NCBI RefSeq assembly: GCF_024752305.1
Contig: NZ_JANTHX010000007.1
Span: 420-64,419 of the forward strand
Length of the DNA stretch: 64,000 nucleotides
DNA from: Protaetiibacter mangrovi
Lineage (GTDB): Bacteria; Actinomycetota; Actinomycetes; Actinomycetales; Microbacteriaceae
Reading direction: 5' to 3'
A model generated the notes under the pieces. That model did not search any database. It was not told the DNA's origin and worked only from the letters and a program-made list of their open reading frames with translations. Numbering within the stretch: the stretch's first letter is position 1; every line of letters begins with the position of its first letter. Shown here one piece after another: positions 1 to 64,000 of the stretch. The position numbers and the translations under genes are program-made.

Positions 1-1
1 C

Positions 2-349
2 CCGGTCGCGGCGCCGGATGCGCTCGAGGTCGCCCGCACCCAGGTGCGGTCGGCGGTCGCCGGCGCCCCCGCGGGCCGCCTCGTCGTCGCCTACGAACCC
101 GTCTGGGCGATCGGCGCCCCCGAACCGGCAGGCGCCGACCACATCCGGGCGGTGACCTCCGGCCTGCAGGCGCTCCTCGCCGAGCTGCCGGGGCGCGACG
201 GCAGCGCCGTCATCTACGGGGGCTCCGCCGGACCGGGACTGCTCGCGCGGCTCGGCGACGACGTCGACGGGCTCTTCCTCGGCCGCTTCGCCCACGACCC
301 GGCGGCCCTGCGCGAGGTGCTCGCGGAGGCGGAGGCCCGGGTCCGCTAG
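2..349 (+). CDS. triosephosphate isomerase family protein, C-terminal part (5' end outside window)
   Basis: Only about the last 115 residues are present; the frame is open to the window edge, so the start lies upstream. The catalytic-Glu strand of the TIM barrel is visible as AYEPVWAIG, followed by the phosphate-binding loop IYGGSAGPG and DGLFLGRFAHDP. Family role: aldose-ketose isomerisation of triose or tetrose phosphates. The usual actinobacterial glycolytic tpiA sits in a gap-pgk-tpiA operon. This copy instead ends against pth, so it may be a paralog, for example a tetrulose-phosphate isomerase; that is inference. Its TAG interlocks with the pth stop in a shared CTAG. Confidence 0.8.
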   Translation, partial: PVAAPDALEVARTQVRSAVAGAPAGRLVVAYEPVWAIGAPEPAGADHIRAVTSGLQALLAELPGRDGSAVIYGGSAGPGLLARLGDDVDGLFLGRFAHDPAALREVLAEAEARVR

Positions 350-936
350 ACCCGGGGGCTGTGCCAGCGCTGCTGCGCGTCGAGGAGCCCGAGGCGCACC
401 AGATCCTCGGTCGCGTCCGCGGCGTCCGAGAGCAACGAGGGCAGCGCCTCGCGCTCGACCTTCGCGAACGGCGACAGCACGAAATCGGCCGCGTCCTGAC
501 GGCCGGGCGGCCGCCCGATGCCGATGCGCACGCGGGCGAAGTCGGGGGTGCCGAGCGCTGACTGGATGTCGCGCAGCCCGTTGTGCCCCCCGTGACCCCC
601 GCCGACCTTCAGCTTGACCGTGTCGAACGGGATGTCGAGCTCGTCGTGCAGCACGATCACGCGGTCGGCGCCGAGGTCGAAGAACTTGGCGGCGGATGAG
701 ACGGGGCCGCCCGAGAGGTTCATGAACGAGTTCGGCTTGACGAGCACGAGCTTCGGCAGGCCGGGACCGAGGCGTCCCTCGGCGAGCTGGGTGTTCGTCT
801 TGTGGCGCGAGAAACGCGCGCCGATGCGCTCGGCCAGCACGTCGAGCGCCATCTGGCCGACGTTGTGGCGGTGAGCGGCGTAGCCGGGCCCGGGATTCCC
901 GAGCCCGGCTACGAGCCAGGTGTCGTCGCGGGTCAC
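346..936 (-). CDS. pth: peptidyl-tRNA hydrolase
   Basis: Cytosolic esterase that releases tRNA from prematurely dropped peptidyl-tRNA. At 196 aa it has the family's usual length. Conserved features: GLGNPGPGY near the N-terminus, catalytic His in HRHNVG (about residue 24), FMNLSG, HDELDIP with the conserved Asp, and GGHNGL. Translation starts at a GTG. A TAGGGT hexamer (943-948) ends 6 nt before it, suggesting a leaderless transcript of its own even though rplY lies only 29 bp upstream in the same direction. The rplY-pth pairing is common in actinobacteria. The 3' end overlaps the convergent TIM-family gene by 4 bp. Confidence 0.95.
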   Translation of the reverse strand: MTRDDTWLVAGLGNPGPGYAAHRHNVGQMALDVLAERIGARFSRHKTNTQLAEGRLGPGLPKLVLVKPNSFMNLSGGPVSSAAKFFDLGADRVIVLHDELDIPFDTVKLKVGGGHGGHNGLRDIQSALGTPDFARVRIGIGRPPGRQDAADFVLSPFAKVEREALPSLLSDAADATEDLVRLGLLDAQQRWHSPRV

Positions 937-965
937 GATGTGACCCTACTCAACCCGATGGGGAG

Positions 966-1604
966 TTACTCGGCGGCCTCGTCGGCGGCGGCCTCCTCGG
1001 CCGGAGCCTCGGCAGCGGCCTCCTCGGCGCCCTCGGCCTCGGCGGTCTCCTCGCCCAGGTCGACCTTGGCCGGCAGGGTGACGTTCACGACGAGAGTCTC
1101 GGGGTCGGAGACGAGCGAGGCGCCCTTCGGGAGCTCGACGTCGCCGGCGAGCACGTGGGTGCCCTCCTCGGCGCCCTCGACGTTCACGACGAGGCGCTCC
1201 GGGATGTGGGTGGCCTCGGCCTCGATCGTCAGCGTCGCCGCGTCGAGCGCGACGATGGTGCCGGCGAACGACTCGCCCTCGACGTGCACGGGCACGTCGA
1301 TGGTGACCTTCTCGCCCTTCTTCACGACGATGAGGTCGACGTGCTCGATGATCTGGCGCACCGGATCCTTCTGCACGTCCTTCACGAGCGCGAGCTCGCT
1401 CTTGCCGGCGATGTCGAGGTCGAGCACGGCGTTCGCCTTGCGCAGGATGAGGCTGACCTCGTGGCCCGGCAGGGTGACGTGCTGCGGCTCGGTGCCGTGG
1501 CCGTAGATGACGGCCGGGATCTTGCCGGCGGCGCGGATCTTGCGGGCCGCGCCCTTGCCGAACTGGTCGCGGACCTCCGCGACGAGCTTGTTGTCGTCGG
1601 ACAT
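966..1604 (-). CDS. rplY: 50S ribosomal protein L25 / general stress protein Ctc
   Basis: Ribosomal protein bL25 of the long Ctc type (212 aa), which binds 5S rRNA. The N-terminal L25 domain begins VRDQFGKGAARKIRAAGKIP and contains AVIYGHGTEP. The C-terminal beta domain is followed by a low-complexity Ala/Glu tail of about 30 residues (EGAEEAAAEAPAEEAAADEAAE-like), typical of high-GC actinobacteria. ATG start with an AAGGAG ribosome binding site 6-7 nt upstream; stop TAA. pth follows 29 bp downstream, so the two may be partly co-transcribed. Confidence 0.95.
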   Translation of the reverse strand: MSDDNKLVAEVRDQFGKGAARKIRAAGKIPAVIYGHGTEPQHVTLPGHEVSLILRKANAVLDLDIAGKSELALVKDVQKDPVRQIIEHVDLIVVKKGEKVTIDVPVHVEGESFAGTIVALDAATLTIEAEATHIPERLVVNVEGAEEGTHVLAGDVELPKGASLVSDPETLVVNVTLPAKVDLGEETAEAEGAEEAAAEAPAEEAAADEAAE

Positions 1605-1709
1605 GGTGACTCCTTCTGGTGGGGCTCGCGGCCCCGTCTGGAAATGGTTTCAACTCGAACGCGCAACAGCGTGAGGAAAGACTGAGGCCTAACCCACCGC
1701 GTCGATCAC

Positions 1710-1742
1710 GGATGCCGCCTCGCTCTCGCGGGCGCGGCATCC
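1710..1742. terminator. hairpin terminator between the 1766-2626 gene and rplY
   Basis: Perfect 9-bp arms GGATGCCGC / GCGGCATCC enclose a loop of about 15 nt, just past the stop of the leftward membrane-protein gene and upstream of rplY. There is no T-tract, as is usual for high-GC actinobacterial terminators. The arms have the same GGATGCCGC core as the hairpin at 23700-23732. Confidence 0.6.
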
Positions 1743-1765
1743 CTCGCCGAAGTTCAGCGGGCAGT

Positions 1766-2626
1766 CTACACCGCCGCGGACCCGCGATCCTGGACGGCCC
1801 CCGCCGACCGCACGGGACGCAGCGTCACCCCGAGGGCGAGGCCCGTCACGCTCAGCCCGACCGCGAGGATCGCCCCGCTCCACCCGAGCACGGGGAGCGT
1901 CGCCAGCACGCCGTTCGGCGCATCCGCGTAGGCGTCGGAGTCGACCACCAGCAGCACGACGCCCACGAGCGCGAGCACCGGCCCGGCGAGCCAGGCGCCG
2001 ATCGGGCTGCGGCCCGCCGGCAGCAGCGCCAACCCGAACACCGCGCCCGCGAGCGTCACCGCGAGCGCCGGCCCCAGTTGCCAGTCGAGCAGTTGGAACA
2101 CACTCCGGTAGAAGGAGCCGCCTGCGGTGAACGCCCACACCGCCGCCCCGATCGCCAGCACCCCGCCGACCCCCGACGCGATGCGCCAGCCGAGGTTCGG
2201 CGCACGGCGCCGCGCCACCGCACCCACGCCGAGGAGCGCCGCGCCGATCAGCAGCGACGCACCGAAGGCGACCACGTAGAACCCCCCGGATGCGAGCCCC
2301 GGGTCGACGGCGACGAGCGCGTCGAGCAGCGCGATCGCGGGCGAGCCGGCGCCGCCCGTCGAGGTGGGGACCAGCAGCGCGAGGAGCGAGAACGCGAGGT
2401 GCGCGCCGCCGGCGATCAGCACGCCGAGCGACGACCAGCGCACGCTGAACGCCGCCACCCCGAGCAGCACGGCGCCGAGGCCGGCGAGCGCCGGGAAGCC
2501 CCCCGAACCGCCGTCGACCCCGTACTGCGACATCCGCAGCACCGTGTTGCCGCCGCCGTACCACAGCAGCGCGGTGCCGGCGAGCGACCCGGAGAGGGCG
2601 ACGACGATGCCGAGTGCGCGCGCCAT
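1766..2626 (-). CDS. polytopic membrane protein, unknown function
   Basis: 286 aa, not recognised as a named family. It has about eight hydrophobic segments: residues 5-25, a pair around 45-95, pairs around 125-165 and 175-195, and three towards the C-terminus (for example PVLALVGVVLLVV). No catalytic motif is apparent. The ATG lies 2 bp after the stop of the 2-hydroxyacid dehydrogenase gene, so it is the third gene of a gntK - dehydrogenase - membrane protein operon and is probably translationally coupled. A role linked to sugar-acid metabolism would be guilt by association only. Confidence 0.75.
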   Translation of the reverse strand: MARALGIVVALSGSLAGTALLWYGGGNTVLRMSQYGVDGGSGGFPALAGLGAVLLGVAAFSVRWSSLGVLIAGGAHLAFSLLALLVPTSTGGAGSPAIALLDALVAVDPGLASGGFYVVAFGASLLIGAALLGVGAVARRRAPNLGWRIASGVGGVLAIGAAVWAFTAGGSFYRSVFQLLDWQLGPALAVTLAGAVFGLALLPAGRSPIGAWLAGPVLALVGVVLLVVDSDAYADAPNGVLATLPVLGWSGAILAVGLSVTGLALGVTLRPVRSAGAVQDRGSAAV

Positions 2627-2628
2627 GG

Positions 2629-3660
2629 TCAGTAGAACTCCCGGGTGTTGACGACGTTGAGCAGGGTCTCGCCGTCGAGGAAACGCCGGGCGTTCTCGGC
2701 GAAGAGCTCGGCGATCAGCCGGGGCTCGTGCGAGCTGATCGCGGCCGTGTGCGGGGCGAGCAGCACGTTCGGCAGCTCCCAGAGCGGGCTGTCCTCGGGA
2801 AGCGGCTCGACGGCCGTCACATCGAGCACGGCCATGCCGACCCGGCCGTCGCGCAGCGCCTCGACGAGGGCGGGCTCGTCGACGGTCGTGCCGCGGCCGA
2901 CGTTCACGACCGTCGCGCCGGGCTTGATCGCGGCGAGCACCTCGGCCGACAGCATCCCGCGGGTCTCGTCGGTGCCGGGCAGCGCGAGCACGACGGCATC
3001 CGCCTCGGATGCGGCGCCCGCGAACTGCTCGACGGGCACGATCCGCTCCACGTCGGCCTCCACCTCGCGGCGGTGCACGCCGACCACGTGGCAGCCGAGA
3101 TCGCTCAGCATCGTCGCGGTGAGGCGGCCGATCTGCCCGAGCCCCACGACGAGCACCGTCGTCTCGGAGAGCAGCCGGAGCGGCTCCCGCGGCCCCCACC
3201 GCTTCGCGCGCTGCAGACCGAGCAGCCACGGCATCCGCTTGGCCCCGGCGAGCACGCCGAACACCGCGAACTCGGCGAGCGGTGCAGCGTGGACGCCCGC
3301 GGAGGTCGTGAACAGCACCCGCTCGAGGTCGGCATCCGACAGCCGGGCGGCCTTCACCTGCTGCCCTCCGCCCGCCGGGATCGTGTGCACCCAGCGCAGG
3401 CCGGGGTTCGCGGCGACCGTGCGACCGAGCGCGCGACCCGACTGATCGGGCACCCCGAAGAGCACCTCGGCGGAGTCGAGCAGCGCCTCGTAGCGGGCCT
3501 GCTGCTCGGGGGTGCGCTGCTTCGGCCCCGCCATCCAGTCGATCTCGGGGTCGGCCAGCAGCTCCGGCTCCCACACCACCTCGAGCCGATCGTCGCGTGC
3601 GATCAGCTCGACGAGCTCGCGGGTCAGCGGCGTCGCGATCACGACACGGAGTCGGGTCAT
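2629..3660 (-). CDS. D-isomer-specific 2-hydroxyacid dehydrogenase
   Basis: NAD(P)-dependent reductase/dehydrogenase of 2-keto/2-hydroxy acids, 343 aa. The Rossmann motif VVGLGQIGRLTA is followed by the family's catalytic Arg (NVGRGTTVDEPALVEAL), Glu (VEPLPEDSPLW) and His (APHTAA). The start MTRLRVVIATPLTRE is set by the ATGA overlap with the gntK stop; the frame is open much further upstream but that stretch is non-coding in style. Co-transcription with gluconate kinase, opposite gnd, suggests a substrate such as 2-ketogluconate or a related sugar acid. This is inference; the substrate cannot be read from sequence. Confidence 0.88.
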   Translation of the reverse strand: MTRLRVVIATPLTRELVELIARDDRLEVVWEPELLADPEIDWMAGPKQRTPEQQARYEALLDSAEVLFGVPDQSGRALGRTVAANPGLRWVHTIPAGGGQQVKAARLSDADLERVLFTTSAGVHAAPLAEFAVFGVLAGAKRMPWLLGLQRAKRWGPREPLRLLSETTVLVVGLGQIGRLTATMLSDLGCHVVGVHRREVEADVERIVPVEQFAGAASEADAVVLALPGTDETRGMLSAEVLAAIKPGATVVNVGRGTTVDEPALVEALRDGRVGMAVLDVTAVEPLPEDSPLWELPNVLLAPHTAAISSHEPRLIAELFAENARRFLDGETLLNVVNTREFY

Positions 3661-4145
3661 GCGCCCTCCAGGTCTCGGGCGGCCGCATCCGCGATCCGGG
3701 CGGGGGCGGCGGCGATGTCGTAGACGAGCACGTGCTCGTCGGGGTCGGGACGCTCGAGTGTCGCCAGCTGCGAGTCGAGCAGAGTCTCGGGCATGAAGTG
3801 GTGACGCGACGACATGCGCGCCGCGAGCAGCTCGCGCGTGCCGTCGAGCAGCACGAAGCGCACGCCGGGCGCCGCCGCCCGCAGGCGGTCGCGGTAGGCG
3901 CGGCGCAGCGCGGAGCATGCGACCACCACCGGCCCCGCCGCGAGGCGCTCCCCCACCGCGTCGAGCCACGGCCACCGGTCGTCGTCGTCGAGCGGGATGC
4001 CGGCGGCCATCTTCGCGACGTTCGCCGAGGGATGCAGCTCGTCGCCGTCGACGAACACCCACCCCAGGCGGCCGGCGAGCAGCGCCCCCACGGTCGACTT
4101 GCCGGAACCCGAGACGCCCATCACGACGACCGGTCCGCTGCTCAC
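3657..4145 (-). CDS. gntK: gluconokinase
   Basis: ATP-dependent phosphorylation of D-gluconate to 6-phosphogluconate. 162 aa; P-loop GVSGSGKST at about residues 9-17, then GDELHP, WPWLDAVGE, and CSALRRAYRDRLR with the HHFMPETLLDSQLATLE segment typical of GntK. The GTG start at 4145 was chosen because a TAGCGT -10 box (4153-4158) ends 7 nt before it, fitting a leaderless transcript. The longer open frame upstream runs into gnd. It is divergent from gnd, the enzyme that consumes its product, and is the first gene of a three-gene operon. Confidence 0.9.
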   Translation of the reverse strand: MSSGPVVVMGVSGSGKSTVGALLAGRLGWVFVDGDELHPSANVAKMAAGIPLDDDDRWPWLDAVGERLAAGPVVVACSALRRAYRDRLRAAAPGVRFVLLDGTRELLAARMSSRHHFMPETLLDSQLATLERPDPDEHVLVYDIAAAPARIADAAARDLEGA

Positions 4146-4152
4146 GTGCTCC

Positions 4153-4204
4153 ACGCTACCGCCGTCGCCCGGGGCCGGACGGGGAATGCGCGACCCGATA
4201 GCCT
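4153..4204. promoter_or_regulatory. divergent gntK / gnd promoter region
   Basis: Two opposed -10-like boxes: TAGCGT reading left (4153-4158), 7 nt before the gntK GTG, and TAGCCT reading right (4199-4204), which would give gnd a leader of about 30 nt carrying AAGGA at 4229-4233. A shared regulator of gluconate use could bind the roughly 40 bp between them, but no clear operator is seen. Confidence 0.45.
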
Positions 4205-4239
4205 GGGAGCACTCCCCAGCAGATTCGGAAGGATCCCCC

Positions 4240-5694
4240 GTGTCCGGAAACGAAGCCCAGGCCAACATCGGTGTCGTCGGTCTGGCGGTGATGGGTTCGA
4301 ACCTCGCCCGCAACCTCGCCAGCCGCGACGGCAACACGGTCGCGATCTTCAACCGCAGCTACGAGAAGACCCGGGGCGTGCTCGACGCGCACCCCGAGGC
4401 CGGGTTCCTGCCCGCGGAGACCTACCGGGAGTTCGCGGACACCCTCGCGAAGCCGCGCACCGCCATCATCATGGTGAAGGCGGGCGCCGGAACGGATGCC
4501 GTCATCGACGAGCTGGTCAAGGTCTTCGAGCCGGGCGACATCATCGTCGACGGCGGCAACGCGCTCTTCACCGACACCATCCGCCGCGAGAAGGCGGTGC
4601 GCGAGACCGGCATCAACTTCGTCGGCGCCGGCATCTCGGGCGGCGAGGAGGGCGCGCTCAACGGCCCCTCGATCATGCCCGGCGGCTCCGACGAGTCGTG
4701 GGTCACGCTCGGCCCGATCCTCAAGTCGATCGCGGCGGTCGCCGAGGGCGAGCCGTGCGTCACGCACGTCGGCCACGACGGCGCCGGGCACTTCGTGAAG
4801 ATGATCCACAACGGCATCGAGTACGCCGACATGCAGCTCATCGCCGAGGCGTACGACCTCATCCGGCGCGGCACCGGCAAGAGCCCCGCCGAGATCGCCG
4901 ACATCTTCGCCGAGTGGAACCGCGGCGAGCTCGAGAGCTACCTGATCGAGATCACCGCCGAGGTGCTGCGCCAGGTCGACGCCGCCACCGGCGAGCCGCT
5001 CGTCGACGTGATCCTCGACCAGGCCGGCGCCAAGGGCACCGGCGCCTGGACCGTGCAGACCGCCCTCGATCTCGGCATCCCGGTGTCGGGCATCGCGGAG
5101 GCCGTGTTCGCCCGCTCGCTGTCGTCGAAGCCGGCGCAGCGCGCCGCCGCGGCGACGCTCCCGGGACCGTCGGCCGCCTGGACCGTCGACGACCCGGACG
5201 CCTTCGTCGAGGACGTGCGCCGCGCGCTCTACGCCTCGAAGATCGTCGCCTACTCGCAGGGCTTCGACGAGATCGTGGCGGGTGCGGCCGAGTACGGCTG
5301 GAGCATCCAGAAGGGCGAGATCGCCAAGATCTGGCGCGGCGGCTGCATCATCCGCGCCCAGTTCCTCAACCGCATCACCGAGGCGTACGCCGACGACCCG
5401 TCGCTCGTGGCGCTGCTGACCGCCCCCTACTTCCGCGACGCGCTCGCGGCGAGCCAGGAGTCGTGGCGGCGCGTGGTCGTGGCGGCGGCGCAGGCCGGCA
5501 TCCCGAGCCCGGCGTTCTCGTCGTCGCTCGCGTACTACGACGGCCTGCGCGCCGACCGGCTGCCGGCCGCGCTCGTGCAGGGTCAGCGCGACTTCTTCGG
5601 CGCCCACACCTACAAGCGCGTCGACCGCGACGGCACCTTCCACACGCAGTGGTCGGGCGACCGCACCGAGATCGAGGCGCAGGACACGCACTGA
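4240..5694 (+). CDS. gnd: 6-phosphogluconate dehydrogenase (decarboxylating)
   Basis: Oxidises and decarboxylates 6-phosphogluconate to ribulose-5-phosphate (pentose phosphate pathway, cytosol). At 484 aa it has the length of the long dimeric form. Visible: N-terminal dinucleotide motif GLAVMGSNLARN, substrate segments GISGGEEGALNGPSIMPGG and HFVKMIHNGIEYADMQ, and the C-terminal GTGAWTVQTALDLGIP region. The GTG start has AAGGA 6 nt upstream. It is divergent from gntK, consistent with coupled gluconate use. The stop is 1 bp from the convergent CoA-transferase stop, leaving no room for a terminator. Confidence 0.96.
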   Translation: MSGNEAQANIGVVGLAVMGSNLARNLASRDGNTVAIFNRSYEKTRGVLDAHPEAGFLPAETYREFADTLAKPRTAIIMVKAGAGTDAVIDELVKVFEPGDIIVDGGNALFTDTIRREKAVRETGINFVGAGISGGEEGALNGPSIMPGGSDESWVTLGPILKSIAAVAEGEPCVTHVGHDGAGHFVKMIHNGIEYADMQLIAEAYDLIRRGTGKSPAEIADIFAEWNRGELESYLIEITAEVLRQVDAATGEPLVDVILDQAGAKGTGAWTVQTALDLGIPVSGIAEAVFARSLSSKPAQRAAAATLPGPSAAWTVDDPDAFVEDVRRALYASKIVAYSQGFDEIVAGAAEYGWSIQKGEIAKIWRGGCIIRAQFLNRITEAYADDPSLVALLTAPYFRDALAASQESWRRVVVAAAQAGIPSPAFSSSLAYYDGLRADRLPAALVQGQRDFFGAHTYKRVDRDGTFHTQWSGDRTEIEAQDTH

Positions 5695-5695
5695 G

Positions 5696-7054
5696 TCACC
5701 AGATCGGGTTGTCGACCCCGAACGGGCGCGGCGCGCGGTCCCAGCCGAGCCGCACCCCGGCGACCTCGAGCGGGGGCGGCAGCACCCGCACCGGGCCCCA
5801 TCCGGTCTGCAGCAGCTCGCCGTCACCCGGCTCGTCGACGGCGAACCGGGCGGCGCGGGGCAGGCCGCGCGCGTCCTCGAGCTCGACCGCGGTGCGTGCG
5901 AGCGAGAGGCGCGCCTCGGAACCGACGCCGTCGCGCAGCCGATCGCGCAGACCGACGAGCACGGCGGCGGCCATCAGGTAGCCGGTCGCCTGGTCGAGGG
6001 CCTGCACGGGCAACGGCACGGGCTGTTCGGCGGCGGCGGTGCGCATGCCGGCATCCGCGATCCCCGCCGACATCTGCACGAGGCTGTCGAAGCCGCGGCG
6101 GCCCGCCCACGGGCCTGTGAATCCGTAGGCGTCGAGGCGGACGTCGACGAGTCCCGGCCGGGTCGCTCGCCGCACCTCGGCGCCGAGCCCGAGCCCGTCG
6201 AGCGCGCCGGAACGGTAGCCGTGCACGAGCACGTCGGCCTCCGACAGCAGGCGGGTGAGCTGCGCGAGTCCCGCCGGGTCGTGCGCGTCGAGGCGCGAGG
6301 TGCGCTTGCCGAGCGTCATCTCCCAGAGGGCGGGCTCGTCCCAGCTCGGCGGGTCGATCCGCAGCACCTGCGCGCCGAGCCCCGCGAGCAGCCGGGTGGC
6401 CACCGGCCCGGCGAGCACGCGCGTCAGGTCGAGCACGCGCAACCCCGCGAGCGGCCGCTCCCGGGTGGGTCGCCACTCCGAGTCGGCGTCGCCGACGCCG
6501 GTGGACTCGCGCGCCACCAGAGGCTCCTCGGCGACCGCCGCGCCCTGCGGATGCCGTCGCCACTGCTCGGGGCGGCGCATGGTGGCGGCGCACCCGCCCT
6601 GCTCGACGACGGCGGTCTCGAGCTCGTCGGCGTGCCACGCCGCCACCGCACGGGCGACCGCGTCGCGATCGGCCTCGACGCCGAGCACGCGCAGCGCGGC
6701 CTGTCGGTGGTGCGGTGCGTTCGTGTGCAGGCGCACCCAGCCGTCGACGGCGGCATAGTCGCCCGCGATCGGATCCCAGGGCGACGGGGCGACCCAGCCG
6801 ACGGGTCGCACGCCGGAGCGGAACCAGGCGTCCGCACGCTCACGGCGCACCGTGACGGCGGCGCCCGGGATGCCGCCCGCGTCGAGCAGGGCGGCGAGAG
6901 CCGAGCCGGCGGCCGCGACCGATGCGGCCGCGAGGTCGGAGACCGGATAGGGCGACTCGAGGGTGGCGGTCCCGGTCACGTTCGCGGCGGCGACGTCGAC
7001 GCCGAGGGATCGACCCATCCGCTCTCGCAGCTGCGCGTCGGCCGATCCCGCCAT
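5696..7054 (-). CDS. CaiB/BaiF-type CoA transferase with permuted domain order
   Basis: 452 aa. The canonical N-terminal signature (LAGLRVLDLTRVLAGPVATR, then ADVLVHGYRSGAL) appears only from residue about 202. Residues about 95-175 (YAAVDGWVRLHTN, RVLGVEADRDAV, RRPEQWRRHPQGAAV) look like the segment normally near the family's C-terminal half. The candidate acyl-carrying Asp is D354 in QALDQATGYLMAA. Family role: CoA transfer between acyl-CoA and free acids; the substrate is unknown. ATG start with TAGCGT (7061-7066) ending 6 nt before it, so probably leaderless. Monocistronic; convergent with gnd. Confidence 0.82.
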   Translation of the reverse strand: MAGSADAQLRERMGRSLGVDVAAANVTGTATLESPYPVSDLAAASVAAAGSALAALLDAGGIPGAAVTVRRERADAWFRSGVRPVGWVAPSPWDPIAGDYAAVDGWVRLHTNAPHHRQAALRVLGVEADRDAVARAVAAWHADELETAVVEQGGCAATMRRPEQWRRHPQGAAVAEEPLVARESTGVGDADSEWRPTRERPLAGLRVLDLTRVLAGPVATRLLAGLGAQVLRIDPPSWDEPALWEMTLGKRTSRLDAHDPAGLAQLTRLLSEADVLVHGYRSGALDGLGLGAEVRRATRPGLVDVRLDAYGFTGPWAGRRGFDSLVQMSAGIADAGMRTAAAEQPVPLPVQALDQATGYLMAAAVLVGLRDRLRDGVGSEARLSLARTAVELEDARGLPRAARFAVDEPGDGELLQTGWGPVRVLPPPLEVAGVRLGWDRAPRPFGVDNPIW

Positions 7055-7105
7055 GCCCCGACGCTACGCCGGGGCACCTCTCGCCGGAAGGGCCGCATTC
7101 GACCG

Positions 7106-7151
7106 GGTGGTCGAGGACCGCGCCCTCGGCGGTACGCAGCTCGGGACCACC
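7106..7151 (-). repeat. GGTC..GACC palindromic repeat element, copy 1
   Basis: Imperfect palindrome opening GGTGGTCGAGGACCGCGCC and closing CTCGGGACCACC, just upstream of the 7173 gene. It aligns well with the elements at 8681-8721 and 10219-10270 and is read in the minus orientation. It belongs to a family of small dispersed hairpins in this window. Confidence 0.65.
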
Positions 7152-7172
7152 GCCGGGTGCGAGACTGGGGCC

Positions 7173-7541
7173 GTGGAGCAGGACGACGAGATCCCGCCCG
7201 AGCTCGCCGGGTACGAACCGGGCGAGGTGGGGGCGCTGCGCGGCCCGCGGATGCGGCGGGTGACGCGGATCGTCGTGCTGGTGGCGGTGGCGGCGCTCGT
7301 GCTGCCGGGGGTGCTCATCGGCGTCTCGACGGCGAGTCGCACCGCCGCCCTCGCCTGCCAGGTCGTCGGCTCGACCTCCGCACCGGATGCGATCTTCCTC
7401 GAGGCGCGCTGGGAGTGGTCGGGCGAGGAGGGTCCGGGCTGGTACTGCTACGCCACCGAGTTCGGGGGGCGCGAGATCCAGCTGCGGTTCCTGGGGTTCA
7501 TCCCCGAGGTGAAGGTGGTGTCGCCCGGCGTGCGGGTCTAG
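7173..7541 (+). CDS. small membrane-anchored protein, unknown function
   Basis: 122 aa, family not recognised. A charged N-terminus (residues 1-30) is followed by one strong membrane segment (about 32-50, IVVLVAVAALVLPGVLIGV). The remaining 70 residues are probably exported, contain two Cys (ACQVV, WYCYA) and are rich in aromatics. The GTG start was chosen because GAGACT (7161-7166) ends 6 nt upstream, the leaderless spacing common here. Its TAG stop shares a CTAG with the prs stop on the other strand. Confidence 0.7.
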   Translation: MEQDDEIPPELAGYEPGEVGALRGPRMRRVTRIVVLVAVAALVLPGVLIGVSTASRTAALACQVVGSTSAPDAIFLEARWEWSGEEGPGWYCYATEFGGREIQLRFLGFIPEVKVVSPGVRV

Positions 7542-8515
7542 GCGGCGCCGTCGAACATCGAGGTGACCGATCCGTCGTCGAACACCTCGTGGATGGCGCG
7601 GGCGATGAGCGGCGCGATCGGCAGCACGGTGAGCTTGTCCCAGCGCTTCTCGTCCGCGAGCGGGAGGGTGTCGGTGACCACCACCTGGTCGATGACGTCG
7701 GACTGCAGGATCTCGGTCGCGGGGTCGGAGAACACGGCGTGGGTGGCGCCGACGATGACGCCGGTCGCGCCGTGGGCCTTGAGTGCTTCGGCGGCTTTGA
7801 CGATGGTGCGCCCGGTGTCGATGAGGTCGTCGACGATGAGGCACACGCGCCCGTCGACCTCGCCGACGATTTCGTGCACGCTCACCTGGTTGGGCACGCG
7901 CGGGTCGCGGCGCTTGTGGATGATGGCGAGGGGTGCGCCGAGCTTGTCGGACCAGATGTCGGCGACCCGCACGCGGCCCATGTCGGGGCTGACGACGGTG
8001 AGGCTCTTGGGGTCGAGTCGCGACTGGAAGTAGTCGAGCAGCACCGGCATGGCGAAGAGGTGGTCGACGGGGCCGTCGAAGAAGCCCTGGATCTGGGCGG
8101 CGTGCAGGTCGACGCTCATGATGCGGTCGGCGCCGGCGGCTTTGAACAGGTCGGCGACGAGTCGCGCCGAGATGGGCTCGCGGCCGCGGCCCTTCTTGTC
8201 TTGCCGGGCGTAGGGGTAGAAGGGGGCGACGACGGTGATGCGCTTGGCGCTGGCGCGCTTCGCCGCGTCGCACATGATGAGCTGCTCCATGAGCCACTCG
8301 TTGATGGGCGCGGTGTGCGACTGCACGATGAACACGTCGGCGCCGCGGATCGACTCGCCGAACCGCGCGTAGATCTCTCCGTTGGCGAAGGTGCGCGCAT
8401 CCGTCTCGACGAGTTCGGTTCCGAGTTCTTCGGCGATGTCGACGGCCAGTTGCGGGTGTGCCCGCCCTGAGACGATGACGAGCCGCTTCTCTCCGCTGAT
8501 CTTGATGCCGGACAC
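7538..8515 (-). CDS. prs: ribose-phosphate pyrophosphokinase
   Basis: Makes PRPP from ribose-5-phosphate and ATP for nucleotide, His and Trp synthesis. 325 aa. Visible: FANGEIYARF, the flexible-loop region HKRRDPR, and the PRPP-binding motif CLIVDDLIDTGRTI. GTG start. A TAGACT box at 8555-8560 (minus strand) gives a leader of about 30 nt. In many actinobacteria prs directly follows glmU; here a DUF222-HNH gene and two repeat elements separate them. The 3' end shares CTAG with the convergent small membrane protein gene. Confidence 0.96.
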   Translation of the reverse strand: MSGIKISGEKRLVIVSGRAHPQLAVDIAEELGTELVETDARTFANGEIYARFGESIRGADVFIVQSHTAPINEWLMEQLIMCDAAKRASAKRITVVAPFYPYARQDKKGRGREPISARLVADLFKAAGADRIMSVDLHAAQIQGFFDGPVDHLFAMPVLLDYFQSRLDPKSLTVVSPDMGRVRVADIWSDKLGAPLAIIHKRRDPRVPNQVSVHEIVGEVDGRVCLIVDDLIDTGRTIVKAAEALKAHGATGVIVGATHAVFSDPATEILQSDVIDQVVVTDTLPLADEKRWDKLTVLPIAPLIARAIHEVFDDGSVTSMFDGAA

Positions 8516-8554
8516 TGTCCCCGATACCCGCTCTCCGTTGGCGACTCGACTCCG

Positions 8555-8584
8555 AGTCTAGTGTGTCGCCCGGGTGTCGCCCGA
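8555..8584 (-). promoter_or_regulatory. prs promoter with 11-bp direct repeat
   Basis: Minus-strand TAGACT (8555-8560) is a plausible -10 for prs. Immediately upstream of it, GTGTCGCCCG occurs twice with an 11-bp period (from 8563 and 8574), one helical turn apart, covering the expected -20 to -35 region. A binding site for an activator or repressor is possible but unproven. Confidence 0.35.
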
Positions 8585-8680
8585 GTGACATCGCGGTGCC
8601 CGCGGGACCGGATACGCGGGTCGGTGGTCTCGGGGCGGATCCGCGGCGCGGTCGCTCTCCGGACCGCCGCCCCTGCAGGT

Positions 8681-8721
8681 GGTCGAGGAGCGCGCCGCCG
8701 AGCGGCACGCGTCTCGAGACC
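8681..8721 (-). repeat. GGTC..GACC palindromic repeat element, copy 2
   Basis: GGTCGAG at the left pairs with CTCGAGACC at the right around an inner GC-rich stem. Read on the minus strand it aligns with the element at 10219-10270. It lies 17 bp past the stop of the DUF222-HNH gene, so that gene has one copy on each side in opposite orientation. It may also act as the gene's terminator. Confidence 0.7.
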
Positions 8722-8738
8722 CCCATCACCCGGCCCGG

Positions 8739-10103
8739 TCACCCGGCGAGGAGTCGCTCGAGTGCGGGGCTGCGGGAGGGCAGCGGTGTGTGTCGGAGGG
8801 TTCCGTCCCGGTCGGGTTTCTCGAGCAGGTAGTCGCCGCCGTCACGTCGGATGCGCCACCGGTTGTTGTGCACGGTGAGGTGGCAGAACCTGCAGAGGAG
8901 AACGCCGTCGTCGACATCTGTCCTGCCGCCGTGTTCGTCCCAGTGGTCGATGTGGTGCGCTTCGCACCAGGACGGCGGTCTGCCGCACATCAGGCACCCC
9001 CCATCCCGGGCAGCCATCGCGATCCGTTGCTTCTCCGTGAACAGCCGCAGTTCCCGCCCCAGGTTGAGCGCTTTGCCGTCTCCGTCGAACAGGATCGGGA
9101 CGGCGCCGGATGCGCAGATGAACCGCTCCGCCGTGTCGATCGACACCGCCTCGGTCTGCCCTTCGAAGAACGCGGCACCCACCCGGGTGTCGAGGTCGGT
9201 CTTCGTGACGAGGATCCGGACGGCGGGCTTCCGATCCCCGAGCAGCTTTGAGGGGTCGACCTGCGCACCGGCACGGACCAGGTCGACGAGGGTGTCGAGG
9301 GCGAGCTGCTCCGTCGTGCGCTCGTCCCGCACGATGTCTTCCGCACGCTCGATAGCGTGCGGATCCACGAACCGGGGCCCGCCGCGGCGGGGCGAGGTGG
9401 CGGCATCGAGGATCGGCACCACGATCGCCGCCGACTCCGGATCCAACAACCCCGTCACCCGCGTCATCCCATCTAGTTGCGGCGTCACCCGCAGGAACCG
9501 CTTCGCCCGGAGCTCATGCTCCCGGGCGGCGACACCGGCCAGGTCCAGTTCGTCACGCACGCGGCCCGCACGGATCGCGAGTTGCTCGATCGTCAGTCCC
9601 GGCGCCTCGCGGAGCAACTGTCCGACTGCTTCTTCCAGCACATCGTCCGTGGTGCCCTCGGCTGCCGCGGTCAGGCGGGCGCGGATCAGTTCCGCCGCCT
9701 CCACCGAGATACTCGCGGCGGCGACCGCGTCGCCGATCAGGCTCTGCCACCGCGGCACCGGCGGCGCCTCGGGCATCGTCGGTCGCTCGACGGACAGCAG
9801 CTCTGCTGCCTTCACGAGCGTGCGGGCATCCCGGGCGGAGGTGCCGGAGACCTTCGCGATCAACTCTTCAGCGGTCCGCACGCCCTCCGACTGCGCCAGC
9901 CCCGCATGCCCGAGCTCGCGGCGGGAACGGTGCGCGATCTCACCCGCCACCGTCGCCGCCACCGCATCCAAGCGACGCCGCACCTCCGCGATCCAACGCT
10001 GCGACACCAGCAGCTCCGCATCGGCAAGACCACCCACCGATACCGGTGCGAACGGCACCGACAGGTCACCCAGACGGGTGAGGGAGTCGGTGATCGAAGC
10101 CAT
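8739..10103 (-). CDS. DUF222 / HNH endonuclease domain protein (13E12-repeat type)
   Basis: 454 aa: an N-terminal DUF222 helical region (about 1-330) and a C-terminal HNH nuclease fold with Cys pairs, CLMCGRPPSWCEAHHIDHW then DDGVLLCRFCHLTVHNNRW; these His/Asn/Cys are the expected metal-site and catalytic residues. The ATG at 10103 has GGGAGG 7 nt upstream; a GTG at 10118 is in frame but lacks this. The biological role of the family is unsettled. A near-perfect LexA box lies 19-34 bp upstream of the start, implying DNA-damage induction. The gene sits between glmU and prs, flanked by inverted copies of a repeat, which suggests insertion. Confidence 0.88.
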   Translation of the reverse strand: MASITDSLTRLGDLSVPFAPVSVGGLADAELLVSQRWIAEVRRRLDAVAATVAGEIAHRSRRELGHAGLAQSEGVRTAEELIAKVSGTSARDARTLVKAAELLSVERPTMPEAPPVPRWQSLIGDAVAAASISVEAAELIRARLTAAAEGTTDDVLEEAVGQLLREAPGLTIEQLAIRAGRVRDELDLAGVAAREHELRAKRFLRVTPQLDGMTRVTGLLDPESAAIVVPILDAATSPRRGGPRFVDPHAIERAEDIVRDERTTEQLALDTLVDLVRAGAQVDPSKLLGDRKPAVRILVTKTDLDTRVGAAFFEGQTEAVSIDTAERFICASGAVPILFDGDGKALNLGRELRLFTEKQRIAMAARDGGCLMCGRPPSWCEAHHIDHWDEHGGRTDVDDGVLLCRFCHLTVHNNRWRIRRDGGDYLLEKPDRDGTLRHTPLPSRSPALERLLAG

Positions 10104-10121
10104 ACCCGATCCTCCCACGAC

Positions 10122-10137
10122 TCGAACGAATGTTCGA
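10122..10137. promoter_or_regulatory. SOS (LexA) box
   Basis: TCGAACGAATGTTCGA: perfect inverted half-sites TCGAAC and GTTCGA separated by 4 nt, the form of the actinobacterial/mycobacterial LexA consensus (TCGAAC-N4-GTTCGA). One further flanking base pair (C/G) extends the symmetry. It is centred about 27 bp upstream of the DUF222-HNH ATG, where it would cover the promoter. Mycobacterial 13E12-family genes are known LexA targets, which supports the assignment. Confidence 0.85.
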
Positions 10138-10218
10138 GACTCGGAAGCGTATTGGTGGAGAAGTCACCACCCCACCCGAGGGGGGAGGGGGCGAGGCTCG
10201 GGTCGGCGAACGTGCGGA

Positions 10219-10388
10219 GGGTCTCGACACGCGCGCCGTCGCTTCGCGGCGGCCCGCTACTCGACCGACCAAAGGGCGCGGCGGCCCGCTACTCGACCGA
10301 CGAAAGGGCGCAGCGGCGCGCTCCTCGACCGACGAGAGGGCGCGGCGACGCGATACGCGACCGACGAGAAGGAGGCGGCGCCGCTCCT
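10219..10388 (+). repeat. GGTC..GACC hairpin element with four 32-bp tandem units
   Basis: A head hairpin (from GGGTCTCGACACGCG to about 10270, inner stem GCCGTCGC-ttc-GCGGCGGC) is followed by units starting at 10261, 10293, 10325 and 10357, exactly 32 bp apart. Each begins T/GCGACCGAC and ends in a GCGCT/GCTAC-like sequence. The last unit runs into the glmU stop codon (10387-10389). The same 32-bp period occurs at 34442/34474. No spacers separate the units, so this is not a CRISPR. Confidence 0.75.
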
Positions 10389-11853
10389 ACTCGGCCCCCG
10401 CCGGATCCGAGTCGGCACCGAGGGCCCGCTCGGCGATCGCGGCGGCTGCGGCCTCCGCCGCCGCGGAACCGGGTCGGTTGGCGGCCACCCAGCGCTCCAT
10501 GTTGCGCTGCGGCGCGACGTTGACGGCGAGCGCCCCCGGCGGCACAGGCTTGCGCACGACCGTGCCCGCCCCCGTGTAGGCGCCGTCGCCGATCGTGACC
10601 GGCGCGACGAAGACGTTGTGCGATCCGGTGCGCACGTGCGATCCGACGGTGGTGCGGTGCTTGTTCACCCCGTCGTAGTTGGCGGTGATGGTGCCGGCGC
10701 CGATGTTCGACCCCTCCCCCACCTCGGTGTCGCCGATGTAGGAGAGGTGCGGCACCTTCGAGCCGCGCCCGATCTTGGCGTTCTTCGTCTCGACGAAGGT
10801 GCCGATCTTGCCGCCGCCCGAAAGCTCGGTTCCGGGGCGCAGGTAGGCGAACGGCCCCACCTCGGCGAACGCGCGCACGACCGCGAGCGTCGCATCCGCG
10901 CGCTTCACGACGGCGCCCTCGCCGATCTCGCAGTCGACGAGGGTGGTGTCGGGCCCGATCACGGCGTCGCGCTCGATGGTCGTGGCGCCGGCGAGGCGGG
11001 TGTTGGGCAGGATCTCGGCGTCCTGCCCGATCGAGACGGTCAGGTCGATCCAGGTGGTCGACGGGTCGACGATGCTCACGCCGTTCAGCTGGTGACCGCG
11101 CACGATCATCGCGTTCAGCCGCGCCGCCTGCTCGGCGAGCTGCGCGCGGTCGTTGACCCCGGCGACGCGCCAGTTCTCGGCCACCGGCACCGCCGCCACC
11201 GGCGCGGATGCCTGGCGCAGCAGCGCCACGACATCCGTCAGGTACTTCTCGCCCTGCGCGTTGGAGGTGCCGATGCGCGGCAGCAGTTCGCGCAGAGCGG
11301 ATGCGGCGAACACGTAGCTGCCGGAGTTGACCTCGGTGATCGCGAGCACCTGCTCGTCGGCGTCCTTGTGCTCGACGATGGCGGTAACGGCTCCGCCCGC
11401 ATCCCGCACGATGCGTCCGTATCCGGTGGCGTCGTCGAGCACGGCCGAGAGGATCGTGGCGGATGCCGTCGCCGCGCGGTGCTGTTCGACCAGCGCGCCG
11501 AGGGTGACGGCGTCGAGCAGCGGAACGTCGCCCGAGACGACGACGACCTCGCCGTCGAAGTCGTCGGGCAGCGCCGCGACGGCGAGCTCGACGGCCCGGC
11601 CCGTACCCGGCACCTCGTCCTGGTCGACGACGATCGCCGTGTCGGCGTACTCGAGCACGGCGGCGGCGACGTCGTCGCGCTGATGCCGCACGACGACCGC
11701 CACGTACGCGGGCTCGAGGTGCCGCGCGGTGGTGAGAACATGCGCCACCATGGGCAGTCCCGCGATCGGGTGCAGCACCTTCGCGCGACGGGACCTCATC
11801 CGGGTGCCTTCGCCGGCGGCGAGCACGATCACGGCGAGTCGGGGGTCGGTCAT
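10387..11853 (-). CDS. glmU: bifunctional UDP-GlcNAc pyrophosphorylase / glucosamine-1-P N-acetyltransferase
   Basis: Last two steps of UDP-GlcNAc synthesis for peptidoglycan. 488 aa. The N-terminal nucleotidyltransferase shows VLAAGEGTRMRSRRAKVLHPIAG; the C-terminal half is a left-handed beta-helix with hexapeptide repeats (for example IGRGSKVPHLSYIGDTEVGEGSN) and GAGTITANYDGVNKHRT. A short Ala-rich tail follows. ATG start with GAGAAT (11860-11865, minus) ending 6 nt upstream, so probably leaderless despite lying 35 bp after the sulfatase stop. The usual downstream partner prs is displaced by the DUF222-HNH gene. Confidence 0.96.
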   Translation of the reverse strand: MTDPRLAVIVLAAGEGTRMRSRRAKVLHPIAGLPMVAHVLTTARHLEPAYVAVVVRHQRDDVAAAVLEYADTAIVVDQDEVPGTGRAVELAVAALPDDFDGEVVVVSGDVPLLDAVTLGALVEQHRAATASATILSAVLDDATGYGRIVRDAGGAVTAIVEHKDADEQVLAITEVNSGSYVFAASALRELLPRIGTSNAQGEKYLTDVVALLRQASAPVAAVPVAENWRVAGVNDRAQLAEQAARLNAMIVRGHQLNGVSIVDPSTTWIDLTVSIGQDAEILPNTRLAGATTIERDAVIGPDTTLVDCEIGEGAVVKRADATLAVVRAFAEVGPFAYLRPGTELSGGGKIGTFVETKNAKIGRGSKVPHLSYIGDTEVGEGSNIGAGTITANYDGVNKHRTTVGSHVRTGSHNVFVAPVTIGDGAYTGAGTVVRKPVPPGALAVNVAPQRNMERWVAANRPGSAAAEAAAAAIAERALGADSDPAGAE

Positions 11854-11888
11854 GCGCTCATTCTCGCAGCATGCTCGCGTGCGGCGCC

Positions 11889-14186
11889 TCAGGAGATGTC
11901 GACCGTCACCTGCTCGATCGACCCCGTGTAGGCGAACGGCAGCTCGTAGGTGAAGTCGATGGGCGATCCGGTGTCCATGCCGATGTCGAGTCCCTCGCCG
12001 AGCGAGAACTGCACGGGCACCGTCCGTTCGAGGCGGCCGGCGGCGACCTCGGTTCCGTTCGCGCGCATCGTCACGTTCGCGCCCTTGCCGATGCCGCCGC
12101 CGTCGTAGTCGAGCCGCACCTCGAGGCGTGTCCTGCCGGGAGCCAGCGGTGCATCCGCCGTGATCGTGGGCCGGTCCAGCGCGAGGAAGTTGTAGACGAA
12201 CGTCGGCCGCCCGTCGCGCAGGTACAGCCCGTAGCCGCCCTCGAGCCCGCCGTGCGTGATGATCATGCCCGAGGCGTCGCCGTCGGGCACCACGATGTCG
12301 GCGGTGATCGACCACGACTTGTTGAGCATCGGCAGGCACGCCGCGTCGGGCAGGGCGATCATGCCCGGGTAGTAGGTGGCCGAGGTGCGGTGGCCGACGA
12401 GGCTCGGTCGGCCCATCGCCTCCGCGTTCATACGCTGCGAGGCGCGCCAGTCGAGAGGCAGCACGCTGTACTTCGCGGCCTCGACCCACCACAGGTCCTG
12501 CAGCTGCCGCAGCAGCTCCGGATGCTCGGCCGCGAGGTCGTGCGCCTGCGAGAAGTCCTCGTCGACGTTGTAGAGCTCCCAGACGGCCTTGTCGGGGTCC
12601 CACTCCTGACGGTTCGGATCCCACGGCACGAACGACGGGGCGGACGCCATCCAGCCGTCGTGGTAGAGCCCGCGGTTGCAGGCGAGCTCGAAGTACTGCG
12701 TGGTGCGGGTCTCGGGGGCGTCGGATGCGAGCAGGGCGGCGGCGAAGCTGCGTCCCTCGATCGGCTTCTGCACCACCCCGTTCAGCTCGGTCGGCGGCGT
12801 GACACCGCACACCTCGTAGAGGGTCGGCACGATGTCGATCACGTGCAGGAACTGCTCGCGCAGGCCGCCGCCATCCGTGATGCGCTCGGGCCAGGAGATG
12901 ATCATCGGGTTGCGGGTGCCGCCGAAGTGGCTGGCGACCTGCTTCGTCCACTGGAACGGGGTGTTCATCGCGTGCGCCCACGCGGACGGGAAGTGGTTGA
13001 AGTGCTTCGGCCCGCCGAGCTCGTCGATGGCGAGGATGTTGTCCTCCCAGTGCTCGCTGATGCCGTTGAAGAACAGGTTCTCGCACAGCGACCCCTCGAG
13101 CCCGCCTTCGGCGCTCGAGCCGTTGTCGCCCGCGATGTAGATGATGATCGTGTTGTCGGCGTCGGGCAGCGCCTTGACCGCGTCGATCACGCGCCCCATG
13201 TGGTGGTCGACGTGCGCACCGTAGGCGGCGAAGACCTCCATCATCCGCGCGTAGAGGCGTTTCTGGTCGTCGTTCAGCTCGTCCCAGGCGGGCAGGCCGT
13301 GCGAGCGCTCGGTGAGGTCGGTGTCGGTGGGGATCACCCCGCGCGCCTTCTGCCGCTCGATCGTCTGCGCGCGGTAGGCGTCCCAGCCTTCGTCGAACCG
13401 CCCGCGGAACCGTTCGATCCACTCCTCGGGCACGTGGTGCGGGGCGTGGGTGGCGCCGGTCGCGACGTAGAGGAAGTAGGGCTTGTCGGGCGCGATCGAC
13501 TTCACCTTGCGCACCCAGTCGATGGCGTGATCCGCGAGGTCCTCGGTGAGGTGGTAGCCGGGCTCGTTCGCCATCGGCACGTAGTCGTGGTTCTCGAACA
13601 GGATCGGATTCCAGTGGTTCATGTCGCCCGCGTTGAACCCGTAGAAGTAGTCGAAGCCCATGCCGTTGACCCACCGGTCGTAGGGGCCGGCGACGCTCGT
13701 CTCCCAGGTGGGGGTGTTGTGGTTCTTGCCGATCCAGGCGGTCATGTAGCCGTTCTGACGCAGCACCTCGCCGATCGTGCCGCACGACTTCGGCAGGATG
13801 CAGGCGTAGCCGTCGTAGCCGGTGGCGATCTCGGTGATGCCGGCGAAACTCGTGGAGTGGTGGTTGCGCCCGGTGATGAGCGCGGCCCGCGTGGGTGAGC
13901 AGAGCGCCGTCGTGTGGAAGCGGTTGAAGCGGATGCCCTCGCGCTCGAGGCGGTCCATGGTGGGCGACGGGACGCCGCCTCCGAAGGTCTCGAACTGACC
14001 GAACCCCGCGTCGTCGAGCAGGATCAGCACGATGTTGGGTGCACCCGCGGGCGGCTGCACGGGCTGGGGGAAGGTGGGCGCGTCGGAGTCCTGGAAGGTG
14101 CGGCCCACCTCGCCGGCGAAGCGGAAGTCGGGGCGCGGCAGGATGCCGGGCGTCGTCGCGGCGGGGAAGGCGGCATCGTCGGCCAT
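11889..14186 (-). CDS. arylsulfatase (type I, formylglycine-dependent)
   Basis: 765 aa, long class of arylsulfatases. NIVLILLDDAGFGQF carries the Asp pair of the metal site (about 58-59). The modification signature CSPTRAALITGR places the formylglycine precursor at C96. Further typical blocks are GRNHHS, GKNHNTP and YVATGATHAPHHVPEEW. The last ~150 residues form a beta-rich domain of the type found in this subfamily. No signal peptide is obvious, so it is probably cytosolic. It hydrolyses sulfate esters; the substrate is unknown. Activity needs a formylglycine-generating enzyme, not seen in the window. It follows the tetR gene after an 83-bp gap containing a long dyad. Confidence 0.9.
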   Translation of the reverse strand: MADDAAFPAATTPGILPRPDFRFAGEVGRTFQDSDAPTFPQPVQPPAGAPNIVLILLDDAGFGQFETFGGGVPSPTMDRLEREGIRFNRFHTTALCSPTRAALITGRNHHSTSFAGITEIATGYDGYACILPKSCGTIGEVLRQNGYMTAWIGKNHNTPTWETSVAGPYDRWVNGMGFDYFYGFNAGDMNHWNPILFENHDYVPMANEPGYHLTEDLADHAIDWVRKVKSIAPDKPYFLYVATGATHAPHHVPEEWIERFRGRFDEGWDAYRAQTIERQKARGVIPTDTDLTERSHGLPAWDELNDDQKRLYARMMEVFAAYGAHVDHHMGRVIDAVKALPDADNTIIIYIAGDNGSSAEGGLEGSLCENLFFNGISEHWEDNILAIDELGGPKHFNHFPSAWAHAMNTPFQWTKQVASHFGGTRNPMIISWPERITDGGGLREQFLHVIDIVPTLYEVCGVTPPTELNGVVQKPIEGRSFAAALLASDAPETRTTQYFELACNRGLYHDGWMASAPSFVPWDPNRQEWDPDKAVWELYNVDEDFSQAHDLAAEHPELLRQLQDLWWVEAAKYSVLPLDWRASQRMNAEAMGRPSLVGHRTSATYYPGMIALPDAACLPMLNKSWSITADIVVPDGDASGMIITHGGLEGGYGLYLRDGRPTFVYNFLALDRPTITADAPLAPGRTRLEVRLDYDGGGIGKGANVTMRANGTEVAAGRLERTVPVQFSLGEGLDIGMDTGSPIDFTYELPFAYTGSIEQVTVDIS

Positions 14187-14196
14187 GGGGGTGCTC

Positions 14197-14242
14197 CTCG
14201 TGTCGATGCCACGAGCCCACCACCGGATGGGCTCGACACGAG
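14197..14242. other. long imperfect inverted repeat upstream of the arylsulfatase
   Basis: The 15-nt right arm at 14228-14242 (TGGGCTCGACACGAG) is the reverse complement of the left arm CTCGTGTCGA...GCCCA interrupted by an 8-nt bulge. It lies in the 83-bp gap between the tetR stop and the sulfatase ATG and begins only 11 nt upstream of that ATG. It could be an operator, the terminator of tetR, or an mRNA hairpin affecting sulfatase translation. Confidence 0.5.
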
Positions 14243-14269
14243 ACCCGATGCGGGTGAAGGGCTGTCGCC

Positions 14270-14839
14270 TCAGGCGCTCGCGCGCAGCCCGTCGACGGCG
14301 ACACCGATGATGCGCTCGCGCTGTGCGGGGTCGGCGTAGACCGCCCCCGCGACGCTCGAGATGAGCCGCACCGTGTCCTCGATCGTCACGTCGGCGCGCA
14401 CCGCGCCCGCCCGCTGCGCGCGCTGCAGCAGCGGTTCGCCCGCGTCGAAGAGCACCCCGCGGCACGCCCCGAGCGTGGGCGAGTCGCGGTTGATCCCGTC
14501 GAGCAGCACCCGCTTGGTGGCGGCGAACGCCGCGTAGCGCTGCAGCCAGGCGACGAAGGCCGGGAACGGCTCGAGCCCGCCGAGATCGTCGGCGTACCCG
14601 GCGATGGCCGCGACCTCCCCGAGATAGACCGTCTCGACGAGCGCGTCGCGGGTGGGGAAGTTGCGGTACAGCGTGCCGATTCCGACCTCGGCACGGCGCG
14701 CGATGTCTTCGAGGGAGGCGTCGATGCCGTCGTCGGCGAACGCGTCGCGAGCCGCGGTGAGCAGCGCGTCGAAGTTGCGCCGAGCGTCGGCGCGCGCCGG
14801 CCGGCGCTCGCCGAGCAGCTGCTGGGCACTCGAGATCAT
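14270..14839 (-). CDS. TetR family transcriptional regulator
   Basis: 189 aa. N-terminal TetR helix-turn-helix at about residues 18-65 (LLTAARDAFADDGIDASLEDIARRAEVGIGTLYRNFPTRDAL), then a helical ligand-binding domain resembling the SbtR-like C-terminal class (FAATKRVLLDGINRDSPTLGACRGVLFDAGEPLL). ATG with AGGAGG upstream. It is divergent from an MFS exporter. Two 15-bp palindromes in the shared intergenic region are its likely operators, so it probably represses the exporter and itself. The sulfatase downstream could be read from the same transcript. Confidence 0.9.
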   Translation of the reverse strand: MISSAQQLLGERRPARADARRNFDALLTAARDAFADDGIDASLEDIARRAEVGIGTLYRNFPTRDALVETVYLGEVAAIAGYADDLGGLEPFPAFVAWLQRYAAFAATKRVLLDGINRDSPTLGACRGVLFDAGEPLLQRAQRAGAVRADVTIEDTVRLISSVAGAVYADPAQRERIIGVAVDGLRASA

Positions 14840-14878
14840 GGGTCCTCCTGTCGCTCCACCGCCCGCGCGCCGTCGCGC

Positions 14879-14928
14879 TTGCGAAACGGAGGCTGCCTCC
14901 GCTAAGGTTTAAACGGAGGCCCCCTCCG
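14879..14928 (+). promoter_or_regulatory. MFS exporter promoter with two TetR-type operators
   Basis: TTGCGA (14879-14884) and TAAGGT (14903-14908), 18 bp apart, form a sigma-70-like promoter reading to the MFS gene. A perfect palindrome CGGAGGC-T-GCCTCCG (14887-14901) fills the spacer. A second copy with one mismatch, CGGAGGC-C-CCCTCCG (14914-14928), lies downstream of the -10. Centres are 27 bp apart. Occupancy by the adjacent TetR would block the promoter twice. Confidence 0.7.
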
Positions 14929-15014
14929 AACGGAGCCGACCTCCATTCTAGCGCCGCGTCGTCGACGCCGCATCCGCGCCACCCGCGCATCCGGATCCCC
15001 ACCGAAAGGCCACC

Positions 15015-16448
15015 ATGCCTCGCGTTCCCCACCCCCGCCTCGCCTTCGCCGCGATCGCCACCGCGTTCGCCGTGGTGTCGTCGCTGCAGTCGTTCCTGAT
15101 CCCCGCCCTGTCCCAGATCGGCGCCGACCTCGGCGCCGACGCGGTCGGCCAGACCTGGATCATCACGAGCTGGCTGATCACCGCCGCGGTCGCCACCCCG
15201 CTGCTCGGCCGTGCGGGCGACCTCGTGGGGCGCCGCCGGGTCTTCCCCGCCGCGATCGCCGCCGTCGGCGTCGGCACCGTCGTCGCGGCGTTCGCCCCGA
15301 ACCTCACCGTGATGCTGCTCGCCCGGGTGCTGCAGGGGCTCGGCGGCGCGATCTTCCCGCTCGGCTTCGGCATCGCGCGCGACACCTTCCCGGCTCATCG
15401 CGTGCCATCGGTGATCGGTGCGCTGTCGGCGATCATGGCCGTCGGCTCGGGGCTCGGTACCGTGATCTCGGGCCCCATCGCCGAGAACTTCGGATGGCGC
15501 ACCCTCTTCGCGCTCCCCCTCGTGCTCGCCGTCGGCGCCGCGGCGCTCGCCGCGCTCGGCGTCGCCGACACGGCCGAGCGCGCCCGCGGGGGCATCAACG
15601 TTGCCGCCGCCGTGCTGCTCTCCGGCTGGCTCGTCGCGCTGCTGCTGCCGCTGAGCGCCGGCAACCAGTGGGGCTGGGACTCCCCGCTCGTGTGGGTGCT
15701 GCTCGGCACGGCGACCGTGCTGCTGGTCGCGTGGATCACGGTGGAGCTGCGCTCGCGCACACCCCTCGTCGACATGCGGATGATGCGCATCCCCGGCGTC
15801 TGGACCACCAACCTCACGGCGCTCGTCACCGGTGCCGGCATGTTCGGGGTGTGGGCGTTCCTGCCGCGCCTCGCGGAGACGCCCGCCGCATCCGGATTCG
15901 GGATAGGCGCCACGGTGAGCCTGACCGGCCTCATCATGCTGCCGATGCTCGTGACGATGGCCACCGTCGGGTTCGTGGTCGGCCCGCTCAGCCGCCGCGT
16001 TCCGTTCCCGGCGCTGCTGGCGACCGGCGCCGCGATCTCCGCGCTGTCGATCCTGTCGATCGCCCTGTTCCACGACTCCGCGTGGCAGCTCGCGATGGCC
16101 GCGGGTGGTCTCGGGATCGGCACGGGCCTCACGGTCGCCGTCACCCCGAACCTGATCGTGCAGTCGGTTCCCGCCTCGCAGACCGGCATCGCCACCGGCA
16201 TCAACGCCAACATCCGCACGATCGGCGGCGCCCTCGGCACCACGATCTTCACGACGGTGGTCGGTGCGAGCATCGTGGGCGGCGCGCCGACGGAGGCCGG
16301 CTACATCGCCGCGTTCGCGGTCGGCGCCTCGCTCACCGCGGTCGGCGCCGTGGTGCCGCTGCGGCTGCTCGAGGTGCGTCCCCGCCGCCCGCGGGCCCGC
16401 ACCATCCCGATCGTCGAGACGGGGCTGCCGGAGTCCGAGGCCGCCTGA
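15015..16448 (+). CDS. MFS transporter, drug:H+ antiporter type
   Basis: 477 aa integral membrane protein of the EmrB/QacA-like (14-TM) branch. Twelve to fourteen hydrophobic segments; MFS motif A as GRAGDLVGRRRVF after TM2, and motif-C-like glycines around ALSAIMAVGSGLGTVISGPIAENFGW in TM5, the antiporter signature. ATG with GAAAGG 6 nt upstream. It is divergent from a TetR gene and controlled by the operator pair at 14887-14928, so it is probably a substrate-inducible efflux pump. The exported compound is unknown. Confidence 0.9.
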   Translation: MPRVPHPRLAFAAIATAFAVVSSLQSFLIPALSQIGADLGADAVGQTWIITSWLITAAVATPLLGRAGDLVGRRRVFPAAIAAVGVGTVVAAFAPNLTVMLLARVLQGLGGAIFPLGFGIARDTFPAHRVPSVIGALSAIMAVGSGLGTVISGPIAENFGWRTLFALPLVLAVGAAALAALGVADTAERARGGINVAAAVLLSGWLVALLLPLSAGNQWGWDSPLVWVLLGTATVLLVAWITVELRSRTPLVDMRMMRIPGVWTTNLTALVTGAGMFGVWAFLPRLAETPAASGFGIGATVSLTGLIMLPMLVTMATVGFVVGPLSRRVPFPALLATGAAISALSILSIALFHDSAWQLAMAAGGLGIGTGLTVAVTPNLIVQSVPASQTGIATGINANIRTIGGALGTTIFTTVVGASIVGGAPTEAGYIAAFAVGASLTAVGAVVPLRLLEVRPRRPRARTIPIVETGLPESEAA

Positions 16449-16519
16449 GGTCGGGTGCGGTCCGCGCGTTCCGTGCGTTCTCGGTGACGCGACGGACCGC
16501 ACCTGCCATGCTCGGTGTC

Positions 16520-17182
16520 ATGTCATCCGAGCAGGCCGACGAGGAGACGCTGCACGCCCGCGCCCCGTTCCAGGTGGAGCGGGTGGGTGCGTTCATCGAC
16601 GCGGTCGCCGCGATCGCGATGACGCTGCTGATCCTGCCGCTCATGGAGAGCGTGGGCGAGGTGGCCGGTGCGGGCGAGGACACCCTGCACTGGGTCGGCC
16701 AGCACGACCAGCAGCTGGTGAGCTTCGTCGTGAGCTTCGTGCTCATCGCGATGTTCTGGATGATCCACCACCGGATGTTCCGCGCGGTCGAGGCCGTGAC
16801 GAGCCCGCTCATGTGGATCCTCGTCGGGTGGCTGGCGACGATCGTCTGGCTGCCGGTCGCGACCGCCATCTCGGGCGCGATGGACGCCGACGACCCCTGG
16901 GCGAAAGTCCTGTACGTCGGCAGCATGATCGCCACCTCGCTGTTCTCGCTCGCGATCCGCCTCTACCTGTGGCGGCATCCGGAGCTCCACCACGCGCCGA
17001 GCGGTTCGCTGAACACGGGCGTCGCCGTCGACATCGCGATGGCCGTGCTGTTCGCGATCGCGCTCACGCTCGGGCTGCTGATCCCCCGCGTCGGCTACTA
17101 CGCGATGTTCGTGATGCTGCTGACCCCGCTCGCCCAGCGTCTCGTGCTGCGGGTGATGGGGCGGGCGCGCGCCTCGAGGTAG
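16520..17182 (+). CDS. TMEM175-family (DUF1211) potassium channel-like membrane protein
   Basis: 220 aa with six hydrophobic segments, the size of bacterial TMEM175 proteins. The signature in TM1 is RVGAFIDAVAAIAMTLLIL; the family motif is RxxxFSD, and here Ser is Ile. FWMIHHRMFRAVE follows TM3. Family role: K+-conducting channel in the cytoplasmic membrane. The ATG at 16520 was chosen because CATGCT ends 7 nt upstream; an ATG at 16508 in the same frame would overlap that box. It stands alone after the MFS gene. Confidence 0.8.
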   Translation: MSSEQADEETLHARAPFQVERVGAFIDAVAAIAMTLLILPLMESVGEVAGAGEDTLHWVGQHDQQLVSFVVSFVLIAMFWMIHHRMFRAVEAVTSPLMWILVGWLATIVWLPVATAISGAMDADDPWAKVLYVGSMIATSLFSLAIRLYLWRHPELHHAPSGSLNTGVAVDIAMAVLFAIALTLGLLIPRVGYYAMFVMLLTPLAQRLVLRVMGRARASR

Positions 17183-17240
17183 GCGGGGCGCACGGTCGCG
17201 CCCCTGTACCGCGGCGGACCCCGGGACTAGCGTGACCGGC

Positions 17241-18740
17241 ATGGACGACGACGTCGCGAAGCGGGGTTCCACGTCGGACGAGCGGGACGACGGCCCGCAC
17301 GGGAGCCGCGACACGCGCTTCTTCGGGCAGCCGTGGGAGCTCGTGCACATCTTCGGGGTGGAGATGTGGGAGCGCTTCAGCTTCTACGGCATGCAGGGCA
17401 TCCTGCTCATCTACATGTACTACTCGGTCGCCGACGGCGGGCTCGGGATCGACCAGACCGTCGCGGCCGGCATCGTCGGCGCCTACGGCGGCACCGTCTA
17501 CCTGTGCACGATCGTGGGCGCTTGGCTGGCCGACCGCCTGTTCGGCTCCGAGCGCGTGCTGTTCGTCAGTGCGATCGTCATCATGTCGGGGCACGTCGCC
17601 CTCGCCCTGCTGCCCGGCGTGTCGGGGCTCGGCGTGGGTCTCGTGCTGGTGGCGGTGGGTTCGGGCGGCCTGAAGGCCAACGCGACCGCGGTCGTCGGCA
17701 CGCTCTACGCACCCGGCGACCCGCGGCGCGACGCCGGCTTCTCGCTGTTCTACCTGGGCATCAACCTCGGAGCCTTCCTCGGGCCGCTCGTCACCGGCTT
17801 CCTGCAGAGCGACGTCGGATTCCACTGGGGCTTCGGTGCGGCCGCGATCGGGATGGCGGTCGGGCTCATCCAGTACTCCTTCGGCCGTCGCGCGCTGCCG
17901 CCCGAGTCCCGAGTCGTGGCCAACCCGCTCCCCCGCAACCGCTACGCGCCGATGGCGGGGATCGCGGCGGCCGCCCTGCTGGTGATCGTCGCGCTGGTGC
18001 TGCTGGGCGTGATCCGGGCCGACAACCTCGCCGGCGTGGTGATCGTGATCGTGCTCGGGGCAGCGATCGCCTACTTCGCGCTCATCATCTCGTCGAAGCG
18101 CATCAGCGCCGACGACCGCTCGCGCGTGATCGGCTTCATCCCCCTGTTCGTCGTGAACGTCGGATTCTGGTCGCTGTACCAGCAGCAGTTCACGGTGCTC
18201 ACGATCTACTCCGACCAGCGGCTGAACCGCAGCATCCTCGGATGGGAGATGCCGGTGTCGTGGGTGAACTCGATCAACCCGATCTTCGTGATCATCCTGT
18301 CGGGGGTGTTCGCGGCGATCTGGACGCGGCTCGGCCGGAGGCAGCCGTCGGCCCCGGTCAAGTTCGCGCTCGGGGCGATCGTGATGGGCGGGGCGTTCCT
18401 GCTGTTCCTGCCGTGGGCGAACGGGGCCCCCAACTCCACGCCGCTGCTCGCGGTCGTCGGCATCCTGCTCGTGTTCACGGTGGCGGAGCTCTTCATCTCC
18501 CCGCCCGGCCTGTCGGTGACCACGAAGCTCGCCCCGGCCGCGTTCCACACGCAGATGGTGGCGCTGTACTTCCTGTCGGTGTCGCTCGGCACCTCGATCG
18601 CCGGGTGGCTGGCCGGCTTCTACGACCCGAGCGACGAGGTGCCGTACTTCCTGGTGCTCGGCCTCATCGCCGTGGCGCTCGGCGTCGCACTCTGGCTCGC
18701 CTCGCGGCCGGTGCTCGCGCTCATGCGCGGGGTGCGGTGA
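17241..18740 (+). CDS. POT/PTR family proton-coupled oligopeptide transporter
   Basis: 499 aa, about 14 membrane segments. The PTR2 signature ExxERFxxY appears as EMWERFSFYGMQ at about residues 43-53, after FFGQPWELVHIFG. Family role: H+-driven uptake of di- and tripeptides across the cytoplasmic membrane. The ATG at 17241 has TAGCGT (17228-17233) ending 7 nt upstream, suggesting a leaderless mRNA; the in-frame GTG at 17232 overlaps this box and is rejected as start. Monocistronic. Confidence 0.92.
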   Translation: MDDDVAKRGSTSDERDDGPHGSRDTRFFGQPWELVHIFGVEMWERFSFYGMQGILLIYMYYSVADGGLGIDQTVAAGIVGAYGGTVYLCTIVGAWLADRLFGSERVLFVSAIVIMSGHVALALLPGVSGLGVGLVLVAVGSGGLKANATAVVGTLYAPGDPRRDAGFSLFYLGINLGAFLGPLVTGFLQSDVGFHWGFGAAAIGMAVGLIQYSFGRRALPPESRVVANPLPRNRYAPMAGIAAAALLVIVALVLLGVIRADNLAGVVIVIVLGAAIAYFALIISSKRISADDRSRVIGFIPLFVVNVGFWSLYQQQFTVLTIYSDQRLNRSILGWEMPVSWVNSINPIFVIILSGVFAAIWTRLGRRQPSAPVKFALGAIVMGGAFLLFLPWANGAPNSTPLLAVVGILLVFTVAELFISPPGLSVTTKLAPAAFHTQMVALYFLSVSLGTSIAGWLAGFYDPSDEVPYFLVLGLIAVALGVALWLASRPVLALMRGVR

Positions 18741-18766
18741 GGCGCCACCGGACTCGACACCACGGG

Positions 18767-19002
18767 TCAGAAGGTCCCGACGGGCCCGTCGCCCCAGAGG
18801 AACGAGAACGCGCTCAGGTCGGGCACCCAGCGGGAGACGGCGACCTGGATCGCGGCGTACATGATCCCCGGAACCCAGGCGAACCGAGCGCGTGGCTGCC
18901 CCCGGATGCGAGGACGGATCTCAGCACGACCTGGGCGACGAGGAAGTACGCGGCCGATGTCGGCAGGTAGAGGGTGCACCACACCACGAGCCCGACGCGC
19001 AT
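18767..19002 (-). pseudogene. small membrane-protein gene with a single-base frameshift
   Basis: Reading leftward from the ATG at 19002, frame 1 gives a hydrophobic MRVGLVVWCTLYLPTSAAYF and continues to about LASGG. Beyond a run of five G on the minus strand (near 18907-18911), sensible sequence moves to another frame: WVPGIMYAAIQVAVSRW ... FLWGDGPVGTF, then TGA. One extra G would give a single ORF of about 78 aa with two hydrophobic stretches. Either a true 1-base deletion in a homopolymer or a sequencing error. Family not recognised. It begins 25 bp downstream of tRNA-Gln. Confidence 0.4.
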
Positions 19003-19027
19003 CGGGGTGCCGGCGGAACGCTCCCGG

Positions 19028-19099
19028 CTCCGCCGCCAGGATTCGAACCTGGACTGTACGGCTCCAAAGGCCGACGTGCTGCCGTTACACCACAGCGGA
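19028..19099 (-). tRNA. tRNA-Gln (anticodon UUG)
   Basis: 72-nt cloverleaf on the minus strand. The acceptor stem TCCGCTG pairs with CGGCGGA (one G-U), discriminator G, CCA not encoded. The anticodon arm is CGGC-CTTTGGA-GCCG with TTG at positions 34-36. The T arm is CCAGG-TTCGAAT-CCTGG. It stands between the nucleoside hydrolase gene and the frameshifted small gene. Confidence 0.95.
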
Positions 19100-19130
19100 T
19101 CGCGCCGGAGCGCCCGTCAAGTCTGCCAGG

Positions 19131-20081
19131 TCAGCGCACCGCGACCGTGCCGAGGAACAGCTCCACCATCCGCTCGGCGTCCACCTCGAGCGCCACGTCG
19201 ACCTCCACCCAACCGGGCGCCGTGCCGTGGAACGCGTCCTCACCGGGGTGCGCGCGGCGGTCGACCACGGTCTGCCCGCGCGCGTGCCCGCCGAGCTCGA
19301 CCCGCACCGGCAGGCGCTCCACGCGCAGCAGCTCGGGCGCGACGATGCCGCACACCGCGCCGGCGTCGCCGATCCAGCCGAGGTGCGGCAGCTCGCCGTC
19401 GGGCGTGCGGATGCGGGTGCCGAGCAGCCGGCCGACCGCGGCGGTGCGCGCATCCGTGGAGGCCGCCAGTCGCGCCGCGACGTGCTCCGCCACCGAGACC
19501 CGCTCGAACACGTCGAGGCCGTACATGGCGAGCGGCACCCCCGCCCCGAGCACCACGGACGCCGCCTCCGGGTCGTGCCACACGTTGAACTCGGCGACGG
19601 CGGTCGCGTTGCCGCCCGACGCCGACCCGCCCATGAACACGATGCGGGCGAGGTTGTCGGCCACCTCCGGATGCGTGCGCAGCAGCAGGGCGAGGTTGGT
19701 CTGCGGCGCGAGGGCCACGAGGGTCACCGGCACGGGGTGCTCCAGGATCACCCGCCGCAGCAGCTCGATCGCGCGGTCGGGCTCGGCGGCCCGGGTCGCG
19801 GGCGGCAGCACGAGGCCGCCCAGTCCGTCGGCACCGTGCACATGTCCGGCATCCCGGGCCGGTTCGATGAGGGGCCTGACGGCCCCCGCCGCCACGGGCA
19901 CGTGATCCGCGCCCGCGAGCGCGAGCACCCGCAGCGTGTTGTCGACCACCCGTTCGAGACCGGCGTTGCCGGCCACGCAGCTCACGCCGAGCAGCTCGAG
20001 CTCCGGGTGCGCGGCGGCGAACAGCAGGGCGAGGGCGTCGTCGACGCCGGTGTCGACGTCGAGCACGATCGGGGTGGGCAT
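19131..20081 (-). CDS. inosine-uridine-type nucleoside N-ribohydrolase family protein
   Basis: 316 aa. The Ca2+/ribose site DxDxxxDD is intact as VLDVDTGVDDALALLFA at residues about 6-22. FNVWHDPEAAS matches the conserved mid-region. Near residue 240, where the family has HDPLAV with the leaving-group His, this protein reads IGDAGAVCGI: the Asp ligand remains but His is Gly. Family role: hydrolysis of ribonucleosides to base and ribose. The changed residue suggests altered base preference or mechanism. ATG with a G-rich site just upstream. Divergent from marR. Confidence 0.85.
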   Translation of the reverse strand: MPTPIVLDVDTGVDDALALLFAAAHPELELLGVSCVAGNAGLERVVDNTLRVLALAGADHVPVAAGAVRPLIEPARDAGHVHGADGLGGLVLPPATRAAEPDRAIELLRRVILEHPVPVTLVALAPQTNLALLLRTHPEVADNLARIVFMGGSASGGNATAVAEFNVWHDPEAASVVLGAGVPLAMYGLDVFERVSVAEHVAARLAASTDARTAAVGRLLGTRIRTPDGELPHLGWIGDAGAVCGIVAPELLRVERLPVRVELGGHARGQTVVDRRAHPGEDAFHGTAPGWVEVDVALEVDAERMVELFLGTVAVR

Positions 20082-20092
20082 GCCCCCATCCT

Positions 20093-20160
20093 GCCGGTGG
20101 ACATCATTCCGCGCCGTCGGACACCGGCGCGCGGGTATCCAACGAGCCCGAGACATGTCT
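20093..20160 (+). repeat. AGACATGTCT-ending palindromic element, degenerate copy
   Basis: It begins CCGGTGGACA and ends GCGGGTATCC then CCCGAGACATGTCT, matching the element at 21435-21488 at both ends, with about 20 extra nt in the middle. It lies between the nucleoside hydrolase and marR starts. Its AGACATGTCT palindrome ends 20 bp before the marR ATG, so it could also serve as an operator. Confidence 0.55.
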
Positions 20161-20180
20161 CTGTCGACCACAATGGGGGG

Positions 20181-20675
20181 ATGCCCGATAACGACGAGGT
20201 CGACCGGATCGTCGCCGCCTGGGAGCGCGCGCATCCGGAGCTCGACTTCTCGCCGCTGCAGGTGCTGTCGCGCGTCGGACGGCTCGCGAAGCACCTCGAT
20301 CGCGCGCGCCGGGACGCCTTCGCCACCACGGGCCTCGAGCCGTGGGAGTTCGACGTGCTCGCAGCACTCCGCCGCGCGGGCGCGCCCTACCAGTCGAGCC
20401 CGAAGGCGCTGCTGCAGCAGACCCTCGTCTCGAGCGGCACCATGACCAACCGCATCGACCGGCTCGCCGAGCGCGGCCTCGTCGAGCGCCGCACCGACCC
20501 GCACGACGGCCGCGGGGTGCTCGTGGCCATGACGGATGCCGGCCGCGCCGCCGTCGACGGCGCCATGCGCGACCTGGTCGCGCGCGAAGCGCAGCTTCTC
20601 GGCGCGCTGTCCGCATCCGACCAGGAGCGGCTCGCCACGCTGCTGCGCAAGCTCAGCCTCGACTACGACGCCTGA
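20181..20675 (+). CDS. MarR family transcriptional regulator
   Basis: 164 aa winged-helix regulator. N-terminal dimerisation helices (PELDFSPLQVLSRVGRLAKHL), DNA-binding wing helix in LLQQTLVSSGTMTNRIDRLAERGLVERRTDPHDGRGVLVAMTDAG, and a C-terminal helix pair. The ATG is preceded by CACAAT ending 6 nt upstream, suggesting leaderless translation. The aquaporin gene follows in 47 bp and the two probably share regulation. The perfect palindrome AGACATGTCT at 20151-20160 is a candidate operator; it recurs after the aquaporin gene. Confidence 0.88.
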   Translation: MPDNDEVDRIVAAWERAHPELDFSPLQVLSRVGRLAKHLDRARRDAFATTGLEPWEFDVLAALRRAGAPYQSSPKALLQQTLVSSGTMTNRIDRLAERGLVERRTDPHDGRGVLVAMTDAGRAAVDGAMRDLVAREAQLLGALSASDQERLATLLRKLSLDYDA

Positions 20676-20722
20676 GCCGGGGGATACCCTGAGCATGTCC
20701 ACCGCCACGAAAGGATCTGGAC

Positions 20723-21427
20723 ATGGCTGACTCCCCCCTCCCCGCGTCGCTTCTGCGTCGTCTCATCGCCGAGACGTTCGGCACGTACATGCTGGTGTTC
20801 GGCGTCATCGGCGCCGCGCTGTTCTTCGCGCCCGACAACGGCGCACTCCCTGTGGCGCTCGCCGTGGGCCTCGCGGTGCTGACCGCGGCCTACGCGGTCG
20901 GATCCATCTCGGGCGGGCACTTCAACCCCGCCGTCACCCTGGGCGCAGCGACCGCCGGTCGTTCGCGCTGGGTCGACGTGATCCCCTACTGGATCGCGCA
21001 GATCGTCGGCGGTCTGCTCGCGACGCTCACCCTCGGACTCTTCGGCGTGCTGAGCGACAAGAGCCTCGACTTCGGCGGCGCCTCCAACGGATTCGACGCC
21101 CACTCCCCCCTCGGCTTCGGTCTCTGGGCGGTGCTGGTGGCCGAGATCGTGGCGACCATGCTGTTCGTGCTCATCATCCTCGGCGTCACGGCGGCCGGTT
21201 CGACCACCTCGGGCTTCGCCCCGCTGGCGATCGGCCTGTCGCTCACGATGTTCCACCTCGTGATGATCCCGGTCAGCAACGCCTCGCTGAACCCCGCTCG
21301 TTCCATCGCGACGGCGGTGCTCGGCGGGCCGGACGCCCTCGCGCAGCTCTGGGTGTTCCTCGTCGCCCCGCTCGTCGGCGGCCTGATCGCGGGCGCCGTC
21401 TACCGCCCGCTCTTCGGCGGCAAGTAA
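20723..21427 (+). CDS. aquaporin (MIP family channel)
   Basis: 234 aa, six membrane helices and both half-helix motifs: HFNPAVTLG (N68) and NASLNPARS (N190). Aligning to E. coli AqpZ without gaps around both motifs, the aromatic/Arg filter reads V48, H178, A187, R193 where AqpZ has Phe, His, Thr, Arg. The loss of Phe implies a wider pore, so substrates beyond water are possible. ATG with GAAAGGA about 8 nt upstream. It follows marR closely and ends 8 bp before a 22-bp-arm hairpin. Confidence 0.9.
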   Translation: MADSPLPASLLRRLIAETFGTYMLVFGVIGAALFFAPDNGALPVALAVGLAVLTAAYAVGSISGGHFNPAVTLGAATAGRSRWVDVIPYWIAQIVGGLLATLTLGLFGVLSDKSLDFGGASNGFDAHSPLGFGLWAVLVAEIVATMLFVLIILGVTAAGSTTSGFAPLAIGLSLTMFHLVMIPVSNASLNPARSIATAVLGGPDALAQLWVFLVAPLVGGLIAGAVYRPLFGGK

Positions 21428-21434
21428 GACAGCG

Positions 21435-21488
21435 CTCGGGTCCGGTGGACACCCGCGTGCGGGTGTCCACCGGACCCGAGACATGTCT
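21435..21488 (+). repeat. 22-bp perfect inverted repeat plus AGACATGTCT; likely aquaporin terminator
   Basis: Left arm 21435-21456 and right arm 21459-21480 are exact reverse complements with a 2-nt centre. The right arm is followed by ACATGTCT, completing GAGACATGTCT; the left flank AGACAGCG matches the corresponding AGACATGT in 5 of 8 positions, so the symmetry extends further. It starts 8 bp after the aquaporin stop. It is a strong hairpin that could terminate transcription, but the shared sequence with 20093-20160 marks it as a repeat family. Confidence 0.75.
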
Positions 21489-21565
21489 AGGCGCAGATCG
21501 GATGATGAGAGCTTGCTCATCCGGCGCGCCCGGGGCCGCCGGGCGCCGCCTGGGATGATCGGGGC

Positions 21566-23026
21566 ATGGCGACTCGTTGGCGCAGCATCGCGCGCTCGGC
21601 GCGCGTGCGCATCCTCGCCTCGATGCTGCTCGTCGCCGCGATCGGCATGACCGCCGCGGGCGTGACCGCCTACCTCATCCAGCGCGAACGGGTGCTGACC
21701 CAGATCGACGACCGGCTCACGGCATCCGTCGAGGGCCTGCAGTGCATCGCCGACGGGTGCGACGGCCGCCAGGCCCCCACCTCGGTGCTCGGCTTCCTCA
21801 ACGAGGCGATGACCCGCGTGCTGCCCGACCACAACGAGTCGACGCTCGGCATCATCGACGGCGTGCCGCGGCTGCGCCCCTCGAGCGGTATCAGCTTCGC
21901 GATCGACGACGACCCGGACTTCGTGGCGCGCATCCTCGAGGAGGCGGATGCCGAGAAGGTGGTGCGCGGCACCGCGGCCACGAGCTTCGGCACGCTGCGC
22001 TACGCCATCATCCCGGTGACCATCGAGGGCGACCCCGCCGAGGGGCTCTACGTCTCGGCCTACGACCTCGACGCCGCTCTCGACGAGATCACGGAGGCGT
22101 TCCGCACCTACGCCTACGTCGCCGCGATCGCGCTCGTGATCGTCGGGCTGGTCGGCTGGTTCGTCTCGGGCCGCATCCTGCGGCCGCTGCGCCTGCTGCA
22201 GGACACCGCCACCGGCATCGGCGAGGACGACCTGACGACGCGCATCCCGGTGACGGGCACCGACGACGTCTCGGAGCTGTCGCACGCCTTCAACGCGATG
22301 CTCGACCGCCTGCAGCGCTCGTTCGACTCGCAGCGGCGGCTGCTCGACGACGTGAGCCACGAGCTGCGCACCCCGATCACGATCGTGCGGGGGCATCTCG
22401 AGCTGCTCGACGTCGCCGACGCCGGCGAGGTCGACGCGACGCGCGAGCTCGCGATCGACGAGCTCGACCGCATGAACGGGCTCGTCGACGACATCGCCCT
22501 GCTCGCCAAGACCAGCCGCCCCGACTTCCTGCGGCCGCAGCTCGTCGACGTGGCCGAGCTGACCGAGCAGGTGCTCGCGAAGGCGCGCGCCCTGAGCGCC
22601 GACCACGAGTGGCGCAGCGCCGGCATGGCGCACCTCGTCGCCTCGCTCGACCCCGACCGCATCACGCAGGCGTGGCTGCAGCTCGCCGAGAACGCCGCCA
22701 AGTACGCACCCGCGGGCACCGTCATCGAGATCGGCAGCGTCGTCGAGCACGAGGGCGGCGCCGAGCAGCTGGAGCTCTGGGTGCGCGACCACGGCCCCGG
22801 CATCCCCCAGGAGCAGCTCGACTGGATCTTCGACCGCTTCGCCCGCGTCGAGGTCGGACGCGGGGTCGAGGGCTCGGGCCTGGGCCTCTCGATCGTCGCC
22901 GCGATCGCCGCCGCGCACGGGGGCCGCGCCTACGCCCGCAACCCCGGGTCGGGCGCCCGCGTGGCGATCACGATCCCCGTCGACACCCCCGAGGAGGTTC
23001 CGGATGCCGCGCATCCTGGTGGCTGA
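21566..23026 (+). CDS. sensor histidine kinase
   Basis: 486 aa membrane kinase. TM1 at about 15-38, an extracytoplasmic sensor of about 135 residues containing a Cys pair (LQCIADGCDG), TM2 at about 190-212, and HAMP following. The H-box is DVSHELRTP (His about 267), N-box ENAAKYAP, G1 DHGPGIP, F-box FDRFARV and G2 GSGLGLSIV. The signal is unknown. GATGAT ends 6 nt before the ATG, suggesting a leaderless mRNA. It overlaps the response-regulator gene by 23 bp, so the two are coupled and form one two-component system. Confidence 0.94.
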   Translation: MATRWRSIARSARVRILASMLLVAAIGMTAAGVTAYLIQRERVLTQIDDRLTASVEGLQCIADGCDGRQAPTSVLGFLNEAMTRVLPDHNESTLGIIDGVPRLRPSSGISFAIDDDPDFVARILEEADAEKVVRGTAATSFGTLRYAIIPVTIEGDPAEGLYVSAYDLDAALDEITEAFRTYAYVAAIALVIVGLVGWFVSGRILRPLRLLQDTATGIGEDDLTTRIPVTGTDDVSELSHAFNAMLDRLQRSFDSQRRLLDDVSHELRTPITIVRGHLELLDVADAGEVDATRELAIDELDRMNGLVDDIALLAKTSRPDFLRPQLVDVAELTEQVLAKARALSADHEWRSAGMAHLVASLDPDRITQAWLQLAENAAKYAPAGTVIEIGSVVEHEGGAEQLELWVRDHGPGIPQEQLDWIFDRFARVEVGRGVEGSGLGLSIVAAIAAAHGGRAYARNPGSGARVAITIPVDTPEEVPDAAHPGG

Positions 23027-23687
23027 GGACGAGGCGCGCATCTCGTCGTTCATCGAGAAGGGCCTGAAGTCGGCCGGCTACGGCGTGGAGACCGTCGCCG
23101 ACGGCGTCGACGCGCTCGCCCTCGCCCGCAGCGGCGAGTTCGATCTGCTGCTGCTCGACATCGGCCTGCCGGGCATCGACGGCTTCGAGGTGCTGCGCCG
23201 CCTCCGCGAGGGCGCCAACCCTCTGCCGGTCGTGATCCTCACGGCGCGCGACTCGGCGGCCGACACCGTCGCCGGGTTCGAGGGCGGCGCGAACGACTAC
23301 ATCGCGAAGCCGTTCCGCTTCGACGAGCTGCTCGCGCGGGTGCGGGTGCGCCTGCAGGATGCGCGACAGCAGCAGGCGCAGCCCGCGGCGGCGCAGACGC
23401 TCGACTGCGGGCGCGTCAGTCTCGACCTGCGCACGCGCCGCATCACCTCCGAGGCAGGCACCTTCGACCTGTCGGCGCGCGAGTACGCGCTCGCCGAGGA
23501 GTTCATGCGCAACCCGGAGCAGGTGCTGAGCCGCGAACAGCTGCTGAGCCGGGTGTGGGGGCTCGACTTCGATCCGGGGTCGAACGTGGTCGACGTCTAC
23601 GTGCGCTATCTGCGCCGCAAGATCGGCGCCGACCACCTCAAGACGGTGCGCGGAATGGGCTACCGCTTCACCGGCGCGCCGGACTGA
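23004..23687 (+). CDS. OmpR-family response regulator
   Basis: 227 aa. Receiver domain residues 1-118 with acidic pocket AEDE (9-10), phosphoacceptor D52 in LLLLDIGLPG, Thr in ILTARDS and Lys in YIAKPF. DNA-binding winged helix at about 130-225 (REYALAEEFMRNPEQVLSREQLL ... VVDVYVRYLRRKIG ... VRGMGYRF). Partner of the histidine kinase whose gene it overlaps. The neighbouring convergent secreted-protein gene is a plausible target but no operator was identified. Confidence 0.95.
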   Translation: MPRILVAEDEARISSFIEKGLKSAGYGVETVADGVDALALARSGEFDLLLLDIGLPGIDGFEVLRRLREGANPLPVVILTARDSAADTVAGFEGGANDYIAKPFRFDELLARVRVRLQDARQQQAQPAAAQTLDCGRVSLDLRTRRITSEAGTFDLSAREYALAEEFMRNPEQVLSREQLLSRVWGLDFDPGSNVVDVYVRYLRRKIGADHLKTVRGMGYRFTGAPD

Positions 23688-23699
23688 CCGCGGACAGAC

Positions 23700-23732
23700 G
23701 GATGCCGCGGGGCCCTGCACCCCGCGGCATCC
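23700..23732. terminator. bidirectional hairpin terminator
   Basis: Perfect 13-bp arms GGATGCCGCGGGG / CCCCGCGGCATCC around a 7-nt loop, between the convergent response-regulator and secreted-protein genes (61-bp gap). No T-tract. It shares its GGATGCCGC core with the hairpin at 1710-1742. Confidence 0.8.
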
Positions 23733-23748
23733 GGCTCATCGAGCGACG

Positions 23749-24387
23749 TCAGTGGTGGCCGCCACCCCAGCCGCCACCGCCGTGGTGTCCGCCACCCCAG
23801 CTGCCGGAGCGGTCGCCGTCCCGGCTGCCCCAGTCGCCGCCGCGGTCGCCGTCGTGGTTCCAGCCGTCGTGATCCCAGCCGTCGTCGTCCTTGTCGGACC
23901 AGTCCTTACCCGACGAGTCGGGGTCGGAGTCGTCGCCGGCAGCGGCCTCCTCGGCGGCCTTCTGCGCGGCCAGCCATGCCTCACGGTCCGCAACGCGCTT
24001 GACGCGCTCGCCCGCATTGTCGGAGCGGCAGTTCTTGTCGCCGTCGTCCTTGATCACGACCGGGTCGGAGGGGTCGACCTCGTCGACCGCGTCACCCGAT
24101 CCCTGATCGGCCGTGCCTTCGTCGGAGGTCGCGTCGTCGGTCGCGGAGTCGTCGGGCGTCGGGTCGTCGGTGGGCTCGGCGGTCGGCTCGGTCGTGGAGT
24201 CGTCGAGCGTGGTCGACTCGGCGAGCTGCTTCGAGCTCGGGTCGACGGTGCTGACACCGCTCACGTCGAGGGTCTGACCCGCCTGCTCGGCGACGTCGAG
24301 TGCGGATGCGTACCCGACACCTCCGACGAGGGCCGTGACGCCGATGGCGCAGCCCGCGGCGAGTGCGAAGATTCCCGTGCGCTTCAT
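23749..24387 (-). CDS. secreted protein with acidic linker and Gly/His/Asp/Trp-rich tail
   Basis: 212 aa, no named family recognised. MKRTGIFALAAGCAIGVTAL is a signal peptide or anchor. Then comes a Thr/Asp/Glu/Pro-rich stretch (about 50-115), a short segment CRSDNAGERVKRVADREAW, an Ala-rich helix, and from about residue 160 a tail of repeated DG, DHDGW and GGGHH motifs. Such a tail could bind metal ions or wall polymers (inference). The ATG at 24387 has GGGAGG 8 nt upstream; a longer frame upstream lacks a signal. It faces the two-component system across a shared terminator. Confidence 0.8.
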   Translation of the reverse strand: MKRTGIFALAAGCAIGVTALVGGVGYASALDVAEQAGQTLDVSGVSTVDPSSKQLAESTTLDDSTTEPTAEPTDDPTPDDSATDDATSDEGTADQGSGDAVDEVDPSDPVVIKDDGDKNCRSDNAGERVKRVADREAWLAAQKAAEEAAAGDDSDPDSSGKDWSDKDDDGWDHDGWNHDGDRGGDWGSRDGDRSGSWGGGHHGGGGWGGGHH

Positions 24388-24469
24388 GATGGAAGCCTCC
24401 CTTTCATCCCCTTCAGCCTCGCGGGCGGCCATGAGAGGGACGAACGGGTTTCATGAGAGCTCTGTCATC

Positions 24470-25465
24470 TCAGACGGAGACGATGCGGCGCGCCCCCGTC
24501 TCGAACTCCTCGAGGTCGCCCGTCTCCCCCGCCCGCACCGCGCGGCGGCCGACGACCCACTGGTACACCAGCACCGCCGCGAGAGCGAGGGTGCCGATGC
24601 CGATCTTCACGGGCCACGGCCAATCCTGGCGCGTCACGAAACCCTCGATCACGCCCGAGATGAGCAGGGCGACGGTGAGGCCGACCACGAGGGTGAAGAA
24701 CGCGCGGCCGTCCTGCGCGAGCGCCTCGGCCCGGGTCCGGGCGCCGGGGGCGATCCACGCCCAGAAGATCATGAGCCCCGCCGCCGCCGCGAGGAAGATC
24801 GCGTACAGCTCGAGCTGGCCGTGCGGGCTGATGTAGAGGAAGTACTGGTCGAGGCGGTCGTAGTGGTTCATCACCGCCGCGGAGACGCCGAGGTTCTGGG
24901 CGTTCTGGAAGACCACGTAGGGCACCCAGATGCCGAGGACGCCGAAGACGACGCACTGCGCGGCGATCCAGGCGTTGTTGGTCCACACCTGCGCCGCGAA
25001 GCCCGCCTCGGAGTACTCGGAGTAGTAGCCCACGAAGTCCTTCTCGGCGTAGCGCTGCAGGTCCGAGGGCAGCCCGAGCGCCGCGAACGCGCGAGGATCC
25101 GTCGACAGCCACACGAAGTAGGCGGCCGCGACGACGGCGGTCACGGCGGCGACGGCGAGGGTGAGCCAGCGCACCCGGTACAGGGCCGCCGGCAGCCGGA
25201 CCGCCGCGAACACGGTGAGCGAGCGCAGCGGATTGCGCCGCACCCCGGTGAACAGCAGGCGCGCGCGCCAGAGCGCGAGCGAGAGGTGCTCGCCCTGCGC
25301 GGAGCCGCCGACGGTGGTGCGGATGGTCGCGAGCTGCGCCGCCCCGGTCTGGTAGCGCTCGATGAGCTCATCGGCCTGGGCGCCGCTCGGGCGCCGGACC
25401 CGCGCCAACTGGGCGAGACGTTCCCACTCCGCACCGTGGGCGGCCGCGTAGGCGTCGAGGTCCAT
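24470..25465 (-). CDS. stage II sporulation protein M-like membrane protein
   Basis: 331 aa, SpoIIM/DUF95 family. A cytoplasmic helical N-terminus of about 90 residues (YQTGAAQLATIRT) is followed by six to seven membrane segments. The conserved central part has FFxxN-like NNAWIAAQCVVFGVLGIWVPYVVFQNAQNLG and SPHGQLELYAIFLAAAAGL. Non-spore-forming actinobacteria carry it next to RDD proteins; its role there is unclear. Divergent from the RDD gene, with only about 17 bp between starts. Minus-strand TATCAT lies about 8 nt before its ATG. Confidence 0.86.
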   Translation of the reverse strand: MDLDAYAAAHGAEWERLAQLARVRRPSGAQADELIERYQTGAAQLATIRTTVGGSAQGEHLSLALWRARLLFTGVRRNPLRSLTVFAAVRLPAALYRVRWLTLAVAAVTAVVAAAYFVWLSTDPRAFAALGLPSDLQRYAEKDFVGYYSEYSEAGFAAQVWTNNAWIAAQCVVFGVLGIWVPYVVFQNAQNLGVSAAVMNHYDRLDQYFLYISPHGQLELYAIFLAAAAGLMIFWAWIAPGARTRAEALAQDGRAFFTLVVGLTVALLISGVIEGFVTRQDWPWPVKIGIGTLALAAVLVYQWVVGRRAVRAGETGDLEEFETGARRIVSV

Positions 25466-25482
25466 CTGCTTGAATGATACGC

Positions 25483-26316
25483 ATGGCGGCGGATCCCGAC
25501 GCGGACTGGGTCGACACCCTCGCCGACGACGACGCGCTCCTCACGGGCGAGGCCGTCGCCCTCGACCTGCGGCCCGCCGGATTCGCGCTCCGCGCGGGCG
25601 GGGCCGTCATCGACTTCGCCGCGTCGCTCGTGCTGTTCGTGGTGCTGATCTTCGCGTTCTTCGTGCCGGCCGGATGGGCCGGACTCGAGTCGGCGTGGGC
25701 CGGCGTGTTCACCATCGGGAGCCTCGTGATCGCCTTCGTGATCGCGCCGTGCCTGGTCGAGACCCTCACCCGCGGCAAGTCGCTCGGGCGCCTCGCCGTC
25801 GGGGCGCGCATCGTGCGCGACGACGGCGGGGCCGCGGGGCTGCGGCACGCGGCCATCCGGGCGCTCGCGGGCGTGGTCGACTTCCTGCTGACGCTCGGCG
25901 GGCTCGCGGCGCTGGTCGGCATCCTGTCGCCGCGGTCCAAGCGCCTCGGCGACCACCTGGCGGGCACCTACGCGCAGTACGAGCGGGCACCGCGGGTGGC
26001 CACACCGATCTTCGGCATGCCGCTCGAGCTCACCGCGTGGGCGCACGTCGCCGACGTGGCCCGGATGCCGGATCCGCTCGCCCGCCGCGTCGCGAACTTC
26101 CTCGCCTCGGCCCGCGAGCTCGATCCGACCCGACGCGGCTACCTCGCCCAGCAGCTCGCCTACGAGGTGTCGCAGTACGTCTCACCGCTGCCGGCGGTGG
26201 AGCCCGAGCTGTTCCTCGCGGGCGTCACGGTCGCCCGGCGCGACCGCGAGGCGCGCGCGCTGGCGCTCGAGGCGGAGCGCCTCGCCCGGCTCGCACCGGT
26301 GCTCGCGCCGCGCTGA
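25483..26316 (+). CDS. RDD family membrane protein
   Basis: 277 aa. The RDD domain occupies about residues 25-165 with RPAGFALRAGGAVIDF (Arg/Asp motif), two to three membrane helices and GKSLGRLAVGARIVRDDG, RSKRLGDHLAGTY. The C-terminal 100 residues are soluble and helical. An in-frame ATG at 25474 exists but coincides with the TATCAT box proposed for the divergent gene, so 25483 is preferred. The family is of uncertain function, often suggested in transport. Divergent partner of the SpoIIM-like gene. Confidence 0.84.
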   Translation: MAADPDADWVDTLADDDALLTGEAVALDLRPAGFALRAGGAVIDFAASLVLFVVLIFAFFVPAGWAGLESAWAGVFTIGSLVIAFVIAPCLVETLTRGKSLGRLAVGARIVRDDGGAAGLRHAAIRALAGVVDFLLTLGGLAALVGILSPRSKRLGDHLAGTYAQYERAPRVATPIFGMPLELTAWAHVADVARMPDPLARRVANFLASARELDPTRRGYLAQQLAYEVSQYVSPLPAVEPELFLAGVTVARRDREARALALEAERLARLAPVLAPR

Positions 26317-26326
26317 CGCGCCCGCC

Positions 26327-27808
26327 TCAGTAGCGGTAGTGGTCGACCTTGTACGGCCCCTCCACCGGCACGCCGATGTACGACGCCTGCTCGGGCGTGA
26401 GCTCGGTGAGCTCCACGCCGAGCGCCGCCAGGTGCAGTCGCGCGACCTTCTCGTCGAGGATCTTCGGCAGCACGTACACGCGGTCCTCGTAGGCGGCGCG
26501 GTTGACCCACAGCTCGAGCTGCGCGAGCACCTGGTTCGTGAAGGAGTTGCTCATGACGAAGCTGGGGTGCCCGGTCGCGTTGCCGAGGTTCATGAGCCGT
26601 CCCTCGGAGAGCACCAGCACGCTGCGTCCGTTCGGCAGCCGCCACTCGTGCACCTGCGGCTTGATCTCGACGCGCTCGGCGCCGGGCAGCGACTCGAGGC
26701 CGGCCATGTCGATCTCGTTGTCGAAGTGGCCGACGTTCGCCACGACGGCCTGGTGCTTGAGGCCCAGGATGTGGTCGAGCGTCACGACGTCCTTGTTGCC
26801 GGTGGTCGTGATCACGAAGTCGACCTGGTCGATCACCGAGTCGAGCCGCGCCACCTGGTAGCCGTCCATGGCCGCCTGCAGGGCGTTGATGGGGTCGATC
26901 TCGGAGACGATCACCCGGGCGCCCTGACCGCGCAGCGCCTCGGCGGACCCCTTGCCGACATCCCCGTAGCCGCAGACGAAGGCGACCTTGCCGCCCATGA
27001 GCATGTCGGTGGCGCGGTTGAGGCCGTCGGGCAGCGAGTGGCGGATGCCGTACTTGTTGTCGAACTTCGACTTCGTGACCGAGTCGTTCACGTTGATCGC
27101 CGGGAACAGCAGGCGACCCTCGCGGTGCAGCTCGTACAGGCGGTGCACGCCGGTCGTGGTCTCCTCGGTGACGCCCTGGATGTCGGCGGCGATGCGCGTC
27201 CAGCGCTGCGGGTCCGCGGCGAGCGAGGCGCGCAGCGTGTCGAGCACGATGCTCCACTCGTGGCTCGCACCGGCGGGCGTCGCGGGCACCGCGCCGGCGA
27301 GCTCGTACTCGCGACCGGTGTGCACGAGCAGCGTCGCGTCGCCCCCGTCGTCGAGGATCAGGTTGGGGCCGGTCCATTCGGCGCCCGCGGCGGCCGCCTC
27401 GGCCGACCAGTCGAAGATCTGCGAGGTGGCCCACCAGTACTGCTCGAGCGTCTCGCCCTTCCAGGCGAAGACCGGCACACCGGCGGGCTGCTCCACGGTG
27501 CCGGTCGGCCCGACGGCGACGGCGGCTGCGGCCTCGTCCTGGGTAGAGAAGATGTTGCAGCTGGCCCAGCGCACCTGGGCGCCGAGCGCGACGAGCGTCT
27601 CGATGAGCACCGCCGTCTGCACGGTCATGTGCAGCGAGCCCGCGATCCGGGCCCCGGTGAGCGGCTTCGACGCCCCGTACTCCTCGCGGAGGGCCATGAG
27701 GCCCGGCATCTCGTTCTCGGCGAGTCGGATCTGGTGGCGACCCGCCTCGGCGAGCGACAGCTCGGCGACCTGGAACGGGACGGCGGTGGCGGGCGTGACG
27801 GTGCTCAT
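26327..27808 (-). CDS. ahcY: adenosylhomocysteinase
   Basis: Reversible NAD-dependent hydrolysis of S-adenosylhomocysteine to adenosine and homocysteine, clearing the by-product of methyltransferases. 493 aa, the long bacterial form. Visible: [35 protein letters not shown] motif [31 protein letters not shown] and the C-terminal [10 protein letters not shown] with the Lys and Tyr that reach the neighbouring subunit's NAD. ATG at 27808 with GAGAAT ending 7 nt upstream; the 27817 ATG overlaps that box. manB lies upstream in the same direction, 37 bp away. Confidence 0.97.
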
Positions 27809-27845
27809 GCACCCCATTCTCGCAGGGCCGAGCGGTGTGTGACGC

Positions 27846-29258
27846 CTAGGACCTGATGAGCGCCAGCACCTCGTCGCGGATGAGCTCCATCTGCTCGGGC
27901 GTCGCCGCCTCCACGTTGAGGCGCAGCAGCGGCTCCGTGTTCGAGGGCCGCACGTTGAACCACCAGAAGCCGAGGTCGGGAGCCCCGGTCACCGTCAGCC
28001 CGTCGAGCTCGTCGAACTCGCCGCGGCCGGCGAAGGCGTCGACGATCCGGGTGTAGGCGGCCGGCACGTCCTGCACCGTCGAGTTGATCTCGCCCGAGAG
28101 GGAGTAGGGGTCGAACGCCGCGGCGAACGCCGACAGCGGCTCCGCCTGACCGCCGAACTCGGCGAGCAGGTGCATCGCCGCGAGCATGCCGTTGTCGGCG
28201 CCCCAGAAGTCGCGGAAGTAGTAGTGCGCCGAGTGCTCGCCACCGAACACCGCGTTCGTCTCGCGCATCCGGTCCTTGATGAGCGAGTGTCCGACGTTGG
28301 TGCGCACCGGGATGGCGCCGGCCGCCTCGATCGCCTCGGGCACGAACCGCGAGGTGATGAGGTTGTGGATCACCCGCACCTCGCCGGTCTCCCCGGCCGC
28401 GCGGACGCGTGCCACCTCGCGCTGCGCGACGATGGCGGCGACCGCGCTCGGGCTGACCGGGTCGCCCTTCTCGTCCACCACGAAGCAGCGGTCGGCGTCG
28501 CCGTCGAAGGCGAGGCCGAGGTCGGCGCCGTGCTCGACGACGGCCCGCTGCAGGTCGCGCAGGTTCTCGGGCTCGAGCGGGTTGGCCTCGTGGTTGGGGA
28601 ACGTGCCGTCGAGCTCGAAGTAGAGCGGGATGATCTCGAGCGGCAGCTCGGCCAGCCCGGCGGCGGTGCCGAGCACGGCGGGGACCGTCATGCCGCCCAT
28701 GCCGTTGCCGGCATCCACCACGATGCGCAGCCGGCGGATGCCCGACAGGTCGACGAGGGACCGCAGGTGCGCGGCGTAGTCGGCGAGCACGTCGCGCACG
28801 GCGACCGTGCCGACCGCGTCGGCGCGCGGCACCGCGCCCTCGGCGAGGTAGGCCTGGGCGCGGTCGCGGATCGCCGCGAGGCCCGTCGAGAGCGAGATGC
28901 CCTGCGCGCCGGCGCGGCTGAACTTGATACCGTTGTAGCGGGCCGGGTTGTGGCTCGCGGTGAACATCGCCGCGGGGGCGTCGAGCCATCCGGACGCGAA
29001 GTAGGTCTCGTCGGTCGAGCACAGTCCGATGCTCACGACGTCGGCGCCGCGCGCCGAGGCGCCGCGGGCGAACGCGGCGGCGAACTCGGGACTGGAGTCG
29101 CGCATGTCGTGACCCACCACGACGGTCGAACCCGCCGCGTCGAGCTCGTCCACGAAGCCGGCGGCCAGCGCCTCGACGACCTCGGGGGTGAGCTGGCTCC
29201 CGACGAGCCCGCGGACGTCATAGGCCTTGACGAAGGCGGAGAGATCAGGTGTCGTCAC
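27846..29258 (-). CDS. manB: phosphomannomutase / phosphoglucomutase
   Basis: Interconverts mannose-6-P and mannose-1-P (and often the glucose forms), supplying GDP-mannose for the glycan locus. 470 aa. Catalytic phosphoserine S102 in TASHNP, metal loop FDGDADRC, sugar-specificity loop [10 protein letters not shown], and phosphate loop [11 protein letters not shown]. The start [17 protein letters not shown] is 3 bp after the DUF3499 stop, so the two form an operon. The order manB - DUF3499 - divergent metallopeptidase-fold protein - whiB2 is also seen in mycobacteria. Confidence 0.95.
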
Positions 29259-29261
29259 GGA

Positions 29262-29477
29262 CTACGACTGTAGTTCACCCACGGTCACGTGCCGCACGAT
29301 CTGCCACCCCTGCGGCGCCGACAGGCGCTCCGCGTGCCGCTCGCACAGGTCGTAGCTGTGCGGTTCCCGGCGGATCGCGAGCGGGCCGAGCACGGCCATG
29401 GCGTCGGCGTAGTCGTAGGTGAGGGTCGCGACGGCGTCGCGGCCGCATGCCACCTTGCTGCACGATCGCGCGCTCAT
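29262..29477 (-). CDS. DUF3499 family small protein
   Basis: 71 aa. The conserved actinobacterial DUF3499 pattern is clear: CSKVACG at the N-terminus, ATLTYDYADAMAVLGPLA, and EPHSYDLCERHAERL. C6, C11, C45 and H48 look like a zinc-binding set. Function unknown; it always sits near whiB2/manB. ATG with TAGGCT (29485-29490, minus) ending 7 nt upstream, so leaderless. Only 42 bp separate it from the divergent metallopeptidase-fold gene. Confidence 0.88.
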   Translation of the reverse strand: MSARSCSKVACGRDAVATLTYDYADAMAVLGPLAIRREPHSYDLCERHAERLSAPQGWQIVRHVTVGELQS

Positions 29478-29484
29478 CGAGCCG

Positions 29485-29513
29485 AGCCTACGCCCGGGGC
29501 GGGACCGTAGACT
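29485..29513. promoter_or_regulatory. back-to-back leaderless promoters of DUF3499 and metallopeptidase-fold genes
   Basis: Minus-strand TAGGCT (29485-29490) and plus-strand TAGACT (29508-29513) are separated by exactly 17 bp, so each -10 box occupies the position where the other promoter's -35 would lie. Start codons follow after 7 and 6 nt. Two polymerases could not bind at once. Confidence 0.6.
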
Positions 29514-29519
29514 GGCGAC

Positions 29520-29954
29520 ATGCCCCGATCCGCGCGTCGCGCCTCGACGAGGACCGGCTACCGGGATCGCCACGGACGCGGGATGCGCTCCGCGGTGACG
29601 GGACCGCACCTGCCCCCGCTGCGCACCCGGCTCGACTTCTTCGACGTCTGCGTCGCCTCGGCCGTCGAGTACCTGCGCACCCTCTGGCCGGAGGAGCTGG
29701 TCGGGGTGCGCTTCGACATCGCGGCGTTCCCGCCCGGCGCCGCCGGCCCGGATGGCGTGGATCGTTGGAGCACGGATCCCCGGCGCAGGCGCGTCACCCT
29801 GTACCGCGTCCCGATCGAGCGGCTCGTGCAGCTGCACCGCGACGACGACTGGCACCGCCGTTCCTACATCGAGAGCTGCGTGTTCCGCGCGGTGGCGGAG
29901 CTGCTCGGCAAGGACCCCTGGGACATCGCGCCGGAGCGCTACCGCCACTTCTGA
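29520..29954 (+). CDS. metallopeptidase-family (zincin-like fold) protein without HExxH
   Basis: 144 aa. By position and sequence (basic N-terminus, FFDVCVASAVEYLRTLWPEEL, PIERLVQLHRDDD, AELLGKDPWDIAPERYRH) it is the actinobacterial protein annotated as metallopeptidase family, always opposite DUF3499. The segment where zincin relatives carry HExxH reads IESCVFRAVAELLG, so zinc ligands are missing and peptidase activity is unlikely. ATG with TAGACT ending 6 nt upstream: leaderless. Convergent with the DUF5719 gene. Confidence 0.8.
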   Translation: MPRSARRASTRTGYRDRHGRGMRSAVTGPHLPPLRTRLDFFDVCVASAVEYLRTLWPEELVGVRFDIAAFPPGAAGPDGVDRWSTDPRRRRVTLYRVPIERLVQLHRDDDWHRRSYIESCVFRAVAELLGKDPWDIAPERYRHF

Positions 29955-29966
29955 GCGGGTTCCCCA

Positions 29967-31556
29967 CTAGGGGCGGATCACGATCGGGCTGTCCGCCTGC
30001 CGCGGCGCCGTCACGGGGTAGGAGGCGAGCTCTCCGCGACCGGCGAAGCCGACCGCGACGGCCAGGCCGTCGGCATCCGCCATCAGGTACCCGGTGCCGG
30101 CGTCCACGGCCACCGCGGTCGAACCCACGGCCGGCACCTCGACGACGACATCCGCTCCCCCGTCCATCGGGGTGAGGGTGAGGGTGCGCGCGACCCCGTC
30201 GACGGCCGCGACGACCAGCACCGGGTCGGGCCCGTCGGCGATCGCGACGGCGACCGATCCGCGCAGCGTCGTGGCCGACGCCGCCCAGGCGAGATCCGCG
30301 GGTCCGGGCTGCACGGCCCCGTCGGCGTCGGTCGTGGGGTCGGGGATCGTCGAGGTGCGCACGCCCGCCACCACCGGCTCGTCCGAGCTGAGGGCGACCG
30401 TGTAGCTGCCGTCCTGGAACGGGTCGGCGCCGAGCTCCAGGGCGGCGGCGAGCGGGGTCTCGAGCACCTGGCCGGCGCCCACCTCGAGCTGGAACGAGGT
30501 CGCCGATCCGCCCTCGACGGTCGGGGTGACGCTCACCTCGACGCTCGCCGTGGTCTCCCCCGGGTTGCCGACGCGCACGACGGCCTGCAGGTCCTCGTGA
30601 TCCTCGAGCCCGAGCGAGCTCGCCACCCCGTGCTCGTCGAAGATCCGCACGGCGGGGATCACGACATCGCGCGCCGGGGCCGCGCCCGCCGAGACGAGGT
30701 CGATGCCGCCCGGGTCCAGCACCCGGATGACGGATGTCTGCAGGGCGGCGACCACCTGACCGCCGCGCGCCTCGACGTGCACGACGGGCGAGGTGAGGTC
30801 CGGAGCGAAGCCCGAGAGAGGGAGCACCCGCTGGCCGCCCGCGGGGACGGTGATCCCCGACATTCCGGGGGCGGTGACCCGTCCGCTCTCGCCCCACATC
30901 TCGACGCTCACCTCGGCGGCGACCTCGGTGGGGTTCGCGAGCAGCAGCAGCGTGGTGCGGCCGACGGTCGTCGATCCGCCGACGAGCCAGGCCGAGCTGG
31001 TCGCCTCGGCGCAGCCGGAGGCCGCGAGCCCCCGCAGGTCGCCCTTGCCGTCGAGGCTCTCCGCTTGGGCGCCGGCGAGCACGGCATCCGCGGCCGCCGC
31101 GACGCGCAGCGCCGTCGGCGCCTGGTCCGTTCCGCCGCTGCCCGCGTCGCTCAGCGAGAGCGGAGTCTGCTCGACCGTCCCGGATGCCGTGTCGGTGATC
31201 GTGGGCACCCCGATGGCGTACGGCTGCGAGGCGTTCGCGCCGGTGTCGTCGCCGAGACGGAGCGCGGCACCCGCGCACACCGACAGCAGATCGGCGGGCT
31301 CGGGGTCGACCGTCGTGCCGAGGGGCTCGACGCCGATGCTCGGCAGCGGTACGAGACCCACGGCGAGCACGACGACCACGGCGGCGGCGGTTCCGACGAG
31401 TCCGCGCACCACCCGCAACGAGACCACCGTCACGGTGCGCCCGATGCCGCGCCCGTCGCGCGGCTGCCGGACGGGCGTGGGTTCCTGATCGGCCTCCGTC
31501 CGCTCCTCCGGCTCGTCCGGAACGGGGGTCGGCTCGGGGCGCTCGTCGTCAGCCAT
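29967..31556 (-). CDS. DUF5719 family membrane-anchored extracellular protein
   Basis: 529 aa. A charged cytoplasmic N-terminus (about 1-45, Pro/Glu/Arg-rich) and one membrane anchor at about 50-75 (VVRGLVGTAAAVVVVLAVGLVPL) precede about 450 extracytoplasmic residues made of repeated beta-sandwich-like blocks (VEVSVTPTVEG, VAEVSVEMWGESGRV, GGQRVLPLSGFAPDL). It overlaps the upstream glycosyltransferase gene by 8 bp, so it is the second gene of a coupled pair, probably working with it at the cell surface. Function unknown. Confidence 0.82.
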   Translation of the reverse strand: MADDERPEPTPVPDEPEERTEADQEPTPVRQPRDGRGIGRTVTVVSLRVVRGLVGTAAAVVVVLAVGLVPLPSIGVEPLGTTVDPEPADLLSVCAGAALRLGDDTGANASQPYAIGVPTITDTASGTVEQTPLSLSDAGSGGTDQAPTALRVAAAADAVLAGAQAESLDGKGDLRGLAASGCAEATSSAWLVGGSTTVGRTTLLLLANPTEVAAEVSVEMWGESGRVTAPGMSGITVPAGGQRVLPLSGFAPDLTSPVVHVEARGGQVVAALQTSVIRVLDPGGIDLVSAGAAPARDVVIPAVRIFDEHGVASSLGLEDHEDLQAVVRVGNPGETTASVEVSVTPTVEGGSATSFQLEVGAGQVLETPLAAALELGADPFQDGSYTVALSSDEPVVAGVRTSTIPDPTTDADGAVQPGPADLAWAASATTLRGSVAVAIADGPDPVLVVAAVDGVARTLTLTPMDGGADVVVEVPAVGSTAVAVDAGTGYLMADADGLAVAVGFAGRGELASYPVTAPRQADSPIVIRP

Positions 31557-34380
31557 CGGAGTCCTCGTCGAAGGTCGTGGCGGCGGGCTCGTCGAGCGAG
31601 GAGCGCGTCTGCACGACGCGCCTGCGCCGCCGCGTGGGGATGGCGAGCAGCAGGGCCGCGAGCAGCACCGCGCCCTGCAGGGCGAGCACGCCGAGACCGT
31701 AGCCGCCGCGGGACGCCTGGGCCTCGGGCGTGCGCGCGAGCTCGGTGTACGCCCACAGGGTGCCGTAGCCGCTGTCGCTCTCCGCGGCGAGGGCCGAGGA
31801 GGCGTCGAGCGACTCGAGCGCCCGTGCGCGCACGGCGGCCGCGGCCGGCTCCGGATCGTCGCCGAGCGGCGTCACGAGCACGAACCCGATCTGGAAGTCC
31901 TGCAGCTCGGGTACCGGGTCGTATCCGCCGCGGGAGGCGAGGTTGCCCGCCAGTTCGGCGAGCGCCTGCTCGTCGTCCGAGATGGCGGTGCGCCCCGCGG
32001 AGAGGGCCGACTGGTCGTCGAGCGTCGCCCCCTCGCCGCGCTGCAGCACCGCCCCGAGCGAGCCGTCGGGCTGCGGCGTGAGCACGAGGGTGCCGACCCC
32101 CGGCTCGTTCTGCGCCGCCGCCGCGGCGAGCGCGGGCAGGATGCGCCCGTCACCCGGATGCACGGGCGAGGTCCCGAGGATCGGCGCGCCGAGCAGCGGG
32201 ACGACGGCCACCAGGGCGGCCGCCACGGCGATCGAACCGAGCGGCACCGCGACCCGGGCGACCGACTCGAGGGCGACCACCGCCGCCCCGACGAGACCCA
32301 GCCAGTAGAGGCTCAGGGCGGCACCCGGCCACGGGCCGGTGGTGGCGAGCCCGAGCGTCGTGACCTGCAGGTGCCCGGCCACCCAGGCAGTGGCGAGCCC
32401 GCCGGCCGCGAGCCCGAGCGCGGGGATCGAGCGACGGGCACCCGGCAGGAACAGCGCGAGCAGGGCGAGGGCGGCGACGGGCGCGAGCAGCACCGCCGGC
32501 AGCAGGGTGCCCCACGCGGCGCCCGACAGCCCGAGGGCGTTCAGGATGCCCTCCCAGCCGGCGACATCGGCATCCGGGCGTCCGATCAGCAGGCCCCACC
32601 CGCTGGTCGGCTCGTAGGGCTGCACGACCCCCGGGTCGGCGAGCACCGCGAGCGGGGAGCCCCGGCGGAACGCGTCGGCGACGAGCGGCGCGAAGAGCAC
32701 GATCGCGGGGATCGGCACCCCGATGATCCGGGCGAACCCCCGCGGACGGGCGAACGCCCAGGCCACGACGGCCAGCAGCAGCACCGGGGCGAGCACCGGC
32801 GAGCCGGCGGCGATGCCCGCGAACAGCAGCGCCGCGACCGCGGCGGCACTCCAGGAGCGTGCGCCCTCGATGAGCGCGAGCGCGAACCACGGCAGCAGCA
32901 GGTGGACGAGCACGGCGCCCACCCGCCCCTCGCCGAGCGCGCCGAGGAAGGCCGGCGCCGCAGCCCAGAGGATCGCGGCGGCGACGGGCGGCCAGCTTCG
33001 CTCGCTCAGCCGGGTGGCCGCCCACCAGGCGCCGAGCGCCGCGAACGGCAGCGCGACGAGCCACAGCAGCACGATCGCGTAGGAGGGGTCCCACCAGGTC
33101 GCCGAGCCGAGCAGCGCCCACAGCAGCGAGGCGGGATCGGCGGCGCCGAGGAATCCGACGCCGATCTCGCGCCACCCCCACCCGAGGCGCGACCACAGCG
33201 CGGTCGGGTCGGAGGTCAGCGGGATCAGTCCGCCGCCCTCGAGGGTCGTGGCGCCGAGCAGGCGCCAGAACGTCAGCACCCCGACCGCGATGGCGACCGC
33301 GACGACCCAGATCCCGCCGCCGAGGAAGGAGGCCCGCACCAGGTCGGGCTCGCGCCCGGCGCGTTCGTCGGCCTGATCGCGCTCGTGGGCGCGGTGCTCG
33401 CGCAGCGCGGGGCCGTCCATGCGGAGCGGGGCGACCGCACGCCATCCGACCGTCCGTGCGCGGCGCAGGCGGGCGCGCGCGCCCGGCACCGTCGGGTCGA
33501 AGGCGCCCCGGAACGCCGCCGAGACCTCACCGGGTACGGCGCCGGGGCGCTTCGCGAGCAGCTGCCCGAGGATGCGCAGGATCGCGAGCGGCAGCAGGCT
33601 GACCCAGTGCACGGGCAGCAGCACGCCCGGCGCGTAGACGAATCGGCGATGCAGCTGCGCCGTGCGCGCGATGCGACGGCGCAGGCGCACGGATGCCGGA
33701 CGGCGGCGCGCGACGTCCTCGGGGCGTCGGCCGCGCTCGACGCGGGCGGCCGGGACGCGCACGACGCGGTGGCCCGCGAGTCGCACCCGCACGCCGAGGT
33801 CGAGCCCCGCGTCGGCGGAGGGCAGCCCGGCGTCGAGGCCGTCGACCGCGTGCCAGACGACGCGTCGCACGATGGCGCCGTCGACGGCGACGGCCAGCAC
33901 GTCGGTGACCGTGTCGTACTGGGCCTGATCGAGCTCGTCGTCGACGAGCAGCACGGTCGCGCCGCCGCGCGACATCGTCTCGCCGTAGGAGCGCAGGCGG
34001 GCGTGGTCGTCGGGGTCGACGAGCTTGGGTCCGGCGACGGCGACGGAGGGCGCCACCTCGACGGCCGCGAGCAGGGCCTGCAGGGCGTCGGGCTCCGGAG
34101 CCGAGTCGGCGCGGAGCAGCCAGAGCCACTCGTCGGCCGACTCCTGCGGGGGCGCCGCGCGCAGCGCCCGCGCGATCCCCACGCCGAAGGTGCCTCCGGT
34201 CGCGGTCACCACCTGCGTCACGCCCGCGGCTTCGAGCACCTCCGGCTCGAAGGAGGTCGTGGGCTCCGCGACGACGACGAGCCCCTCGGGTCGCCGGGTC
34301 TGGCTGGCGAGGGCGGCGAGGGTACGGTCGAGCCACCGGTCGCCGTCCTGGACGACGAGGATCGCGGTGACTCTGGGCAT
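31549..34380 (-). CDS. large membrane glycosyltransferase (GT2 domain plus polytopic C-terminal part)
   Basis: 943 aa. The N-terminal GT2 domain spans about 1-250 (VTAILVVQDGDRWLDRTLAAL, then WLWLLRADSAPEPDALQALL with the acidic donor-binding motif). A membrane pair at about 260-285 follows, a basic cytoplasmic stretch to 355, then some 12 hydrophobic segments to about 780, an extracytoplasmic beta region, a final TM (about 895-915) and a basic tail. It probably glycosylates wall or membrane components. The start MPRVTAILV was chosen over an upstream in-frame Met because similarity begins there. First gene of the pair with DUF5719; whiB2 is upstream. Confidence 0.82.
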   Translation of the reverse strand: MPRVTAILVVQDGDRWLDRTLAALASQTRRPEGLVVVAEPTTSFEPEVLEAAGVTQVVTATGGTFGVGIARALRAAPPQESADEWLWLLRADSAPEPDALQALLAAVEVAPSVAVAGPKLVDPDDHARLRSYGETMSRGGATVLLVDDELDQAQYDTVTDVLAVAVDGAIVRRVVWHAVDGLDAGLPSADAGLDLGVRVRLAGHRVVRVPAARVERGRRPEDVARRRPASVRLRRRIARTAQLHRRFVYAPGVLLPVHWVSLLPLAILRILGQLLAKRPGAVPGEVSAAFRGAFDPTVPGARARLRRARTVGWRAVAPLRMDGPALREHRAHERDQADERAGREPDLVRASFLGGGIWVVAVAIAVGVLTFWRLLGATTLEGGGLIPLTSDPTALWSRLGWGWREIGVGFLGAADPASLLWALLGSATWWDPSYAIVLLWLVALPFAALGAWWAATRLSERSWPPVAAAILWAAAPAFLGALGEGRVGAVLVHLLLPWFALALIEGARSWSAAAVAALLFAGIAAGSPVLAPVLLLAVVAWAFARPRGFARIIGVPIPAIVLFAPLVADAFRRGSPLAVLADPGVVQPYEPTSGWGLLIGRPDADVAGWEGILNALGLSGAAWGTLLPAVLLAPVAALALLALFLPGARRSIPALGLAAGGLATAWVAGHLQVTTLGLATTGPWPGAALSLYWLGLVGAAVVALESVARVAVPLGSIAVAAALVAVVPLLGAPILGTSPVHPGDGRILPALAAAAAQNEPGVGTLVLTPQPDGSLGAVLQRGEGATLDDQSALSAGRTAISDDEQALAELAGNLASRGGYDPVPELQDFQIGFVLVTPLGDDPEPAAAAVRARALESLDASSALAAESDSGYGTLWAYTELARTPEAQASRGGYGLGVLALQGAVLLAALLLAIPTRRRRRVVQTRSSLDEPAATTFDEDSDG

Positions 34381-34413
34381 CCCTCCCACGCTAGGTGCGG
34401 GCGCCCGGGCGGG

Positions 34414-34494
34414 TGATCTCGACACGCGCCTCCGGCGCTACTCGATCAGCGGGAGGGGCGCCCACGGCGCTCCTCGATCAGCGGGCGAGGGCTC
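34414..34494 (+). repeat. TGATC..GATCA hairpin element with a 32-bp repeated unit
   Basis: TGATCTCGACACGCG opens and ACTCGATCA closes a hairpin (34414-34448) with inner stem GGCGC-like arms. TCGATCAGCGG then recurs 32 bp later (34442 and 34474). It is the same family as 10219-10388, but the outer arms are TGATC/GATCA rather than GGTC/GACC, a matched change on both sides. It lies between the glycosyltransferase and whiB2 genes and abuts the whiB2 stop. Confidence 0.7.
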
Positions 34495-34822
34495 AGGCGG
34501 TGCGACCGCGGCGCAGCTTGCGGCGCTCGCGCTCGGAGAGCCCGCCCCAGATGCCGAAGCGCTCGTCGTTGTCGAGGGCGTACTCGAGGCACTGGGCCCG
34601 CACGGAGCATCCGGTGCAGATGCGCTTGGCGTCGCGGGTGGAGCCGCCCTTCTCGGGGAAGAACGCCTCGGGGTCGGTCTGCGCGCAGAGGGCGTCGGTC
34701 TGCCAGGAGAGCTGGCTGTCGTCGTCCTCGACGGTGGCGGGCCGCAGCCCGGGCATCCCGAGTCGGACCGGATCGACGAACCAGTCCTCGGGGACCGACG
34801 GACGATAGTCGTTCCTCGTCAT
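34493..34822 (-). CDS. whiB2: WhiB-family iron-sulfur transcriptional regulator (WhiB2/WhmD type)
   Basis: 109 aa. Four cluster-ligating Cys: C46 (DALCAQTDPEAFFPEKGG), C69 and C72 (RICTGCSV) and C78 (AQCLEYAL). The turn GIWGG follows (90-94) and then the basic DNA-contact end SERERRKLRRGR. WhiB2/WhmD proteins bind a 4Fe-4S cluster, partner the principal sigma factor and are needed for septation. Neighbours (DUF3499, manB) match the mycobacterial whiB2 locus. ATG with GGGAGG 6 nt upstream; promoter at 34869-34897. Confidence 0.92.
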   Translation of the reverse strand: MTRNDYRPSVPEDWFVDPVRLGMPGLRPATVEDDDSQLSWQTDALCAQTDPEAFFPEKGGSTRDAKRICTGCSVRAQCLEYALDNDERFGIWGGLSERERRKLRRGRTA

Positions 34823-34868
34823 CGCATCCTCCCCTCGGCGACCCCGGCCGGTCGCTGCATTGGAGCTA

Positions 34869-34897
34869 ATTACACTCGTGTCATTCGTCCGCGTCAA
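34869..34897 (-). promoter_or_regulatory. whiB2 promoter
   Basis: Minus strand TTGACG (34892-34897) and TGTAAT (34869-34874) with a 17-bp spacer, the best sigma-70-type promoter in the window. It predicts a leader of about 40 nt ending in the GGGAGG site before the ATG. Confidence 0.75.
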
Positions 34898-34961
34898 GTC
34901 GCGGGATAGTACCCGCGGGCGGCCCGGGCGTGTCGCGACGCGCCGAGCACCGAGGTCTCAG

Positions 34962-35930
34962 TCAGGACTCGGCTGCCGCCGTGCGCGCGGACCACGCGCT
35001 CGCGACCATCTCGTCGAGGCTGTGGCGCATCCGCCACCCCAGATCGCGCGCGGCCAGCTCGCCCGACGCGACGATGCGCGCCGGGTCGCCGGGGCGACGC
35101 GCGGCGATCTCCGGGGTGAAGTCGACGCCGGTCACCCGCGCCATCGCCTCCATGATCTGCCGCACGGACGCCCCCTCCCCGCTGCCCAGGTTGTAGGCCG
35201 GTTCCAGCGGGCGCCCCTCGACGAGCGCCTGCGCCGCCGCGACGTGGGCGAGGGCGAGATCGGACACGTGCAGGTAGTCCCGCACGTTGGTGCCGTCGGG
35301 TGTCGGGTAGTCGTCGCCGTTGATGCGGGGGGTGCGTCCCGCGACGAGCGAGTCGAAGACGAGCGGGAACAGGTTGTGCGGGCTGGTGTCGTACACGTCG
35401 GGGTACCCCGATCCGACGACGTTGAAGTAGCGCAGCGAGGTGTGGGCGAGCCCGGCGGCGACGCCCTGGTCGCGCAGCAGCCACTCGCCGATGAGCTTCG
35501 ACTCGCCGTAGGGCGAGGTCGGGTTCTTGGGGGTGTCCTCGGTGACGAGGTCGCGATCCGTGTTGCCGTAGACGGCCGCCGACGAGGAGAACACGATGCG
35601 CCCGACACCCGCCTGCTGCATGGCGGCGAGCAGCACGCGGGTGCCCTCGACGTTCTGGCTGTAGGTGTGCAGCGGGCGCTCGACCGACACGCCCGCGTAC
35701 TTGAAGCCGGCGACGTGGATGACACCCTCGACGTGGTGCCGCTGCAGGGTCTCGAGCACGAGCTCCCCGTCGAGGATCGTGCCCTCGAGGAACCGCACGC
35801 CGCCCGTCACGAACTCGCGGTGACCGCTCGACAGGTCGTCGATCACGACGGCCTCGATCCCGGCCTCGGTGAGGGCGCGCACCACGTGCGCGCCGATGTA
35901 GCCGGCGCCGCCGGTCACGAGCCACGTCAT
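34962..35930 (-). CDS. galE: UDP-glucose 4-epimerase
   Basis: 322 aa extended SDR. NAD-binding GGAGYIG at about 7-13, VAGFKYAGVSVERPL, catalytic Ser/Thr region FSSSAAVYG, Tyr-Lys pair in SPYGESK, RYFNVVGS and VRDYLHVSDLA, all typical GalE. It interconverts UDP-Glc and UDP-Gal, feeding glycan synthesis or galactose use. ATG with TAGCCT (35937-35942, minus) ending 6 nt upstream: leaderless. Monocistronic in appearance. Confidence 0.94.
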   Translation of the reverse strand: MTWLVTGGAGYIGAHVVRALTEAGIEAVVIDDLSSGHREFVTGGVRFLEGTILDGELVLETLQRHHVEGVIHVAGFKYAGVSVERPLHTYSQNVEGTRVLLAAMQQAGVGRIVFSSSAAVYGNTDRDLVTEDTPKNPTSPYGESKLIGEWLLRDQGVAAGLAHTSLRYFNVVGSGYPDVYDTSPHNLFPLVFDSLVAGRTPRINGDDYPTPDGTNVRDYLHVSDLALAHVAAAQALVEGRPLEPAYNLGSGEGASVRQIMEAMARVTGVDFTPEIAARRPGDPARIVASGELAARDLGWRMRHSLDEMVASAWSARTAAAES

Positions 35931-35969
35931 GCTGCCAGGCTAGCGGGCCGGATCGACGCGGCGGCGCGC

Positions 35970-36077
35970 TCAGGCGCGACGCGTGGGCACGCGGCGGTAT
36001 CCGTCACGCGCGGTGACGACGAGCGAGCCGATCGCCGCGGAGGCGGCGAGGCCCACGAGGAGGACGAATGCGATCAT
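35970..36077 (-). CDS. 35-residue single-TM microprotein
   Basis: MIAFVLLVGLAASAAIGSLV is a membrane helix, followed by a short basic tail TARDGYRRVPTRR. A longer frame extends upstream, but across the regulatory region of the divergent gene; this ATG at 36077 gives the plausible protein. Short proteins with a TM helix and a ...DGYRRxPTR tail seem familiar from related genomes, but this is from memory, not a search. Function unknown. Divergent from the GlxA-type regulator. Confidence 0.5.
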   Translation of the reverse strand: MIAFVLLVGLAASAAIGSLVVTARDGYRRVPTRRA

Positions 36078-36098
36078 GGCAGTAAATCTATGAGTTCT

Positions 36099-36145
36099 GG
36101 TTTTCCGCCACGAGTGGCATGATGGACACCATCCATCGAAAAACC
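36099..36145. promoter_or_regulatory. nested dyads upstream of the GlxA-type regulator
   Basis: Three nested symmetries: GCCAC-ga-GTGGC (36107-36118), GATGG-aca-CCATC (36121-36133), and outer GGTTTTC (36099-36105) against GAAAAACC (36138-36145). They precede AAGGAG and the ATG at 36160. Likely binding sites for the regulator itself or another factor. Confidence 0.4.
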
Positions 36146-36159
36146 GCCAAGGAGCATCC

Positions 36160-37113
36160 ATGTTGAAGAAGGTGGTCTGCCTGGCCCTGCCGGGCACCGC
36201 GCCGTTCGAGTTCGGCGTGGTCTGCGAGGTCTTCGGGATCGACCGCAGCGAGATGGGCGGCCCGAGCTTCGACTTCGCGATCGCGACCGCCGATCCCGGC
36301 CCCATCCCGACGAGCCTGGGCTTCACGATGACGATCGAGAACGACCTCACCGTCGCCGCCGACGCCGACCTCGTCGCCGTCCCGGCTCACACCATCGGCC
36401 ACGTCGACGAGCGCTACCTCGAGGTGATCCGCGCCGCCGAGGCCCGGGGAGCGTGGGTGCTGAGCGTCTGCTCGGGCGCGTTCGTGCTCGCCGAGGCGGG
36501 CGTGCTCGAGGGACGCCGCGCGACCACCCACTGGATGCACACCGACCGGCTCGCGCGCGAGTACCCGGGCACCGAGGTCGACCCCGACGTGCTCTTCGTG
36601 CAGGACGGCAAGGTCGTCACCGGCGCCGGCACCGCGGCGGGCATCGACGCCGCCCTGCACATCGTGCGCGAAGAGTACGGCGCCGCCGCCACCAACGTCA
36701 TCGCGCGCCGGATGGTGGTGCCCCCGCAGCGCGACGGCGGGCAGTCGCAGTACATCCCCACCCCGGTGCCCGAGTGCAAGACCGACACCTTCGCGCTGGT
36801 CATCGAGTGGATGCTCGAGCATCTCGACCAGGACCTCACGGTCGACCAGCTCGCCCGCCGCGCGCTGATGTCGAGCCGCACCTTCGCGCGGCGGTTCCGC
36901 GCCGAGACCGGCACGACCCCGGCCGCCTGGCTCAACCGTCAGCGCATCCTGCAGGCGCAACAGCTGCTCGAGCAGAGCGACGACGGGCTCGAGCAGATCG
37001 CCCAGCGCACCGGATTCGGCACCGCCGCCGTGATGCGCCACCACTTCCTCAAGGTGCTGCAGACCACCCCGACCGCGTACCGACGCGCATTCGGCGCCCG
37101 CGAGGCCGGCTGA
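36160..37113 (+). CDS. GlxA-family transcriptional regulator (DJ-1/PfpI plus AraC HTH)
   Basis: 317 aa. The N-terminal class I glutamine amidotransferase/DJ-1-like domain spans about 1-175 with the nucleophile-elbow Cys in LSVCSGAFVLAEAG. The C-terminal AraC/XylS domain (about 205-312) has two helix-turn-helices: LTVDQLARRALMSSRTFARRFRAETG and LEQIAQRTGFGTAAVMRHHFLKVL. The Cys suggests a sensor or ligand pocket. ATG with AAGGAG 6 nt upstream. Target unknown; dyads at 36107-36133 suggest autoregulation and possibly control of the divergent microprotein. Confidence 0.9.
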   Translation: MLKKVVCLALPGTAPFEFGVVCEVFGIDRSEMGGPSFDFAIATADPGPIPTSLGFTMTIENDLTVAADADLVAVPAHTIGHVDERYLEVIRAAEARGAWVLSVCSGAFVLAEAGVLEGRRATTHWMHTDRLAREYPGTEVDPDVLFVQDGKVVTGAGTAAGIDAALHIVREEYGAAATNVIARRMVVPPQRDGGQSQYIPTPVPECKTDTFALVIEWMLEHLDQDLTVDQLARRALMSSRTFARRFRAETGTTPAAWLNRQRILQAQQLLEQSDDGLEQIAQRTGFGTAAVMRHHFLKVLQTTPTAYRRAFGAREAG

Positions 37114-37163
37114 GCGTGACGGCGCGGGTCCGACCACGCGACCGCCCCCGTAGACTCGCCGCG

Positions 37164-37184
37164 ATGGACCGGAGCACACGATGA
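37164..37184 (+). CDS. six-codon leader ORF coupled to the methyltransferase
   Basis: ATG GAC CGG AGC ACA CGA TGA encodes MDRSTR; its TGA overlaps the methyltransferase ATG in ATGA. A TAGACT box (37151-37156) ends 7 nt before the leader ATG, the leaderless spacing seen elsewhere in this window. Translation of the leader would deliver ribosomes to the next start. The same bases also supply a CCGGAG ribosome binding site, so the leader may be incidental. Confidence 0.35.
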   Translation: MDRSTR

Positions 37185-37909
37185 GCGGCGCGCGCGACGA
37201 CGAGGAGCGCCCCTACACCGACTGGAAGAGGTGGGGGCTCGACGCCGGGTTCGGCGTCGCCGACGCCGGGGACCACGATCTGTTCACGCGGGAGCTCCGC
37301 AGCATCGAGAAGCGCACCCGCATCCAGGACGTCGTCGAGATCGGCTACGGAAACGGCACCTTCCTCGGCTACTGCCGACAGCGCGGATGGGCGGTGACCG
37401 GGGTGGAGCTCCTCCCCGAGCTGCGGGAGGCGGCGATCGCCACGGGCTATCCCGCGGTGGCGGACGACGAGGTCGACACGCTGCCCGAGCACGCCTTCGA
37501 CCTGGTGGCGGCGTTCGACGTCTTCGAGCACATCGATCCGACGGCCAGCATCGAGTTCCTGCGCTCGCTCGCGCGTCGCCTGCGGCCCGAGGGCGCGATC
37601 ATCCTGCGCTTCCCCAACGCCGACTCGTCGCTCGGCAACCCGTTCCAGAACGGCGACCCCACCCACGTGAACGCGATCGGCACGCTCAAGCTCGACTTCT
37701 ACGCGCAGCAGGCCGGCCTCGAGGTCGTGGAGTTCCGCGGCACCCGCCGCCGGGGGTTCCGCACCTCGCCGATCCACGGCATCCACCGCCTCACCGCGGC
37801 ACCGATCGCGATCGCCGCGGGCGCCGTCCGCCGGGCCATCCACTTCCCCGACCTGCGCGTGGTGCTGTCGTCGGGGAACGTCGTGGCGATCCTGCGCCCG
37901 TCGGCCTGA
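37181..37909 (+). CDS. class I SAM-dependent methyltransferase
   Basis: 242 aa. SAM-binding motif I is VVEIGYGNGTFLGYC (about 48-62), motif II region VTGVELLPEL, and FDLVAAFDVFEHIDP is the usual post-II motif of Ubie/Cfa-like enzymes. GAIILRFPNADS is motif III. The resemblance to sugar or polysaccharide methyltransferases and the nearby glycan locus make a glycan-linked substrate possible, but this is inference. ATG at 37181 with GGAG 6 nt upstream. Convergent with manA, 5 bp apart. Confidence 0.82.
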   Translation: MSGARDDEERPYTDWKRWGLDAGFGVADAGDHDLFTRELRSIEKRTRIQDVVEIGYGNGTFLGYCRQRGWAVTGVELLPELREAAIATGYPAVADDEVDTLPEHAFDLVAAFDVFEHIDPTASIEFLRSLARRLRPEGAIILRFPNADSSLGNPFQNGDPTHVNAIGTLKLDFYAQQAGLEVVEFRGTRRRGFRTSPIHGIHRLTAAPIAIAAGAVRRAIHFPDLRVVLSSGNVVAILRPSA

Positions 37910-37914
37910 GCCGG

Positions 37915-39030
37915 TCAGTCGTCGTCGCCGGAGGCGACGAACACCACGCCGTCGCCCCGCACCCCGAGCCACGTCTCGTCGTCGATGTAGACGGCATGCC
38001 CCCGCTCGAGCGTCGGACCGCCCTCGAGGGCGACCGATCCGGCTGTGCACAGGGCGATCGCCGCTCCGGGTAGCCGCAGCTCGACCCCCCGCGCCGTCGC
38101 CTCCCGGTCGATCACCGTGAGCCGGAAGTCGGGCACCCCGGGGCGGAAGATGCGCACCCCGGGCTCGGGCTCGTGCGGCACCAGGTACGGCACGGGCCGG
38201 GGACGGAAGTCGAGCACGTGCAGCAGCTCGGGCACGTCGACGTGCTTGGGGGTCAGCCCCCCGCGCAGCACGTTGTCCGACGCCGCCATGAGCTCGATGC
38301 CGAGGCCGTCGAGGTAGGCGTGGATGTTGCCCGCGGGCAGGAACAGCGCCTCGCCCGGGCGCAGCTCGACCGTGTGCAGCAGCAGTGAGATGACGATGCC
38401 CGGGTCGCCCGGGTAGTGGTCGGCGAGCAGCCGGACCGTCTGCCAGCTGGGGCCGTCGACGGTCGCAGCCGCCTCGACCACCGCCTCGACGAGATCCTCG
38501 ACGCCGTCACCGCGGCCGATCAGCCAGGCGAAGACCGGCTCGAGCGCCGCATCGTCGACGAGCCTGTCGAGCAGCGGCGCGATCCGCGGATCCGCGGCCA
38601 CCGGCGCCAGCACCTCGCGGGTGTCGGCGACCGGACGGAATCCGGAGAGGGCTCGGAACGGGTCGGAGAGGGCGTAGATGATCTCGGGCTTGTGGAACGC
38701 GTCGCGGTAGTTGCGCTCGGGCGCGTCGAGCGGCACCCCCGCGGCGTCCTCGCGGGCGAAGCCGGCCTGCGCCTGCTGGGGGGTCGGATGCGCCTGCAAG
38801 GAGAGCGGGGCGGCCGCCGCGAGCACCTTGAGCAGGAAGGGCAGACGGCCCTCGACGACCTCCAGGAGGGTGCGGTGCTCGCCCACGACGCGGGCGGGCG
38901 ACCCCGGGTGCGCACCGAGCCACAGCTCCGCCTCGGGACCGCCGCTCGGCTCGGTGCCGAGCAGCTCGGCGATGGCGGTGCGGGACCCCCACGCGTAGTC
39001 GCGCGGGGTGTTGGCGATCTCGACGAACAC
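37915..39030 (-). CDS. manA: mannose-6-phosphate isomerase, class I
   Basis: Interconverts fructose-6-P and mannose-6-P, opening the GDP-mannose route used by manB, gmd and fcl. 371 aa. Zinc ligands of type I PMI are visible: Gln/His in SLQAHPTPQQAQ, Glu in HKPEIIYAL, His in PAGNIHAYLDG; N-terminal YAWGS is typical. The GTG at 39030 has AGGAG 5 nt upstream; a GTG two codons earlier (39036) lacks a site. Divergent from the acyl-CoA dehydrogenase. Confidence 0.93.
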   Translation of the reverse strand: MFVEIANTPRDYAWGSRTAIAELLGTEPSGGPEAELWLGAHPGSPARVVGEHRTLLEVVEGRLPFLLKVLAAAAPLSLQAHPTPQQAQAGFAREDAAGVPLDAPERNYRDAFHKPEIIYALSDPFRALSGFRPVADTREVLAPVAADPRIAPLLDRLVDDAALEPVFAWLIGRGDGVEDLVEAVVEAAATVDGPSWQTVRLLADHYPGDPGIVISLLLHTVELRPGEALFLPAGNIHAYLDGLGIELMAASDNVLRGGLTPKHVDVPELLHVLDFRPRPVPYLVPHEPEPGVRIFRPGVPDFRLTVIDREATARGVELRLPGAAIALCTAGSVALEGGPTLERGHAVYIDDETWLGVRGDGVVFVASGDDD

Positions 39031-39074
39031 GGGCACTCCTGCGGGGGACGGTATTGGATCAAACTACCAACCGC

Positions 39075-39104
39075 TTGGGACGGCGGATCGGCCGGTCGTA
39101 GGCT
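39075..39104 (+). promoter_or_regulatory. acyl-CoA dehydrogenase promoter
   Basis: TTGGGA (39075-39080) and TAGGCT (39099-39104) with an 18-bp spacer. The -35 overlaps the palindrome CCAA-ccgc-TTGG (39067-39078), which also lies upstream of the divergent manA and may be an operator. Predicted leader about 60 nt. Confidence 0.5.
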
Positions 39105-39172
39105 CCGGATGCCCGCATCCGCCGCGCCCGTGTGCGCGGATGCCGAAGATCCGGAACGAGGGAGTCACCCGC

Positions 39173-40351
39173 ATGACCTTCACCCAGCTCGCCAGCGACT
39201 TCTACGGCTTCGAGACGAAGCTCACCGAGCCCGAGCGCGAAGCGCTCGGCGGCCTGCGCGCCTGGCTCGAGTCCGACGTGAAGCCCGTCGTCGCCGATCA
39301 CTGGGATCGCGCCGAGTTCCCGCACGAGATCCTGCCCGCCTTCCACCGCCAGCCGGTGTTCGGGATGCAGTGGGACGAGACGAAGAGCTTCGAGAACTCC
39401 GCCGTCTACCGAGGCTGGGTCGCCCTCGAGCTCGCGCGGGTCGACGCGTCGATCGCCACCTACGTCGGTGTGCAGAACGGACTCGCCCTCGGTGCGGTCG
39501 CGGTGTGCGGCTCGGACGAGCAGCGCGCCGAGTGGCTGCCGAAGCTCGCCGACGGCTCCGTGATCGGCGCGTTCGGTCTCACCGAGCCGCTGTCGGGTTC
39601 CGACTCCGCTCAGGGTCTGCGCACCACCGCGACCCGCGAGGGCGACGAGTGGGTGCTCACCGGATCCAAGCGCTGGATCGGCAACGCGACCTTCAGCGAC
39701 ATCGTCGTGATCTGGGCGAAGGACACCGCCGACGGCCAGGTGAAGGGCTTCATCGTGCCGACCTCGACGCCCGGGTACACGGCCACCAAGATCGAGCGCA
39801 AGCAGGCCCTGCGCATCGTGCAGAACGCCGACATCGTGCTGGACGGCGTGCGGGTTCCCGAGTCCCTGCGGCTGCAGAACGCGAACTCGTTCCGCGACAC
39901 CGCCGCGGTGCTGCGCCTCACGCGGGCCGAGGTCGCGTGGGCGGCCGTGGGGGTCGCCGTCGGCGCCTACGAGGCCGCTCTCGCCTACACGAAGGAGCGC
40001 ATCCAGTTCGGCAAGCCGATCGCCGGCCACCAGCTGGTGCAGCAGCACCTCGCCGAGATGATGGGCGGCATCACGGCCTCGATCGCGCTGTGCACGCGCG
40101 TCTCGGAGATGCTCGACGAGGACGTGCAGAAGGACGAGCACGCCGCGCTCGCGAAGGCGTATGCGACGGCGCGCATGCGTGAGACCGTCGCCCGCGCGCG
40201 CGAGGTGATGGGCGGGAACGGCATCGTGCTCGACTACGACGTCACCCGCTTCTTCAACGACGCCGAGGCGCTCTACTCCTACGAGGGCACCCGCGAGATG
40301 AACACCCTGATCGTGGGTCGCGCCCTCACGGGCGCGGCCGCCTTCGTCTAG
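39173..40351 (+). CDS. acyl-CoA dehydrogenase (glutaryl-CoA dehydrogenase-like)
   Basis: 392 aa flavoprotein. FAD/substrate segments GAFGLTEPLSGSDSAQ and WVLTGSKRWIGNA are classical. The catalytic Glu is in YSYEGTREMNTLIVGR near the C-terminus, the position and context of glutaryl-CoA dehydrogenases, and REVMGGNGIV is conserved. It oxidises a CoA thioester to the enoyl-CoA, possibly with decarboxylation; the substrate is uncertain. ATG with GAGGGAG about 9 nt upstream. It is unrelated to the glycan genes that follow and marks the left border of that locus. Confidence 0.9.
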   Translation: MTFTQLASDFYGFETKLTEPEREALGGLRAWLESDVKPVVADHWDRAEFPHEILPAFHRQPVFGMQWDETKSFENSAVYRGWVALELARVDASIATYVGVQNGLALGAVAVCGSDEQRAEWLPKLADGSVIGAFGLTEPLSGSDSAQGLRTTATREGDEWVLTGSKRWIGNATFSDIVVIWAKDTADGQVKGFIVPTSTPGYTATKIERKQALRIVQNADIVLDGVRVPESLRLQNANSFRDTAAVLRLTRAEVAWAAVGVAVGAYEAALAYTKERIQFGKPIAGHQLVQQHLAEMMGGITASIALCTRVSEMLDEDVQKDEHAALAKAYATARMRETVARAREVMGGNGIVLDYDVTRFFNDAEALYSYEGTREMNTLIVGRALTGAAAFV

Positions 40352-40398
40352 GCCGCGACGCGGGACGTCCGGACGCCGCCGCCCGCTAGCCTGAACGC

Positions 40399-41700
40399 AT
40401 GAGGGCCGCGACGAGCTACCAGCGCGCGCTCGCGACGCTGAGCTTCGGCGTGCTCGCCGCGGGCGACTTCTGGCGCTACCTGCTCAGCTGGTGGGGCTGG
40501 GGCGCGCTGGCGGGCGTCGTCGTCGTGCTCTCGATCCTCGAACTCGTGCGCGCCCGGGTCGACGTGCGGCGGCTGCCGTCGTTCCTCCTGCTCTTCCTCG
40601 CGTTCGCGGCCGTGTCGATCGCGTGGTCGGCGTATCCTGGTGCCTCGGCGCTCGGCGTCGCGCTCACGCTCGCCACGACCGCCGTCGCGGTCTTCCTCGC
40701 GACCTGCCTCAGCTGGGAGGAGGTGCTCGAGACCTTCAGCGACACCCTGCGCTGGATCCTCGGGCTCTCGCTGCTGTTCGAGTTCGTGGTGGCCGCGTTC
40801 ATCCGCAGGCCCGTGCTGCCGCTCTGGGTCGACTACAGCGACCTCGAGAAGATCCCCGCGGCCTTCTACTGGTCGCGCGACCTGCTCTTCGAGGGCGGAC
40901 GCATCCAGGGGATCGTCGGCAACGCCAACATCCTGGGGATGCTGGCGCTGCTCGCGCTCATCGTGTTCCTGCTGCGCCTCGCGGCGCGCAAGGGCTCGCC
41001 CATCTGGGGCTGGTTCTGGGTCGTCGTCGCCGTGGCGAACCTCGCGCTGACCCGCTCGTCGACGGTGGTGGTCGCGGCGGTCGTGGTGCTGCTCGTCGCG
41101 GCGTTCCTCTGGGTCGTGCGGCGCACGACCGGCACCGCGCGGCTCGCGGTGTTCGCGTCCGGGGTCGTGGTCGCGATCGGCGGTCTCACCGCCGCGTTCC
41201 TCGCACGCGAGCCGCTGCTCGCCCTCCTCGGCAAGAGCTCCGACCTCACCAACCGGCTCGACATCTGGGAGACCGTCGGCGCGCTCGCCGCCCAGCGCCC
41301 GGTGGTCGGCTGGGGATGGGTCAGCTACTGGGTGCCCTGGGTGCCGCCGTTCGACGACCTCGTCGTCATCAAGGGGGTCACCTACCTGCAGGCCCACAAC
41401 GCGTGGCTCGACGTCTTCCTGCAGCTCGGGGCGATCGGCGTGGCGATCTTCGGCCTCGTGGTGCTCGGCGCCCTCGTGCGCAGCTGGGGCATGGCCGCCG
41501 AGGTCACGCGCATCCGCTACTCCGCTGCGGAGCTGCGCTGGCCCGAGACGACCGCCCCGCTGCTGCTGCTCGTCGCCCTGCTCGTGCAGAGCCTCGCCGA
41601 GAGCCGCCTCATCATCGAGCTCGGGTTCGCGCTGCTCGTGATCATCGCCGTCAAGACCGGGTGGAGCGACCCCGAGCGCGCGGAGGGGGTCGAGGCGTGA
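40399..41700 (+). CDS. O-antigen ligase/polymerase-like membrane protein 1
   Basis: 433 aa, about 11-12 membrane segments. The Wzy_C/O-antigen ligase region includes IQGIVGNANILGMLALLALI (periplasmic-loop motif with Asn), SSDLTNRLDIWETVGAL (RxxxW type) and LQAHNAWLDVFLQLGAIG with the conserved HN. It probably polymerises or attaches glycan repeat units on the outer face of the membrane. ATG with TAGCCT (40387-40392) ending 6 nt upstream: leaderless. It overlaps a paralog by GTGA. Confidence 0.88.
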   Translation: MRAATSYQRALATLSFGVLAAGDFWRYLLSWWGWGALAGVVVVLSILELVRARVDVRRLPSFLLLFLAFAAVSIAWSAYPGASALGVALTLATTAVAVFLATCLSWEEVLETFSDTLRWILGLSLLFEFVVAAFIRRPVLPLWVDYSDLEKIPAAFYWSRDLLFEGGRIQGIVGNANILGMLALLALIVFLLRLAARKGSPIWGWFWVVVAVANLALTRSSTVVVAAVVVLLVAAFLWVVRRTTGTARLAVFASGVVVAIGGLTAAFLAREPLLALLGKSSDLTNRLDIWETVGALAAQRPVVGWGWVSYWVPWVPPFDDLVVIKGVTYLQAHNAWLDVFLQLGAIGVAIFGLVVLGALVRSWGMAAEVTRIRYSAAELRWPETTAPLLLLVALLVQSLAESRLIIELGFALLVIIAVKTGWSDPERAEGVEA

Positions 41701-43013
41701 GCGAGCGCCCCGAGCCGCGCGAGGTGGCCCGCGCGTTCCTGGGGCTGCTGCGCAGCCCGCGCTTTTCGGCCGTGCTCGCCACCACGGGCGTCGGGATCGC
41801 GGCCCTCAGCTACCCGATCGTCCGGCTGATCGGATGGGCGGGGTACCTCGCCGCGCTGGTCGGTCTGGTCGCGTTCATGATCGTGGTGCTGCTCGCACGG
41901 CGGCGCGAGCTCGACGGGGAGATCCCGCCGATCTCGCTGCTCGTGTTCGTGGGCTGGGCGGGGATCTCGATCGTCTGGAGCTCGTACCAGTGGGTGACCC
42001 TCGGCGGGGTCGCCTACCTCGTCGTGTACGCGTTCGTGGGCGTCTTCATCGCCTACACCCGCGACACGATCCAGATCGTGCGCGCGTGGGGCGACGTGCT
42101 CCGCGTCGCGCTCGGGGCATCCCTCGCGATCGAGCTGGTGTCGGGGATCCTGATCGACGCGCCCATCCCGTTCCTCAACGTGCTGGGCAAGCTCGCGGAA
42201 CTCGGGCCGATCTCGGGCGTGCTGCAGACCCGCAACCAGCTCGGACTGCTCGCCCTGGTGGGGGCGGTGAGCTTCGCGACCGAGCTGCGCACGCGATCCG
42301 TGCGCCCCCTCGTCGGCGTGCTCTCGCTCGTGGGCGCGGGTCTGTGCATCGCGCTCACCCAGTCGCCGATCATCGTCGGCACGGCGGCCGTCGTGGCGGC
42401 GGCGGCGGCGGTGCTGTACGGGATCCGGCGGGTGCGCCCGGAGCGGCGCCAGGCGATGCAGTTCGTGGTGCTCGGGGCGGCGGTCGTGCTCATCGTGGTC
42501 GCCTGGATCGTGCGGAGCCCCCTCGTCACGGTGTTCAACGCCCAGGGGGCGCTCGACTACCGCCTGCACCTGTGGCAGAAGATCGTCGCCCTGCTGCCCG
42601 GCAGCACCGTGCAGGGCTGGGGGTGGACCGGACGCTGGCACCCCGACATCCCGCCGTTCCTCTCGCTCACCGCCACGGGCAGCCGACCCGCGTCGTCGGC
42701 GCTCAACGCCTACCTCGACGTGCTCTTCCAGCTCGGGATCATCGGGCTCGTGGTGTTCGTGGGGATGCTCGGTCTCGCCTTCACCCGGTCGTGGCTGCTC
42801 GCGGGCCGACGCCGCAGCGTGATCTACGCGTGGCCGGCCCTCGTGCTCGTCGTGCTGCTGCTGCATTCGCTCGCCGAGAGCGCGATCCTCAGCGAGTTCG
42901 GCTGGCTCACCTTCGTCGTGTGCTGCGTCACCGCGTCGCGGGAGCTCAGCTGGCGGTCCGCGCTCGCGCCCGTGGCTCCCGCGGAGCTGCCGCACGAACC
43001 GTCAGACGGCTGA
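41697..43013 (+). CDS. O-antigen ligase/polymerase-like membrane protein 2
   Basis: 438 aa, about 12 membrane segments; paralog of the preceding protein. Matching motifs are ISGVLQTRNQLGLLALVGAV, GALDYRLHLWQKIVALL and SSALNAYLDVLFQLGIIG, where the ligase His of the first copy (AHNAW) is Leu. The GTG start overlaps the upstream TGA as GTGA, so translation is coupled. Two adjacent copies suggest separate polymerase and ligase tasks or two linkages. The 3' end overlaps the convergent GMD-like gene by 12 bp. Confidence 0.87.
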   Translation: MSERPEPREVARAFLGLLRSPRFSAVLATTGVGIAALSYPIVRLIGWAGYLAALVGLVAFMIVVLLARRRELDGEIPPISLLVFVGWAGISIVWSSYQWVTLGGVAYLVVYAFVGVFIAYTRDTIQIVRAWGDVLRVALGASLAIELVSGILIDAPIPFLNVLGKLAELGPISGVLQTRNQLGLLALVGAVSFATELRTRSVRPLVGVLSLVGAGLCIALTQSPIIVGTAAVVAAAAAVLYGIRRVRPERRQAMQFVVLGAAVVLIVVAWIVRSPLVTVFNAQGALDYRLHLWQKIVALLPGSTVQGWGWTGRWHPDIPPFLSLTATGSRPASSALNAYLDVLFQLGIIGLVVFVGMLGLAFTRSWLLAGRRRSVIYAWPALVLVVLLLHSLAESAILSEFGWLTFVVCCVTASRELSWRSALAPVAPAELPHEPSDG

Positions 43014-43973
43014 GCCCAGCGCGACCAGCTCGGCGCCCACCATGGTGTGCACCAGCGAGGTGAATCCGACCGTCGGCTGCCAGCCGATGTCGCGCAGCCG
43101 ACGCGGGTCGCCCACGAGCTCCTGCGGATCGGCGGGGCGGTAGAAGGCGGGGTCGGTGCGCACGTAGCGCTCCCAGTCCTCGATGCCGACGTGTCGGAAC
43201 GCCTCGGCCACGAACTCCCGCACCGAGTGCGATTCGCCGGTCGCGACGATGTAGTCGCCGCCCTCGGGCTGCTCCACGATCCGGATCATCGCCTCGACGT
43301 AGTCGGGGGCGTACCCCCAGTCGCGATGCACGTCGATGTTGCCGAGCACGAGCTCGTCCTGCAGCCCGAGCGAGATCCGCGCGACGCCGATCGCGATCTT
43401 GCGCGCGACGAACGTCGCGGGCCGGCGCGGAGACTCGTGGTTGTAGAGGATCGCGTTGCTCACGTGCATGCCCCGCGCGCGGTAGATCGAGGCCATCTCG
43501 TGGGCGAACGACTTCGCGGCACCGTAGGGGGTGACGGGCTTGCGCGGCGTCTGCTCGGTCTGCGGCACCTCGGAGGCGTCGCCGAAGATCTCGGCGCTCG
43601 AGGCCTGCAGCATGCGGACCGGCGAGCCGACCAGGCCCTGCCGCCACGCCGCCTCGAGGATCCGCACGGGCCCGAGACCCAGCACGTCCGCGGTCTCGGC
43701 CGGGTACTCCCAGGAGCGCGCGACCGAGGTGTTGCCTGCCAGGTTGTAGATGCGGCTCGGCGCGATGTCGGCGATCAGGCGCCCGATCGCGGTCGCGTCC
43801 GCCAGGTCGGCGACGTGCCCGACCACGCGGGGCTGCTCGACCGCGAGCCGCTCCCTGCCGTCGCGGCTGTGGCACATGGCGTGCACCTCGTGCCCCGCCT
43901 CGAGCAGCCGCGCGACGAGATACCCGCCGTCCTGACCGTTCGCCCCGGTGACGAGGTGCCGCTGGCTGCTCAT
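43002..43973 (-). CDS. GDP-mannose 4,6-dehydratase-like epimerase/dehydratase (paralog)
   Basis: 323 aa SDR. TGANGQDGGYL, catalytic SSAEIFG and Tyr-Lys in PYGAAK, and the GMD-type NHESPRR, DWGYAPDYVEAM are present. The stretch after the Rossmann loop (HAMCHSRDGRE) lacks the RRSSxFNTxRI segment that in true GMD reaches into the neighbouring subunit's NADP site. It is therefore a GMD relative of different oligomeric state or substrate, possibly a GDP-4-keto-6-deoxymannose reductase. It overlaps the GT4 gene by ATGA in a four-gene leftward operon. Confidence 0.8.
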   Translation of the reverse strand: MSSQRHLVTGANGQDGGYLVARLLEAGHEVHAMCHSRDGRERLAVEQPRVVGHVADLADATAIGRLIADIAPSRIYNLAGNTSVARSWEYPAETADVLGLGPVRILEAAWRQGLVGSPVRMLQASSAEIFGDASEVPQTEQTPRKPVTPYGAAKSFAHEMASIYRARGMHVSNAILYNHESPRRPATFVARKIAIGVARISLGLQDELVLGNIDVHRDWGYAPDYVEAMIRIVEQPEGGDYIVATGESHSVREFVAEAFRHVGIEDWERYVRTDPAFYRPADPQELVGDPRRLRDIGWQPTVGFTSLVHTMVGAELVALGSAV

Positions 43974-45046
43974 GCCACCGAACGGTACACGTCGAGGTGG
44001 GCGTCGAGGCAGCGCTGCCAGGTGAACAGCCGCACCTGCTCGAGCCCGCGCGCGCTCAGCTCGTCGGCGCGCCCCAGGGCCTCCAGGATCCCCGCCGCGA
44101 TCGCCGAGGGGTCGCCCGCGTCGAACAGCACGGCCGCATCACCGCACACCTCGGGCACGGAGCCCGCGTCGGTCGCCGCGACCGGGCATCCGGACGCCAT
44201 CGCCTCGAGCGGCGGCAGACCGAAGCCCTCGTAGAGGCTCGGGAACGCGAGCACCGACGCGCTCCGGTACAGCTCGCGCAGCTCCTCGCCCGAGACGAGA
44301 CCGCGCACGTCGACCCACTCGGGCAGCTCGCCGAGGGTGTCGAGCCCGCCCCCCGTGAGCACGAGTCGCAGTTCGGGGCGCTCGCGACGCACCTCGCGCA
44401 TCGCCTCGACGAGACGGGCGTGGTTCTTGTGCTTCCACCCGCGTGCGGGGTAGAGCACGAACTCCTGGCGCGGCCCGACATAGGGCGTGTAGTCGTCGGC
44501 GTCGACGCCGAGGTGGGCGACCCGGATGCGCTCGGCGGGGATGCCGAGCAGCTCGATCATGCGGGTGCGGGCGAACTCGCTGATCGTGATCACCGCGTCC
44601 GCGCGCTTCGCCGCGCCCTCGTAGTAGCGGCGACGGAAGGCGAGCTCCGCGCGGCCGAACAGCTGCGGCAGGTCGAGGTGCTGGACGTCGAGCAGCGTCT
44701 GCACGAAGGCCTGCGACGCGGCGGGGCGCGGCACCGGGATGGTGAACGGGTAGTGCACGATGCGCGAGGTGCGCAGCCCGGCCGGCAGGGCGGGGCGGCG
44801 CAGGGTCGCGGTCGCCACGGCGCGCAGGCGCTCGGTGGTCGACGCGCCCGTGCGCACCTGGGGCACCACGACCTCCGGGATGCCGCGGCTGAATCCGCCG
44901 GCGTTGGCCGGCACGTAGGCGGTGGCCGCGACCTGCTCGGTCGTGGCCAGCTGCCGGGTGAGCTCGCGGGCGTAGGTCTCGCTGCCGCCCATCGCCCCCG
45001 GCACGAGGGTGAGCATCGAGAGTGCCACCTCGGGCGCGTCGGTCAT
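43970..45046 (-). CDS. glycosyltransferase family 4 (GT-B fold)
   Basis: 358 aa. N-terminal MLTLVPGAMGGSETYARELTRQL contains the Gly-rich acceptor-side loop. The C-terminal Glycos_transf_1 domain has FVLYPARGWKHKNHARLVEAM and the EX7E signature in YEGFGLPPLEAMASGCPVAA. Likely a retaining mannosyl- or fucosyl-type transferase acting in the cytosol on a lipid-linked glycan; the sugar is not determinable. Between gmd (2-bp gap) and the GMD-like gene (4-bp overlap), so co-expressed with GDP-sugar enzymes. Confidence 0.9.
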   Translation of the reverse strand: MTDAPEVALSMLTLVPGAMGGSETYARELTRQLATTEQVAATAYVPANAGGFSRGIPEVVVPQVRTGASTTERLRAVATATLRRPALPAGLRTSRIVHYPFTIPVPRPAASQAFVQTLLDVQHLDLPQLFGRAELAFRRRYYEGAAKRADAVITISEFARTRMIELLGIPAERIRVAHLGVDADDYTPYVGPRQEFVLYPARGWKHKNHARLVEAMREVRRERPELRLVLTGGGLDTLGELPEWVDVRGLVSGEELRELYRSASVLAFPSLYEGFGLPPLEAMASGCPVAATDAGSVPEVCGDAAVLFDAGDPSAIAAGILEALGRADELSARGLEQVRLFTWQRCLDAHLDVYRSVA

Positions 45047-45048
45047 GG

Positions 45049-46080
45049 TCAGGCGGTCTGCACCGTGTCGACGTAGTGCCCGCCCTCGAGCTCGAGCGCG
45101 GCGACGTCCGCGTCGACCATGATCTGGGCGAGCCGCGGCGTGAGGATGGTGGGCTTCCAGCCGAGCAGCTGCTCGGCCTTCGCCGGGTCGCCGATGAGCG
45201 AGTCGACCTCGGTGGGGCGCAGGTAGCGCTCGTCGAAGCGCACGTACTTCTCCCAGTCGAGGCCGGCGTGCTCGAACGACAGCTGCAGGAAGTCCTTGAC
45301 CGTGTACGCCGTGTTGGTGGCGACCACGAAGTCGGTCGGCTCGTCGTGCTGCAGCATGCGCCACATCGCCTCGACGTATTCGGGGGCGTAGCCCCAGTCG
45401 CGCACGGCGTCGAGGTTGCCCATGTAGAGCTCCGACTGCACCCCGGCCTTGATGCGGGCGACCGCCCGCGTGATCTTGCGGGTCACGAACGTCTCGCCGC
45501 GGCGCGGCGACTCGTGGTTGAAGAGGATGCCGTTGGTCGCGAAGATGCCGTACGCCTCGCGGTAGTTGCGGGTGATCCAGTAGGAGTAGAGCTTCGCGAC
45601 GCCGTACGGCGAACGCGGGTAGAACGGGGTCTCCTCGTTCTGCGGCGGCGGGGTGGCGCCGAACATCTCCGAGCTCGAGGCCTGGTAGAAGCGGGTGTCG
45701 AGTCCGATCGCCCGGATCGCCTCGAGCAGACGGATGGTGCCGAGGCCCGTCACGTCGCCCGTGTACTCGGGCTCGTCGAAGCTCACCCGCACGTGCGACT
45801 GCGCGGCGAGGTTGTAGACCTCGTCGGGCTGGATCTCGCTGAGCAGGGTGACGAGCCGCGAGCCGTCGGTGAGGTCGGCGTAGTGCAGGAACAGGCGCGG
45901 GTGGTCGGTGTGCGCGTCCTCGTAGATGTGGTCGATCCGGTCGGTGTTGAACGTCGAGGATCGACGGATCAGCCCGTGCACCTCGTAGCCCTTGCTCAGC
46001 AGGAGCTCGGCGAGGTAGCTGCCGTCCTGGCCGGTGATGCCGGTGATGATGGCCCGCTTGGCGGCCGTGGTTTCGGTCAT
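45049..46080 (-). CDS. gmd: GDP-mannose 4,6-dehydratase
   Basis: 343 aa. [15 protein letters not shown] (NADP), the tetramer loop [17 protein letters not shown], catalytic SSSEMFG and SPYGVAKLY (Tyr-Lys), [16 protein letters not shown] and [13 protein letters not shown] are all canonical. It makes GDP-4-keto-6-deoxy-mannose, the precursor converted by fcl to GDP-L-fucose. The ATG at 46080 was preferred for CGGAG upstream; an in-frame ATG at 46110 would add ten residues. A TAGGCT box at 46150-46155 may be its promoter. Second gene after the GT2 at 46178. Confidence 0.95.
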
Positions 46081-46177
46081 GGAAGTGCTCCGGTGGGTGC
46101 GAGTCTGCATCGGCAGGCGCGGCGCGTCAGACGGCGCCGAGACTCCGAAAGCCTACCGCAGCGAGCCGCGGCGACCC

Positions 46178-46966
46178 TCACCCGGCGGCGAGCTTGCGGG
46201 CGCGGGCGCTCACACGGTTCGCGGCGAACGCGGAGGCCCAGCGGATCGGGTACTGCCAGAGCACGCTGATGCCGCGCAGCGCGCGCGGGAGGTGACGGCG
46301 CTTGACCGCCTCCGACTCCCGGCTCGAGTTGATGCGGCTGGCGACGGTGAGCGAGTCCGGGTGCCACCGGAAGGCCGACACCACCTCGCGGGTCCAGGCG
46401 AATCGGCCATAGGCCCGCAGCGAGAGGAACGCGTCGAGATCCATCGCGTACTTCAGCTCGGGGTCGAACCCGCCGATCGCCTCGAGCGCGTCGAGGCGCA
46501 CCATCGTGCCGGGGTGCGGGATGAGGTCGGGACCCCACGGCAGCAGGAACGTCGCGAGCCCGCCCGCGTTGCTCGTGCCGATCACGCGACCCGCGGGGTC
46601 GATGTACTCGCAGCCGCCGAACGCGAGCACGGCATCCGGACGCCGCCCCAGGATGTCGCGCAGGCGCCGGAGGCCGCCGACGCGGAACAGGTCGTCGTCG
46701 CCGATCCAGGCGTAGAACTCCTCGGTCGTGCGGGCGTCGAGGCCCCGGTTGATCGCGGTCGAGATGCCCGCCTTCGGATCGTCGACGACGACCGCCCCGA
46801 ACCGCGCGGCGAGCTCGCGCGCGGCGGTCGCACCGGGCGGCGCGATGACGACGAGGGTGAGCGCGACGTCCTCCCGCTGGGCCTCGACGGCGTGCAGGGT
46901 CTCCTCGAGCGTCTCCAGCCGGTCACCGAGCGTCGGCAGCACCACGAGGATCTCGGGATCGGGCAT
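46178..46966 (-). CDS. glycosyltransferase family 2
   Basis: 262 aa, GT-A fold. EILVVLPTLGDRLETLEETL at the start, AGISTAINRGLDA, and the acidic donor motif WIGDDDLFR (DDD). Later PHPGTMVRLDALEAIGGFDPEL and YAMDLDAFL are typical of family 2. No membrane segment. Start at ATG 46966 with GAGGAA 5-6 nt upstream. First gene of the leftward GT2 - gmd - GT4 - GMD-like group, divergent from fcl. Acceptor and sugar unknown. Confidence 0.88.
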   Translation of the reverse strand: MPDPEILVVLPTLGDRLETLEETLHAVEAQREDVALTLVVIAPPGATAARELAARFGAVVVDDPKAGISTAINRGLDARTTEEFYAWIGDDDLFRVGGLRRLRDILGRRPDAVLAFGGCEYIDPAGRVIGTSNAGGLATFLLPWGPDLIPHPGTMVRLDALEAIGGFDPELKYAMDLDAFLSLRAYGRFAWTREVVSAFRWHPDSLTVASRINSSRESEAVKRRHLPRALRGISVLWQYPIRWASAFAANRVSARARKLAAG

Positions 46967-47090
46967 GCGCGTTCCTCGATTGCTAGCATTCAGGGGAGGT
47001 GGGGCGGCGCCTGACGGCGGGAGATCCGAGCACGGACCCGCATGCCGCGGCCAGTCGCCGACAGTATCACGAGCAGGTCCGGAGAGCCCT

Positions 47091-48035
47091 TTGAACAAGC
47101 ACGACCGCATCTACATCGCGGGGCATCGCGGGCTCGCCGGTTCGGCCATCTGGCGGCGGCTCGAGGCCGAGGGCTACGACCAGCTGATCGGCGCCACCTC
47201 GTCCGAGCTCGACCTGCGCGACCGGGACGCCGTGTTCGCGTTCGTGCGCGACCAGAAGCCGGACGTGATCGTCGACGCCGCGGCCCGCGTCGGCGGCATC
47301 CAGGCGAACGACACCTACTCCGCGGAGTTCCTCAGCGACAACCTGCAGATCCAGGTGAACCTCATGGACGCGGCGAACGCCGCGGGGGTCGAGCGGCTGC
47401 TGTTCCTCGGATCGTCGTGCATCTACCCGAAGTACGCGGAGCAGCCCATCAAGGAGTCCTCGCTGCTGACGGGCGAGCTCGAGCCCACCAACGACGCCTA
47501 CGCGATCGCCAAGATCGCCGGCATCATGCAGGTGCAGGCGTCGCGCAAGCAGTACGGACGCCGCTGGATCTCGGCGATGCCCACGAACCTGTACGGGCCG
47601 GGCGACAACTTCCACCCCGAGCACTCGCACGTGCTGCCGGCGCTCATGCGCCGCATCCACGAGGCGAAGGTCGCGGGCGAGCCGGAGGTCGTGATCTGGG
47701 GGTCGGGAACCCCGCTGCGGGAGTTCCTGCACGTCGACGACCTGGCCGACGCGAGCGTGTTCCTGCTGGAGAACTACGACTCCCCCGAGACCATCAACGT
47801 GGGCGTCGGCGAGGATCTGTCGATCCGCGACCTCGCGGAGCTCATCGCCGAGGTCGTGGGCTACGAGGGGCGCCTCGTGCAGGACGCGACGAAGCCCGAC
47901 GGCACGCCCCGCAAGCTGCTCGACGTGTCGCGCCTCAACGACCTCGGCTGGCACGCCCGGATCGCGCTGCGCGACGGGATCGCCGAGACCTACGCCTGGT
48001 ACCTGGAGCACCTCGACCAGCTGCGCACCCGCTGA
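47091..48035 (+). CDS. fcl: GDP-L-fucose synthase
   Basis: 314 aa bifunctional epimerase/reductase completing GDP-L-fucose from the gmd product. IYIAGHRGLAGSAI (NADP motif with GLxGSA), VGGIQAND, SSCIYPK, the Tyr-Lys pair in NDAYAIAKIAG, PTNLYGPGDNFH and REFLHVDDLA are diagnostic. The start is TTG with GGAG 6 nt upstream; no ATG is placed suitably. A CAGTAT box at 47062-47067 could be the -10. Divergent from the leftward gmd group. Confidence 0.94.
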   Translation: MNKHDRIYIAGHRGLAGSAIWRRLEAEGYDQLIGATSSELDLRDRDAVFAFVRDQKPDVIVDAAARVGGIQANDTYSAEFLSDNLQIQVNLMDAANAAGVERLLFLGSSCIYPKYAEQPIKESSLLTGELEPTNDAYAIAKIAGIMQVQASRKQYGRRWISAMPTNLYGPGDNFHPEHSHVLPALMRRIHEAKVAGEPEVVIWGSGTPLREFLHVDDLADASVFLLENYDSPETINVGVGEDLSIRDLAELIAEVVGYEGRLVQDATKPDGTPRKLLDVSRLNDLGWHARIALRDGIAETYAWYLEHLDQLRTR

Positions 48036-48063
48036 CCTCCGAGCCGATTGGTACTATCGCACC

Positions 48064-48801
48064 GTGTCGAGCGCCATCGAGCGAACGCTTGTGGTCATGC
48101 CCGCGTTCAATGAATCCGAGTCGGTGCGCTCCGTGGTCTCCGAGGTGCTCGAGAAGCTCCCCGGTGTGACGGTGCTCGTGGTCGACGACGGCTCGAGCGA
48201 CCGCACGGCGGAGGAGGCCCGGGCGGGGGGCGCGATCGTCGCCGTCCTGCCGTTCAACCTCGGTGTCGGCGGCGCGATGCGCACGGGCTTCCGCTACGCG
48301 GTCGAGCACGGCTACGAGAACGTCGTACAGGTCGACGCCGACGGTCAGCACGATCCGGCGGGGGTGCCGCTCCTGCTCGAGCGGCTGACCACGGCCGATG
48401 TGGTGCTCGGCGCCCGGTTCGCCGGCGAGGGCGAGTACCGGGTGCGCGGCCCGCGCCAGTGGGCGATGAAGGTGCTGTCGGTGGCGCTCACCCGGATGGC
48501 CCGCACCACGCTCACCGACACGACCTCCGGATTCCGGGCGAGCGGTCCCCGGGCGGTGACGCTGTTCGCGGCGAACTACCCGGCCGAGTACCTGGGCGAC
48601 ACGATCGAGTCGCTCGTGATCGCCATCCGCTCCGGCTGCGTCATCGAGCAGGTGCCGGTCGCCATGCGGCCGCGCGCGGGCGGGCGCCCCTCGCACAACC
48701 CGCTCAAGGCGGCCGCCTACCTCGGGCGCGCCTGCATGGCGCTCGTCTTCGCGCTCACCCGCCCGCGGGTGCCGCTCGAACCGCGCGAGGTGCTCGCATG
48801 A
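48064..48801 (+). CDS. DPM1-like family 2 glycosyltransferase
   Basis: 245 aa. VVMPAFNESESVRSVVSEVL, VVDDGSSDRT, FNLGVGGAMRTGF, and VQVDADGQHDP (donor DxD) match polyprenyl-phosphate mannosyl/glucosyl synthases. No C-terminal TM helix. Probably makes a polyprenol-linked monosaccharide used outside the membrane. GTG start with TACTAT (48052-48057) ending 6 nt upstream: leaderless. DUF2304 follows with an ATGA overlap, a recurrent partner of such enzymes that may anchor it to the membrane. Confidence 0.9.
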   Translation: MSSAIERTLVVMPAFNESESVRSVVSEVLEKLPGVTVLVVDDGSSDRTAEEARAGGAIVAVLPFNLGVGGAMRTGFRYAVEHGYENVVQVDADGQHDPAGVPLLLERLTTADVVLGARFAGEGEYRVRGPRQWAMKVLSVALTRMARTTLTDTTSGFRASGPRAVTLFAANYPAEYLGDTIESLVIAIRSGCVIEQVPVAMRPRAGGRPSHNPLKAAAYLGRACMALVFALTRPRVPLEPREVLA

Positions 48802-49181
48802 GCCTCACCGCCTACTTCTTCAGCGTCGCCGCGGCGCTCGTGACGCTCGTCGTCGTGGTCGACCTGCTGCGCCGCCGGCGCCTCCGCGAGCGGCACGCGA
48901 TCTGGTGGCTCGTCGCGGGCATCATGGCCCTCGTCGTGAGCCTCGTCCCGACGGTGCTCACCTGGGCCGCCGTGCTCGTGGGCGTCGAGGTGCCCATCAA
49001 CCTGGTCTTCTTCGTGAGCCTCGCCGTGCTGTTCCTGGTGTGCATCCAGCACAGCGTCGAGCTGACGGCACTCGAGTCGAAGACGCGGGCGCTCGCGGAG
49101 CGGGTGGCGCTGCTCGAGCTCGAGGTGCGCGACGACGCACCTCCCGCGGACGCCGCCGACTCCCCTCGGACGCCGGAATGA
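48798..49181 (+). CDS. DUF2304 family small membrane protein
   Basis: 127 aa. Three hydrophobic segments (about 5-22, 34-55, 63-83) and a charged C-terminal helix (VELTALESKTRALAERVALLELEV) that is probably a short coiled coil. DUF2304 proteins typically follow DPM1-like glycosyltransferases and are thought to tether or assist them. Start ATGA overlaps the upstream stop; its own stop overlaps the next ATG the same way, so three genes are translationally chained. Confidence 0.88.
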   Translation: MSLTAYFFSVAAALVTLVVVVDLLRRRRLRERHAIWWLVAGIMALVVSLVPTVLTWAAVLVGVEVPINLVFFVSLAVLFLVCIQHSVELTALESKTRALAERVALLELEVRDDAPPADAADSPRTPE

Positions 49182-50674
49182 GTCGGGACGCCGGACTCGT
49201 CCGCGTTCTCGCCTTCGGCGCCGTCGTCCTCGCGCTGCTGGGCGCGTTCGTCACGTGGAGCGTGTCGTCCCCGGTCGCCTCGAGCGCCGACGAGGACTTC
49301 CACCTGGCGAGCATCTGGTGCGGCGACGGCCTGCGTGACGGCTACTGCGAAGAGGGGTCTTCGGACGTACACCGGACGGTGCCGCGGCAACTGCTGACCG
49401 CCAACCAGTGCTTCGACAACCAGCCCGAGCAGTCGGCCGCCTGCCCCGGCTACCCATCCTCGGTCATGATGGACACCGACCGGGGCAACTTCGCGGGCGT
49501 CTATCCCCAGGGGTTCTACGCCGTCATGGGTCTCCTCGTGAGCGCGGACATCTCGGCCTCGGTGATCGCGATGCGGGTTCTCAACTCACTGCTCTACGTG
49601 GTCATGATGTCGGCCCTGTTCCTCCTGATCCCGGCGAGACGTCGCGGCCTGCTGGTGTGGGGGTCGCTCGCGACGATGGCGCCTTTCGGAATGTTCCTCA
49701 TCCCGAGCGTCAATCCGAGTAGCTGGGGTGTCATCTCGGCGTCGACGCTGTGGATCGCGCTTCTCGGGTACTACGAGGCTCGGACGACCACCCGCCGGAT
49801 CGGGCTGGCGGTCCTCGCCTGCGCTGCGGTCCTCATGGCCGTCGGATCCCGCGCCGACGCGGCCGCGTATGCCGTCGTCGCGATCGGTCTCGTCAGCCTG
49901 TTGAAGGGGGATCTCTCCCGCCCGTTCCTGAGGATGGCCATGCTGCCGGCGGTGCTGGCGGTCGTCGCGGTCATCGGGTTCCTGAGCGCGGGGCAGGCCA
50001 ACTCGATCAACCCGGGCTTCGAGATCACAGCCCCCACCGAAGACAACCAGACCTGGATCTCACTGCTGTGGGACAACCTCCTGCGGCTGCCCGAGCTGTG
50101 GGCGGGAGCCTTCGGCGCGCCCGTCGCGGGCCGTGCGTTGTGGCTGGGCACGGTCGCCCCCGGGATCGTCTGGGTTCCCGTCGTCCTCGTGGTCGGCGGC
50201 CTGGTGTTCTTCGGTCTGCGGCGACTGGACTGGCGCAAGTCGATCTCGCTCGCGGCGATCGCGCTGCTCCTCACCGCGCTGCCGATGATCTGGCTGATGC
50301 GCGACCAGATCCTCGTCGGCCAAGGAGTGCAAGCGAGGTACCTCTACCCCCTGATCATCGTCTTCGTCACGATGAGCCTCGTGGGCTATGACGGAGTGCG
50401 CGCCGGGCTCACGCGTCTGCAGATGACGCTGATCGCCATCGTCGCGCTCGCCGCAGATGCCGCCATCCAGTGGGTCACCCTGCGCCGGTTCGTGACCGGG
50501 CTCGACGCGCACGGCATCAATCTGAACGCCGGTGCGGAGTGGTGGTGGGATGTGCCGATCGGGCCGATGCACGTCTGGTTGATCGGCGCGTTCTGTTTCG
50601 CGGGCTTCTGCGTCGGCTGCGTCTTGTACGGCGTCCTGAGCCGGTCCCAGGAGCCCGAGCCCGCCCGCCCCTAG
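49178..50674 (+). CDS. DUF2142 family membrane protein (putative GT-C glycosyltransferase)
   Basis: 498 aa, about 11 membrane segments. The first extracytoplasmic loop has the acidic DUF2142 motif SSADEDFHLASIWCG, then Cys-containing CEEGSS, QCFDNQPEQSAACPG. Family members resemble GT-C enzymes that take sugar from polyprenyl-phosphate donors, which fits the DPM1-like gene upstream. ATGA overlap with DUF2304. Some stretches have more A/T at third positions than neighbours, suggesting separate acquisition. The stop shares CTAG with the convergent flippase gene. Confidence 0.82.
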   Translation: MSRDAGLVRVLAFGAVVLALLGAFVTWSVSSPVASSADEDFHLASIWCGDGLRDGYCEEGSSDVHRTVPRQLLTANQCFDNQPEQSAACPGYPSSVMMDTDRGNFAGVYPQGFYAVMGLLVSADISASVIAMRVLNSLLYVVMMSALFLLIPARRRGLLVWGSLATMAPFGMFLIPSVNPSSWGVISASTLWIALLGYYEARTTTRRIGLAVLACAAVLMAVGSRADAAAYAVVAIGLVSLLKGDLSRPFLRMAMLPAVLAVVAVIGFLSAGQANSINPGFEITAPTEDNQTWISLLWDNLLRLPELWAGAFGAPVAGRALWLGTVAPGIVWVPVVLVVGGLVFFGLRRLDWRKSISLAAIALLLTALPMIWLMRDQILVGQGVQARYLYPLIIVFVTMSLVGYDGVRAGLTRLQMTLIAIVALAADAAIQWVTLRRFVTGLDAHGINLNAGAEWWWDVPIGPMHVWLIGAFCFAGFCVGCVLYGVLSRSQEPEPARP

Positions 50675-51900
50675 TCGCGACTGGGTGTCAGCCCGAGCCC
50701 GACGTGCACGACGAGCCCGAGGATCGGGCCGACGATCGACGCCAGCGTCACCGCCTGGACGACCCCGTCGGCCACGACGATCGCCGCGATCGTGGCGACG
50801 GCCGCCGCCGCCCATCCCGCCGAGTAGGCCAGGTGCCGGGATGCCGCGAGCAGTTCCGCGCCCGTCACGGTGAGGGCGGCCACGAGGGCGGACGAGACCA
50901 CCAGCACGGCGTAGAACCACGGCTCGACCATCGGCGTCGAACCGCTGATGAACGCGAGCACCGGGGTGCCGAGCAGCGCAGCCGGGATGGCCAGCACCCC
51001 GCCGACACCGAGGATCACGAGCGCGAGGAGCACCATCGAGCGCCGAGCGTGCGGGTCGGCGCGGAACCGCACGACGAGGTAGCTCTGCAGCGACATCACC
51101 CCGACGATGAGCGGCGCACGGACGAGGGTGGTCGCGAAGATCACCTCGCCGAGCAGCGCCGCGTGCGCCCCGTCGGACGCCGTCGAGATGAGCAGCGGGA
51201 ATCCGCTCACCATGAGCGCCGTCGCGGTGGAGGCCACGAGCGTGCGCGCGATGTTGCCGGTGAGCGCCCTCATCCCGACGTCGAGCCGGGTGCGGTTCAC
51301 GAGCCCCACCCGGAGGATCGGCCAGAGCACGACCACCACGAGCCCGAAGGGGATCGCGATGAGCCAGGCGAGCCCCTGCGCGTCGAGGCCCAGCATCCCG
51401 CCCACGACGACCGCCACGAGCCGCACGACCGCGTCGGCGATCATCATGAGGGCGAGGTGGTTCCAGTGGTGCACCCCGTAGAGCGACCCGGCGACGACGG
51501 CGACGACGGCGTAGGAGGCGGCGCCGAGCGCGAGCGGCAGCACGAACCCCCAGGTCGCCTCGGGGAACACCGCCGCCCCCCACAACGGGGCCGTTCCGAG
51601 GATCGCGAGCGCCACCACGACGGCGAGCGCCAGCCCGAAGGTGCGGGCGGTGCGCGGGCCGACGGCCTCGTCGCCCCGCACCGGATGCGTCGCCCGCGCG
51701 ATCTCCTGCTGCACGCCCGCCAGGGCGCCGACCACCAGGTAGATCGACGCCCAGAACACCGCGAAGCCGGCGTACTCGGCGGGACCGGTCAGGCGGAACG
51801 CGAACCACGTCACGAGGTAGCCCGCGACGCCGGCGACGAGCGTCGCCACGAGGAGCGTCGTGGCACCCCTCGCGGACGGCCGCGCGGCGGTCTCGGTCAC
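50671..51900 (-). CDS. Wzx-type polysaccharide flippase (MOP superfamily)
   Basis: 409 aa with about 12 membrane segments and no large soluble domain, the layout of the oligosaccharyl-lipid flippase branch. Visible: TTLLVATLVAGVAGYLVTWFAF, GPAEYAGFAVFWASIYLV, VQQEIARATHP (cytoplasmic loop) and RAPLIVGVMSLQSYLVVRF. It probably moves lipid-linked repeat units outward for the Wzy-like proteins encoded at 40-43 kb. The ATG overlaps the upstream gene's stop by 4 bp; the stop is shared as CTAG with the DUF2142 gene. Confidence 0.82.
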   Translation of the reverse strand: MTETAARPSARGATTLLVATLVAGVAGYLVTWFAFRLTGPAEYAGFAVFWASIYLVVGALAGVQQEIARATHPVRGDEAVGPRTARTFGLALAVVVALAILGTAPLWGAAVFPEATWGFVLPLALGAASYAVVAVVAGSLYGVHHWNHLALMMIADAVVRLVAVVVGGMLGLDAQGLAWLIAIPFGLVVVVLWPILRVGLVNRTRLDVGMRALTGNIARTLVASTATALMVSGFPLLISTASDGAHAALLGEVIFATTLVRAPLIVGVMSLQSYLVVRFRADPHARRSMVLLALVILGVGGVLAIPAALLGTPVLAFISGSTPMVEPWFYAVLVVSSALVAALTVTGAELLAASRHLAYSAGWAAAAVATIAAIVVADGVVQAVTLASIVGPILGLVVHVGLGLTPSRD

Positions 51901-53960
51901 CCCGCGACCGCCTCAGCCGGGGCGACCACCCGGAACAGCTGCATGCGGGACGCGCCCTGCACGATGTCGTCGATCGGGTCGAGGCAGTCGCCTCCTGAGA
52001 TCGTCTCCTCGGCGAGCACGTAGTCGACGTGCTGCTGGGCGAAGTCCGAGCAGGGGTCGAAGGTGCCGAGCACCACGTCCGGGTAGGGGTTCGAGAGCTG
52101 CGGCTCCCCCTCGCCCCACGTCCACCGCACGTGGGCGAGCCGGTTCCAGGCCTGCTCCTGGTCGCCGCCCGGATCGATGTCCTGCCACATCCGGGTGGGC
52201 GGATACGGCTGCACGCCCGCGTAGGCGCGCACGCCCGTCTCCATGAGCACCCCCATCACGACATCCGAGCCGATGCCCACCCAGGTGCCGGGTTCCTCGG
52301 CGTCGGTCGCCAGCACCGCCGACCCGACGTCGGTGCCGCCGAGGTCGAACGCGCCGAGGTAGAGCGGGTTGACCGCGGCACCCGTGACGGTGGCGGCCAC
52401 CAGCAGGGCGGCGGCGGCCGCGGTGAGGGCGGTGCGGAAGAACACGAGACCGATCGCGACGAGCAACGCGACGAGCGCCACCGGCCAGAGCACCGCGACC
52501 GCCAGCACGCCGTCGTCGGCGGCGATGATGCCGAGCAGCAGCAGGACGTGGATCCCCGCCGTCATGAGGACGCTCCCGAGTGCGACCCAGCGGGTGGTGC
52601 GCGGTCCCCACGCGGGCTCCTCGGGGCGTTCCGCCTCGCGCGCGACGAGCGCGAACACCACGGGGATCAGCACCGCGAACGCCATGCGGAACCGGCTCGC
52701 GGTGACCCGGTCGAACATCAGCAGGCGGGCGAGCGGGTCCCAGCCGGGGACGAACAGGTACGCGAGCACGAGGAGCACCACCGCACCGACCATGAGCAGC
52801 ACGAAGTCGACGCGCCCGCGCCGCGCGCTGCGGATCACGAACCACACGAGGCCCGGTAGCAGGAACACGCCGATGAGCAGAGCCGTCGCCGCCTCCGATG
52901 CGTTGGGGCCGAGCACGCTCGGACCATCGGTCGTCGCGAAGGTCTGGCCCCAGACGGCGCCCGCGAAGCCGATGGCATGCGGATCCTGCAGCAGCAGCGC
53001 GCCCGTGCTCTCCGACCGCTGCCCCGGATACACCGTCGACGTCATCGCGACCGCGGCGGCGCGGTTGTCGGCGATCCACGCGAGCACCAGCCCGAGCGCC
53101 CCCACCCCGGCGAGGAGGAGCGGCGACAGGCGGCGCACCAGCGAGATCACGGCCGCCTTCGTGCGCGCCCGCTCCTGCAGCACCGCTCCGACGAAGAAGA
53201 ACAGGAAGACGACAGCCCCGGGCAGGATGAACGGCACGTAGAGCGTCGCGGCCAGGCAGGCGCCGAACCAGCCGGCGGCGACCGCCCACAGGATCCGCAC
53301 CCAGAGCTGCGGGGCGCGCAGCATCCAGAGGGTCGCCGTGATCGCCAGGATCGGCCAGGCGCCCGCGAACATGCTGGTCGAGCCATACCACCACTGGAAG
53401 ATCGGGGTGAAGAAGACGGCGCACGCGACGAACGCCGCCATCATCGGCCGACGCGGCAGCAGGGTGACGACGAGCGAGTACGTCGAGGCCACGAGCAGGA
53501 ATGCGGGAGTCCACCACTCCCAGGCGATGCCGGCATCGGGACCGAACAGCAGGTAGCCCCACAGCTGCGGGCGCAGGATCATCGACCAGTCCCAGGCGGG
53601 CAGATCGAAGCCGAGCGTCGTGGCCATCCCGCCGGGGAACGTCTCGTTGACGACCGGGAAGCCCTGCCGCCACTGCGAGATCACCCACCCCTGGTGCACG
53701 ATCCACTCGTCCGAGCGGATGATCCGCGGACCGCCGATCAGCAGGTCCGGATCCTCGCCCGTGCCGAACAGCGTCCAATAGGCGCCCGACGAGGTGCCCG
53801 ACACCTGCAGCACGACCAGCACGAGGGCGCCCACCCCGACGAGCAGGGGGAACCACGCGAGCACCCGGATGTTGGGGAGCCCGTAGATCGTCGGCTCGAT
53901 GAGCGACCGGTACCTCGCGGCGATCCTCGCCCCGCGGGTCAGGGGAGGCCGGTCACTCAC
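51897..53960 (-). CDS. large polytopic membrane protein, DUF7657-like, putative GT-C enzyme
   Basis: 687 aa, about 13 hydrophobic segments and a C-terminal extracytoplasmic domain of about 110 residues. The first outer loop contains GGPRIIRSDEWIVHQGWV, an acidic RSDEW motif characteristic of these proteins, followed by PVVNETFPGGMATT and PAWDWSMILRPQLWGY. Position among glycan genes suggests a polyprenyl-phosphate-sugar-dependent transferase. GTG start overlapping the upstream epimerase stop (GTGA). Family assignment is from memory of the motif, so only moderately certain. Confidence 0.72.
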   Translation of the reverse strand: MSDRPPLTRGARIAARYRSLIEPTIYGLPNIRVLAWFPLLVGVGALVLVVLQVSGTSSGAYWTLFGTGEDPDLLIGGPRIIRSDEWIVHQGWVISQWRQGFPVVNETFPGGMATTLGFDLPAWDWSMILRPQLWGYLLFGPDAGIAWEWWTPAFLLVASTYSLVVTLLPRRPMMAAFVACAVFFTPIFQWWYGSTSMFAGAWPILAITATLWMLRAPQLWVRILWAVAAGWFGACLAATLYVPFILPGAVVFLFFFVGAVLQERARTKAAVISLVRRLSPLLLAGVGALGLVLAWIADNRAAAVAMTSTVYPGQRSESTGALLLQDPHAIGFAGAVWGQTFATTDGPSVLGPNASEAATALLIGVFLLPGLVWFVIRSARRGRVDFVLLMVGAVVLLVLAYLFVPGWDPLARLLMFDRVTASRFRMAFAVLIPVVFALVAREAERPEEPAWGPRTTRWVALGSVLMTAGIHVLLLLGIIAADDGVLAVAVLWPVALVALLVAIGLVFFRTALTAAAAALLVAATVTGAAVNPLYLGAFDLGGTDVGSAVLATDAEEPGTWVGIGSDVVMGVLMETGVRAYAGVQPYPPTRMWQDIDPGGDQEQAWNRLAHVRWTWGEGEPQLSNPYPDVVLGTFDPCSDFAQQHVDYVLAEETISGGDCLDPIDDIVQGASRMQLFRVVAPAEAVAG

Positions 53961-55015
53961 CGATTGCTCTCGATCCAGTCCTGCAACGCCGCCACACCGC
54001 GCGCCAGATCCCACTCGGGCTGCCAGCCGAGCCCCTCGATCGTGCGTCCGATGAGGCAGGACGCGGCCCGCACATCGCCCTCGCGGAACGCTCCGGTGAT
54101 GTGCGGCGCCGGCGCGTCGTGGTAGGCGGCGATCGTCTCGGCGAGCTGCAGGATCGTCGTGCCCACGCCGGATCCGACGTCGAAGCCGCGCACACCGGGC
54201 TGCGGGGCGCGGCTCGCGGCCTCGAAGGCGGATGCGACGTCGGCGATGTAGACGAAGTCGCGCACGATCGCGCCGTCCTCGTAGACCGGGATCGACTTGC
54301 CGTCGCGCGCGAGCTGCGAGAACAGCGACACGATGCCGGTGTACGGGTTGATGAGCGACTGGCCGTCGCCGTAGACGTTCTGCAGGCGCAGGATCGTCAG
54401 CGGCACCTCGAAGGCCCCCGTCCACGCCCGCAGCAGCAGCTCCTGGGTGAGCTTCGTCGCGCCGTAGACGCTCGTGGGGGCGGGCGGCGTGACGCCGTAC
54501 TCGCTCGGCACCGGGGTCGCCCCCGGGAAGTCCCACTGCCCGGCGGCGAGCTGCTCGTGGACCCGCTGACCCGGGTCGACGAGCGACCCGTCGGCGGCGC
54601 GCCAGCGGCCCTCGCCGTACACGGCGCGGGAGCTCGACAGCACGATGTGCCCGGGCAGGATCTCGTGCCGGGTGAAGGCGTCGGTCATCGCCGTCGTGCC
54701 GACGACGTTCGCCGTCGCGTGACGGGTCGCCTCGCTGAGCGACTGCGCGGTGCCGGTCTCGGCGGCGAGGTGGATGACGAGGTCGGGGCGCACGTCCGCG
54801 AGCAGTCCGTCCCAGACCTCGGCGACCGCCACATCGCCGACCACGAGCTCCGCCGCAGCGGGGAGGTCGGCGGGGCGCTCGGCCCGCGCGTGCACCTGCG
54901 GGTGGAGCGAGTCGACCGCCACCCACCGCTCCGCCGCGTCGCCGAATCGCTGGGCGAGGGCGCATCCGATGAAACCGGCGCCCCCGGTCACGAGCACCGT
55001 TCCGAGTGCGGTCAT
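53957..55015 (-). CDS. NAD-dependent epimerase/dehydratase (extended SDR)
   Basis: 352 aa. VLVTGGAGFIGCALA (NAD), LAAETGTAQSLSEATRHA, SSSRAVYGEGRW, and the catalytic Tyr-Lys in SVYGATKLTQE are clear; RLQNVYGDGQS and VRDFVYIADVASAF follow. It resembles UDP-sugar epimerases (GalE/WbpP type) or dehydratases, and the substrate is unclear. The ATG at 55015 has an AGGAGG-like site immediately upstream. Followed leftward by the DUF7657-like protein (4-bp overlap) and the flippase: a coupled three-gene operon. Confidence 0.87.
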   Translation of the reverse strand: MTALGTVLVTGGAGFIGCALAQRFGDAAERWVAVDSLHPQVHARAERPADLPAAAELVVGDVAVAEVWDGLLADVRPDLVIHLAAETGTAQSLSEATRHATANVVGTTAMTDAFTRHEILPGHIVLSSSRAVYGEGRWRAADGSLVDPGQRVHEQLAAGQWDFPGATPVPSEYGVTPPAPTSVYGATKLTQELLLRAWTGAFEVPLTILRLQNVYGDGQSLINPYTGIVSLFSQLARDGKSIPVYEDGAIVRDFVYIADVASAFEAASRAPQPGVRGFDVGSGVGTTILQLAETIAAYHDAPAPHITGAFREGDVRAASCLIGRTIEGLGWQPEWDLARGVAALQDWIESNR

Positions 55016-55082
55016 GTCTCCTCCTGTCACGGTGACGTCGGACTCCACCGTAGTTGACTTGCCCGGGTGATCGATCCGGCTC

Positions 55083-56084
55083 TCATCGGCGCAGCAGATC
55101 GCGCACGGCGTCCCACGAGCCGCGGCTGGCGAGGGCCCGGTACTCGCCCGTGAGCAGCCACCCGACGACCCGCGGCGCACGGGCCCAGCGGTGTCGGGGC
55201 AACGCGGCCCGCGCCCGCTCGAACCGGGCCTTCCGCCAGGAGCGCTCGACGAGCGGCGCGGGGAGGCCGCGCGCCGCCAGGCGCTCGGCGAGCTCGTCGG
55301 CGCGCTGGGCGAGCAGCGCGTTACGCTCCGCGTCGGTGTCGACGACCCGGGAGATCTTGTGCCGCAGGGTCGGGGCCGCGGCACCCACCTGGTTGCCGCC
55401 GTGCACCCGGTAGTCGATCAGGGCGCGGTCGTCGATCCGCAGGCCGCCGCGGGCGGCGGCCAGGGTCGCGAGCCACTCGTCGTGCAGCCACCCCGCGGGG
55501 AACGGCAGGGCGTCGTCGAGCAGCGGCCGCCGGAACGACGAGGCCGCTCCGGTGGCGAGATTGCGGCGGAGGTAGACCGGGAACGCGTCCCCCCGGCGCA
55601 CGGCGTCCGCTTCGTGCGACGAGACCTCGAGGCGCGCGAAGAGGGTCGTGCCGTCGGCGTCGCCGGCGCCGTCCACGACGACGGCGTCCCCGTGGAGGAA
55701 CAGCAGCTCCGGATCGGCGCGGTACGCCTCGCGCGCGACGGCGATCCGCTCGGGGTGCCACACGTCGTCCTGATCGCACAGCACCACGATCCCGCCCGTG
55801 GTCGCCCGGATGGCGCGCTCGAAGTTCGCGGTGACCCCGAGCGGCGCGGGGTTGCGCTCGAGCACCACGCGGATCCCCCTGGCCCGTGCAGTTTCGGCGA
55901 ACCGCTCGAGGATGGCGACGGTGCCGTCGGTCGAGGTGTCGTCGATCACGACCACCTCGGCGGGGAGCTCGCTCCCCGCGAGGATCGAGTCGAGCTGCGC
56001 GGGCAGGTAGCGCTCGCCGTCGCGGGTGCAGATGGCCACCGACACCTCGTCGTCGCGGGATCCGCCGACCCGGGCGTCGCTCAC
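55083..56084 (-). CDS. glycosyltransferase family 2, RgpB/rhamnosyltransferase-like
   Basis: 333 aa. SVAICTRDGERYLPAQLDSIL, VVIDDTSTDGTV, and VLCDQDDVWHPERIAVA (donor-binding DQDD) are the pattern of RgpB/WcaA-like transferases, as are GWLHDEWLATLAA and the Y-x-VHGGNQVG block. The GTG start overlaps the upstream stop (GTGA) with GGAGA 5-6 nt before it. It works with the GT2-GT4 fusion encoded just upstream. Sugar specificity, possibly rhamnose or another 6-deoxyhexose, is inferred from family resemblance only. Confidence 0.88.
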   Translation of the reverse strand: MSDARVGGSRDDEVSVAICTRDGERYLPAQLDSILAGSELPAEVVVIDDTSTDGTVAILERFAETARARGIRVVLERNPAPLGVTANFERAIRATTGGIVVLCDQDDVWHPERIAVAREAYRADPELLFLHGDAVVVDGAGDADGTTLFARLEVSSHEADAVRRGDAFPVYLRRNLATGAASSFRRPLLDDALPFPAGWLHDEWLATLAAARGGLRIDDRALIDYRVHGGNQVGAAAPTLRHKISRVVDTDAERNALLAQRADELAERLAARGLPAPLVERSWRKARFERARAALPRHRWARAPRVVGWLLTGEYRALASRGSWDAVRDLLRR

Positions 56085-58543
56085 CCGGATCTCCGGCGCA
56101 GCCGGTTGCGCACCTTCCAGAAGACGAGCGAGGGCCCGCCCGCCTTCAGGTAGTACCCGACGAGCGAGAGGTCGTGCCGCACGCCGGCGCGCTTGCGGCG
56201 GGTGGGCGCCGCGCGCCGGGTGACGCCCGCGACCCGGTCCCGCGCGGGGGCGGGGTCGGCCACGAAACGCAGCAGGGGCTGCAGCACCCGCTCCCAGGTG
56301 GACTCCTCGCGGACGCGCGCGACCGCCTCGATCGCCGCCGTGCGACGCTCGTCGTCGAAGAGCATCCGCTCGAGGGCGTCGGCGAGCACCTCGACCTGCT
56401 CGGCGGGGACGGCGATCCCGAGCCCCCGCGCCTCGACGAGATCCGCGAAGTGGTCGCCCTCGGTGACGACCATGGGCAGCCCCGCCCAGAGGTAGTCGAG
56501 GATGCGGGTACGGAACGAGAACTCGGTCTCGATGTGGTCGAAGTGCGTGCTCACCCCGAGATCGGCCTCGAGGAGGTAGTTCTGCCGGTCGGCGTAGTCG
56601 ACCCAGGAGTCGTTGAGGAAGACGTGACGGTCGAGCACGCCCAGCTCGCGGGCGAGCTCGCGCGTCCGGGCGACGATCTCCATCTCGGGCACCGCGGGGT
56701 TCGGATGGCGGGTGCCCTGGAAGAACAGGCGCACCCGCGGCCGGCGCTCGGCGAGCAGGGCTACCGCGCGCACGAGGGTCTCCGGATCGAACCAGTTGTA
56801 GAGCCCCCCGCCCCAGAGGATCAGCTGGTCGTCGGGCCCGATGCCCGGCACGACACCCTTGACGACGGCGCGCTCGTGGCGCGGCAGGGTCGAGGGGAGC
56901 CCGAACGGCACCACGTCGAGGAGGCCGCGCAACCCCGGGTCGCCCTCGTACAGCGCCGGGGTGAGCCTGCCGAGCCCGGCGAGCTGGCCGAGGTAGAGGT
57001 GGCGCTGGCGCTCGGACGCCGCCAGCATGAAGTCGGCTCGCTGCAGCTGCTCGTCGAGGATGTCGGTGGCGTCGGCGACCGCCTTGGTCCAGCTCGCCCA
57101 GCCGGACGGACGCGCCTGCTCGAGCGCCTCGAGGTGCATCGGGTCGTACACGTCGGCGACGATGATCTTCTGCGAATCCTTGAGCGACTGGAAGACCGAC
57201 AGCGCGGTCCCCTGGAACACGACGACCTCGCACCACTGCTCCCAGCGGCCCATCGAGCGGTCGTCCCCCGCGGGAACGTGCACGACCCGGAAGGGCGCAT
57301 CCACCTCGGAGACGCCCGCGAGCGAGACGAGCACCACCTCGTGTTCGCGCGAGAGGGCGGCGGCCATGTTCCACGCGCGGATCGCGGGACCGGCGAGCTT
57401 GGCGCCGATCGGATCGCCGGTGATCACGAGCACCTTGCGCGCCCGCGGCCCGTCGGCGACGTCGAACGCCTCGACCAGGTTCTCGTAGCCCTCCACGAAC
57501 TCCGGGGCGTCGAGGACCGGCGCGTCGGTGCGCCCGACGAGCAGGGAGATCGCGGAGTCCGGGACGACGCGCGACGCCTGGACGGCCTCGCGGTCGGCGC
57601 GCAGGCCCGGCAGCTCGTCGACGAACGAGTCGATCGCGTAGACGGGCGCGAGCGCGAGGCGCGGAACCTCCTGCGCGGGCCCGTCGTCTCCCCCGCGGCG
57701 CAGCTCGAATTCGCGCGCGTCCAGCCCGCCGAGGGCCACGCCCCGACGCACGGCGAGCGCCATCGCCGCGGGCAGGGCGTCCTCGAGGGTGCGGTCGGAG
57801 ACGTTCTTGTAGAGCGTGAAGAGGGCGTTGCGCTCGAGGAGGTAGCGCTCCTTGTGCTCCCCGAAGCCCGTCATCGAGGCGTGGTGGCGGTGGTACGCGA
57901 GCGAGCCCGGCACGTACCGCACCCGTCGCCCCCGCAGGTTCAGGCGCCACCCGAGGTCGACATCCTCGAAGAACATGAAGTAGCGCTCGTCGAACCCGCC
58001 GATCGCCAGGAAGTCGTCGCGCCGCACGAACATCGCCGAACCGGTCGCGAACAGCACGTCGTGGGGTTCGTCGGCGAGCGGCGGGATCGGCTCGCCCGTG
58101 AACGGCTTGTAGCCCTGCCCGAACCAGGTCATGGCCGCGCCGATGAAGTCGACCCGCTCGCCCTCCCAGTCGAGCACCCGGCTCGCGACGGCGCCGACGC
58201 CCGGGTCGTCGAAGGCGGCGACGGCGGCGCGGATCCACTGCGGATCGGGGCGGGCGTCGTTGTTGAGGAACGCCACGAACTCCCCGCTGCCGCTCGCCAC
58301 GCCGAGGTTGCAGCCCCCCGCGAACCCCGTGTTGTCGGGCGACTCGATCAGCAGCACCTCGGGATGGGCCTCCCGGATGCGTGCGGCGTCGTCGCCGCCC
58401 GAGGCGTTGTCGACCACCACGATCTCGAGCGCGTCGGCGGGCCAGTCGACCTCGCGCAGATGCGCGATCGCCGTGATGGTGTCGTCGGCACCGCGGAAGT
58501 TGACGAGAACGACGGTGACGACGCCCGAGCGCGCGTTGACCAC
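56081..58543 (-). CDS. GT2-GT4 fusion glycosyltransferase
   Basis: 820 aa. GT2 domain at about 8-260: VVLVNFRGADDTITAIAHL, VVVDNASGG, GFAGGCNLGV, FLNNDARPDP and FFEDVDLGWRLNLRG. A linker of about 100 residues follows, then a GT-B domain at about 365-760 (VLVITGDPIGAKLAGPAIRAW, LILWGGGLYNWFDPETLVRA, TRILDYLWAGLPMVVTEGDHF) lacking a clear EX7E, and a basic tail. Two transferases in one chain probably add consecutive sugars. GTG start with GGAGG about 7-8 nt upstream. Divergent from the RgpF-family gene. Confidence 0.88.
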   Translation of the reverse strand: MVNARSGVVTVVLVNFRGADDTITAIAHLREVDWPADALEIVVVDNASGGDDAARIREAHPEVLLIESPDNTGFAGGCNLGVASGSGEFVAFLNNDARPDPQWIRAAVAAFDDPGVGAVASRVLDWEGERVDFIGAAMTWFGQGYKPFTGEPIPPLADEPHDVLFATGSAMFVRRDDFLAIGGFDERYFMFFEDVDLGWRLNLRGRRVRYVPGSLAYHRHHASMTGFGEHKERYLLERNALFTLYKNVSDRTLEDALPAAMALAVRRGVALGGLDAREFELRRGGDDGPAQEVPRLALAPVYAIDSFVDELPGLRADREAVQASRVVPDSAISLLVGRTDAPVLDAPEFVEGYENLVEAFDVADGPRARKVLVITGDPIGAKLAGPAIRAWNMAAALSREHEVVLVSLAGVSEVDAPFRVVHVPAGDDRSMGRWEQWCEVVVFQGTALSVFQSLKDSQKIIVADVYDPMHLEALEQARPSGWASWTKAVADATDILDEQLQRADFMLAASERQRHLYLGQLAGLGRLTPALYEGDPGLRGLLDVVPFGLPSTLPRHERAVVKGVVPGIGPDDQLILWGGGLYNWFDPETLVRAVALLAERRPRVRLFFQGTRHPNPAVPEMEIVARTRELARELGVLDRHVFLNDSWVDYADRQNYLLEADLGVSTHFDHIETEFSFRTRILDYLWAGLPMVVTEGDHFADLVEARGLGIAVPAEQVEVLADALERMLFDDERRTAAIEAVARVREESTWERVLQPLLRFVADPAPARDRVAGVTRRAAPTRRKRAGVRHDLSLVGYYLKAGGPSLVFWKVRNRLRRRSG

Positions 58544-58693
58544 TGCAGCCCCTCCGTCGTCTACCGAGCCGCGGCGAGTCTACCAAGGTCGCTCCGGGAG
58601 GACGCCGTTCAGCAATCCCCGGGGGCTGCTCACCTAGAATTCGATGGCCCGTCCGCCTCCGGACCGGGAATCCCACGAAATCCTCTGCAGAGA

Positions 58694-60556
58694 ATGACCG
58701 AACAGCTGACGAACTCCACGATGCGGCGCGCCGTCCTCTACCTCTTCTACGACGAGCGCGGGACGGTCGACGACTACATCCCCTACAAGCTGCGCGCCCT
58801 CCGCCCGTTCGCGGAGCGCATCTCGGTCGTCGTCAACGGGCTGCTCGACGACGCGGGCCGCTCGGCGCTGGAGGAGGTCGCGGACGACATCTGGGTGCGT
58901 CCCAACGAGGGCTTCGACGTGGGCGGTTTCCAGGAGGGTCTCCGTCGACTCGGCGACGAGGTGGAGGCCTACGACGAGCTCATCCTCATGAACTACACGT
59001 GGTTCGGTCCGGTGCGCCCGTTCGCCCCCCTCTTCGAGCGGATGGACGCGGCGCAGCTCGACTTCTGGGGACTCACCGATCACGGGCCGGTCACCCCGCA
59101 TCCCTATCTGGGGAAGGGGACGATGCCGGCGCACCTGCAGTCGCACTGGCTCGCCGTGCGCCGCCCCATGCTCGCCTCCGACGCGTGGCGACGGTACTGG
59201 GACGAGATGCCGCCGATCCGCTCCTACGCCGACTCGATCCACCACCACGAGTCCCGCTTCACCGAGTACTTCCATGAGGCGGGATTCAGCGGGATCGCCG
59301 CGTACCCTTACCAGGACTACGCGCCGCTCGAGCACCCCGCGTTCGAGGCGGCGTCCCAGCTGCTCGACGACGGCTGCCCCGCGCTCAAGCGCCGCCCGCT
59401 GTTCCACGACCCCCTCTACCTGGACCGCATGGGCCTCATCGGCCGCTGGCTGGTCGAGTCCGCGGCCTCCGAGGGCTACCCGATGCGGTTCATCTGGCAG
59501 AGCATGGCCCAGACCGCGGCGCCTCGCACGCTCTACACGAACGCCGCGATGATGGAGATCCTCCCCGAGCAGATCTCCGACTGGGACCCGGCCTCGCCCC
59601 CGCGGATCGTCGCGATCCTGCACATCTTCTATCCGGACATGACCGACGGGCTGCTCGACCGGCTCGCCCTGGTCACCCCGGGCGTCGACCTCGTCGTGAC
59701 CACCGCCGACGAGCAGAAGGCCGACGCGATCCGGGCGACCATCGCGCGCCGCGCCGATCCCGCCATCCGACGCTCCGAGGTGCGGGTCGTCGAGTCCAAC
59801 CGGGGTCGCGATCAGAGCGCGTTCTACGTGACCTGCCGGGACGTGCTGCGCGGCGGCGACTACGATCTGGTCATCAAACTGCATTCGAAGCTCTCGCCGC
59901 AGGACGGCCCGAATCGCGGCGAGTTCTTCCGGCGCCAGCAGTGGGACAACCTGCTGCCCACCCGCGAGTACGCCGAGAACGTGATCGGGATGTTCCAGCG
60001 GGAGCCGGGACTCGGGGTCGTCTACCCGCCCATGATCCACATCGGATTCCCGACGATGGGCAACGCGTGGTTCACCAACCGCGACTCCGCCCGGCGCATC
60101 GCGGCCCGCCTCGGCATCCACACCCCCCTCGAGGAGGGCTCGCCCCTCGCGCCCTTCGGCGGGATGTTCATCGCACGGCCGGAGGCGCTCGCCCTGCTGG
60201 CCGGTGAGGAGTGGAGCTTCGACGAGTACCCGCAGGAGGGCGAGTACGGCGACGGCACGCTCTCGCACGTGCAGGAGCGGATCGTCTCCCACGCCGCGGC
60301 CGAGCTGGGGTACCACACGCGCACCATCGCCAACCGCGAGTACGCGGCGATCAGCCACACCATGCTCGAGTACAAGCTCGACGAGACCGTGCGCGGGGTC
60401 AGCGGCGACGCCTACGCCCAGGTGCACGCGCTGCGGCCGTTCACGAAGCTCGCCGGGGTGTCGCGACGCGCCATCGTCAGCTACTACCTGCACCTCTACC
60501 ACCCGCGGCTCGTGGGCGCGGCCCGGCGCATCCTCCGACGCGGGACCGCGACGTGA
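58694..60556 (+). CDS. rhamnan synthesis protein F (RgpF) family
   Basis: 620 aa. The N-terminal half has AVLYLFYDERGTVDDYIPYKL, FDVGGFQEGL and LILMNYTWFGPV. The central block contains HWLAVRRPML ... RRYWDEMP. The C-terminal half repeats the fold with RIVAILHIFYPDM, NRGRDQSAFYV, LVIKLHSKLSP and GGMFIARPEAL. RgpF proteins take part in rhamnose-rich wall polysaccharide and O-antigen assembly. ATG at 58694 has only a weak AGAGA site. Promoter candidate TAGAAT (58635-58640). First of a three-gene coupled operon. Confidence 0.9.
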   Translation: MTEQLTNSTMRRAVLYLFYDERGTVDDYIPYKLRALRPFAERISVVVNGLLDDAGRSALEEVADDIWVRPNEGFDVGGFQEGLRRLGDEVEAYDELILMNYTWFGPVRPFAPLFERMDAAQLDFWGLTDHGPVTPHPYLGKGTMPAHLQSHWLAVRRPMLASDAWRRYWDEMPPIRSYADSIHHHESRFTEYFHEAGFSGIAAYPYQDYAPLEHPAFEAASQLLDDGCPALKRRPLFHDPLYLDRMGLIGRWLVESAASEGYPMRFIWQSMAQTAAPRTLYTNAAMMEILPEQISDWDPASPPRIVAILHIFYPDMTDGLLDRLALVTPGVDLVVTTADEQKADAIRATIARRADPAIRRSEVRVVESNRGRDQSAFYVTCRDVLRGGDYDLVIKLHSKLSPQDGPNRGEFFRRQQWDNLLPTREYAENVIGMFQREPGLGVVYPPMIHIGFPTMGNAWFTNRDSARRIAARLGIHTPLEEGSPLAPFGGMFIARPEALALLAGEEWSFDEYPQEGEYGDGTLSHVQERIVSHAAAELGYHTRTIANREYAAISHTMLEYKLDETVRGVSGDAYAQVHALRPFTKLAGVSRRAIVSYYLHLYHPRLVGAARRILRRGTAT

Positions 60557-61725
60557 GGACGCTGGCGACGGAGTTCGACCCCCGGGCCAACAGCATCGGC
60601 TTCGTCCGCTGGCTCATGGCCTTCGCCGTCATCTTCTCGCACGCGGGACCCATCGCCGGCTTCTACAGCGGCCACGACCTGGGGGTGCAGTGGAGCAACG
60701 AGCAGTCGCTCGGCGGGGTCGCCGTCGGCGGCTTCTTCTTCCTGTCCGGGTTCCTCATCACCAAGAGCCGGATGGGTCGCTCCACCACGGCGCGGTTCTT
60801 CTGGCGCCGCGCGCTGCGCATCTTCCCCGCGTTCTGGCTCGCGCTGCTGAGCACCGCGTTCGTGCTGGCGCCGATCGCGTGGATCCGCGTGCACGGATCG
60901 ATCGACGGGTTCTTCCGTCACCCCGTCGAGTCGCCGCTCACCTACTTCTTCAACAACATGTCGCTCATCCTCAACCAGAGGAACATCGCGGAGCTCGGCG
61001 GCGGCCTCCCGTACTCCGAGAACTGGGGCGCCCGGGACTGGAACGGCTCCGCCTGGACGCTCGCCTACGAGTTCGGCGCCTACATCCTCGTCGGGATCCT
61101 CGGTCTCGTCGGGGCCCTCGCGCACCGCAAGGTCGGCGCGGTCGTGGCGCTCGGCATCATCGCCCTGTCGGCCGTGCAGTGGCTCGGGGCGGCCGACCTG
61201 GCGCGGCTGAACCCGGTGTTCGGCGACCACTTCATCCTGCTGCTGTGGCCGCCGTTCGCGTTCGGCATCCTGTTCGCGCTCTACGGCGACCGCATCCCGA
61301 TCGACTGGCGGATCGCCGTCGCGGGGCTCGCGATCGCGCTCTACTGCTACGCGCGCGGTGGCTACCTCGTGATCGGGCAGTACGGCTTCTACTACTTCCT
61401 CATGTGGTTCGCGATCCGTGCGACGCTGCTGCGGAGGTGGGAGCGCTTCGGCGACTTCTCCTACGGCATCTACATCTTCGCCTGGCCGATCATGACCCTG
61501 GCGACGTACTTCGGGCTGGAGAACCGAGGATGGCTGGTCTACCACGTCGTCATCGTCGTGGCCTGCCACATCGCGGCGTTCCTCAGCTGGCACCTCATCG
61601 AGAAGCCCGCCATGAGCCTGAAGAACTGGACCCCGCGACCCGTCGCATGGGCGATCGAGCGGTGGCGCGCACTGCGCGGCTCCATCGCCGCGCGCCGCGT
61701 ACCCGGTGAGGGGGCCGGCGCATGA
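60553..61725 (+). CDS. acyltransferase-3 family membrane protein (O-acetyltransferase channel half)
   Basis: 390 aa, about 10 membrane segments. The acyltransferase-3 signature is NSIGFVRWLMAFAVIFSHAGPI with the conserved His in TM1; FFLSGFLITKS, FFWRRALRIFPAFW and NGSAWTLAYEF are also family-typical. It passes acetyl groups from the cytosol to the outer face. It lacks the C-terminal SGNH domain of OatA, but the next gene, overlapping by ATGA, encodes one. The GTG start overlaps the RgpF-family stop as GTGA. Confidence 0.92.
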   Translation: MRTLATEFDPRANSIGFVRWLMAFAVIFSHAGPIAGFYSGHDLGVQWSNEQSLGGVAVGGFFFLSGFLITKSRMGRSTTARFFWRRALRIFPAFWLALLSTAFVLAPIAWIRVHGSIDGFFRHPVESPLTYFFNNMSLILNQRNIAELGGGLPYSENWGARDWNGSAWTLAYEFGAYILVGILGLVGALAHRKVGAVVALGIIALSAVQWLGAADLARLNPVFGDHFILLLWPPFAFGILFALYGDRIPIDWRIAVAGLAIALYCYARGGYLVIGQYGFYYFLMWFAIRATLLRRWERFGDFSYGIYIFAWPIMTLATYFGLENRGWLVYHVVIVVACHIAAFLSWHLIEKPAMSLKNWTPRPVAWAIERWRALRGSIAARRVPGEGAGA

Positions 61726-62912
61726 GCCTGCGCGAGCTCCCTCCGGAGCAGGCGGTCCGCCGCGACCGGTGGCGGCACCTCCGGTACGTGCCGCTCATCG
61801 CCCTGATGGTCGCCGCGGTGCTCGCCGCGACCGGTGGCTTCTACGTGACGCTGCGCCAGCAGGCGGCGGCATCCGAGGTCGCGACGCCGTCGGCGACCGC
61901 GTCGTCCGGCCCGACGGCGCTCCCCGCGAGCTGCACCCCCGCGGTCGACCCGCCGGCCGGCGAGCCGTGGATGTCGAGCGATTCGACCCACTCCGAGACC
62001 ACCTGGGCCGAGCACGCCGACGAGCTGAGCGAGCCCTACGTGATCGGCCGGGACGGCTTCGTGTTCTGGGGCGACATCCAGGCGGAGAACTTCTCGCAGG
62101 CCGTCGGGCGCCGTTACCTCAGCGCCGAGGAGCTGGCGACGTGGCGCACCTACCTGACGACCCTCCGCGACGGGCTCGCCGCGCAGGGCGTTCCGCTCTA
62201 CGTCGTCGTCGCCCCCGCGAAGTGGGGCGCCTACCCCGACGAGCTCCCCGCCTGGACCGACGGACTCGTCGGTTCGAGCGCTCTCGACCAGCTGCTCGCC
62301 GCGAACCCCGACCTGCCCTTCGTCGACCTGCGCGCCCCGCTGCGGGATGCGGCGCGCACCACCCCCGTCTACAGCCGGGTCAACAGCCACTGGACCGACT
62401 ACGGCGCGGCGGTGGCGTGGACGGCGATCTCCGGCTGCATCGCCGCGAGCGACCCCGACCTCGCCGCCATCCACCTGCCCGAGACGACAGGGGTGACGGT
62501 GAGCGACGGGGGGTCCGAGTTCGCCCAGTGGGGACTCACCTCCCCCGTGCCCGACTGGACGACGCCCGAGTTCGCGGAGCCGCTGCTGCCGGTGTCGCTC
62601 AGCATCGCGGGAGCCGCGCCGACGACCGTCGACGGCACCCGCCGGGTGGGGCTCGGCGAGCTGCCCGCGCGCACCTGGACCGACGGCGCGCAGGCCGACG
62701 CGACGGCCCTCGTCGTGCGGGACTCGTTCGGGGTGAGCCTCGCCCCCTACCTGCAGCAGTCGTTCGCGCGGACGGTGCAGGTGCGCCACATGTTCGACTA
62801 CCCGCCCGACCAGCAGCCCGACATCCTGGCCCTGTCGGCCACCGAGAAGCCCGACGTCGTCATCCTCGAGATCGCGCAGCGCCACCTCGAGTTCCCGCCG
62901 CCGGTGCCGTGA
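61722..62912 (+). CDS. AlgX/AlgJ-like SGNH O-acetyltransferase, membrane-anchored
   Basis: 396 aa. TM anchor at about 22-42, a Ser/Thr/Ala linker, then an extracytoplasmic SGNH-like domain: YVIGRDGFVFWGD, VVVAPAKWGAYPDELP, and VYSRVNSHWTDYGA where AlgX/J proteins usually have D-x-H-W (here N221-S-H223). VVRDSFG supplies the candidate nucleophile S335. It probably transfers acetyl delivered by the preceding acyltransferase-3 protein to the polysaccharide. The Asp-to-Asn change may alter activity. ATGA overlap couples the two genes. Confidence 0.86.
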   Translation: MSLRELPPEQAVRRDRWRHLRYVPLIALMVAAVLAATGGFYVTLRQQAAASEVATPSATASSGPTALPASCTPAVDPPAGEPWMSSDSTHSETTWAEHADELSEPYVIGRDGFVFWGDIQAENFSQAVGRRYLSAEELATWRTYLTTLRDGLAAQGVPLYVVVAPAKWGAYPDELPAWTDGLVGSSALDQLLAANPDLPFVDLRAPLRDAARTTPVYSRVNSHWTDYGAAVAWTAISGCIAASDPDLAAIHLPETTGVTVSDGGSEFAQWGLTSPVPDWTTPEFAEPLLPVSLSIAGAAPTTVDGTRRVGLGELPARTWTDGAQADATALVVRDSFGVSLAPYLQQSFARTVQVRHMFDYPPDQQPDILALSATEKPDVVILEIAQRHLEFPPPVP

Positions 62913-62919
62913 CCGGCGC

Positions 62920-64000
62920 TCAGTCGCGGGATCGGCGCCTGATGGGCTCCAGCGGCTTCATGATGACGTCGGCCGCGCGGTAGCGCCTCTGTCCGAGCAC
63001 GGCCGTGAGGTGGTGCACCTCGCCGTCGAGGCGGGCGACGTCGCGGATCGCACCGAAGTACAGCTCGGCGTAGTCGTCGTGCGCGCGACGGTCACGACGC
63101 ATCTGGTCGCGCAGGCGGGTCGTCCACACGAGCATCGGCGAGCGCTCCGTCGAGCCCGGCAGGGCCCGCAGGCCGGCGAGCGGCTCGAGCAGCGCATGTG
63201 CCCGCGCCGCCCAGGTGTGCAGCTCGAGCACCCGCTCGCGCAGGCGCGCGACCCGCTCGGCCGTCGCATCCGGGTCGCGCGAGAGCTCGAGGACGATCTC
63301 GAGGAGGCCCTGCGGATCGGAGTAGACCGGCACGTCGCCGAGGCCCAGCTCGTCGAGACCGCGTCCGGCGTTGGTGACGACCATCGCCCCGGAGGCCAGC
63401 GCGTCGAACAGCCGGCTGTTCTGGGTGCCGAACTGCGCGGCGGCCTCGATGAGGTCGTCGACCACCACCGTCCAGGACCCGTACACCCCGGGCAGCTCGA
63501 AGTAGTCGACGTGGTCGCGCTTGTCGATCGCCCCGGACAGCGTCAGGAAGTCCGAGTTGACGCCGTACCAGGCGACCGGCACCTCCTCGGAGACGTGCTC
63601 GAGCGCCGTCTGGATCTGGCGTTCGACCCCCCAGTAGTTGGCCGTCGTGACGACGCCGGCGGTGCGATCGGCCGAGGGGTCGTCGAAGAGCTCGGGATCG
63701 GTCGCGAGCGGCACGACCCGCACGGTTCCCTCGTACGCGTGCGACAGGCGCTCCGCCGCGTCGTTCGACGAGCACCAGATCTCGGCGAACTCGTCCAGGT
63801 AGGGCAGCGACGCCCACTCCGTCGTCCAGTTGCGCACCCAGGCGACCGCCTTGGTGGCCGGATGGATGAATCCCGGCACCCAGGACTCGAGCATCACCAC
63901 GGCGACGTCGACGTCGTCGGGCGTCTGCTCCGCCATGTGGTCGACGTCCCAGAACGACACCCCCCATCCGGCGTCGCGGAGGGCGCGCGCGAGACCGAGC
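62920..64000 (-). CDS. glycosyltransferase, GT-B (Glyco_trans_1_2/CgeB-like), N-terminus outside window
   Basis: The frame is open through 64000 (upstream residues read LGLARALRDAGWGVSFWDVDH), so the 5' end is missing; about 360 residues are visible. N-terminal-type segment PDDVDVAVVMLESWVPGF, then NSRLFDALASGAMVVTNAGRGLDEL and VPVYSDPQGLLEIVLELS, typical of the C-terminal nucleotide-sugar site of these GT-B enzymes. Convergent with the AlgX/J-like gene, 7 bp apart. The glycan locus continues beyond the window. Confidence 0.85.
   Translation of the reverse strand, partial: LGLARALRDAGWGVSFWDVDHMAEQTPDDVDVAVVMLESWVPGFIHPATKAVAWVRNWTTEWASLPYLDEFAEIWCSSNDAAERLSHAYEGTVRVVPLATDPELFDDPSADRTAGVVTTANYWGVERQIQTALEHVSEEVPVAWYGVNSDFLTLSGAIDKRDHVDYFELPGVYGSWTVVVDDLIEAAAQFGTQNSRLFDALASGAMVVTNAGRGLDELGLGDVPVYSDPQGLLEIVLELSRDPDATAERVARLRERVLELHTWAARAHALLEPLAGLRALPGSTERSPMLVWTTRLRDQMRRDRRAHDDYAELYFGAIRDVARLDGEVHHLTAVLGQRRYRAADVIMKPLEPIRRRSRD

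Follow-up and report, generated by a model that had tools for sequence, protein, structure and literature searches.

A perfect LexA box before a DUF222-HNH nuclease gene of Protaetiibacter mangrovi and its recurrence across Actinomycetes

Introduction

Genes of the 13E12/DUF222 type are highly repeated in actinobacteria. The closest described systems are the 13E12-family HNH genes of mycobacteria, which are under LexA and for which a mismatch-repair role is hypothetical (PMC4181829). In Mycobacterium tuberculosis mitomycin C induces five putative HNH endonucleases in a RecA-dependent manner; the name 13E12 is not used for them in the available part of that report, which also describes PafBC (PMC8151990). 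The mycobacterial precedent to which an earlier sequence-only reading of the present DNA had appealed is thus in print. The lexA gene of M. tuberculosis is itself leaderless (PMC2897130).

Here we describe a minus-strand DUF222 + HNH ("13E12") endonuclease gene (positions 8739..10103, 454 aa, ATG start) of Protaetiibacter mangrovi, located in a window of 64,000 nucleotides, by which the whole stretch of DNA analysed is meant. With the LexA-controlled 13E12 genes of M. tuberculosis this locus shares the family name, the consensus TCGAAC-N4-GTTCGA and the multicopy state; it differs in belonging to a Microbacteriaceae genome near Homoserinibacter, and Homoserinibacter sp. GY 40078 (Microbacteriaceae) encodes a protein 63% identical to the window protein. 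The Ref endonuclease of P1 is comparable as an HNH nuclease that acts when the SOS response is on and differs as a phage gene product needing RecA-bound DNA. From sequence comparison we conclude, with a probability of roughly 85%, that the window gene carries a functional LexA operator at its promoter and would be SOS-induced, as a dispersed unit with its own SOS promoter.

The LexA box

The box TCGAACGAATGTTCGA (TCGAAC-GAAT-GTTCGA; TCGAACATTCGTTCGA on the gene strand) occupies positions 10122..10137, is read on the minus strand and lies 18 nt upstream of the ATG at 10103. It agrees with the actinobacterial SOS consensus TCGAAC-N4-GTTCGA in 12 of 12 specified bases; the fit claimed by the sequence-only reading is borne out, and the box, called near-perfect there, is perfect. 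It is the sole site without mismatch in the 64-kb window, for which about 0.001 perfect sites are expected at 72% GC and independent bases (0.05 per 2.98 Mb). Weak matches are uninformative, because nine sites with at most two mismatches occur in the window against a mean of 3.3 in shuffled sequences. The symmetric C/G flanks that had been described hold for the bases adjoining the box, where C and G lie immediately outside; beyond these the symmetry stops, with GAC on each side, and the core GAAT is not palindromic.

SOS regulon and paralogues

The genome has a size of 2.98 Mb, and a genome-wide scan with the LexA consensus, which had been proposed as a check, delivered perfect boxes at recA, imuA', an imuB-like gene and DUF222 genes. 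Together with one box at the paralogue L005, the five boxes from the scan bring the number of perfect boxes to at least six, against about 0.05 expected, and these precede recA, imuA', the adjacent Y-family polymerase gene and three DUF222 genes. In recA (TIGR02012 above cut-off) the box is located about 220 nt before the start, and in imuA' (NF058630 above cut-off) it lies upstream as well; the polymerase gene beside imuA' (Pfam IMS) is named imuB by context. One LexA homologue was found in the genome, and its gene has an 11/12 box upstream.

DUF222 genes are multicopy in this genome, with 11 found, so that the box belongs to a dispersed family, a context out of reach of the sequence-only reading. 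Eight of them possess a box with no or one mismatch, located 18 nt before the ATG in seven and 16 nt before it in one, and the other three (L001, L004 and L006) have no box at this upstream place. The eight boxed proteins are 65-94% identical to each other in their aligned parts; the three unboxed proteins share about 26-32% identity with the boxed ones in the pairs reported by BLAST. Paralogue L010 is frameshifted after about residue 302.

One LexA box (L034/L011, C7:2320-2335 of this genome) is located between a DUF222 gene and a divergent dnaG. The ORF of this dnaG (primase; TIGR01391 above cut-off) starts 99 nt from the box, and the primase might share the LexA operator of the DUF222 gene.

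Recurrence across Actinomycetes

A sample of 150 DUF222 loci from 19 families of Actinomycetes was compiled, 11 from this genome and 139 from other genomes; the loci were picked by best score and by hand among the matches listed for 30 genomes, and the sample is non-random. The upstream regions of these 150 loci contain 26 perfect boxes, 58 boxes with at least 11 and 86 with at least 10 of the 12 specified bases. Patterns with the wrong spacers 2, 3, 5 and 6 gave 0, 1, 2 and 0 loci at 11/12, none of them perfect, and 3, 13, 5 and 6 loci at 10/12, compared to the 86 for the true spacer. These controls cover 148 of the 150 loci; the best boxes of the other two (L090 and L092) reach 7 and 9 of 12.

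The share of loci with at least 11/12 varies by family, from 10 of 12 loci in family f21 and 16 of 32 in f10 to none in families f2, f6, f19, f27, f28 and f35, which are represented by 1-5 loci each. In the window's own family just 4 of 27 loci outside this genome reach 11/12. Among other species of the same genus 17 of 30 loci, or 16 of 29 genes, reach 10/12; these loci were taken from 43 listed matches, and L226 and L232 are one gene counted twice. As the family shares are uneven and six families are without such a box, LexA control appears widespread and not universal.

The genome is rich in TCGA, with 480 sites per strand at no more than two mismatches against 134 for the backward pattern, and a box could in principle arise there by chance. 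Against this stand the perfect match, the same position in eight paralogues and the enrichment over the spacer controls across families; the probability of a chance match is negligible, and the spacer controls together with the fixed place in the paralogues rule it out. The boxes at recA and the imuA'/imuB-like pair, the 11/12 box at lexA, the eight of 11 paralogues and the recurrence in many families argue strongly, at the level of sequence, for control of the window gene by LexA, in agreement with the earlier proposal that this HNH gene would be under DNA-damage control.

Start codon and promoter

The geometry of box and start codon was compared over 178 loci, composed of 148 loci of the sample (L090 and L092 left out) and the 30 same-genus loci. 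A box of at least 10/12 is present in the upstream or start region of 102 of them. For 86 of the 102 a start codon in frame lies within the box or no more than 45 nt past it; the other 16 were left out, and removal of near-identical contexts gave 73 sites with ATG or GTG. In these de-duplicated sites the hexamer TAnnnT precedes the start by 6 nt in 34 cases and by 7 nt in 11, with 0-5 sites at each other gap from 0 to 30, and a Shine-Dalgarno-like 5-mer is present in six. A TAnnnT 6-7 nt before the start with few Shine-Dalgarno-like 5-mers is the pattern of leaderless genes. When all 86 sites are considered, 55 have TAnnnT, 21 another nAnnnT (5-8 nt before the start) and 10 neither.

Box-to-start distances, taken from the 76 sites with an nAnnnT hexamer, fall into groups. 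The start codon lies inside the box in 19 sites, at distances of -10 or -8, with the -10 hexamer at the 5' edge of the box; in 13 sites the distance is 2-3 nt and the -10 hexamer lies in the box core. Nine sites have distances of 7-13 nt, 25 have 16-23 nt, which is the group of the window gene, and 10 have 31 nt or more, seven of them exactly 31. For every group but the last, the box overlaps the stretch from -35 to the start; at 31 nt it adjoins the expected -35. The arrangement of TAnnnT followed by a box that contains the ATG is seen at L041, L042, L044, L045, L049, L065, L067 and L142-L144; operator and first codons overlap there.

On the minus strand the order of elements at the window gene is box, gtcg, TGG, GAGGAT, cgggt and ATG (10103-10101). 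The mechanical list of open reading frames also gives a GTG start at 10118. The ATG at 10103 is preferred because all eight boxed paralogues keep it; the in-frame GTG is present in seven of the eight. GAGGAT (10109..10114, minus strand) is the proposed -10 hexamer, assigned from same-register homologues with TAGAAT (L224) and TAGCGT (L212), and it is directly preceded by TGG (10117-10115, minus strand), which resembles an extended -10. GAGGAT is not a TAnnnT hexamer and is weaker. A consensus scan of positions 8500-10450 found no sigma-70 promoters and no terminators.

The sequence GGGAGGA near the window ATG has good spacing and can alternatively be read as a Shine-Dalgarno sequence. LexA control would then be real and the transcript leadered, with transcription starting upstream of the box, the box acting as a roadblock within the 5' UTR, and GGGAGGA serving as the ribosome-binding site. 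This arrangement would also accommodate the conserved element that lies 16 nt ahead of the box; against a leadered transcript are the TAGAAT and TAGCGT hexamers 6 nt before the ATG in L224 and L212 and the rarity of Shine-Dalgarno-like 5-mers in the de-duplicated sites. We regard a leadered transcript as the less probable arrangement, though one of real weight, and lean towards a window-gene transcript that is leaderless or nearly so. The overlap of box and promoter expected by the sequence-only reading is therefore seen across the homologues and is less certain for the window gene, with its weak -10 and competing ribosome-binding-site reading.

The conserved element, TTCTCCACC at 10154..10162 on the minus strand, is DnaA-box-like (TTnTCCACA, with 7 or 8 of 8 bases) and is found at the same place in L003, L005, L007, L009 and L010 and in L211, L212 and L230; in L217 and L233 it lies nearer to the LexA box and is paired with an inverted TGTGGAT. 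It is present in seven of the eight boxed sites of this genome and in 10 of the 17 sites from the same genus (means of 0.2 and 0.3 in shuffles), in one of 11 other sites of the window's family (shuffle 0.2) and in 14 of 66 sites of other families (mean 1.9, most 6). The element is treated as a lead only, because the sites in this genome and genus belong to related copies and mononucleotide shuffles served as the control; it may be the site of a second regulator or part of the -35 region.

A further motif joins some of these promoters. TTGTCRGTG-N8-TAnnnT is a promoter motif of the PafBC (RecA-NDp) type. In the group with 2-3 nt between box and start, nine of 14 sites have TTGTCRGTG (at least 7/9) exactly 8 nt before the -10 hexamer, and the motif is absent at all further spacings between 0 and 24; in the start-in-box group the N8 spacing is found in four of 19 sites, with six scattered matches at other spacings. 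It is present in one of the 10 sites at 31 nt or more, in none of the nine at 7-13 nt and in none of the 24 in the window's group; this count picks starts slightly differently, giving 14 and 24 sites instead of 13 and 25. DUF222 genes in families f10, f3, f5 and f23 resemble PafBC promoters in having this motif, which there overlaps the LexA box or lies directly beside it. Two damage pathways would meet in one promoter in this way at L054, L059, L048, L122, L155 and L044. The window gene differs: its agreement at the N8 position is 2/9, no site among the 24 of its register reaches 7/9, and PafBC control of this gene was rejected.

Gene product

Both domains of the window protein score above the Pfam cut-offs, DUF222 with E 7e-23 (81.8 bits, cut-off 24.4) and HNH with E 1.4e-7. 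NCBIfam provides no name for the protein. The HNH domain (8865..8996, minus strand, residues 370-413) contains C370, C373, H384, D399, C404 and H408, and the catalytic histidine and the zinc cysteines are thus present at the C-terminus. In an alignment of 84 proteins H384 and C373 are conserved in 84 and C370 and C404 in 83; position 399, D in the window protein, is N in 59 of 83 rows and D in 13. The predicted fold of the HNH part is similar to those of the defence nuclease Cap5 (8fmf, Z 7.5, rmsd 2.9, 86 residues) and of McrA-like enzymes. Its sequence matches T4 endonuclease VII weakly (E 0.013, residues 354-422), with no match beyond the HNH part, and junction cleavage is not implied.

A model predicted from the 84-protein alignment has a mean pLDDT of 86.2 and a pTM of 0.73. 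Residues 41-188 of it (9540..9983, minus strand) form the ParB/Noc-HTH-like part of DUF222. Foldseek returned nothing at E <= 0.001, with either the whole model or the N-domain as query, a negative that is compatible with family membership. When the Foldseek candidates were re-aligned, DNA-binding domains of ParB, Noc and Spo0J filled the first nine ranks for model residues 41-188 (Z 9.3-8.0, rmsd 2.4-3.2, 95-103 residues), followed by a designed helical protein at 7.8; the top row by this re-alignment is Noc 7ng0 (Z 9.3, rmsd 2.5, 101 residues). The N-domain folded alone (pLDDT 91.8) again has nine ParB-type rows first (Z 8.9-7.8), the ninth tied with a designed helical protein. A Z of 8-9 can arise for a helical domain as a chance arrangement and is not proof.

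Comparison of the DUF222 profile with the ParB HTH profile gave a score of 28.5 and a pairwise E of 4e-4 at a probability of only 36%; 200 column-permuted ParB profiles reached at most 16.8, a control that is easily beaten, and the reversed profile 12.7. The aligned stretch comprises the HTH and the motif L..G.IS..HA, and the likeness to ParB, Noc and KorB consists of this shared motif and the predicted fold of residues 41-188. The window protein differs from them in its fusion to HNH and in its Pfam matches: at E <= 1 its N-domain matches neither HTH_ParB nor KorB, KorB being matched by one of 55 members (E 0.058), and at E <= 0.001 Pfam yields only DUF222 and HNH, with no N-terminal CTPase domain. 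On the basis of profile and predicted fold, the N-part of DUF222 and the ParB HTH are probably homologous, and the product is probably a DNA-binding nuclease in which a ParB/Noc-like HTH is fused to HNH.

Copying and neighbourhood

Alternatively, a mobile or homing unit could have the palindrome as its target or as a hitch-hiking end, with the LexA match secondary and the box shared through copying of the whole unit. Several features of the paralogues suit such copying. In blastn comparisons with L002 the similarity of the other seven boxed paralogues sets in 33-243 nt ahead of the ATG; for those copies that align to their ends, it stops somewhere from 25 nt short of the stop codon to 77 nt past it. 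The copied unit therefore includes the promoter in most boxed paralogues. A repeat, GGTCTCGAnACGCG, has 28 copies in the genome, of which an inverted pair brackets the window gene, GGTCTCGAGACGCG at 8708..8721 (minus strand) on the 3' side and GGTCTCGACACGCG at 10220..10233 (plus strand) on the 5' side. Eight of the 28 copies are located no farther than 300 nt from a DUF222 gene, where random placement would give 0.2; for this count three paralogues had their ends assigned manually. At L002 and L003 the copies form inverted pairs that point towards each other. For REP13E12 copies gene conversion has been reported, with 87 events in REP13E12 regions (PMC13061034).

A DUF222 gene lies between glmU and prs in this genome and in G295, of the same genus. 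In 24 of 30 loci, including three from the same genus, glmU and prs are neighbours separated by no more than 180 nt, and in the remaining four loci, all of the same genus, no glmU is found near prs. In G297 (L241) the glmU-prs gap is empty and a DUF222 gene is found on the upstream side of glmU; by this arrangement the glmU-prs neighbourhood may be a repeated landing area.

Against a purely mobile origin of the palindrome, the same box is present at recA, imuA' and imuB, which are not copies, and it occurs at other promoter positions in DUF222 genes whose proteins are mostly 18-34% identical to the window protein. Copying alone is insufficient, given these varied positions at distant homologues; no target-site duplication was seen, and the genome has no Y1_Tnp match, by which mobilisation by a REP transposase was rejected. 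A mobile unit and LexA control are moreover compatible, and we consider it very unlikely that the LexA match is secondary. Transport as phage or plasmid cargo was likewise discarded: at E <= 1e-5 the protein matches one of 50,697 phage and six of 72,556 plasmid records, none over 80% of its length.

Proposed role

In the undamaged cell LexA would sit on the box and block RNA polymerase. Upon DNA damage, RecA-driven cleavage of LexA would clear the promoter and lead to production of the nuclease alongside RecA and the mutagenesis proteins of the ImuA'-ImuB type. The window gene would be one copy of a dispersed unit with its own SOS promoter, and the ParB/Noc-like HTH would bring the HNH cutter to DNA.

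What such a cut would serve can be stated with graded confidence. Damage-induced processing of DNA in recombination or repair is a purpose to which we would give nearly even odds. Killing or defence is rather unlikely, and selfish maintenance is doubtful.

In the case of killing or defence, LexA control would be real and the nuclease a suicide or anti-phage effector and not a repair enzyme. M. smegmatis is killed and its DNA cut when the HNH nuclease MSMEG_1275 is overexpressed, and changes of H258 or N272 abolish the killing (PMC9416677); the other four HNH genes overexpressed did not inhibit growth in that report, the available main text of which contains neither 'DUF222' nor '13E12'. P1 Ref is described as an HNH nuclease especially toxic during SOS, and Cap5 (8fmf) is among the fold rows of the HNH part. 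On the other side, PADLOC yielded no family at E <= 0.1, by which membership in a known anti-phage defence system was rejected, and 11 copies, one of them frameshifted, fit poorly to a tightly kept suicide gene. The MksG paper was set aside as a DUF222 precedent because it concerns DUF2220. An effector role is the weaker candidate, and we lean towards DNA processing under LexA control.

The mycobacterial link between LexA and 13E12 is already known, and the present comparison adds its breadth, the promoter geometry and the ParB-like domain. The searched literature contained no report of the position groups, of the overlap of PafBC motif and LexA box at DUF222 genes or of a ParB-like DUF222 fold. 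We tentatively suggest, at somewhat less than even odds, that DUF222-HNH proteins are LexA-gated, ParB/Noc-like DNA-binding nucleases widespread in Actinomycetes, with leaderless promoters whose operator was gained repeatedly, at a small number of position groups over -35, -10, +1 or even the start codon, with the PafBC motif added in some lineages so that about 40 bp read both pathways, and that they may be among the main multicopy SOS outputs there. Many 13E12/DUF222 genes would thereby be linked to the damage response outside mycobacteria, with promoter positions that can be tested and with DUF222 proposed as a DNA-binding module fused to a nuclease.
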